From assembly GCA_024635665.1 (NCBI GenBank), contig JAGXIM010000087.1, forward strand, positions 1 to 32,124: a DNA stretch of 32,124 bases, written 5' to 3'. Shown here in pieces: positions 1 through 32,124 of the stretch; within the stretch, counting starts at the first letter, position 1, and every line of letters begins with the position of its first letter. Source of the stretch: Salinimicrobium sp. (GTDB lineage: Bacteria > Bacteroidota > Bacteroidia > Flavobacteriales > Flavobacteriaceae). Both the position numbers and the translations under genes were made by a program. Under the pieces are notes generated by a model. That model was given only the letters and a program-made list of their open reading frames with translations. It did not search any database and was not told the DNA's origin.

Positions 1-1491
1 ATTTTCGTTTTGGTCGTAAATTACCCGCAATAGATATTTCCCCGGTTTTATCAATTTGAAATTGATGGTGGTCCTTTCGGTGCTGTACTTTTCGGCCTGT
101 ACCACTCCCTTTTCATTGGTGAGCTGTATAATTACAGGGAATTCTTCCACATTTTGAAGGTTTATCGTAAGGTTTCCAAGGCTGGAGAGGGCCTGAGTTC
201 TAAATTGCGTTCTTAGTGTGTCGTTTTGGCTTCCTAAGAAGTCTGTAAAAGCTCCGGGCAATGCGGTTAACCTGTAGGTTTGGCTTTCTTCTTTCTCAAA
301 GGACATGATGTATTCATTGTTCCAATCGTCATACCTCGCGCTAAACGGCACTGCAAGCGTGTCCTGGTTCACCAGGTTCACCAAAGAATCGGTTACCTGT
401 ACCAGCGGGATATTCGGGCGCACCCGAACGGGTTGGTCGAGACCGATAGTTCCGGAAGGGCTGAATGTAAACTGCAGGGAATCTTGTTCCATAGTTTTTA
501 GTCGCGTGAGCAAGGTGTCCCGGGAGAAGGGAGTTTCAGCAATAAATTGTAGGGTATCCCTTTCCAGGTTTGGCTTGTACCAGTAATGTAAAGTATCTGT
601 TTCAACATCTTTTGTGATCCTGGAGGTAAAATTTTCAGGGATAGACAATGCGGTAATATCCAGGCTATCTGGATCCACAAGTCCGGTATAGCCAAAAATG
701 AGGTGCTGCTGCCCTTTTTGTTGCGGGCGTTCAAATTTTCCTGCTAAACTTTCCCGGAAAAGGATCAGGTCAAAAACAGTTTCTGTGGGAAGGGTGATAT
801 ATTCATCGGCAAAAGCAATTTTATCAGTTGCAGGATCAAAAAGATAATTGCTGTTCACATCCCTTATCCCAACCATTTGATACGTTCCTTCTTTCAGGTT
901 GTTTAATTGAAAAGTGGTGGCACTGTCGAGTGTATTCGTGACATATCGCGGCATTTGCGTGTACACCACCGAATCTGTATAAGTGGAATCCACTTCATAC
1001 AACATCACCGAAATGAAAGGATCGGGCACTTTCAGCAAAGCATCGGACACATTTCCCGCTACCGAGAGCGAATCAATGTAAGGTCCTGTGGAGAAAGCAT
1101 AGGTGAAATAATCCAGCGGATTCCCCTCTGTATTGTCTGTAATACTCCTTCCAAAGTTGATGGTGTACGTGGTGTTTGGCTCCAAAGTATCATGGATCCT
1201 AAGACGAATGGACCTACTCGCTGTTCCCAGTGGGGTGATCTCCGGGCGGGGATCCATAGGGGGCGAAATGATGATCTGCCGTTGTGGGTTGTTTAGTTTT
1301 ACGTATTCATCAAAATAGATCCTTATTTCGTTGGCGTCAAAATTTGTGGTAAAATTTTCTGGCCTTGCCCTTACATATTCGGGAGGATCAATGTCAAGCG
1401 GGCCACCGTCTGGGCTTCCCCTCCTCGCACAATTGGCGAAAGTGAGCACGAGCGTGAGTAGAAGTAGAAGGTGTAAGCCGGGCCTTTTCAT
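1..1491 (-). CDS. Ig-like domain lipoprotein, partial (C-terminus beyond window)
   Basis: The minus-strand frame is open from the ATG at 1491 to the window edge (497 codons), so the 3' end is missing. The product starts with a basic residue pair, a leucine-rich stretch and a lipobox-like FANC around residues 18-21, followed by ARRGSPDGGP; this points to a lipoprotein. Residues about 30-120 (PPEYVRARPENFTTNFDANE, then NTTYTINFG and a FSTGP ending) resemble the bacterial Ig-like fold (SbsA/Big_5 type) found in many Bacteroidota surface proteins. The following part reads like a beta-rich, prealbumin-like domain (QLNNLKEGTYQMVGIRDVN). No catalytic motif is visible. The gene lies 53 nt downstream of the ComF-family gene on the same strand and could be cotranscribed with it. 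The ATG is chosen because the signal peptide begins directly there. The family call is moderately sure and the cellular role is unknown. Confidence 0.75.
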   Translation of the reverse strand, partial: MKRPGLHLLLLLTLVLTFANCARRGSPDGGPLDIDPPEYVRARPENFTTNFDANEIRIYFDEYVKLNNPQRQIIISPPMDPRPEITPLGTASRSIRLRIHDTLEPNTTYTINFGRSITDNTEGNPLDYFTYAFSTGPYIDSLSVAGNVSDALLKVPDPFISVMLYEVDSTYTDSVVYTQMPRYVTNTLDSATTFQLNNLKEGTYQMVGIRDVNSNYLFDPATDKIAFADEYITLPTETVFDLILFRESLAGKFERPQQKGQQHLIFGYTGLVDPDSLDITALSIPENFTSRITKDVETDTLHYWYKPNLERDTLQFIAETPFSRDTLLTRLKTMEQDSLQFTFSPSGTIGLDQPVRVRPNIPLVQVTDSLVNLVNQDTLAVPFSARYDDWNNEYIMSFEKEESQTYRLTALPGAFTDFLGSQNDTLRTQFRTQALSSLGNLTINLQNVEEFPVIIQLTNEKGVVQAEKYSTERTTINFKLIKPGKYLLRVIYDQNEN

Positions 1492-1544
1492 GAAACAGGG
1501 GATTTGTTGCAAAGAAACAATTTATTCTTTTATTTCTGAAGCTG

Positions 1545-2225
1545 TCAATGTGTTACAGCCATGGTGGCAATACTTATTTTGAGCCCGGGAATTTGCAGCA
1601 GTTTTTGTGCACAGGCCTCAAGGGTGGCACCGGTAGTAACGAGGTCGTCCAGGAGGAGGATATGGGAGCCTTCAAGGATTTCGGGATGGTGCAGGGCGAA
1701 AGTTTCGTCCATACTTCCCCAGCGTGCAAAACGTTTTTTCAGGGTTTGCGTGCGTGATGCCGAAATTTTCACCAGTACGTCATCAATATAAGCTACCTCC
1801 AGTGCTTTCGCAATTTCCACCCCAAATTTTGCCACCTGGTTATATCCCCTTTTCCTAAATCTGGTTCTATGGAGCGGAACGGGAACGACCGCCGTTATTG
1901 TTGAATATTCTGGTTGTGCCTGCAATTCGCTTCCCAGCCACCTGCCCAAAAAAGCGCCGATTTCTTCGTGACCTTTGTACTTAAGGTTGTGGATTAATTT
2001 CTGGACAATTCCTTTTTTGTCAAAAAGCAGTAAAGAAGTGGCATTTTTGAGAGGAATCCTTCCGTAGAAAATCTGCTCCACAGGATTATCCTTTTCCAAA
2101 TGAAAATTGGTTACTGGTAAGGCATGTAAACATTGGGTGCAAACCACGTTCTCCCCTCCCAGGAGCGCCTTGTCACACGCATGGCAAATCCTTGGGTACA
2201 ATAATTCCAATAAATCGTGAAACAT
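1545..2225 (-). CDS. ComF family phosphoribosyltransferase-like protein
   Basis: The 226-residue product has the ComF layout: an N-terminal zinc-binding module with CxxC pairs (C14/C17 and C29/C32), then a type I phosphoribosyltransferase domain with the PRPP-binding loop DDLVTTGAT at about residues 193-201. The middle contains the family-typical LIHNLKYKG and the VPVPLHRTRFRKRGYNQ stretch. In naturally competent bacteria ComF/ComFC proteins help move single-stranded DNA into the cytoplasm; in many Bacteroidota the gene is present without proof of competence, so the role here is inferred from the family. Length is normal. The start gives the expected MFHDLLELLYPRICHAC beginning. It is divergent from the coiled-coil gene at 2295, with a palindrome in the shared 69-nt spacer. 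Confidence 0.9.
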   Translation of the reverse strand: MFHDLLELLYPRICHACDKALLGGENVVCTQCLHALPVTNFHLEKDNPVEQIFYGRIPLKNATSLLLFDKKGIVQKLIHNLKYKGHEEIGAFLGRWLGSELQAQPEYSTITAVVPVPLHRTRFRKRGYNQVAKFGVEIAKALEVAYIDDVLVKISASRTQTLKKRFARWGSMDETFALHHPEILEGSHILLLDDLVTTGATLEACAQKLLQIPGLKISIATMAVTH

Positions 2226-2263
2226 TTGTTAAGGAATTAGTAATTACGTCGTTAAAACTTCTA

Positions 2264-2279
2264 AATTTACATGTAAATT
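2264..2279. promoter_or_regulatory. 16-bp perfect palindrome between divergent genes
   Basis: AATTTACATGTAAATT is a perfect inverted repeat with no spacer, in the 69-nt region between the ComF-family gene (minus, start 2225) and the coiled-coil gene (plus, start 2295). It overlaps TAAATTTA (2262-2269), one base off the Bacteroidota -7 element TAnnTTTG and itself symmetric, so it could serve either strand. The placement would suit an operator for a dimeric regulator. AT-rich palindromes also arise by chance, so function is only inferred. Confidence 0.4.
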
Positions 2280-2294
2280 AAAAATCAAATAAAC

Positions 2295-3176
2295 ATGACT
2301 GACCAAAAAAGTAATAAAGCCTTAAAGATCCTCACCGGAGTCCTGGCAGTAGCTTTGGTAGCATTAGGAATATACACTATTAAATTCTATAACGAGGAGC
2401 AGGATAACCGCAAGGTGTTGCTGCAGGAAAAAGCAGTTATAGAAGGGGAACTCAACGATCTTATTGTAAAGTACGATGAGGCAATTGCCGAAAATGAAGG
2501 TCTTGACGATGAATTAATCGCAGCAAGGGAACGTATTGTCAACTTGCGGGACTCTGTACAGGGTATGGAAGCCGATGTTGCCCTATTGTCCCGGTACAGG
2601 CGCGAAGTGAGTAACCTGAAAGCTGAGAAAGAACAACTTTTCCAGGTGGTGGATAGCTTGAGCAACCAAAATTTGATGTTGGTAACCGAAATTGACAGCA
2701 CCAATAACGTGCTGTTGGAAAGGGTCCGGATTTCTGATTCCCTACAGCAACAAACCCGGACGATGGCTTCCCAAATCGATCAGGCCGCACAGTTGAAAGT
2801 CAGCAACCTTATTGGCGAAGGGGTAATTGAGAGGAATAGTGGACGCTTGATTGAAAACGATCGTACAAGACGGGTGGATAAAATAAGGACCTGTTTTTCG
2901 ATCCCGCCAAACAACCTGGCCGAAGCCGGGGAAAAAGATATTTATGTGCAGGTCTATAACCCCAACAATAACCTGGTCGGCGATCAAATCTCAGTACAGC
3001 ATGAAGGGGGTGTAATGGTTTACAGCGCAGCTACACAGGTGTATTACGAAAATGAAGAGCTGGATGTTTGTGTTTTGGCCAACACGATCGAAGAAAGGCT
3101 TATTGAGGGAACTTATAAAGTACTGGTTTACAATGGAACCAGCTTAATTGGCGCGACCAGTTTCAGCCTAAGATAA
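2295..3176 (+). CDS. membrane-anchored coiled-coil protein of unknown function
   Basis: The 293-residue product has a short cytoplasmic N-terminus, one hydrophobic helix (about residues 10-28, ILTGVLAVALVALGIYTI), a long heptad-rich coiled coil (about 35-165, rich in E, L, K and Q), and a C-terminal beta-rich domain (about 185-293) that reads like an extracytoplasmic module (KIRTCFSIPPNNLAEAGEKD, ending GTYKVLVYNGTSLIGATSFSLR). Similar flavobacterial proteins are sometimes named chromosome-partitioning protein, but no ParA Walker motif is present here and I do not support that name. The topology suggests a periplasm-facing protein that spans distance from the inner membrane. It is followed by an intrinsic terminator and is probably a single-gene transcript. 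Confidence 0.8.
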   Translation: MTDQKSNKALKILTGVLAVALVALGIYTIKFYNEEQDNRKVLLQEKAVIEGELNDLIVKYDEAIAENEGLDDELIAARERIVNLRDSVQGMEADVALLSRYRREVSNLKAEKEQLFQVVDSLSNQNLMLVTEIDSTNNVLLERVRISDSLQQQTRTMASQIDQAAQLKVSNLIGEGVIERNSGRLIENDRTRRVDKIRTCFSIPPNNLAEAGEKDIYVQVYNPNNNLVGDQISVQHEGGVMVYSAATQVYYENEELDVCVLANTIEERLIEGTYKVLVYNGTSLIGATSFSLR

Positions 3177-3195
3177 AACTAACTACAATTAATGA

Positions 3196-3228
3196 AGCCG
3201 CCTTGACCAGAATCAAGGCGGTTTTTTT
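3196..3228 (+). terminator. intrinsic terminator after the coiled-coil gene
   Basis: A 9-bp GC-rich perfect stem (CCGCCTTGA at 3198-3206 with TCAAGGCGG at 3213-3221), a 6-nt loop and seven T residues (3222-3228) directly follow the stop codon at 3176. The T tract runs into the predicted -7 element of glyS. Confidence 0.9.
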
Positions 3229-3235
3229 ATTTTTG
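3228..3235 (+). promoter_or_regulatory. -7 promoter element of glyS, 4 nt before the start codon
   Basis: TATTTTTG is an exact match to the Bacteroidota sigma-A -7 consensus TAnnTTTG. The terminator of the gene before lies just upstream, so glyS needs its own promoter. The -33 element is weak (CTTG at 3202-3205, spacing 22). The start of transcription predicted by this element falls at or next to the A of the ATG at 3240, which would give a leaderless mRNA. The motif match is directly seen; promoter activity is inferred. Confidence 0.6.
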
Positions 3236-3239
3236 CTAC

Positions 3240-4778
3240 ATGGCAAAACAAGAAGATTTTTTCAAAAACGTTATTTCCCATGCAAAAGAGTATGGATATA
3301 TTTTTGCATCCAGTGAAATTTATGACGGCCTTAGCGCCGTTTACGATTACGGACAAAATGGAGCCGAACTCAAAAAAAATATAAGGGAATACTGGTGGAG
3401 GAGTATGGTTCAACTAAACCAGGAAATCGTGGGGCTGGACGCTTCTATTCTTATGCACCCGGCCACCTGGAAAGCATCGGGGCACGTAGATGCTTTTAAC
3501 GACCCGCTTATTGACAATAAGGATTCAAAAAAGCGATATCGGGCCGATGTTTTAGTAGAAGATTATGCTGAAAAACTGAACCAAAAAGCGCAGAAAGAGA
3601 TCCAGAAAGCCAAAAAACGGTTTGGGGAGGCTTTTGATGAGGAACAATTTGTCAATACCAACGACCGCGTCCAAAGATATCTGGCCGAGCGCAAGCAAAT
3701 CCTGGAACGTCTCGGCCGTTCGCTTACCAATGAAGACCTTAAAGATGTAAAAGCCCTCATTGAAGAATTGGAAATTGCCGATCCAGAGACCGGTTCGAGG
3801 AACTGGACCGAAGTGCGGCAATTCAATCTTATGTTTGGGACGAAACTGGGGGCATCTTCAGAAACAGCTTCTAATCTATACCTGCGCCCGGAAACGGCAC
3901 AGGGGATATTTGTAAATTTCTCCAATGTCCAGAAAACCGGCAGGATGAAAGTCCCGTTTGGGATTGCCCAAACAGGAAAAGCCTTTAGAAACGAGATTGT
4001 CGCCAGGCAGTTCATTTTTAGAATGAGGGAATTTGAACAAATGGAAATGCAGTATTTTGTTCGTCCCGGGGAAGAATTGAAATGGTATGAGCACTGGAAA
4101 AATGTGCGCCTAAAATGGCATTTTTCGCTGGGATTAGGGGAAGAATATTATCGATTCCACGACCACGATAAACTGGCCCACTACGCAAATGCTGCGACCG
4201 ATATTGAATTTGATTATCCGTTCGGCTTTAAGGAACTTGAAGGGATCCATTCCAGGACAGATTTTGATTTGAAGGCGCACGAAGAGCATTCGGGTAAAAA
4301 ACTGAGGTTCTATGATCCAGAACTTAAAGAAAATTATGTGCCGTACGTGATCGAAACATCTATAGGCCTGGACCGTATGTTCCTGGCTGTGCTTTCTGCT
4401 TCTTTAAAGGAAGAAGAGCTCAAAGATGGCAGTTCCAGAACGGTTTTAAAGCTTCCGGCTATTTTGGCGCCACATAAAGCCGCAATTTTACCTTTGGTCA
4501 AAAAAGATGGCTTGCCAGAGCTCGCATTGGAAATTGTGGAAGACCTTAAATGGGATTTCAATGTGCAGTACGATGAAAAAGATGCAATTGGAAGAAGGTA
4601 TCGCCGCCAGGATGCTGCTGGAACTCCTTTATGTATTACTGTAGATCATGACTCCCTTGAAGACAAAATGGTGACCGTCCGGTTTAGGGACAGTATGGAG
4701 CAAAAAAGGGTTCCTATAACAGAACTTTCTGAAACCATTTCAAAAGAAGTGGATTTTAAACATTGGTTGAAGAGGTAA
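3240..4778 (+). CDS. glyS: glycine--tRNA ligase (dimeric class II type)
   Basis: This enzyme charges tRNA-Gly with glycine in the cytoplasm. The 512 residues match the single-chain homodimeric (alpha2) type rather than the split glyQ/glyS type. Recognisable segments are the N-terminal VISHAKEYGYIFASSEIYDG and YDYGQNGAELK, the RPETAQGIFVNF glycine/ATP site at about residue 215, class II motif 2 (AFRNEIVARQFIFRMREFEQ) at about 246-265, and motif 3 (SIGLDRMFLAV) at about 372-382, followed by the anticodon-binding domain (LAPHKAAILPL). The next in-frame Met lies far inside conserved sequence, so 3240 is the only sensible start. It has no visible Shine-Dalgarno sequence and sits 10 nt after a terminator. 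A strong terminator follows at 4802, so it is monocistronic. Confidence 0.97.
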   Translation: MAKQEDFFKNVISHAKEYGYIFASSEIYDGLSAVYDYGQNGAELKKNIREYWWRSMVQLNQEIVGLDASILMHPATWKASGHVDAFNDPLIDNKDSKKRYRADVLVEDYAEKLNQKAQKEIQKAKKRFGEAFDEEQFVNTNDRVQRYLAERKQILERLGRSLTNEDLKDVKALIEELEIADPETGSRNWTEVRQFNLMFGTKLGASSETASNLYLRPETAQGIFVNFSNVQKTGRMKVPFGIAQTGKAFRNEIVARQFIFRMREFEQMEMQYFVRPGEELKWYEHWKNVRLKWHFSLGLGEEYYRFHDHDKLAHYANAATDIEFDYPFGFKELEGIHSRTDFDLKAHEEHSGKKLRFYDPELKENYVPYVIETSIGLDRMFLAVLSASLKEEELKDGSSRTVLKLPAILAPHKAAILPLVKKDGLPELALEIVEDLKWDFNVQYDEKDAIGRRYRRQDAAGTPLCITVDHDSLEDKMVTVRFRDSMEQKRVPITELSETISKEVDFKHWLKR

Positions 4779-4801
4779 TACTTTTCCATATAATTAGAGT
4801 T

Positions 4802-4836
4802 AAAAAAGGACAATTACTGCGGAATTGTCCTTTTTT
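4802..4836 (+). terminator. intrinsic terminator after glyS
   Basis: A 14-bp perfect stem (4802-4815 with 4823-4836, core GGACAATT/AATTGTCC) with a 7-nt loop is followed by further T residues to 4838. The A run at the 5' side means it could also work for transcripts from the other strand. Confidence 0.9.
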
Positions 4837-4869
4837 TTGTTTGGATCATTCCTATTTCAGTAAATTTAG

Positions 4870-7869
4870 ATGTTGAAAAAAGTTTCTCACATGGTGAATC
4901 GATATTGCTTTTTGATCCTCTTTTTATTCTTTCTTTCTCCTCATATGGTGGCGCAGGTCCAGGAGCAGGCTTCTCCTGTTTTAATGGGATCGGCAAAAGC
5001 AATTCCTTCCAAACCTTTGTCTTCAAAAGAACTTCTGCCGGCCGGGGGGAAGTTCAAAATATTTAATCCAAAGAACCGCAGTGCAAATAAAGTAGTACCT
5101 GGTAAAGGCTATCCCAAGACCATGGATGCTGCCTGGCAGAAAAATCTGGGGAAAATCGATGCAAAAGGGACTATTTTTACTTTTGAGGCGGCAAATTCGG
5201 GTTCGACCCCAACAGATCCTACCGGGGCAGTTGGCCCCAATCATTATGTCAACGCATGGAATTCGGCTTTTGCCATCTACGATAAAGAAGGAAATGTACT
5301 TTCCCCGCCTGCTGCTCTGGAAACCATAGGAGGGACTTTTGAGGGCGAAGATATGGGTGATCCCATTGTACTGTATGATTCCTTTGCCGATAGGTTTATC
5401 ATAACCCAGTTTAGTGGATGTGCAGAACCAGATTGTTTTGACCGGGTGCATGAAACAAATAGTTTGTTAATGGCAATTTCCCAGGGACCGGACCCTGTCA
5501 ATGACGGCTGGTACACTTACCGTTTTAAAACCGGCACGTTCCCAGATTATCCCAAATGGTTTATATGGAGTGACGGGTATTATGTCACGACCAACCAGGA
5601 TCCAAATGACCCAGATTATAAAGAAGTAGTGTATGTGCTTGAGCGGGACAAGATCCTGCAGGGGGAAGAAGCAAGCCATATTGGGCTCCCGCTGCCAGGA
5701 GCCAGAGAAAACGGATTTTACAGCCCTGCCGCATTTAATGCAGTAGGCGATGTGTTGCCACCCAAAGGGAACGCACCTGTTTTGTTCTTTCAGGATGATG
5801 CCTGGCTGGGTGTCAACCAGGACCACTTGAAAATTTGGCTCGTGAATGTGGATTGGGAAAACCTTGCAAATTCCACTATAGAAGAATCACAGGAAATAGG
5901 CCCTTCTGAAGGGGTTACTCCCTTTCACTCCACTTTTGACGGCGGATCTTTTCTTAATCTCTCGCAACCCGAAGGCGCCCCAGATGTAGATGCACTGCAA
6001 GGCGCTGTGATGTATCCCACAACCTATAGAAGGTTTCCCACCCACAATTCGGTGGTCTTTAATTTTGTGGTAGACGTGGATCCTTCCGTGCTCGAGCATG
6101 CGGGAATTCGGTGGTACGAGTTACGACAGGAGCCAAATGGCGGCCCCTGGAGCGTTTATCAGGAGGGGACGTATGCACCAGATTATTCCAATCGCTGGTG
6201 CGGCAGTATAGGAATAGATAAACACGGCAACATAGGCCTGGGTTTCACCATTCTTAACGACGATGCCGGGAACCCCATGTACCCTTCCTTGATGTACACG
6301 GGAAGATATTCGGGTGATCCTTTGGGAATAATGACCATAAGAGAAGAGCCCATTGCAATTGGAACCGTTCCCAATCCTAAAACGCGCTACGGCGATTATT
6401 CACACATAAGCATAGATCCTGTAGATGATGAGACTTTTTGGTTCATTGGAGAGTATTTTGAGCCCGGTTCGCGGCTTAATAAAGTAGGGGTTTTTGTGGT
6501 CGCACCAGAGTTCCAGAATGATGTTGGGATCGTAGGCGTAACTGCCCCTATTTCGGCTTCTTTGGGAAATTCAGAGGAGATCACGGTGATTCTCAGAAAC
6601 TTTGGAGAACTTCCGCAGTCCAACATCCCGGTTTCATATTCTATTGACGGCGGCGAAACAATTACTGAAACTTTTACAGGCACGGTTCCTTCCACTGGAC
6701 AACGGGAATTCACCTTTTCTGCGCGGGGCGATTTTTCTGAAGAAGGCCAGAGCTACACCCTTTCTGTAGAGACAAATCTGGACAATGACGAGGATAGAAC
6801 CAATGACCGGTACGTGGAAATAATCGAACACCTGCCACCTCGGGATGTGGGGATCACCGTGATCCATTCCCCAGAGACAGGCGAAAATCTGGCCATGGAA
6901 GAGGTGATCGTGACGGTCGAAAACTTTGGGGGAGAGCCCCAGAGCAATTTCCCAATTGGGTTTAGTGTAGACGGTAGTGAATTGATCACCGAAACTTTTT
7001 CGCAGGTTGTAGGGATAAATGAAGAAGCAGTATTCACCTTTGAGACCAGGGTGGATGTTTCCGAAACCAGGAAGTTTGAAATTTTTACAACAACGCTGCT
7101 TTCTGAAGATGCCATAGTAGAAAACGATAGTAAGGTTAAGATCATCGCCAACATAAATTGTATCCCCGAAGGATCTGATTGCGGCTTTGGGGATGGCATT
7201 ATTAACTTCTATTTGCAGGATATTGTCAATGAAAATATCTACTGCACGAATGGTTATGTCGATTTTATTGGTGGTTTTTCCACGCAGTTGGATCGCTCCC
7301 ATGGAATTTTCCAGGTGGGCGTGTCAACGGCCTTTTCAGGCAATGAGTTTTCCCTGTGGATCGATTTTAACGACAATGCCTATTTTGAACAGGAAGAACG
7401 GTTAATTTCATCTCAGGTAATTCCTACTGCAAACAGGGTTTTTATGTATGAATTCACCATTCCTGAAGATGCTCCTTTAGGCGAACATTTAATGAGAGTA
7501 CGTGGGATGGATCCCGATTTTGGCGGCGACCTCAACAACCCTTGTGACGTGATGGATTACGGGACCACCCATGATTATGCCATCGAAATTGTAAGCGGGA
7601 TCGATGAATCTGTGCTCGATGATGGGGAATTGATCGTGAGCTCGGTGGAAGGGAATATTTTTGAAGTGTTGCTTACCACGAGTTATCAGGCTCCTGTGTG
7701 GTTCACGGTGCACGATATGTTAGGCCAGAAACTGGTGGAAAACAGACTCGAAAAGTCCTTTTTGGGCTACGAATATACCCTGGATATGTCCTACGCAGCT
7801 ACGGGAGTTTACCTCGTGCGGGTAGGGACGCGCGAAGAGGGCAAAGTCCAGCGGATCATTGTCCGCTAG
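4870..7869 (+). CDS. large secreted protein with CARDB-like repeats, GEVED domain and T9SS sorting domain
   Basis: The 999-residue product begins with a signal peptide (hydrophobic core FLILFLFFLSPHMVAQ). Residues about 80-545 form a large beta-rich region starting with PTDPTGAVGPNHYV, a motif common in Bacteroidota secreted proteins; no catalytic site is recognised. Two tandem CARDB-like adhesive repeats follow (about 551 and 658, each starting with DVGI and containing NFGE/NFGG.PQSN.P). A GEVED domain comes next (about 761-909, with LWIDFNDNAYFEQEERL and DYAIEI), then a C-terminal type A T9SS sorting domain (about 911-999, with a beta-hairpin and GVYLVRVGT...KVQRIIVR). It is therefore inferred to pass the outer membrane by the type IX system and be attached at the surface or released. 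A second possible start is the ATG at 4891, which still leaves a full signal peptide; a near-consensus TAAATTTA at 4861-4868 would favour it. Confidence 0.88.
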   Translation: MLKKVSHMVNRYCFLILFLFFLSPHMVAQVQEQASPVLMGSAKAIPSKPLSSKELLPAGGKFKIFNPKNRSANKVVPGKGYPKTMDAAWQKNLGKIDAKGTIFTFEAANSGSTPTDPTGAVGPNHYVNAWNSAFAIYDKEGNVLSPPAALETIGGTFEGEDMGDPIVLYDSFADRFIITQFSGCAEPDCFDRVHETNSLLMAISQGPDPVNDGWYTYRFKTGTFPDYPKWFIWSDGYYVTTNQDPNDPDYKEVVYVLERDKILQGEEASHIGLPLPGARENGFYSPAAFNAVGDVLPPKGNAPVLFFQDDAWLGVNQDHLKIWLVNVDWENLANSTIEESQEIGPSEGVTPFHSTFDGGSFLNLSQPEGAPDVDALQGAVMYPTTYRRFPTHNSVVFNFVVDVDPSVLEHAGIRWYELRQEPNGGPWSVYQEGTYAPDYSNRWCGSIGIDKHGNIGLGFTILNDDAGNPMYPSLMYTGRYSGDPLGIMTIREEPIAIGTVPNPKTRYGDYSHISIDPVDDETFWFIGEYFEPGSRLNKVGVFVVAPEFQNDVGIVGVTAPISASLGNSEEITVILRNFGELPQSNIPVSYSIDGGETITETFTGTVPSTGQREFTFSARGDFSEEGQSYTLSVETNLDNDEDRTNDRYVEIIEHLPPRDVGITVIHSPETGENLAMEEVIVTVENFGGEPQSNFPIGFSVDGSELITETFSQVVGINEEAVFTFETRVDVSETRKFEIFTTTLLSEDAIVENDSKVKIIANINCIPEGSDCGFGDGIINFYLQDIVNENIYCTNGYVDFIGGFSTQLDRSHGIFQVGVSTAFSGNEFSLWIDFNDNAYFEQEERLISSQVIPTANRVFMYEFTIPEDAPLGEHLMRVRGMDPDFGGDLNNPCDVMDYGTTHDYAIEIVSGIDESVLDDGELIVSSVEGNIFEVLLTTSYQAPVWFTVHDMLGQKLVENRLEKSFLGYEYTLDMSYAATGVYLVRVGTREEGKVQRIIVR

Positions 7870-8002
7870 TTTTTCGGTTTTTTCCTCGGAAATTTACAGC
7901 TCTCAGATTTTTGCCTTTTTTGCATTATTTCTGAAGGAAAAGCGCAAGGAAATATTTTCTTCTGAAAATGCCATTTTTGGATACTAAAATTATCTTTCTG
8001 GA

Positions 8003-8033
8003 TCTGAAGAACTGTTCGAAAATGTTATTTTTG
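8003..8033 (+). promoter_or_regulatory. predicted promoter of xth
   Basis: TCTG (8003-8006), a 19-nt spacer and TATTTTTG (8026-8033) match the Bacteroidota layout TTTG-N19-TAnnTTTG with one mismatch in the -33 box. Transcription would start around 8038-8040, about 13 nt before the xth ATG. The rest of the 183-nt space 7870-8052 holds no gene and no clear terminator; it contains two similar short words, AAAATGCCATTTTTGG (7965-7980) and AAAATGTTATTTTTGG (8019-8034). Confidence 0.6.
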
Positions 8034-8052
8034 GGCAACGAAAATCTTCAGA

Positions 8053-8814
8053 ATGAAAATAATCTCTTACAACGTTAACGGAATTAGGGCAGCAATACGA
8101 AAAGGTTTTGTGGAGTGGCTGGAAAAAGCCGATGCCGATGTGGTTTGCCTTCAGGAAATAAAAGCAACACCCGAACAATTCGACCAGGCACCTTTTGAGG
8201 AACTCGGGTACAAATACAACTCCTGGTTTCCGGCAGTAAAAAAGGGATATAGCGGCGTTGCGATCCTCAGCAAAATAGAACCCAAAAATGTCATTTTTGG
8301 AACCGGAATAGATTACATGGACTTTGAAGGCCGAAATGTGCGCGTAGATTTTGAGGATTTTTCGGTGATGAGCCTTTACCTGCCATCGGGGACCAATTTG
8401 GCGCGCCTGGACCACAAGTTCAAGTACATGGATGATTTTCAGGAATATATTGACGAGCTCAAACAGGAGCTCCCGCATTTGATCATTTGCGGCGATTACA
8501 ACATTTGCCATGAAGAAATCGACATCCACGATCCCGTGAGGCTCAAAAACACTTCCGGGTTTTTGCCGCAAGAGCGGGAATGGATTGGGAAGTTCATCGA
8601 CAGCGGATTTATTGATGCTTTCAGGCATTTTAATTCTGAGCCACATCAATATTCCTGGTGGAGCTACCGCGCTGGCGCCAGGGAGCGCAACAAAGGCTGG
8701 CGCATAGACTACAGCATGGTAAGCCTGCCATTACAAGAAAAACTCAAACGCGCCGTTATATTACCTGAAGCCAGACACAGTGACCATTGTCCCGTGCTTT
8801 TGGAAATCGAATAA
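8053..8814 (+). CDS. xth: exodeoxyribonuclease III (AP endonuclease)
   Basis: The 253-residue product is a full-length member of the exonuclease/endonuclease/phosphatase fold, ExoIII branch. It cuts DNA at abasic sites and trims 3' ends in base-excision repair. Visible active-site segments are SYNVNGIRAA (about residue 5), VVCLQEIKA with the metal-binding Glu (about 31-39), GYSGVAILSK, GDYNICHEEIDI with catalytic Asp and Asn (about 148), the WWSYRAGARERNKGWRIDY block (about 201) and the C-terminal HSDHCPV with catalytic Asp-His. The start is fixed by the conserved MKIISYNVNG beginning. The OmpA-family gene starts 26 nt downstream and may share the transcript. Confidence 0.96.
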   Translation: MKIISYNVNGIRAAIRKGFVEWLEKADADVVCLQEIKATPEQFDQAPFEELGYKYNSWFPAVKKGYSGVAILSKIEPKNVIFGTGIDYMDFEGRNVRVDFEDFSVMSLYLPSGTNLARLDHKFKYMDDFQEYIDELKQELPHLIICGDYNICHEEIDIHDPVRLKNTSGFLPQEREWIGKFIDSGFIDAFRHFNSEPHQYSWWSYRAGARERNKGWRIDYSMVSLPLQEKLKRAVILPEARHSDHCPVLLEIE

Positions 8815-8840
8815 TCTTATACAAATCAAAATCCACTGTC

Positions 8841-9797
8841 ATGAAAAAGATCTTGTTTTTACCCTTTTTGAGTAGTTTGTTTCTGCTTTCTTCCTGCGTT
8901 TCTTCAAAAGTACACAAGGAGTTGGAAGGTCGTTATGCCAACATGGAACAGGAAAATAGGGAACTTTCTGAAGACCTTCAGCAGCTTAGGGAAAAGAGTA
9001 AAAGCGATTATTTGGCTTTGCAAAACGAATACGAAAGGCTGCAGGCCGGGCGGGATCAACTTCAGCGGGAATACGACAACACGTTTGAAAGTTATGAGAA
9101 ACTAAAAAGCTCCTATGACGCGCTGGAAGCAAACAGTTCTTCTGCGCTGGCCGAAAATTCCAGAAGGAACCGTCAATTACTGGCAGAACTGGAGGAAAAA
9201 GAAAAAGCCCTGGCTACAGAACAGGCACGGCTTGAGAAACTGCAAAGGGACCTTATGGCCCGCTCCAAAAGGGTGGATGAACTGGAAAGTGTGATCGCGG
9301 CCAAGGATGAGAAAATGAATGCCCTCAAAAATGCCATTTCCAGGGCACTGGTGAATTTTGAAGGAAAAGGCCTCACCGTTGAGCAAAGGGATGGAAAAGT
9401 CTATGTTTCCATGGAGAACAAGCTATTGTTTAACTCTGGAAGTTGGGCTGTGGGCGCCGAAGGAAGGAGAGCAGTGAACCAATTGGCTTCGGTACTGGCA
9501 CAAAACCCCGATATTGCAGTGCTTATTGAAGGCCATACAGATAATGTGCCGTACAATGGCAGCGGGCAGTTGACAGATAATTGGGATCTTTCCACAAAAC
9601 GCGCGACCGCGATCGTACAATTATTGAGGGAAAATGCCAGGATTGAGCCGCAGAATTTAACAGCGGCAGGAAGAGGAGAATACGCACCCGTTGCCACCAA
9701 TGAAACCGCCGAAGGCCGCGCCAAAAACAGAAGAATTGAAGTGATCCTTACTCCAAAACTGGATGAGATCAACAAACTGCTTCAGGAAATAGAATAA
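8841..9797 (+). CDS. OmpA family lipoprotein with coiled coil
   Basis: The start is placed at the ATG at 8841 although the frame is open from 8787, because MKKILFLPFLSSLFLLSSC is a typical lipoprotein signal with lipobox LSSC (Cys at residue 19). The 318-residue product has a long coiled coil (about residues 25-165, rich in E, L, Q, K and R) and a C-terminal OmpA-like peptidoglycan-binding domain (about 185-305). The latter holds the recognisable IEGHTDNVPYNG, NWDLSTKRATAIVQLL and GRGEYAPVATNETAEGRAKNRRIEVIL segments, with the Asp and Arg that bind diaminopimelate. It likely links the outer membrane to peptidoglycan. It lies 26 nt after xth and is convergent with the GNAT gene. Confidence 0.92.
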   Translation: MKKILFLPFLSSLFLLSSCVSSKVHKELEGRYANMEQENRELSEDLQQLREKSKSDYLALQNEYERLQAGRDQLQREYDNTFESYEKLKSSYDALEANSSSALAENSRRNRQLLAELEEKEKALATEQARLEKLQRDLMARSKRVDELESVIAAKDEKMNALKNAISRALVNFEGKGLTVEQRDGKVYVSMENKLLFNSGSWAVGAEGRRAVNQLASVLAQNPDIAVLIEGHTDNVPYNGSGQLTDNWDLSTKRATAIVQLLRENARIEPQNLTAAGRGEYAPVATNETAEGRAKNRRIEVILTPKLDEINKLLQEIE

Positions 9798-9894
9798 TTC
9801 TTTCCACAGGTTGGCAGTTGCCCGAATTACAAAAAGTCCTGACCTGTCATAAAAAACCTGTGAAAAAAATAGCATTTTTGAAAGGTATTATCTA

Positions 9895-10419
9895 CTAAAA
9901 GAGGAGCTTCATGATTTGGTCAGTCTGTTTGTCGCTGCCAACCATGTAAGGATGCGTGCCGTCAAATTCAAAATTGTTCCTTAGGTAGAATTTCGTGGCC
10001 GCGGTGTTTTTCTCCCATACGCCGAGCCATAAATACCTCATTTTTCTCTGAATCGCCATTTCGATAACCTCATCCAGCATTCTCTGACCTATCTTTTGAT
10101 TCTGAAACTTTTGTGTCACATAGATACGTTCCAGTTCCATTGCATCTTCCTCCTGGAGGTCTGTTTGTGCATCTCCCAGGTTAATCTTAAAATAACCGGC
10201 GGTCTCCCCTTCCAGTTTTACAAAGTAAAATTCCGATAGGGGATTTAGTAGCTCCATTCTCAAATTCTCTTCGCCAAAGGCAGTGTTGAGGTATGCTTCA
10301 AGATCCTGTGGATTGTTCTCGGCACCAAAGGCATCTGAAAAAGTTTTTCGGCTAATATCTTTGAGCTCATGCAGGTCTGCGGGAGAAAGCTTTTCAAAAA
10401 TGACATTTTTTGATGACAT
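9895..10419 (-). CDS. GNAT family N-acetyltransferase
   Basis: The 174-residue product has the GNAT fold: the hydrophobic strand FYFVKLEGETAGYFKINLG, then ELERIYVTQKFQNQKIGQRMLDEVIEMA at about residues 94-121, which contains the acetyl-CoA pyrophosphate loop in the form QxxxIGQ, and the C-terminal WLGVWEKNTAATKFYLRNNFEFDGTHPYMVG. The pattern is closest to PaiA-like polyamine or small-amine acetyltransferases, but the substrate cannot be read from the sequence. It is the last gene of the minus-strand run that starts at panC, 34 nt after radA. It is convergent with the OmpA-family gene and no convincing terminator lies between them. Confidence 0.9.
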   Translation of the reverse strand: MSSKNVIFEKLSPADLHELKDISRKTFSDAFGAENNPQDLEAYLNTAFGEENLRMELLNPLSEFYFVKLEGETAGYFKINLGDAQTDLQEEDAMELERIYVTQKFQNQKIGQRMLDEVIEMAIQRKMRYLWLGVWEKNTAATKFYLRNNFEFDGTHPYMVGSDKQTDQIMKLLF

Positions 10420-10453
10420 TATTTCAGGTTTTCGAATGTGACTCGTGTTTTCT

Positions 10454-11818
10454 TTATCCGAACAAAAACCCGACTAAATCTTCAATTTTTGACACTTTCT
10501 GGATGTTGATCGTAAAATTGTTTTTCGGGATTTTGCTTTGTTTGGAAACCATAATTGTCCTAAATCCGAGTTTTTCAGCTTCGGTAATTCGTTGTTCTAC
10601 CCTTGTTACAGGTCGCACTTCCCCGGCCAGGCCAACTTCAGCGGCAAAACATATATCTTTTGGCACTGCAATATCCTCGTTGGATGAAAGGATGGCGGCC
10701 ACAACGGCAAGATCCAGCGCAGGATCATCAACAGAAATTCCCCCGGTAATATTCAGGAAGACATCTTTGGCACCGAGCCTGAAGCCGGCCCGTTTTTCGA
10801 GCACCGCAAGGAGCATGTTCAGTCTTTTGGCGTTGTAACCAGTGGCAGATCGTTGTGGGGTGCCATAAACTGCCGAACTCACCAATGCCTGGATTTCGAT
10901 CATTAAAGGCCGCATTCCCTCCAAAGTGGCTGATATTGCCGTACCGCTAAGGTCCTCTTCATTTTTTGAAATGAGGATTTCAGATGGATTGCTGACTTCC
11001 CTTAGGCCGTTGCTTTGCATTTCGTAGATGCCAAGCTCATTTGTGGAGCCAAACCGGTTTTTGTGCGCCCTTAAGATGCGGTACACGTGGTTGCGGTCGC
11101 CTTCAAATTGCAAAACCGTATCCACCATATGTTCCAGTACTTTTGGCCCGGCAATACTGCCTTCTTTGGTGATGTGGCCTATCAGGATTACGGGAACAGC
11201 GGTTTCTTTGGCGTACTTTATAAGTTCGGCGGTACATTCCTTAATTTGTGAAATACTCCCCGGGCTACTTTCAATATAATCGCTGTGCAAGGTTTGGATG
11301 GAGTCAATAATGACGATCTCGGGCTGCAGTTTTTCTATTTGCTGAAAAATATTCTGGGTCTTGGTTTCGGTGAGGATGTAACAATTGCTCGCATTGGGAT
11401 TGATTCGCTCGGCCCGCATCTTGATTTGCTGCTGACTTTCCTCCCCGGAAACGTAGAGGGTTTTATACTTTAAATGAAGTGAAATTTGCAGCAAGAGGGT
11501 ACTTTTTCCAATGCCAGGTTCGCCGCCCAGGAGGGTGAGGGAACCGGGAACAATTCCGCCGCCGAGGACACGATCCAGTTCCAGATTGTTGGTGTTCAAC
11601 CGCTCTTCTTTGGAAGCTTCAATTTCTGAAATCCGCAATGGTTTTGCCACCCTTTTAGGAGCGCCCGAACCCGGCGATTTCCAGTCCTTTTTTTCCTCTT
11701 TTTGCAGCACTTCCTCCACCAGGGTGTTCCATTCCCTGCAGGAGGCACATTGACCCTGCCACTTGCTGTGTTGGGTGCCACAATTTTGACAATAGAAGGC
11801 GGTTTTTGTTTTTGCCAT
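10454..11818 (-). CDS. radA: DNA repair protein RadA
   Basis: The 454-residue product is full-length RadA (Sms), a RecA-related hexameric helicase that extends strand exchange during recombinational repair. It has a C4 zinc finger (C10, C13, C24, C27), Walker A GGEPGIGKST (about 98-107), a Walker B strand EIVIIDSIQT, the RadA-specific KNRFG motif (in RAHKNRFGSTNELG) and a C-terminal Lon-protease-like domain (GISVDDPALDLAVVAAILSS, then GLAGEVRPV). The Lon-type catalytic Ser is not expected in RadA. The start gives the conserved zinc-finger N-terminus. The gene is 29 nt downstream of the esterase-like gene. Confidence 0.97.
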   Translation of the reverse strand: MAKTKTAFYCQNCGTQHSKWQGQCASCREWNTLVEEVLQKEEKKDWKSPGSGAPKRVAKPLRISEIEASKEERLNTNNLELDRVLGGGIVPGSLTLLGGEPGIGKSTLLLQISLHLKYKTLYVSGEESQQQIKMRAERINPNASNCYILTETKTQNIFQQIEKLQPEIVIIDSIQTLHSDYIESSPGSISQIKECTAELIKYAKETAVPVILIGHITKEGSIAGPKVLEHMVDTVLQFEGDRNHVYRILRAHKNRFGSTNELGIYEMQSNGLREVSNPSEILISKNEEDLSGTAISATLEGMRPLMIEIQALVSSAVYGTPQRSATGYNAKRLNMLLAVLEKRAGFRLGAKDVFLNITGGISVDDPALDLAVVAAILSSNEDIAVPKDICFAAEVGLAGEVRPVTRVEQRITEAEKLGFRTIMVSKQSKIPKNNFTINIQKVSKIEDLVGFLFG

Positions 11819-11847
11819 TTTCTTTTGAAGCTTCTGGTTTGAGACAG

Positions 11848-12993
11848 CTAATAACCGAAATCTTCTTTAATTGATTCAGCTTTTTTCAGCATAAAATCCA
11901 CCGTGACAAACGCTACTTCTTCACGCCCATAGGCGCTTTCGTAAGTTTTCATTGCTTTTTTAGGCTTTCCGCTGGCTTCATACGATCGGGCCAGGTAGTA
12001 GAGACCCAGTGCAGATGCTGGATACTGGTCGCGGGCAAGATCGCCGAGTTCTTCCAGTTCATTCCATTTCTGAAGGAATTCCAGTGCTTTTCCAACTGCT
12101 AAAAAGTCATTGATCCTTACCGGTTTTTTAATTCCGAAGTTATTATTGATAACCTCATATTTTTCAGTAAGATAATCAAGCGGAGAATTATCTGAGGTCA
12201 CCAGTTCATCATATTCCTTCAACCCTATTGGGCGATAAGAGGAGAAAATATGTTCCAGGGCTTTTGGCAGTGCCTTGGTAACCAGGGAATAATGGGAAGA
12301 GTTTTCAAAGTCGTCAAACAGGTAGTGAAGGTTCTCGTTATTGACTACAATCAATTGTTTGTCAAGCTGTTTGATGCTTTCTTCCAATCGTGGAATATCA
12401 TTGGAAGCAGTGGCAAGATAAAACCATTTTGGGGTTTCATGTCTTTTCAATGCCTGTGCGAGGCGGTTAGACATTTCGGGGGCAAGATCTGGGCTTAAGT
12501 TGATATAGGCATTAAAAATGGATTTTTCTTTAAATAGGTAGTAGTTGATGAAATTGGCGGTAATGTCATGGCCTGCAATTACCACAAATTTTGAAGTGCG
12601 GTAGTTTGAATCCAGGAAAGGCATCAGCTCCATGCCCAAAAATTCAAAAAAATCTGCTCCGGTTTTGGCGGGATAAAAATTCTGGTTGTCATAGGAACAG
12701 TCTTTTTCCCGGGTCCCATTCTGGTTCACGCCCACCACAATAGCTTCGGGCATATCGTCCCAATAGGAGTAATAATCGACGTTACCGGCCATGGGTTCAA
12801 AAAGATAATCCCCGTCCAGGACAATGATCAACGGATATCTTTTTTCTTTATTGGTTTCATAATTCCGCGGTAGCTGGATTTTAAGCTCCCTTTGTTCTCC
12901 CATTTTTGAAGAATTCAGGCTCTTGTAAATGGTTTGGGAAAATATGAGTTGGGATGCCAGAAAAAGTATCGTGAAAAAGTAAGATCTATACAT
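11848..12993 (-). CDS. secreted esterase-fold protein with Asp at the nucleophile position
   Basis: The 381-residue product has a signal peptide (MYRSYFFTILFLASQLIFSQ) and then an alpha/beta-hydrolase domain of the putative esterase (esterase D-like, PF00756) type: LKIQLPRNYETNKEKRYPLIIVLDGDYLF (about 37-65), AIVVGVNQNGTRE, FLGMELMPFLDSNYRT, and the elbow region FVVIAGHDITANF (136-148). The usual GxSxG elbow reads GHDIT here, with Asp143 where Ser is expected. A candidate catalytic His is H234 (NSSHYS). The C-terminal part (about 290-375) looks like a pair of TPR-like helical repeats (ALGLYYLARSYEASGKPKKAMKTYESAY). It may be a non-catalytic binding protein or use an Asp nucleophile. It lies between the flippase-like gene (35 nt) and radA. 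Confidence 0.8.
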   Translation of the reverse strand: MYRSYFFTILFLASQLIFSQTIYKSLNSSKMGEQRELKIQLPRNYETNKEKRYPLIIVLDGDYLFEPMAGNVDYYSYWDDMPEAIVVGVNQNGTREKDCSYDNQNFYPAKTGADFFEFLGMELMPFLDSNYRTSKFVVIAGHDITANFINYYLFKEKSIFNAYINLSPDLAPEMSNRLAQALKRHETPKWFYLATASNDIPRLEESIKQLDKQLIVVNNENLHYLFDDFENSSHYSLVTKALPKALEHIFSSYRPIGLKEYDELVTSDNSPLDYLTEKYEVINNNFGIKKPVRINDFLAVGKALEFLQKWNELEELGDLARDQYPASALGLYYLARSYEASGKPKKAMKTYESAYGREEVAFVTVDFMLKKAESIKEDFGY

Positions 12994-13028
12994 AAGTTAT
13001 AGGTGTTTTTCCTAAACCAATATAGATA

Positions 13029-13994
13029 TTATTTTCTTTGGTTAAAAAGTGGAAGGAATAATAGGGAGAGTCCGCCAAGAATGATGACCAATAAAGTCTG
13101 GGAGCCCCACACTATCCAGCCAAAAGCTTCCCCTGCCCGTTGGTTGACCCCAAACAGCAATAAAATGGCGCCCATGGCAATGGGATAGACCCCAATCCCG
13201 CCATTTGTTGTGGAAATCGCAAAAGTCCCTACAATAAATGCTGCCATGACCCCGGCGATCGATAAAGAAGAAGTTTCGGGCACCGTAAATTTTACCACGT
13301 AAAACATAAGAACGTACATCACCCAAATGAAAATAGTGTGGAACAGGAATGCCTTTTTCTGCTTCATTTTAAGGATGCTCCTCATTCCTTCAAGTAGACC
13401 CCTGGAGAAATCCCTAACCTTCACCATTAGCGGGTGCTGGGAATTCCTTATGAGGTTTAAAATAAGGATTCCAACCAGGATAACAGCAAACAAAGCTCCA
13501 ATAGATAGAAAAGGATTGATTTCACTATTGCTAAAATAATCGAGTATGCTTTCTGTCTGGATCAACAATCCAAATACGGCAATGAGCAGGAGCATCAAAA
13601 GATCGGCTATCCTTTCAGAAACAATGGTTCCAAAGGCTCTGTGGAATGGAATTTTTTCATAGGTTGAAATAGTCGCCCCCCTTAGAACTTCACCAGATCT
13701 CGGTACTCCAAGATTGGCGAGATACCCACCCATAACCGCCATAAAACTGTTGGCGAGCCGCGGCTTGTAACCCATGGGTTCCAGGAGGTATTTCCATCTA
13801 TAGGCACGGGAAAGATGAGAAAGGATTCCAAAAAACAGGCTTAAAGTCACCCATTTCAGGTCTGCCCGTAAAATGTTGTTCCAAAGTTCCTGGCGTTCGA
13901 GTGGCGTTGCGCTGCTTAAAGAGTACCAAATTAAAAAAACGCCCAATAAAAGCGGGAGGAAAGTTTTGGCGATCCTTATTAGCTTTTTTTTCAA
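13029..13994 (-). CDS. flippase-like / lysylphosphatidylglycerol synthase TM-domain protein (YbhN/UPF0104 family)
   Basis: The 321-residue product is a polytopic inner-membrane protein with about seven to eight hydrophobic segments. Family landmarks are SHLSRAYRWKYLLEPMGYKPRLANSFMAVMGGYLANLGVPRSGEVLRG (about 59-106), a SERIADLLMLLL helix (about 126-137) and the late TTNGGIGVYPIAMGAILL stretch (about 264-281). The family includes the membrane half of MprF, but the soluble aminoacyl-transferase domain is absent, so lysine transfer is not expected; lipid or polyprenyl-lipid translocation is an inference from relatives. The start is 3 nt after the panD stop, a sign of cotranscription and probably translational coupling. 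Confidence 0.9.
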   Translation of the reverse strand: MKKKLIRIAKTFLPLLLGVFLIWYSLSSATPLERQELWNNILRADLKWVTLSLFFGILSHLSRAYRWKYLLEPMGYKPRLANSFMAVMGGYLANLGVPRSGEVLRGATISTYEKIPFHRAFGTIVSERIADLLMLLLIAVFGLLIQTESILDYFSNSEINPFLSIGALFAVILVGILILNLIRNSQHPLMVKVRDFSRGLLEGMRSILKMKQKKAFLFHTIFIWVMYVLMFYVVKFTVPETSSLSIAGVMAAFIVGTFAISTTNGGIGVYPIAMGAILLLFGVNQRAGEAFGWIVWGSQTLLVIILGGLSLLFLPLFNQRK

Positions 13995-13997
13995 AAT

Positions 13998-14348
13998 TTA
14001 TTTCAGGAGGTTGTTCTCTTCATTCGGAAAAACCAGGGAGGGCTTGAAAGATTTGGCTTCTTCAAAATCCATGATTGCATAGGTGATAAGAATGAGGATA
14101 TCTCCCTTAGCAACTTTTCGCGCTGCTGCGCCATTAAGGGTTATCTCGCCGCTGCCGCGGGATCCGGGGATAGCGTAGGTTTCAAGGCGTTCCCCATTGT
14201 TGTTGTTGACAATTTGAACCTTTTCGCCTTCAATAATGTTAGCGGCGTCCATAAGGTCTTCGTCAATGGTGATGCTCCCAATGTAGTTTAGGTCGGCCCC
14301 TGTAACTTTTACGCGGTGGATTTTTGACTTGACGACGTGAATTTGCAT
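13998..14348 (-). CDS. panD: aspartate 1-decarboxylase precursor
   Basis: PanD makes beta-alanine from L-aspartate for pantothenate synthesis. The 116-residue proenzyme has the expected N-terminus ([29 protein letters not shown]) with the Gly24-Ser25 self-cleavage site that yields the pyruvoyl cofactor, plus the family motifs [15 protein letters not shown] and [13 protein letters not shown] and the [15 protein letters not shown] strand. Length is normal. It follows panC by 6 nt on the same strand, so both halves of the beta-alanine branch are made together. Bacterial PanD of this kind may need no PanM maturation factor; this cannot be judged here. Confidence 0.97.
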
Positions 14349-14354
14349 AACTGA

Positions 14355-15203
14355 CTAATTTAAAGCTATATTATCAATTAACCTGATATCGCCCGAATAA
14401 GCGGCGATAAAAGCCCTGTATCTTTGTCCATTTTCTTTTTCCCCAATACTCTCGAGAGTATCGGCATTGGCTATTTCAAAATATTCCAGTTTCAAATCTG
14501 GATTGGCCTGCAATTCTTCCGAAACCCAGGATATAATATCAGTTGCACTTTTTGTGCCAAAATTCTCTCTGGCCTTTTGCAGCATTTTGTACAAAAGTGC
14601 AGCATTTTGTCGTGCTACGGGGTCCAACCTTTCATTTCTGGAACTCCTTGCAAGTCCGCTTGCTTCCCTGTCTGTAGGGCAACCTATAACCTCCACGTTT
14701 AGACCTTCTTTTGCCACCATCTTTCTAATGATCTGTAGCTGTTGGTAATCCTTTTCGCCAAAGAAAGCTTTGTCGGGTTCTACCAGTTCAAACAGTTTTT
14801 TCACGATGGTGCCCACCCCGTTAAAATGTCCTTTGCGGTATTTCCCTTCCATTTGGTGCTCGAGGCCATCAAAGTAAAAAACCTGGGAAGTGATGTCGCC
14901 ACCATAAACTTCGGCAGCAGGTGGGGAGAAAATGAGTACGTCTTTGCTAATTTCCGAAATTCGGGAAATGTCTTCGTCCAGAGTACGCGGATATTTTTCC
15001 AGATCCTGCAGATTATCGAATTGGGTCGGGTTGACGAAAATGCTTACAATCACCCGATCTGAAACAGAGAGCGCTGCCTTTATCAAAGAAAGATGGCCGT
15101 CATGAAGCGCCCCCATGGTGGGTACAAAACCTATCTTGAGGCCTTCATTTTTAAAAGCCCCGATTTGCTTTTTTAGAGCGTCCTTTTCCTTTAAAATCTG
15201 CAT
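14355..15203 (-). CDS. panC: pantoate--beta-alanine ligase
   Basis: PanC joins pantoate and beta-alanine with ATP to make pantothenate. The 282-residue product shows the nucleotidyltransferase signature VPTMGALHDGHLSLIKAA (about residues 27-44, with the HxGH histidines), SIFVNPTQFDNLQDLEKYPR (about 54-73), KGHFNGVGTIVKKLFELVEPDKAFFGEKDYQQL (about 123-155) and ARSSRNERL (about 186), the KMSKS-like loop. It is the first gene of the minus-strand run panC-panD-flippase-esterase-radA-GNAT, in which spacers are 6, 3, 35, 29 and 34 nt. It is divergent from the starch-synthase-like gene. Confidence 0.97.
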   Translation of the reverse strand: MQILKEKDALKKQIGAFKNEGLKIGFVPTMGALHDGHLSLIKAALSVSDRVIVSIFVNPTQFDNLQDLEKYPRTLDEDISRISEISKDVLIFSPPAAEVYGGDITSQVFYFDGLEHQMEGKYRKGHFNGVGTIVKKLFELVEPDKAFFGEKDYQQLQIIRKMVAKEGLNVEVIGCPTDREASGLARSSRNERLDPVARQNAALLYKMLQKARENFGTKSATDIISWVSEELQANPDLKLEYFEIANADTLESIGEKENGQRYRAFIAAYSGDIRLIDNIALN

Positions 15204-15226
15204 TTTTTTCCGAAATTAACAGCGTG

Positions 15227-15234
15227 CAAACTTA
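15227..15234 (-). promoter_or_regulatory. -7 promoter element of the panC operon
   Basis: On the minus strand this reads TAAGTTTG, an exact TAnnTTTG match, with TTTA (plus-strand 15256-15259) 21 nt upstream as a -33 box. Transcription would start about 20 nt before the panC ATG. It stands back-to-back with the promoter of the divergent gene in a 106-nt spacer. Confidence 0.6.
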
Positions 15235-15265
15235 ATATAATACTGGCAATCTGCATAAAATTTTG

Positions 15266-15273
15266 TAATTTTG
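15266..15273 (+). promoter_or_regulatory. -7 promoter element of the starch-synthase-like gene
   Basis: TAATTTTG is an exact TAnnTTTG match. The -33 box is weak. The predicted leader before the ATG at 15310 is about 30 nt. The element may drive the three plus-strand genes through glmS. Confidence 0.55.
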
Positions 15274-15309
15274 CTTGTTTTTATTTCACAACAGCAATAA
15301 ACAAGTCTT

Positions 15310-16119
15310 ATGAAAGATAAGAGGATATTGTACGTATCATCTGAAGTTATACCCTATTTACCCGAAACCGAAATTTCATCCATGTCGTTTGAAGCTCCCA
15401 GAATGGTCAACAACCAGGGGGGACAAATTCGTATCTTCATGCCCCGGTTTGGGAACATCAATGAAAGGAGGCACCAACTTCATGAAGTGATAAGACTTTC
15501 TGGAATGAATTTGGTTATCAACGACCTTGATATGCCGCTAATCATAAAAGTCGCCTCCATTCCGAAGGAACGCATGCAGGTGTATTTTATTGATAACGAA
15601 GATTACTTCAAGCGCAAAGCCACCCTTACCGATGAGGATGGAAATCTTTTTCACGACAATGATGAGCGGGCAATCTTTTTTGCCAAAGGGGTGATCGAAA
15701 CCGTGAAAAAATTGAACTGGGCACCAGATATTATCCATGTCAATGGATGGCTGTCTTCCCTGTTGCCACTATATCTGCGCAACTATTATGGCAACGAACC
15801 TTTGTTCAACACTGCAAAAATAGTGACCTCTGTGTACAATCAAGACTTTGATGGCGCGTTAGATAAAGACCTGTACAAAAAGGTGTTGTTTGACGGATTG
15901 GAAAATGAACAGGTAAAAGATCTTAAGAAGCCAACTTACGTCAACCTCATGAAAACTGCGGTTGATAATAGCGATGCTATTGTGATTGCCGGGGATAACA
16001 TTCCTGAAGAATTGAAAAAACACATAAATAAACTTGACAAACCTGTTCTGGAATATAAAAACAAGGAAGAATTTTCCCAGGCGTATCAGGAATTTTACAC
16101 GACCAAGGTATTATCCTAA
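15310..16119 (+). CDS. glycogen/starch synthase-like protein, N-terminal GT5 domain only
   Basis: The 269-residue product matches the N-terminal Rossmann half of GT5 glycogen/starch synthases: KRILYVSSEVIPYL at the start, QGGQIRIFMPRFGNINERRHQLHEVIRLSGMNL, VYFIDNEDYFKRK, ERAIFFAKGVIE, and PDIIHVNGWLSSLLPLYLRNYY (about 138-159), the equivalent of the HxHDW region. The C-terminal GT1 half, which holds most of the ADP-glucose site, is absent, and the usual KxGGL glycine loop after the first strand is replaced by PETEISSMSFEAP. Full synthases are about 450-500 residues. Catalysis is therefore doubtful; a regulatory or sugar-binding role is possible. The frame is clean, and it is followed 36 nt later by the DUF4270 gene and then glmS, so the shape is not a recent truncation by frameshift. 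Confidence 0.85.
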   Translation: MKDKRILYVSSEVIPYLPETEISSMSFEAPRMVNNQGGQIRIFMPRFGNINERRHQLHEVIRLSGMNLVINDLDMPLIIKVASIPKERMQVYFIDNEDYFKRKATLTDEDGNLFHDNDERAIFFAKGVIETVKKLNWAPDIIHVNGWLSSLLPLYLRNYYGNEPLFNTAKIVTSVYNQDFDGALDKDLYKKVLFDGLENEQVKDLKKPTYVNLMKTAVDNSDAIVIAGDNIPEELKKHINKLDKPVLEYKNKEEFSQAYQEFYTTKVLS

Positions 16120-16155
16120 TCTCCAGACATTTTTTAAATTAGAACAATAATTCGA

Positions 16156-17727
16156 ATGAATATTAAGAGTAAGATGTTGAAAATAACAACAGTTGTAGCT
16201 GTTGTTTTTTCTTTTATAGCCTGTGAAGATGATTTTCAAACGATTGGCAGCAATGTGATTGGGGCGCCAAATTTTTCAGCTGAACTATATGATGATGCTG
16301 AAATTTTTGCCTGGTCAAATGATCTGGCCCCTGTGCAAACCAACAACCTGCCAAGTTATCTTCTTGGGGTTTATGAGGATCAGCTTTTTGGAAAACAAAC
16401 GGCGAGTATTTTAACGCAGTTGGCGCTTGCCCGGGAAAACCCTTCTTTTGGGGACCAGCCGGTGATTGACAGCGTTGTGATGTATATTCCCTATTTTTCG
16501 AGGGAAATCCTGTCTGGCACTGAAGGTGCCGAATTTGTGCTGGATTCTGTTTACGGCGATGATCCTATTAAATTGTCAATTGTTGAAACCAATTTCTTTC
16601 TCAACCAGTTTGATCCTGAAACGAATTTTGAGCAGGCACAGAAGTATTACTCAAATCTGGAGCCTCGCATTGAAGAGAATCTAACGCCCAATGTGTTATT
16701 TGAAACAGAAAGTTTTACCCCTTCCCGGGCAAAAGTGGTTGAGTTTCCTGTAAATGAGGCTGGCGTGCGGGACACGATTCTAAGAAAACCAGCTTTAAGG
16801 GTTAAATTGGACGCAGAATTTTTCCAGAAGAAAATCCTTGACATGGGAGGAACTTCAGAATTGAGGAATCAAAATAACTTTAAAGACTACTTCCGAAGTA
16901 TTTATATTAAAGCCGAAGAAACGGGAAGTGATGGCAGCATGATGTTGCTGGACCTTTCGCAGGCCGAAGCTGGGATCACCTTGTATTATACGAACCAGAT
17001 AGAGGACACAAATGATTCTGATGGGGATGCAGATTCAACTGAGACCGTAAATGCCTATCAGTCTTATCAACTCACTTTCAACGGTACCAAAGTAAACACT
17101 TTTGATCAGGAAGTGCCAGAATTTGGGGACACCAAAAACCTCTTTTTGAAAGGCGGGGAAGGATCTATGGCAATTATTGAATTGTTTAGTGGCGAAGACG
17201 CCAACAATGACAATATCTCTGATGAGCTGGAATTCATCCGTGAAAGTAACTGGCTGGTCAATGAAGCCAATCTTGAGTTCTTTGTGAACAGGGAATATAT
17301 GACAGGATTAAATGAGCCAGAAAGGATTTTCCTTTATGACCTTTCCAACAATACGATTTTGGCCGATTACGTGATGGACAATCCCAGCCAAACAAATGCG
17401 CTTACTTCAAACTCCAACGCAAGCCATCTACAGCCTTTAAAAAGGGATGAAAACGGGAACGGGATTAGCTATAAGGTACAGTTGACAAGGCATATAAACA
17501 ACATTATAAATAATGACTCCACCAATACCAGGTTGGGATTAGTGGTAACGCAGAATGTGAATCTCGTGAGACATTCAGCTGTGCTCCAAACTGAAAGTAC
17601 AGATGTAAGGAGTGTCCCGAGAGGAGAGGTGATCACACCTAGAGCGACGGTCCTGTATGGTCCTGACGCGGAAGATGCCGAAAAGCGACTGAAATTGAGA
17701 ATATATTATACAGAACCAAAAAATTAA
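16156..17727 (+). CDS. DUF4270 family lipoprotein
   Basis: The 523-residue product has a lipoprotein signal (MLKITTVVAVVFSFIAC from the second Met, lipobox Cys at residue 23) followed by EDDFQTIGSNVIG, the usual beginning of DUF4270 proteins in Bacteroidota. The body is beta-rich, with family-type segments such as LPSYLLGVYEDQLFGKQTASILTQLAL (about 63-89), IDSVVMYIPYF, NWLVNEANLEFFVNREY and a C-terminal LKLRIYYTEPKN. It is predicted to sit in the outer membrane; its function is not established. The gene ends 3 nt before glmS, implying one transcript and coupled translation, and a tie to cell-envelope or amino-sugar supply is a reasonable guess only. Confidence 0.9.
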   Translation: MNIKSKMLKITTVVAVVFSFIACEDDFQTIGSNVIGAPNFSAELYDDAEIFAWSNDLAPVQTNNLPSYLLGVYEDQLFGKQTASILTQLALARENPSFGDQPVIDSVVMYIPYFSREILSGTEGAEFVLDSVYGDDPIKLSIVETNFFLNQFDPETNFEQAQKYYSNLEPRIEENLTPNVLFETESFTPSRAKVVEFPVNEAGVRDTILRKPALRVKLDAEFFQKKILDMGGTSELRNQNNFKDYFRSIYIKAEETGSDGSMMLLDLSQAEAGITLYYTNQIEDTNDSDGDADSTETVNAYQSYQLTFNGTKVNTFDQEVPEFGDTKNLFLKGGEGSMAIIELFSGEDANNDNISDELEFIRESNWLVNEANLEFFVNREYMTGLNEPERIFLYDLSNNTILADYVMDNPSQTNALTSNSNASHLQPLKRDENGNGISYKVQLTRHINNIINNDSTNTRLGLVVTQNVNLVRHSAVLQTESTDVRSVPRGEVITPRATVLYGPDAEDAEKRLKLRIYYTEPKN

Positions 17728-17730
17728 GCT

Positions 17731-19578
17731 ATGTGTGGAATTGTTGGCTATATAGGCCATAGGGATGCTTATCCTATTGTCCTCAAAGGTCTTCAGAGAT
17801 TGGAGTACAGGGGCTATGACAGTGCGGGGATCGCCCTATATAATGATGGGGAATTGAAAGTTTCCAAAACAAAAGGAAAGGTAGCCGATCTAAAGGCGAA
17901 AATAGAAAGTGAGAATAATACAGCCGGGACTTTGGCTCTTGGCCATACAAGATGGGCAACCCACGGGGTGCCCAATGATGTTAATTCGCACCCCCATATG
18001 TCCAATTCGGGAAACCTCGTGATCATTCATAACGGGATCATAGAGAACTACGAAAGCCTTAAAAAAGAATTGAAAGCAAGGGGGTATACTTTTGAATCTG
18101 ATACAGATACCGAAGTATTGGTGAACCTCATCGAAGATGTTAGCAAAAAAGAGAACGTCAGGTTGGGAAAAGCTGTCCAGATTGCACTTAATCAAACGGT
18201 GGGGGCTTATGCCATTGCGGTGTTTGACAAGACCAAACCAAACGAGATTGTTGTGGCGAGACTGGGTAGCCCGCTGGCCATTGGAGTGGGGGAAGAGGAA
18301 TTCTTTATTGCTTCAGATGCTTCCCCGTTTATTGAGTTTACCTCGAACGCCATTTATCTTGAAGATGGAGAAATGGCGGTAGTCCGCAGGCACAAAGGTG
18401 TCAAAGTTAGAAAGATCAAAGATGATCAACTGGTCGATCCATATGTGCAGGAATTACAAATGAACCTGGAGCAGATAGAGAAGAGCAATTTTGACCATTT
18501 TATGCTCAAAGAAATTTATGAGCAGCCAAGCGCAATTACCGATACCTATCGCGGCCGTCTTCTGGTTAATGAAGGGATAATTCGCATGGCAGGGGTGGAT
18601 GATAACCTGGAACGTTTCCTAAATGCACGTCGCATTGTGATCGTTGCCTGCGGAACCTCCTGGCACGCAGGTCTCGTGGCCGAATATATCTTTGAAGATT
18701 TGGCGCGGATCCCTGTGGAAGTGGAATATGCTTCAGAATTTAGATACAGGAACCCTATCATCAATTCAGATGATGTGGTGATCGCGATTTCCCAAAGTGG
18801 TGAAACTGCCGATACAATGGCTGCCATAAAACTTGCAAAAGAAAAAGGTGCCTTCGTTTTTGGCGTTTGTAACGTCGTGGGGTCTTCTATTTCCAGAGAG
18901 ACCAATGCAGGGGCTTATACCCATGCAGGACCTGAAATTGGAGTTGCTTCCACAAAAGCTTTTACTACCCAAATTACCGTTTTGACTTTGATAGCGCTTA
19001 AATTGGCGAAGGCAAAAGGTAATATTTCGAACACAGATTTCCATATGCATCTAAGGGAATTGGAAATGATTCCGCATAAAATTGAAGTTGCCCTGGAAGC
19101 GAATGAGCACATAAAAGAAGTTGCCTTTAAATATAAAGACGCACGCAATTGCCTTTACCTGGGAAGAGGATATAATTTCCCTGTTGCGCTGGAAGGAGCC
19201 CTTAAATTAAAGGAGATTTCCTACATCCACGCAGAAGGATATCCCGCAGCCGAAATGAAACACGGGCCAATTGCTTTGATCGATGAAAATATGCCGGTAG
19301 TAGTCATTGCCACCCGAAAAGGGCATTATGAGAAGGTGGTTAGCAATATTCAGGAAATAAAATCCAGGAGTGGAAAGATCATCGGAATTGTGACCGAAGG
19401 CGATACCAGTGTACGGGATCTGGCCGATTATGTAATCGAAGTGCCAGATACTATTGAATCGCTTACGCCGCTTGTTACTACGATTCCGCTTCAGCTCTTG
19501 TCTTACCACATTGCAGTAATGCTTGGTAAGAATGTAGACCAGCCGAGAAATTTGGCGAAGTCGGTGACGGTGGAATAA
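17731..19578 (+). CDS. glmS: glutamine--fructose-6-phosphate transaminase (isomerizing)
   Basis: GlmS makes glucosamine-6-phosphate from fructose-6-phosphate and glutamine, the entry to peptidoglycan and lipopolysaccharide precursors. The 615-residue product has the N-terminal nucleophile Cys2 (MCGIVGYIGHRDA), glutaminase-domain motifs GYDSAGIAL, GHTRWATHG and HNGIIENY, then two SIS sugar-isomerase domains (ACGTSWHAG at about 305; SQSGETADT at about 353; STKAFTTQ; GRGYNFPVALEGALKLKEISYIHAEGYPAAEMKHGP at about 475-510), and the canonical C-terminal DQPRNLAKSVTVE. Length is normal. No glmS ribozyme can be placed upstream because the preceding gene ends 3 nt before the ATG. A strong terminator follows. 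Confidence 0.97.
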   Translation: MCGIVGYIGHRDAYPIVLKGLQRLEYRGYDSAGIALYNDGELKVSKTKGKVADLKAKIESENNTAGTLALGHTRWATHGVPNDVNSHPHMSNSGNLVIIHNGIIENYESLKKELKARGYTFESDTDTEVLVNLIEDVSKKENVRLGKAVQIALNQTVGAYAIAVFDKTKPNEIVVARLGSPLAIGVGEEEFFIASDASPFIEFTSNAIYLEDGEMAVVRRHKGVKVRKIKDDQLVDPYVQELQMNLEQIEKSNFDHFMLKEIYEQPSAITDTYRGRLLVNEGIIRMAGVDDNLERFLNARRIVIVACGTSWHAGLVAEYIFEDLARIPVEVEYASEFRYRNPIINSDDVVIAISQSGETADTMAAIKLAKEKGAFVFGVCNVVGSSISRETNAGAYTHAGPEIGVASTKAFTTQITVLTLIALKLAKAKGNISNTDFHMHLRELEMIPHKIEVALEANEHIKEVAFKYKDARNCLYLGRGYNFPVALEGALKLKEISYIHAEGYPAAEMKHGPIALIDENMPVVVIATRKGHYEKVVSNIQEIKSRSGKIIGIVTEGDTSVRDLADYVIEVPDTIESLTPLVTTIPLQLLSYHIAVMLGKNVDQPRNLAKSVTVE

Positions 19579-19598
19579 AATAAATATCCAAAAAGGGG

Positions 19599-19634
19599 AA
19601 AACCTGCAATCTTTTTTGGTTGCAGGTTTTTTTT
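19599..19634 (+). terminator. intrinsic terminator after glmS
   Basis: An 11-bp perfect stem (AAAACCTGCAA at 19599-19609 with TTGCAGGTTTT at 19620-19630), a 10-nt loop and a T tract running to 19634. It closes the starch-synthase-like/DUF4270/glmS transcript. Confidence 0.9.
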
Positions 19635-19672
19635 ATGGCTGTTGAGAAACTCTAAATTGGGGAACGCTGAAA

Positions 19673-19701
19673 ACAACTTTTTAACGGTTCAAAAAAGTTG
19701 T
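19673..19701. repeat. 10-bp inverted repeat upstream of the atpD promoter
   Basis: ACAACTTTTT (19673-19682) and AAAAAGTTGT (19692-19701) are perfect inverted copies separated by 9 nt. No T tract follows on the plus strand, so it is unlikely to be a terminator for glmS, which already has one. It ends about 8 nt before the expected -33 position of the atpD promoter, so an operator role is possible. Confidence 0.45.
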
Positions 19702-19733
19702 GGTTTAACATACCTACTTTTAGACAAAAAACA

Positions 19734-19741
19734 TATCTTTG
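19734..19741 (+). promoter_or_regulatory. -7 promoter element of atpD
   Basis: TATCTTTG is an exact TAnnTTTG match. No good TTTG box is seen at the usual distance. The predicted 5' leader is about 90 nt, the longest in this window, and ends with a good ribosome-binding site (AAGGAA, 19824-19829, 7 nt before the ATG). Confidence 0.5.
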
Positions 19742-19833
19742 CCACCTGAAAAAGAGGGGGTTTGTTTTGGGATATATGTTCCCGTTAGCTGTTCTCCCTT
19801 AAGTCTTTAAAAATAAAACAATAAAGGAATTAG

Positions 19834-21345
<1,512 letters not shown>

Positions 21346-21370
21346 TTACTGAAAATCCCAATATACAAGC

Positions 21371-21417
21371 TCCAAATTCCAACCAGATAGGTTTTGGAAT
21401 TTGGAATTTGGAATTTG
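21371..21417. repeat. inverted and 7-bp tandem repeat between atpD and atpC
   Basis: TCCAAATTCCAA (21371-21382) pairs perfectly with TTGGAATTTGGA (21394-21405), with an 11-nt loop. The right arm continues as a short tandem repeat of the 7-mer TTGGAAT (about three copies, 21394-21414), so the hairpin can form in shifted registers. The atpC ATG lies 26 nt after the first right arm. It could act on mRNA stability or on atpC translation; that is inference. Confidence 0.65.
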
Positions 21418-21431
21418 AAACCTGGAAAAAT

Positions 21432-21722
21432 ATGTATTTAGAAATAGTTACTCCCGAAGCAGTCCTTCTAAGTTCAGAAGTGGATTCTGTGAGTGTGCCG
21501 GGAATCGGCGGGCAGTTCCAAATGTTGAACAATCACGCCCCGATAGTTGCTGTTCTGGGCAAAGGTGAAATCAAGATATATACCCATTCCAGCAATATTG
21601 CTTCTGAAGAATTGTCGAAAGACTTCAAAAAGGATAAAGTAGATAGCAAGATCCTTATTCTCCCTTTAAATGGCGGCGTGATTGAAATGAAAGATAATAA
21701 AATCATAGTTTTGGCAGATTAA
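21432..21722 (+). CDS. atpC: F1Fo ATP synthase subunit epsilon, short form
   Basis: The start is set at 21432 (MYLEIVTPEAVLLSSEVDSV) and not at the upstream in-frame ATG at 21408, which lies in the TTGGAAT repeat and would add eight repeat-coded residues. The 96-residue product has the N-terminal beta-sandwich of epsilon, including the PGIGGQFQMLNNHAPIVAVLGKGEIKI segment (about 23-49), which binds gamma and the c-ring. The C-terminal two-helix domain seen in E. coli or Bacillus epsilon (about 130-140 residues) is missing, so helix-based inhibition of ATP hydrolysis would not be possible. A strong terminator follows the stop codon. Confidence 0.93.
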   Translation: MYLEIVTPEAVLLSSEVDSVSVPGIGGQFQMLNNHAPIVAVLGKGEIKIYTHSSNIASEELSKDFKKDKVDSKILILPLNGGVIEMKDNKIIVLAD

Positions 21723-21733
21723 GCTGAAAAAAT

Positions 21734-21783
21734 AATAAAAGCAAAAAACCTGTTGCAGCTGCAACAGGTTTTTTGCTTTTATT
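21734..21783 (+). terminator. 50-bp perfect palindromic terminator after atpC
   Basis: Positions 21734-21783 form an uninterrupted perfect palindrome centred between 21758 and 21759 (core CCTGTTGCAGCTGCAACAGG). The transcript gives a stem of up to about 23 bp with a tiny loop, and the right arm includes the T-rich segment TTTTTTGCTTTT. The left arm is A-rich, so it could also terminate transcripts from the opposite strand. Confidence 0.9.
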
Positions 21784-21786
21784 GGG

Positions 21787-21846
21787 TTGGGCTAAAGCCC
21801 TAATTACTGGGAAATTTTGTTCCTCCGGCTAAAGCCGGAGGCAATT
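21787..21846 (-). repeat. REP-like paired-hairpin unit 1 (inverted orientation)
   Basis: Hairpin 1 is CCTCCGGC-TAAA-GCCGGAGG (21822-21841), preceded on the minus strand by AATTG. Hairpin 2 is GGGC-TAAA-GCCC (21789-21800). Read on the minus strand, it has the same order as units 2 and 3: AATTG, hairpin 1, about 20 nt, GGGC-TTTA-GCCC. Confidence 0.75.
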
Positions 21847-21978
21847 TATCAATTCAGGATCTTCCCCATACCTTTTGGGGCATCTAGTCAGGATCCTCAT
21901 AATGAACCATATTTCCAGAGAAAAATTGATTTAGCTCAACTTTTAGTTGGGATGATAGCCAGAAAATTTTAAGAAATG

Positions 21979-22047
21979 AATTGCTACAGGCTTCAGCCCG
22001 TGGTTAAGAGAATTGTAACATTAACAGGGCTTTATCCCAATTTAGGG
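21979..22047 (+). repeat. REP-like paired-hairpin unit 2
   Basis: AATTG is followed by hairpin 1 (CTACAGGC-TTCA-GCCCGTGG, 21984-22003, one mismatch and one wobble pair) and a degenerate hairpin 2 (GGGC-TTTA-TCCC, 22027-22038), then AATTTAGG. It aligns with unit 3 along nearly its whole length, so the two are direct repeats about 270 nt apart. Confidence 0.75.
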
Positions 22048-22248
22048 AACTTTTGCCAAAAGTATATCCATAGCGGGTATCCAAAAATGTGCTTTTGGAT
22101 AAATATTTTCTGAACAGCAATTGCCACAGCTTTTATCAGAGTTGAGTATCATTTTTTTCAGCTTTGCAGCCAAACTAGCCAATTGGCTAAATAAAAAAAT
22201 GTATTTCTACAGACTTTTTCCAGCTTGAAAAAGGCTGTTATGTACATT

Positions 22249-22316
22249 GAATTGCCACAGGCTTCAGCCTGTGGTCAAGAAAAGTGGATTTTTAATGGGC
22301 TTTAGCCCAATTTAGG
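22249..22316 (+). repeat. REP-like paired-hairpin unit 3
   Basis: GAATTG is followed by hairpin 1 (CCACAGGC-TTCA-GCCTGTGG, 22255-22274, perfect 8-bp stem) and hairpin 2 (GGGC-TTTA-GCCC, 22297-22308), then AATTTAGG. Compared with unit 1, two stem positions differ on both arms so that pairing is kept. Confidence 0.8.
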
Positions 22317-22377
22317 ATCAAGTGTTTGTGCTCTTAGGTTTCAACAGAGTCGGGCAAAAGAAAATTGTTGCCAAAAC

Positions 22378-24150
22378 CTACTTTTTCGATAGCCAGTCTG
22401 CTCTTGCTTGTTTTGCCTTTTTGGGAGCATCTTCATTTATGGAAATGCTGTATGCAGGATCTTCTGCTAAAATGACAATTTTTGTTTGTTCTTTCCCAAA
22501 TCGTTCAATTACCAATTCAATGGAATCGCCCGGCTCATATTTTTCCAATTCTTCTTTCCAATCATTGTCAGCTCCCAGAATGGTTTCATTTATGGAAATG
22601 ATCCTGTCTCCCTCGTTGAGCCCGGCTTGGTATACAGGAGTGTTTTTTGCAGGATTTCCACTTATGAAGAAGCCTTCATCATCCTGTGTTACAAAGGTTC
22701 CAAAAAAGGCATTTTCGGAAACTCTTTTTAGGTCAAGACCTACCGTTTCAAAAAGGTTTTCATAATCTGGCATGTTGCTGCTGTAGATGTATTTGCTAAA
22801 GAAATCTTCGGCAAAATCTGCATTGGCATACTCTGCGAGGGTCGTTTGAAGGTCTTTAAGATCGTAAGGATCTTCGGGTTCCCCATACTTCTCCCACATG
22901 AGGTGCATGTAATCGTCGAGGGTGAGCCCATTTTTCCGGAGTTTTAGATCCAGTGCGAGGGCCAGCATACTTCCGTAGGAATAATAGGAAATAAAGATAT
23001 TTTCCCGGTTGACGGGATCTACTGAAGTCGCCGCATCTACAAATGGCGCCTGGTAACTCATTTCTATTGGACTAAAATATTCCCTGGCAGGAGAATTCCA
23101 GACGTAATTAAAGGTTTCAGCAAGATCTTTCACATATTGTTCCGGGGTGATAAGTGCGGCCCGCCGAATGGTAAGAGGAGCATAGTAACTGGTAAAACCT
23201 TCGGCAAACCAAAGGGCACCACTCATATTTACTTCGGTAAAATCGAAAGGTTCGAGACTTTCCGGGCGGATCCTTTCCACATTCCAGGCATGAAAAAATT
23301 CGTGGGAAGCCGTGCCAATATTTCTTTCCATCCCTCCTTCTCCAAGGCTTCTGAAACTCGTGAGAACTGTGCTGTTGCGGTGTTCCATACCGTCACCGGA
23401 CACGTTTGGCATGTAACAGGCCAGGAAAGTGTATTCCCCATAATCAAACTCAGGTAGCTCTCCAAAAACCTCTTTTTGCTGCACTACAATTTTCTTTACT
23501 TTCTCAAAATATGTATCAAATTCCTGCGCTTTACCGGGATGGTGGAGCACAAACCTGATATTCTCTCCATTCAAAGTAAACTGCCGAAGATCAAAATCAC
23601 TGATTTCGGTTGGGCTGTCGAGAAAATAATAAAGATTGGGAGCAAAATAGGTGTTTTCCTGAAGATGCTTCAATTGGGTCGCGATCTTCCATTCGGGCAT
23701 GTTGTCAGTGTCAAAAGTGACTTGTATGGAACGCTCTTTCAGCTCTTCAGAAAGCATAAAAGTCGCCGGCATATTGAGATGGGCATGGGTTTCATCTATC
23801 TGGGAATAAGTGCCGTCTCCGCGGTTTGCAAAAAGCGTGTATTCAAGGTTCACTGTCCCGTCATGGCCCATGATCTTCCAGGAATAAGGATCTGGCCGCA
23901 GGATCTCCAACTGTTCCCCAGCCGAATTGGTGGCTGTCACAGCATATACATTTTTGGCGAATTCGTGCAGCGCATATCGGCCGGGAGAGCTTCGGCTCAT
24001 TCGTACCGTGAGCGGCTCCAGGGCGAGATCGGGAAAAGTGACCTCAATTAGTGCTTCGTGATGGACAGCATTTTCGAAGGAAACTTGATACGAATTCGTT
24101 TGGCCAAAACAGGCGGAAGAAATGAAAAGAATAATTGCAATAAATCGCAT
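22378..24150 (-). CDS. M61 family metallopeptidase with PDZ domain
   Basis: The 590-residue product has a signal peptide (MRFIAIILFISSACFGQ), an N-terminal beta-sandwich (about 20-180; family-typical MSRSSPGRYALHEFAKNVYAV and a YSQIDETHAHLNMPATFML strand), a gluzincin-type catalytic domain with HEFFH (H283, E284, H287) in TASHEFFHAWNVERIRP and the third zinc ligand E317 in LWFAEGFTSYY, and a C-terminal PDZ domain (about 485-575: GFFISGNPAKNTPVYQAGLNEGDRIISINETIL). Known M61 members are glycyl or broad aminopeptidases. Here the protein is probably periplasmic or surface-located. The gene starts 48 nt after the HTH gene on the same strand; whether it has its own promoter is unclear. Confidence 0.95.
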   Translation of the reverse strand: MRFIAIILFISSACFGQTNSYQVSFENAVHHEALIEVTFPDLALEPLTVRMSRSSPGRYALHEFAKNVYAVTATNSAGEQLEILRPDPYSWKIMGHDGTVNLEYTLFANRGDGTYSQIDETHAHLNMPATFMLSEELKERSIQVTFDTDNMPEWKIATQLKHLQENTYFAPNLYYFLDSPTEISDFDLRQFTLNGENIRFVLHHPGKAQEFDTYFEKVKKIVVQQKEVFGELPEFDYGEYTFLACYMPNVSGDGMEHRNSTVLTSFRSLGEGGMERNIGTASHEFFHAWNVERIRPESLEPFDFTEVNMSGALWFAEGFTSYYAPLTIRRAALITPEQYVKDLAETFNYVWNSPAREYFSPIEMSYQAPFVDAATSVDPVNRENIFISYYSYGSMLALALDLKLRKNGLTLDDYMHLMWEKYGEPEDPYDLKDLQTTLAEYANADFAEDFFSKYIYSSNMPDYENLFETVGLDLKRVSENAFFGTFVTQDDEGFFISGNPAKNTPVYQAGLNEGDRIISINETILGADNDWKEELEKYEPGDSIELVIERFGKEQTKIVILAEDPAYSISINEDAPKKAKQARADWLSKK

Positions 24151-24198
24151 GAATGTGGTTTTGGTGCGGGAAAATAGAAAAATAACCGATAAACCCGG

Positions 24199-24408
24199 CT
24201 ATTCTTCTTCCCTAAATTTAAGAATATCCCCCGGCTGACAGGCAAGTTCCCTGCAAATCGATTCCAGGGTTGAGAACCGCACGGCTTTTGCCTTTCCTGT
24301 TTTCAGGATAGAAAGGTTGGCGGTAGTGATCCCGATTTTTTCAGCAAGCTCGGTACTTTTCATCTGTCGCTTCTCAAGCATGATATCCAAATTGACGAAT
24401 ATAGGCAT
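24199..24408 (-). CDS. Xre-family helix-turn-helix regulator (YozG-like)
   Basis: The 69-residue product is almost wholly one Cro/C1-type HTH: MLEKRQMKSTELAEKIGITTANLSILKTGKAKAVRFSTLESICRELACQPGDIL (about residues 10-63), with the recognition helix around TTANLSILKTG. It follows the DUF2975 gene by 3 nt. Small HTH proteins of this type are regularly paired with DUF2975 membrane proteins in many bacteria; the target is unknown. Autorepression through the palindrome at 24938-24954 is inferred from its position. Confidence 0.92.
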   Translation of the reverse strand: MPIFVNLDIMLEKRQMKSTELAEKIGITTANLSILKTGKAKAVRFSTLESICRELACQPGDILKFREEE

Positions 24409-24411
24409 GGC

Positions 24412-24927
24412 TTAGACTGTTAATTCATTTTCTTCTTTCATGATCCTCGCGTTGTCAAAGATTTTGCTGAGATAAATAAAGAACAGGCCTATTGCGAGAA
24501 TAAACCAAAATGAGGTGAAAGAGAGGTCGATCTCAAGTCCCAGTCGAAGTTTGGCCTCTAGAAATATTGTGGCTATAAAATCAATTAGTCCCTGGCCCAA
24601 AGTTATAATGATGATGAGCTGCCCGATCAAGTTTAAAGAAGCTATCTGGTAACGCGTAAACAACTTTCCTTTGAAGAAGTTCCTGATTAGTTTCCGCAAA
24701 ATATAGATCGTGTATACCAACAAACCTCCTATGAATAATTCGGCCAAAATGACAACGAAGGCGGTTGGAGTGAGTTCAGAAATTGTTTGGCCTTTTAGCT
24801 CGATAGGAATGAAGTCACTTCCAAATATTGTGGTCATTGCAGTGAGGAAAACCGCACCGATAAAAGATAGCAATAGTAAGAAAAAACAAACATCCAGAAT
24901 TGTTTTTAGGAGAATGGGAGGTTTCAT
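24412..24927 (-). CDS. DUF2975 membrane protein
   Basis: The 171-residue product has four predicted membrane helices (about 10-30, 52-77, 95-120 and 135-158) and the typical middle segment YTIYILRKLIRNFFKGKLFTRYQIASLNLIGQLIIII between helices 2 and 3. The function of DUF2975 is not established; the stable pairing with an HTH regulator suggests a small sensory or regulatory module. The start is fixed by MKPPILLKTILDVCFFLLLL and by the short predicted leader. Confidence 0.9.
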   Translation of the reverse strand: MKPPILLKTILDVCFFLLLLSFIGAVFLTAMTTIFGSDFIPIELKGQTISELTPTAFVVILAELFIGGLLVYTIYILRKLIRNFFKGKLFTRYQIASLNLIGQLIIIITLGQGLIDFIATIFLEAKLRLGLEIDLSFTSFWFILAIGLFFIYLSKIFDNARIMKEENELTV

Positions 24928-24937
24928 GATTAGTTAA

Positions 24938-24954
24938 TTATCGTTTTACGATAA
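24938..24954. promoter_or_regulatory. putative operator of the DUF2975/HTH pair
   Basis: TTATCGT-TTT-ACGATAA is a perfect 7-bp inverted repeat with a 3-nt spacer. It starts exactly where the predicted -7 element ends and covers the predicted transcription start, 10 nt before the DUF2975 ATG. A dimeric HTH protein bound here would block transcription. Confidence 0.6.
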
Positions 24955-24985
24955 CAAACCTACAGTTTATTTATTGATAAACAAT
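24955..24985 (-). promoter_or_regulatory. predicted promoter of the DUF2975/HTH pair
   Basis: On the minus strand: ATTG (24985-24982), a 19-nt spacer and TAGGTTTG (24962-24955). This is an exact -7 match with one mismatch in the -33 box, at the consensus spacing. Confidence 0.65.
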
Positions 24986-25130
24986 AATTTTATTTTTAAA
25001 ATTCTGAAACTTAGAAGGTTGTTTGCTGCTGCTCATTTACTTTAAAAAATAAACTGTAGAATCTTGTGGGCAGCGGCTTTTGCAGATCATTAATTAGGAA
25101 AATGCTGAGGCAATTAAAACCTTCAGCAAG

Positions 25131-25161
25131 TTTAAAACCTCAAATTTTCCTGCTATATTTG
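25131..25161 (+). promoter_or_regulatory. predicted promoter of the mrp operon
   Basis: TTTA (25131-25134), a 19-nt spacer and TATATTTG (25154-25161) match the Bacteroidota consensus with one mismatch in the -33 box. Transcription would start around 25166-25168, about 21 nt before mrpA. The rest of 24986-25130 holds no gene. Confidence 0.65.
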
Positions 25162-25188
25162 TTTTCTACCGAACTTTGTAACTAATAT

Positions 25189-27510
25189 ATGCTAGCAGCA
25201 GTACTCACAGGTTTTCTTCTTTCAATCTTTCTGGTTTTTGCAGGAAAGTATTTTAAAGGGAAACTCGCCGTACTTTCTGCTCTTGTTCCACTCGGGTTGT
25301 TCCTCTATTTCCTGTCATTTATCAACAGGGTTTCCAGCGGGGAAATTATTACTCAGAGTGTTGAATGGGTGCCTGCACTAGGCCTAAACCTGGATTTCAC
25401 CCTTGATGGACTTTCGCTGCTGTTCACATTGTTGATCACAGGAATTGGATTTCTTGTTTTTGCTTACACGGCGGCTTATCTCAAAGGGCATGAATATCTC
25501 GATAGGTTCTACGGCTATTTGGGTATGTTCATGGGTGCAATGCTTGGGCTCGTGCTTTCAGATAATCTACTCTCCATGTTCCTTTTTTGGGAGCTCACGA
25601 GTATAAGTTCCTTTTTCCTCATCGGGTTCAATAACTCCAGTGAAGCTTCGCGGAAATCGGCAGTCCTGGCGTTGGCCGTTACCGGTTCGGGAGGGTTCCT
25701 CCTTCTTGCTGGGGCATTGCTTCTAGGCAATGTAGCGGGAACCTATAGCATTTCAGAAATGGTGGCCCTGGGTGATATGATCGCTCAAAGTGAATCCTAT
25801 ATCTTGATTGTTGTTCTTTTATTTGGGGCGGCCTTTACAAAATCGGCTCAATTTCCTTTTCATTTCTGGCTTCCGGGGGCGATGAAAGCCCCGACCCCTG
25901 TTTCTACTTATCTGCATTCCGCAACCATGGTAAAGGCTGGAATCTACTTGTTGCTGAGGTTTACCCCGGTACTGGGAAGCACAGAATTCTGGAATACCAC
26001 TCTTATAATTGTTGGTGGAATAACCATGTTCTATGCTGCTGTCCATACCCTCTTTCGCACAGATCTAAAAGGCGTTTTGGCGTATTCTACTATTTCAGTC
26101 CTTGGTCTGCTGGTGTTTTTGATAGGATTGGGAACGCAGTACGCCCTCGTTGCTGCAGGAGTTTATATTGTGGTGCACGCACTTTACAAGGCCACGTTAT
26201 TCCTGATAACCGGGATCATAGACCATGAAACCGGTACCCGGGATGTGACAGCTCTTTCGGGGCTTCGAAAGGTGATGATGCCCGTGGCCATTGCAGGGCT
26301 CCTGGCGGCGATCTCCAGCGCCGGAATACCACCTACCGTTGGATTTCTTGGGAAAGAATTGGTTTATGAAGCCACTTTGGGAATGGCCGATTGGGCGGTA
26401 GTGCTGACTGTGTTGGCAATAGCGACCAATATTCTGGTCCTTTACGCCGGATTCGTCGCCGGTATCAAACCTTTTACCGGAAAGTTACCCGAAAAATTTG
26501 AAAAGGTGCACATGCCAAGTTACCTAATGTGGCTCCCTCCTGTTATACTCGCTGTTCTCGGACTGCTCATTGGAATTTATCCGGCTGTGATCGAGGCACC
26601 TCTAATAAAGCCTCTTGTGGATTCTGTAGGCCTGGAAGGGCAAGCAGTACACCTTAAGCTGTGGCATGGCTTTAACTTTGTGCTTGGTCTAAGCGCCCTT
26701 ACTTTGGCCGGCGGATTTTTGTTGTATTTTCTTTGGAAGCCTTCAGAAAAGAAGGAAAATGCAATTTCAAAATTGGATTTCATTGCGCCTAAATCTCTAT
26801 TGCTAGGCTTTAGCGCTGGCTTTCGTTCTTTTTCTTCAATGTGGACCAATTTTCTGCAAAATGGATTGTTAAGAAATTATGTGACCACTATTGTCCTCTT
26901 CCTCGTGGTCCTGGTAGGATATTCTCTCTTTTCAGGAGAGAATGCGTTTCATATCAATACGGAATCATTGTCTGAAATGACCTTCTATGAGGTGGTTATC
27001 ATGGGGGTAATGTTTATGGCTGTGGCCTTTGTGGTCGTTGCAAGGTCTCGACTTGGAGCGGTAGTTGGAATGGGAATTGTTGGCTATGCCATTTGCCTGC
27101 TTTTCGTTATTTACAGCGCCCCCGATCTTGCAATGACCCAATTTTCCATCGATACACTTACCGTCATCCTGTTTGTGTTGGTACTTTCGGGACTTCCCAA
27201 GTATATTGCAAAATCCAATTTAATAACCAGGATAAGAGATGCAGGGGTTTCAATCGGGCTTGGGGTATTAGTGAGTTTAATTGCCCTGGCTGTAATCAAT
27301 GAGCCGGTAAACAAAGAGGTAAGCGACTTCTACGCCGAAAATGCCTATATTTTGGCAAAAGGAAAGAACGTAGTGAATGTAATCCTGGTCGACTTTAGGG
27401 GAACAGATACCTTGATGGAAATTGCTGTATTGACCATTGCAGCCCTCGGGGTCTATAGTTTGTTGAAATTGCGCCTGGACAAAGATGAGAATATTGAAAA
27501 AGAGAATTAA
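25189..27510 (+). CDS. mrpA: Mrp Na+/H+ antiporter subunit A
   Basis: The 773-residue polytopic protein is homologous to the NuoL/ND5 type of ion pump and forms the largest subunit of the Mrp complex, which exports Na+ in exchange for H+. Key residues are present: E135 (MLSMFLFWELTSISSFFLIGFN), K218 (FTKSAQFPFHFWLPGAMKAPTPVSTYLH), H243 and K249 (YLHSATMVKAG). The C-terminal part has the MrpA-specific DUF4040 module (about 597-670, EVVIMGVMFMAVAFVVVARSRLGAVVGMGIVGYAICLLFV) and then an MrpB-N-terminal-like segment (about 685-760). Length fits other MrpA proteins. It is the first of seven tightly packed genes. Confidence 0.96.
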   Translation: MLAAVLTGFLLSIFLVFAGKYFKGKLAVLSALVPLGLFLYFLSFINRVSSGEIITQSVEWVPALGLNLDFTLDGLSLLFTLLITGIGFLVFAYTAAYLKGHEYLDRFYGYLGMFMGAMLGLVLSDNLLSMFLFWELTSISSFFLIGFNNSSEASRKSAVLALAVTGSGGFLLLAGALLLGNVAGTYSISEMVALGDMIAQSESYILIVVLLFGAAFTKSAQFPFHFWLPGAMKAPTPVSTYLHSATMVKAGIYLLLRFTPVLGSTEFWNTTLIIVGGITMFYAAVHTLFRTDLKGVLAYSTISVLGLLVFLIGLGTQYALVAAGVYIVVHALYKATLFLITGIIDHETGTRDVTALSGLRKVMMPVAIAGLLAAISSAGIPPTVGFLGKELVYEATLGMADWAVVLTVLAIATNILVLYAGFVAGIKPFTGKLPEKFEKVHMPSYLMWLPPVILAVLGLLIGIYPAVIEAPLIKPLVDSVGLEGQAVHLKLWHGFNFVLGLSALTLAGGFLLYFLWKPSEKKENAISKLDFIAPKSLLLGFSAGFRSFSSMWTNFLQNGLLRNYVTTIVLFLVVLVGYSLFSGENAFHINTESLSEMTFYEVVIMGVMFMAVAFVVVARSRLGAVVGMGIVGYAICLLFVIYSAPDLAMTQFSIDTLTVILFVLVLSGLPKYIAKSNLITRIRDAGVSIGLGVLVSLIALAVINEPVNKEVSDFYAENAYILAKGKNVVNVILVDFRGTDTLMEIAVLTIAALGVYSLLKLRLDKDENIEKEN

Positions 27511-27522
27511 AAAGTAGTTTAC

Positions 27523-27936
27523 ATGAAAACCCTGATATTAAGGACCGCTTCAAATTACATGTTGCCTTTGTTGCTGGTTTTTTCGGTATTTATCCTGCTT
27601 CGGGGGCATTATTTGCCTGGCGGGGGATTTGTGGGCGGTCTTATTGCTGCCATTGCATTTGTACTCCACGCTTTTGCGAACGGCCTTGAGAATACGAAAG
27701 GACTCCTAAGGATCCGGCCGGGGGTTTTGATGCCGATAGGTTTGGGGCTGGCTTTCCTGAGCGGATTAGCTCCTGTATTAGCCGTGGATGAACCTTTTAT
27801 GACGGGACTTTGGTGGCCAGATCATGTCCCGGTAGTGGGCAACCTTGGCTCTGCTTTGTTTTTTGATATAGGGGTTTATCTGGTGGTGATAGGAGTGACT
27901 TTAACCATAATTTTTTCAATTTCAGAATCTGACTAG
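27523..27936 (+). CDS. mrpB: Mrp antiporter subunit B
   Basis: The 137-residue membrane protein has the MrpB (MnhB) signature LRGHYLPGGGFVGGLIAAIAFVLHAFANG at about residues 26-54, and GNLGSALFFDIGVYLVVIGVTLTIIFSI near the C-terminus. It has about four membrane helices. It begins 12 nt after mrpA and ends 3 nt before mrpC. Confidence 0.96.
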   Translation: MKTLILRTASNYMLPLLLVFSVFILLRGHYLPGGGFVGGLIAAIAFVLHAFANGLENTKGLLRIRPGVLMPIGLGLAFLSGLAPVLAVDEPFMTGLWWPDHVPVVGNLGSALFFDIGVYLVVIGVTLTIIFSISESD

Positions 27937-27939
27937 ACT

Positions 27940-28293
27940 ATGGAAGTGTTACTGGCTATCATGATAGGTGTATTGTATGCAGCGGGAATATATTTAATGC
28001 TGCGCCGTAGCCTCGTGAAATTGATCATTGGGGTAATCCTTCTTGGGAACGGGGCTAACCTGCTTATATTTCTTTTGGGCCGAATTACAAAAGGTAGTCC
28101 TCCTATAATTCCTGAAGAATCCAGTACTTTTTTAGAAGCATACACAGATCCTCTTCCGCAGGCCCTAATCTTAACAGCTATTGTGATAAGTTTCGGTCTC
28201 CAGGCTTTTGCAATTATTTTAGTTAAGAGAGTTTTTAAGGTCGTGAAGACTAATGATATAGATGAAATGAATACAACAGACGCAGGTTCATGA
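27940..28293 (+). CDS. mrpC: Mrp antiporter subunit C
   Basis: The 117-residue protein is related to NuoK: three membrane helices, with GIYLMLRRSLVKLIIGVILLGNGANLLIFLLG (about 16-47) and DPLPQALILTAIVISFGLQAFAIIL (about 70-94). Its stop codon overlaps the start of mrpD (ATGA at 28290-28293), indicating translational coupling. Confidence 0.96.
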   Translation: MEVLLAIMIGVLYAAGIYLMLRRSLVKLIIGVILLGNGANLLIFLLGRITKGSPPIIPEESSTFLEAYTDPLPQALILTAIVISFGLQAFAIILVKRVFKVVKTNDIDEMNTTDAGS

Positions 28294-29801
28294 TGCAACA
28301 GTTAGTAATGTACCCTTTATTGTTTCAGCTGTTTTTGTCCATTGGGCTTATTTTTTTGTGGAAGAAGATAAGCTGGCAAAAATGGATTAGTGCAGTAGGA
28401 AGTGTGATAAACCTGGGAATCTCTGTGTGGCTGTTTATCCATATATGGGAAAATGGGACACAGGGTATACAGGCGGGTAATTGGGAAGCACCTTTCGGGA
28501 TAACTTTTGTTGCCGATGCCCTCTCGGCTTCCCTTGTGCTTTTAACTTCTATTGCCGGGCTGGCAGTCTCCGTTTTTTCTGCTGGTTCCTTGATGTCTGC
28601 GCGGTTGAAGTTTGGGTTCTATCCGGTTTTCCATTTCTTGTTGCTGGGCTTGTGCGGTGCGTTTCTAACGGGGGATATTTTCAACCTTTACGTTTGGTTT
28701 GAAATAATCATCATCTGTTCTTTTGTGCTTCTTACCCTGGGAGGGGAAAAGGCCCAGCTGGAAGGAGCGATGAAATACTTTACGCTTAATTTTCTGGCTT
28801 CTGTTGTTTTCCTGACAGCTATTGCAGTGCTGTACGGGTTGACGGGTAGCCTGAACATGGCAGATTTGGCCGTAAAAGTGGCCGAAATTGAAAATAGGAG
28901 CCTCGTACAGGTCAATGCCTTGCTGTTTCTCGTAGGTTTTGGGATAAAAGCTGCTGTCTTCCCCTTGTTTTTCTGGCTTCCGGCTTCATATCACACGCCT
29001 CCTTCGGCAGTTTCGGCCATTTTCGGGGGCTTGTTGACCAAAGTCGGGGTCTACGCCCTCATAAGGGTTTTTACACTGATTTTTGAAGTCGATCCCTTCA
29101 TTCAAAATGTTATCCTGGGAATTGCCTTTCTCACCCTCTTTAGCGGCGCTGTAGGGGCCCTTGTACAGAACAACGTAATGAAAGTATTTTCTTATTTGGT
29201 AATAAGCCACATTGGGTATATGATCGCCGGTTTGGGAATGATGACCGAAGTAGCACTCACAGGGGCGATTTTCTATCTTTTTCATGACATCGTGGTAAAG
29301 ACAAACCTCTTTATGGTTAGTGGGATCATTCATAGGGTCAAAGGAACAAGTGATATGAAAAAACTAGGCGGCTTTTACGGAAAATATCCTTTGCTGAGCC
29401 TTCTTTTTGCAATCCCATTGTTCTCTCTGGTGGGAATTCCGCCCCTGTCTGGCTTCTGGCCAAAATTGTCCTTGATTTCAGCAGGTTTTGACCTGGAAAA
29501 TTATTGGATCATCGCAGGGATCTTGCTGGCGAGTTTCCTTACCCTTATTGTGATCGTCAAATTATGGGCAGCAGTTTTCTGGAAGACAGGTGAAAAACTT
29601 CCGGAACAGCGTAATTTTCCGTATTTTGATAACCTGAAGAACTTTCAGAAAACACAGTTAATTGCCCCCATTGTGTTTCTGTCCTTTGTTACTTTGTATA
29701 TTGGGTTTGGAGCCGAAAATATTCACAGCCTGTCCGTAAGGATATCTGAAGAATTGCTTAACAAGCAGATGTATATTGATGCTGTTTTTAATAAATCTTA
29801 A
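28290..29801 (+). CDS. mrpD: Mrp antiporter subunit D
   Basis: The 503-residue protein is a NuoN/NuoM-like antiporter subunit. The ion-path Glu (E138 in NLYVWFEIIIICSFVLLTLGG) and Lys (K220 in GFGIKAAVFPLFFWLPASYHTPPSAVSAIFGGLLTKVGVYALIR) are present, as is ALVQNNVMKVFSYLVISHIGYMIAGLG (about 290-316). Length is usual. It overlaps mrpC by 4 nt; a second possible Met directly follows the first. Confidence 0.96.
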   Translation: MMQQLVMYPLLFQLFLSIGLIFLWKKISWQKWISAVGSVINLGISVWLFIHIWENGTQGIQAGNWEAPFGITFVADALSASLVLLTSIAGLAVSVFSAGSLMSARLKFGFYPVFHFLLLGLCGAFLTGDIFNLYVWFEIIIICSFVLLTLGGEKAQLEGAMKYFTLNFLASVVFLTAIAVLYGLTGSLNMADLAVKVAEIENRSLVQVNALLFLVGFGIKAAVFPLFFWLPASYHTPPSAVSAIFGGLLTKVGVYALIRVFTLIFEVDPFIQNVILGIAFLTLFSGAVGALVQNNVMKVFSYLVISHIGYMIAGLGMMTEVALTGAIFYLFHDIVVKTNLFMVSGIIHRVKGTSDMKKLGGFYGKYPLLSLLFAIPLFSLVGIPPLSGFWPKLSLISAGFDLENYWIIAGILLASFLTLIVIVKLWAAVFWKTGEKLPEQRNFPYFDNLKNFQKTQLIAPIVFLSFVTLYIGFGAENIHSLSVRISEELLNKQMYIDAVFNKS

Positions 29802-29812
29802 AAAAACAGAAA

Positions 29813-30289
29813 ATGAAAAACAGATTTTTGGCGAACTTACTGCTAACTATAATTTGGATTGCCGTAACGGGGAATTTTCAAACGGCCAATGTGGTGTTTG
29901 GGTTTATTCTGAGTTTCTTCCTTCTGTGGGTGATCACCCGCGGAAGCGGACAGGGCCGCTACTTTAAAATGGTGCCAAAGGTGATCTCGTTTTTCTTTTT
30001 CTTTCTCTTTGAATTAATAAAAGCAAATTTACAGGTAGCTTATGAAGTGGCCACGCCAAAACTGAATATGAAGCCTGGAATTGTTGCTTTGCCGCTGGAT
30101 GTAAAGTCAGATTTTGGGATCACCTTGCTGGCAAACCTTATCACCCTTACTCCCGGAACATTAAGTTTGGATGTTTCTGAAGATCGAAAATTTTTGTTCG
30201 TCCATTCAATGTACATCTATGACAAACAAGATTTCATAAATGGTATCAAAAATGGATTTGAGAAACGCATAATAGATATTTCCGAATGA
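29813..30289 (+). CDS. mrpE: Mrp antiporter subunit E
   Basis: The 158-residue protein has the MrpE layout: two N-terminal hydrophobic segments ([30 protein letters not shown]), the [76 protein letters not shown] core and a C-terminal soluble part. It starts 11 nt after mrpD and overlaps mrpF by 4 nt. Confidence 0.95.
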
Positions 30290-30558
30290 CGCTTGACAAT
30301 TTTTTATACTATATTATCCTTCCTGTTTTGGCACTCTCGACCTTGTTGGTGTTTATACGGTTTATAATAGGGCCAACCATTTCAGACCGTATTGTGGCAT
30401 TAGATCTTTTAATTACCACGGGGATTGGTGTAATTGCTGTTTATAGCATTCTCTCCGGCCAACCAACCTTTCTTGACATTGGTCTTATCTTTGGCTTAAT
30501 TGGCTTTTTGGGAACTGTAGCTTATTCTTCTTATCTGGAAAAAAGGAAAAAGAAATGA
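30286..30558 (+). CDS. mrpF: Mrp antiporter subunit F
   Basis: The 90-residue protein has three membrane helices and the MrpF signature LVFIRFIIGPTISDRIVALDLLITTGIGVIAVYS (about 20-53) and FLDIGLIFGLIGFLGTVAYSSYLEKR. It overlaps mrpE and mrpG by 4 nt (ATGA) each. Confidence 0.96.
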   Translation: MTLDNFLYYIILPVLALSTLLVFIRFIIGPTISDRIVALDLLITTGIGVIAVYSILSGQPTFLDIGLIFGLIGFLGTVAYSSYLEKRKKK

Positions 30559-30962
30559 TGGATATAATTATAGTGGTGCTGGCTTCTTTTGGAGCGTTTT
30601 TTATCCTGTTAGGTGCTGTGGGAATCCTGCGAATGCCCGATACCTACCTGCGTATGGCTGTGACCACCAAGGCCGCAACCTTGGGGGTAGGTCTGATATT
30701 AATTGCAGCTGCTTTCTATTTTGATGATGTGGCAACCACTACCCGTGTGTTGGCAATTATAATTTTCATCCTTCTAACCGCTCCTGTAGGAGCACATTTA
30801 ATGGGAAGGGCATCCTATATTGCTGGGAATAAACTTTGGGAAAAATCTGTTAGTGATGATCTAGAAGGGAAGTACAAAGCTTCAAGAAATTTTTCCATCG
30901 CGCCCGAAAAGCCGGGAAAAAGTGAGGATATAATTGAGAACGAAGACTACGATAAAAATTAA
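30555..30962 (+). CDS. mrpG: Mrp antiporter subunit G
   Basis: The 135-residue protein has three helices and the MrpG signature GAFFILLGAVGILRMPDTYLRMAVTTKAATLGVGLIL (about 13-49) and TAPVGAHLMGRASYIAG (about 78-94), with a charged C-terminal tail. It completes the seven-subunit set. Its stop codon ends 1 nt before the end of the convergent mgtC-like gene, with no terminator between. Confidence 0.95.
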   Translation: MMDIIIVVLASFGAFFILLGAVGILRMPDTYLRMAVTTKAATLGVGLILIAAAFYFDDVATTTRVLAIIIFILLTAPVGAHLMGRASYIAGNKLWEKSVSDDLEGKYKASRNFSIAPEKPGKSEDIIENEDYDKN

Positions 30963-30963
30963 T

Positions 30964-31413
30964 TTAATCTTCCATTTTTTCATCATTAGAATGACCGTAT
31001 TTTTTTCTAATCCACCGGTCAATGGGGCCAAAAATAATATTTACACTAACAATTAAAGTAGTTAAAATTGCCAATTCTCCATATTGGCCAATGGCTGCGA
31101 GACAGCCCGCACCGGCACTGCACCACACAGTGGCGGCTGTGGTTAACCCGCGTACCACTGTCCCTTTGTGTAGGATCACACCGGCACCTATAAACCCAAT
31201 CCCAGTCACCACTTGTCCAATCACCCGGGTCATATCTACATAATCTTCCCCCTCAAAATGTAGGGAAGTAAGGACAAAAACTGCTGCTCCAAGGGCAACA
31301 AGGCCATTTGTTTTTAACCCGGCATTTTTGTTCTGGATCTCCCTTTCTATCCCAATCAAAAGCCCGGCTAATAAAGCAGCCCCTATTTTTAAACCGAAAT
31401 TTAAAAGCTCCAT
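30964..31413 (-). CDS. MgtC/SapB family membrane protein
   Basis: The 149-residue protein has the MgtC N-terminal domain with five hydrophobic segments: FGLKIGAALLAGLLIGIEREIQNKNAGLKTNGLVALGAAVFVL (about 6-48), VIGQVVTGIGFIGAGVILH (about 64-82), VRGLTTAATVWCSAGAGCLAAIGQYGELAILTTLIVSVNIIF (about 87-128). It is shorter than Salmonella MgtC (about 230 residues), lacking the C-terminal soluble domain. In pathogens MgtC affects growth at low Mg2+ and F-type ATPase activity; a role in ion homeostasis here is a guess supported only by the neighbouring mrp operon. Confidence 0.93.
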   Translation of the reverse strand: MELLNFGLKIGAALLAGLLIGIEREIQNKNAGLKTNGLVALGAAVFVLTSLHFEGEDYVDMTRVIGQVVTGIGFIGAGVILHKGTVVRGLTTAATVWCSAGAGCLAAIGQYGELAILTTLIVSVNIIFGPIDRWIRKKYGHSNDEKMED

Positions 31414-31431
31414 TTAATAGTATTAGTTTTG
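31400..31431 (+). promoter_or_regulatory. predicted promoter of the bioF-like gene, 4 nt before the start codon
   Basis: TTTA (31400-31403), a 20-nt spacer and TAGTTTTG (31424-31431) fit the Bacteroidota consensus with one mismatch in the -33 box. The predicted start of transcription coincides with the ATG at 31436, suggesting a leaderless mRNA. The promoter overlaps the first codons of the divergent mgtC-like gene. Confidence 0.6.
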
Positions 31432-31435
31432 CCTC

Positions 31436-32124
31436 ATGCAGCAGTTCCCGTTAAAATTAGGAAAAAGCCTCGAGACAAGAAAGGAACAAGATGCCTTTAG
31501 GTCTTTTAAGCTTACTGAAGGCCTGGTCGACTTTTCCTCCAATGATTATCTTGGTTTTTCCCGAAAGAAGGAAATTTTTGAGCGTGCCCTGCAAATCCTG
31601 GAAGAGAAGGGTATAAAGTTTAACGGTGCGGGAGGCTCGCGCCTGCTTACGGGAAACCATCAGCTTTATGTTGATGCGGAAGAAAAAATCGCCTCTTTTC
31701 ACAAAGTTCCTGCAGCACTTATTTTTAACTCGGGATATGATACCAACATCGGATTCTTTTCTTCTGTTCCACAGCGGGGCGATGTGATTTTCTATGATGA
31801 ATTGGTTCATGCTTCCATTCGGGATGGGATAAGGATGAATGCTGCTGAAGCTTTTAAGTACAGGCACAATGATCTTGAAGATTTGCAAGAGAAATGCCTG
31901 CGGCTCCAAAAAAGGCATTCTGGAGAGGTTTTTATTGTGACTGAAAGCGTTTTTTCAATGGACGGGGATTCTCCCGATCTCCAGACGCTCGCAAAATTTG
32001 CTGAAGCCCATAATTTCTTTCTTGTTGTGGATGAAGCACATTCCACAGGAGTAACTGGAAAAAATGGCAAAGGCCTGGCAGAAGAATTAAGGATCGAAAA
32101 TCTGATTTTTGCCCGGATAATCAC
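31436..32124 (+). CDS. 8-amino-7-oxononanoate synthase-like aminotransferase (BioF type), partial
   Basis: The plus-strand frame is open from the ATG at 31436 to the window edge (229 codons plus two bases). The product belongs to the alpha-oxoamine synthase group of PLP enzymes: VDFSSNDYLGFSR (about 29-41), FNGAGGSRLLTGNHQLYVDAEEKIASF (about 62-88), FNSGYDTNIGFFSS, DELVHASIRDGIRMN (about 121-135), ESVFSMDGDSPDL (about 168-180) and VVDEAHSTGVTGKNGKG (about 198-214) with the PLP-ring Asp and His. The PLP lysine lies beyond the window. It would be biotin synthase-pathway BioF or a related enzyme such as glycine C-acetyltransferase; whether other bio genes follow cannot be seen. Confidence 0.92.
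   Translation, partial: MQQFPLKLGKSLETRKEQDAFRSFKLTEGLVDFSSNDYLGFSRKKEIFERALQILEEKGIKFNGAGGSRLLTGNHQLYVDAEEKIASFHKVPAALIFNSGYDTNIGFFSSVPQRGDVIFYDELVHASIRDGIRMNAAEAFKYRHNDLEDLQEKCLRLQKRHSGEVFIVTESVFSMDGDSPDLQTLAKFAEAHNFFLVVDEAHSTGVTGKNGKGLAEELRIENLIFARII

Follow-up and report, generated by a model that had tools for sequence, protein, structure and literature searches.

A dispersed two-hairpin repeat of Salinimicrobium and its probable mover, an IS200-like Y1 nuclease

Introduction

Downstream of the ATP synthase epsilon chain gene in a genome of Salinimicrobium lie three copies of a short unit built of two hairpins. What are these units, and what could have spread them? The stretch of DNA analysed here, called the window, is 32,124 nucleotides long and corresponds to contig C83 of a genome (G000) of 2.16 Mb that is 76% complete. 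The repeat cluster sits between atpC and a gene for an M61/PDZ peptidase (assigned by Pfam). A sequence-only reading of the window had proposed REP/BIME elements moved by a REP-associated transposase (TnpA-REP), or else a structured RNA. As a rule, REP elements go with a domesticated family of transposases, one distinct from the transposases of insertion sequences (IS).

Three two-hairpin units follow atpC

The gene upstream of the cluster, atpC (ORF at 21432..21722, plus strand; Pfam ATP-synt_DE_N, 63.8 bits), was detected in all 12 genomes of the genus and served as the anchor for locating the equivalent site in the siblings. The units, of about 63 nt each (about 60-70 nt in the sequence-only reading), share one order: the tag AATTG, an 8-bp hairpin with a TTYA loop, a spacer of about 20-22 nt, and a GGGCTTTAGCCC hairpin. 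This is the anatomy given in the sequence-only reading (which put the spacer at about 20 nt), and both the sequence and a covariance model of the family, R1, bear it out, as they do the strands, units 2 and 3 being direct (+, +) and unit 1 inverted (-). Unit 1 (21787..21849, minus strand; R1 72.7 bits, E 4.4e-18; fold z -3.3) has the tag TAAATTG on the complement, hairpin 1 CCTCCGGC-TTTA-GCCGGAGG at 21822-21841 and hairpin 2 GGGCTTTAGCCC at 21789-21800. Unit 3 (22247..22310, plus strand; R1 68.5 bits, E 6.5e-17; fold z -4.5) has the tag TGAATTG, hairpin 1 CCACAGGC-TTCA-GCCTGTGG at 22255-22274 and hairpin 2 GGGCTTTAGCCC at 22297-22308. Unit 2 (21976..22040, plus strand; R1 49.9 bits; fold z +0.3), with TGAATTG, hairpin 1 CTACAGGC-TTCA-GCCCGTGG at 21984-22003 and hairpin 2 GGGCTTTATCCC at 22027-22038, is decayed: two positions of the first stem and one of the second do not pair, and an exact pattern misses it. 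Units 1 and 2 form an inverted pair with tags inward and a gap of 126 nt, the commonest arrangement of the family. Allowing one mismatch, GGGCTTTAGCCC occurs three times in the window against 0.29 expected.

A half-unit had also been claimed at 22119..22174 (plus strand), where AATTGCCACAG-CTT is followed by CAGCTTTGCAGCCAAA. By eye it shares 11 letters (AATTGCCACAG) with unit 3. With its filters off, R1 gives no match there; its best score in 22050-22240 is 1.2 bits, in another register. The half-unit is at most a relic, and the decay that it was taken to signal is found in unit 2 instead.

Other repeats occur in the atpC gap. Directly after atpC, a perfect, loopless 25-bp inverted repeat at 21734-21783 resembles a two-way terminator, and similar hairpins are visible by eye 3' of atpC in the siblings. 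A different repeat, GCTCCTCCGGAGCT with its complement, is present in the atpC gap of seven siblings (L186, L187, L190-L194) and absent from the window. At L085:1464 a copy of GCTCCTCCGGAGCT precedes a distant Y1 match by 37 nt, a possible hint at what moves this repeat. When GCTCCTCCGGAGCT was tested as a part of the same system as the units, it was present at L085 only among the loci fetched for Y1 genes.

The units belong to a dispersed, covarying family

A pattern of tag plus first hairpin, with at most one mismatch, is found in 10 of 12 genus genomes and in none of 48 others, the reversed pattern being found in none. The 57 units extracted from the fetched loci have a modal length of 63 nt and show 27 distinct combinations of stem arms, a single mismatch being present in some. 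R1 was built from 35 of these 57 (39 diverse ones were available), taken from sibling genomes and from other contigs, and none from the window. A covariance search of the genome and its relatives, as the sequence-only reading had advised, gave at least 206 matches in 11 of the 12 genus genomes when 40 genomes were searched: at least 7 in G000, 3 in G002, 11 in G003, 6 in G004, 12 in G005, 28 in G006, 10 in G007, 48 in G008, 20 in G009, 32 in G010 and 29 in G011, counts that may be low because 133 candidates were scored per genome. G001, which is 74% complete, has no match. R1 finds nothing in the 13 genomes of the same family outside the genus, and two of 15 order-level genomes are positive (at least 33 matches in G040 and at least three in G042).

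The first hairpin covaries. Five of its eight stem pairs are changed on both sides, and 96.8% of cells pair. Across the whole structure, sliding the partners lowers pairing from 96.0% to 26-48%. The paired fraction is inflated because units were picked for at least seven of eight pairs; the information in this test lies in how varied the compensated pairs are. In 500 shuffles, the observed score, percentage and number of double-change cells were never reached; the number of double-change pairs was reached in 31 and the number of pair types in 37, these being two of the five whole-structure measures. Dispersed copies and covariation, on which the sequence-only reading had staked its case, are thus both present.

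The units are also mostly paired and extragenic. The orientation count took the 150 of 242 R1 matches that were listed, plus unit 2 of the window, 151 in all, which form 77 clusters, 34 of them single. Among the 30 clusters of two, 25 have the order -+, that is, tags inward (p 3e-11 against an expectation of one quarter). In 800 kb of G008 and G006, where ORFs of at least 150 aa cover 80% of the DNA, none of 46 matches lies half or more within such an ORF; the 46 are not independent because 16 of them sit in one array.

The limits of the unit are sharp. In 69 Salinimicrobium and 102 other units, the consensus reads TGAAT[T/A]G, hairpin 1, about 20-22 nt, GGCTTTAGCC and (A/C)AA. A T two letters before AAT[T/A]G is conserved at 95-97% and an A three letters after GGCTTTAGCC at 93-100%; beyond these, conservation is near background. 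Selection of these rows required hairpin 2 and the last three letters of the tag, and left the first four tag letters and the rest free. The units are, then, a dispersed, extragenic, mostly paired repeat of Salinimicrobium, a genus of marine bacteria.

A single-copy Y1 gene lies inside the hairpin arrays

Y1_Tnp matches number 38 in nine of the 12 genus genomes, eight of these genomes having matches over the family cut-off. Arrays of the same hairpins enclose four of the 38, in G006, G008, G009 and G010. Identity to the query protein from G008 is 81-100% for these four and 47% for the next of all 38 examined; each of the four carriers has one gene copy of this clade. All four genes occupy one orthologous locus beside a gene for a calcineurin-like phosphoesterase (Pfam Metallophos). 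In six siblings that have the phosphoesterase neighbour without the Y1 gene, no tagged hairpin is found at that place. The flanking units are arranged in inverted pairs and do not form a single left end and a single right end on the same strand.

A Y1 gene flanked by the same hairpins, which the sequence-only reading had suggested looking for, therefore exists in four siblings. The window's own genome, 76% complete, yielded no such gene: the 149-aa query is unmatched there at E 1e-5, and the neighbouring phosphoesterase marker gene is also missing. Two candidates for the enzyme or its remains were rejected. L003 (G000:C142:2391-2522) scores 21.5 bits on Y1_Tnp, below the cut-off, and the 149-aa query is unmatched there at E 1e-3; it holds a 58-aa open frame and is apparently a broken copy of another Y1 clade. 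A fragment in G011 is 85% like a member of another clade (L059). All six complete siblings without the gene have units, in the numbers given above (from at least 3 in G002 to at least 29 in G011), and G011 exceeds two of the carriers.

The protein of the hairpin arrays is 149 aa long, and its best match of solved structure is IS608 TnpA (E 1e-6). It scores 62.5 bits on the NCBIfam IS200/IS605 model, over the cut-off of 55, and 29.6 bits on the curated RAYT/TnpA-REP model, below the cut-off of 80, where four related proteins score 32.4-37.9 bits. The control, E. coli RayT, reaches 179 with the RAYT model and is unlisted for the IS200 model. The motifs of the protein are DHCH, WQ and YIKNQEEHH. 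Residues Y114, Q118, H121, H122 and W94 are present in 40/40 stop-free homologues, so the signature is Y---Q and not Y---NP; of the catalytic residues, the second His and the Tyr are found in 40/40 and the first His in 39/40. The count covers 40 of 56 homologues and leaves out two that are out of frame and 14 with a stop in the matched range, which in 13 of the 14 falls within the last seven codons of that range. WQ is present in the four genus proteins. By its Y---Q--HH signature, WQ and length of about 148 aa, the predicted enzyme fits TnpA-Y1 subclass 1.2.

The association extends beyond the genus

A protein scan of 84,980 species genomes gave 80 loci that were kept; nine of these are partial matches, and the counts cover the other 71. 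Within 500 bp of the gene, a tagged hairpin is present at 28/35 loci of at least 66% identity (two of the 35 being Salinimicrobium), at 9/21 loci of 50-65% identity and at 0/15 loci of less than 45%. Within these loci the hairpins cluster near the gene. In the first class 61 are near it in 34.2 kb and one is far from it in 177 kb; in the second, 18 are near in 19.8 kb and none far in 85 kb. Pooled at 50% identity or more, this amounts to 79 hairpins in 54 kb near the gene against one in 262 kb far from it. Below 45% identity none is near and one is far, in 76 kb, and the reversed-tag control gave none in any class. No tagged hairpin was found near the gene at 7/35 and 12/21 loci of the first two classes, some of which are cut by contig ends.

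In other Bacteroidota the first stems are lineage-specific, and the tag, loop and second hairpin are the same. Hairpin 2 stands 18-30 nt after 74/83 tagged hairpins outside Salinimicrobium, compared with 1/83 in an upstream control; it played no part in picking those 83. Some of the loci are labelled Ignavibacteria, Calditrichia, Planctomycetales or Deltaproteobacteria, mostly on MAG contigs.

Copies away from the gene were sought in 14 genomes picked for such a stem at the gene, the innermost stem pair being left free; the reversed control gave 0. Nine Flavobacterium genomes have 7-42 pattern copies each, many as +- pairs about 100 nt apart. The other five of the 14 (three Lacihabitans, a Bacteroidetes MAG and a Saprospiraceae MAG) gave 1-4 copies, so dispersal is established in two genera, Flavobacterium and Salinimicrobium, and in G040 through its R1 matches. 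Outside Salinimicrobium, R1 matched G040 and G042 alone, and both encode Y1 proteins of the same clade (67% and 56% identical, respectively). In the 13 R1-negative genomes of the same family, the enzyme was not found at E 1e-20 in 12, and one (G020) has a match of 34% identity.

Hairpins at other Y1 genes

In the genus, many other 1.2-type genes are flanked by their own hairpins; L038, L040 and L056 show none. A second clade (L043, L044, L051 and L052; 45-47% identical) is accompanied by hairpins of the form ATAG-CCCCGGGT-TTNA-ACCCGGGG. This set occurs in G003, G007, G009, G010 and G011, the first four of which carry the corresponding Y1 gene; it is found only beside the gene in G003 and G009, with copies elsewhere in G007, G010 and G011. 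L051 is the one further locus of the 38 with tagged hairpins under the wider tag AAT[T/A]G, and they are those of its own clade, with the CCCCGGGT stem. Of 44 loci, 36 were classed (31 as other 1.2-type, four as the clade described here and one as NP-type), and eight were left unclassified. At the 31 further 1.2-type loci a repeated stem lies within 500 bp of the gene in 17/31, as against 3/31 in more distant DNA, with 88 hairpins in about 31 kb near the genes and 44 in 123 kb far from them.

Longer Y1-type proteins of the genus (L057, L058 and L061-L063; 188-205 aa) adjoin other inverted repeats, for example GCGAAGTC-GACTTCGC at L058 and L062 and AGACCTAACAGGTCT-AGACCTGTTAGGTCT at L061 and L063.

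History of the atpC site and possible signs of movement

Units 1 and 3 represent two subfamilies, both of which are met again in the siblings. G006, G008, G009 and G011 have units of these subfamilies 3' of atpC, ordered -, + (in G006 the second is broken). G005 and G007 have there one unit, or one and part of another, and G003 and G010 have apparent relics. G001 and G002 have no units 3' of atpC, and in G004 the contig stops 115 nt after the gene. Because units recur at this site across siblings, the cluster appears to be old in the genus, and in the window it looks inherited and partly decayed.

The sequence-only reading had noted that units 1 and 3 differ at two stem positions on both arms with pairing preserved, and had taken this to mean that the fold is what is selected or mobilised. 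The double-sided changes are real. Since the two units belong to different recurring subfamilies, however, the changes separate those subfamilies, and the differences at the atpC site across species are mostly one-sided decay (judged by eye, uncounted). This would fit a fold that is important when copies spread, rather than in every copy already in place.

Signs of movement were sought in the collinear DNA of G008 and G006 (35 blocks of at least 1 kb, 78-96% identical, mean 93%). One unit pair of G008 is absent from G006, which has about 50 unrelated nt at that place; a clean insertion boundary with a target site was sought in this comparison and none was obtained. At G008:C10:667844-669646 (L258:7844-9646), the counterpart of a single pair in G006 is an array of 16 alternating units, amplified with a repeat length of about 232 nt. 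Carriers of the gene have at least 20-48 units and complete non-carriers at least 3-29 (exact rank test, p 0.04), a marginal difference from four against six genomes with kinship ignored, to which G011 is a clear exception.

What moves the units?

The units are probably a non-autonomous, REP/BIME-like repeat, and their most likely mover is the single-copy IS200-like Y1 (HUH-tyrosine) nuclease of TnpA-Y1 subclass 1.2. IS608 has the right guide GAAT and the right cleavage site TCAA (PMC5934647). By analogy with it, mobilisation by the subclass 1.2 enzyme could proceed as follows. The enzyme would bind hairpin 1 on single-stranded DNA with the GAAT tag as its guide, and would cut at or near the conserved unit ends. 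Units or pairs would thereby be moved or amplified into extragenic DNA. The way of working is that of REP/BIME, and the enzyme is from a different, IS200-like subclass, not from the same family. The earlier proposal of REP/BIME elements moved by TnpA-REP accordingly holds for the dispersed, extragenic inverted pairs and the flanked Y1 gene, and fails for the enzyme, whose RAYT score of 29.6 is below the cut-off of 80.

The units could instead be miniature, MITE- or PATE-like derivatives of an active IS200/IS605 element, the Y1 gene and its flanking units being that element. The curated model does place the enzyme in the IS200/IS605 family, the tag GAAT equals the IS608 right guide, the units are sharp-ended, and they end in (A/C)AA where IS608 has TCAA. 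However, among the 38 genus Y1 matches the gene is single-copy for its clade in each of the four carriers and sits in one orthologous place, the units flank it as inverted pairs rather than as a left and a right end on one strand, and the account at PMC6006769 has subclass 1.2 as low in copy number and lacking IS properties. Taken together, this makes a miniature IS origin unlikely.

A structured RNA, or a terminator or mRNA-stabilising element, would also show stable hairpins with compensatory changes, and the units do lie 3' of atpC in most siblings. An Rfam scan of the window at gathering thresholds gave nothing, however, and the units occur in both orientations, are mostly paired head to head, and cluster at Y1 genes in unrelated genera. 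The structured-RNA alternative of the sequence-only reading is accordingly disfavoured and quite improbable as the primary identity of the units, which may have a secondary effect on mRNA.

Ordinary REPs moved by a class-2 TnpA-REP (RAYT) enzyme, a reading to which the REP-like anatomy, pairing and dispersal would lend themselves, are the least probable of all, scarcely to be credited, given that the tag is not GT[AG]G, that the flanking enzyme falls below the RAYT cut-off and over the IS200 one where E. coli RayT does the reverse, that none of the six other Y1-type proteins of the genus considered (L057, L058, L061-L064) is flanked by these hairpins, and that the gene actually sitting inside the unit arrays contradicts it.

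Going further than the single-copy IS200-like nuclease as mover of the units in the genus, subclass 1.2 as a whole may be a second, separately domesticated branch of IS200-like enzymes, each clade with its own REP-like satellites. The clade associated with the window's units would act on a unit of two hairpins, with GAAT and the terminal CAA preserving the guide and cleavage logic of IS608, a first stem that changes fast and sets specificity, and a second hairpin that stays constant across phyla. We give this broader proposal about an even chance.

Comparison with known systems

The system resembles the E. coli REPtron (REP/BIME with RAYT) in its short tagged hairpins, inverted pairs, extragenic dispersal, lineage-specific stems and a Y1 gene embedded in the same hairpins. 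Unlike the REPtron, the enzyme is IS200-like subclass 1.2 and not class 2, the tag is (T)GAAT[T/A]G and not GT[AG]G, and the units have a second, nearly invariant GGCTTTAGCC hairpin. In REPINs, said to have been described by Bertels and Rainey in 2011, inverted hairpin pairs are reportedly the unit of dispersal. The inverted pairs seen here are alike in this respect and differ in enzyme class and tag. Within the present family the Salinimicrobium pairs are mostly tags inward, and the listed Flavobacterium pairs are often outward.

The members of subclass 1.2 described at PMC6006769 share with the Salinimicrobium enzyme a length of about 148 aa, WQ, the YIKNQ-EHH signature, low copy number and occurrence in Bacteroidetes; the HUH motif differs, being DHCH here and DH[IV]H in the table. 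The same account has subclass 1.2 generally without the typical terminal structures of IS200, and its Table 1 (Quentin et al., 2018; PMC6006769) enters "no" for the subclass in the REP column. In contrast, hairpins are found here at 28/35 loci of at least 66% identity, and therefore a subclass recorded as REP-less has REP-like satellites. With IS608 and IS200/IS605 the system shares the enzyme family and GAAT, the IS608 right guide (PMC5934647). Unlike IS200/IS605 elements, there are no IS-like gene copies in the genus and the units occur as separate repeats, and unlike IS608 the tag is 2 nt from the stem.

Related repeats and genes have been named in Bacteroidetes. The RepRanger table names two Flavobacterium species (PMC12306157), and CGTC repeats are named in Bacteroidetes in a paper on GTAG- and CGTC-tagged repeats (PMC3733652); words starting AATTG, AATAG or GAAT occur 0 times in the text of either. 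RayT genes are named in Chryseobacterium, with no repeats described alongside in the relevant part of that paper (PMC11194056). No report of REPs for subclass 1.2 was found in the accessible portions of the open-licence literature.

Significance

The IS200-like enzymes described here come with a REP-type satellite population, in a subclass recorded as lacking one. They provide an independent case in which to study how an IS transposase turns into a keeper of REPs. The constant tag, loop and second hairpin, together with the variable first stem, form a natural series for testing the co-evolution of enzyme and hairpin. For the organisms themselves, an intergenic repeat found in the genomes of Flavobacterium and Salinimicrobium now has a likely identity.
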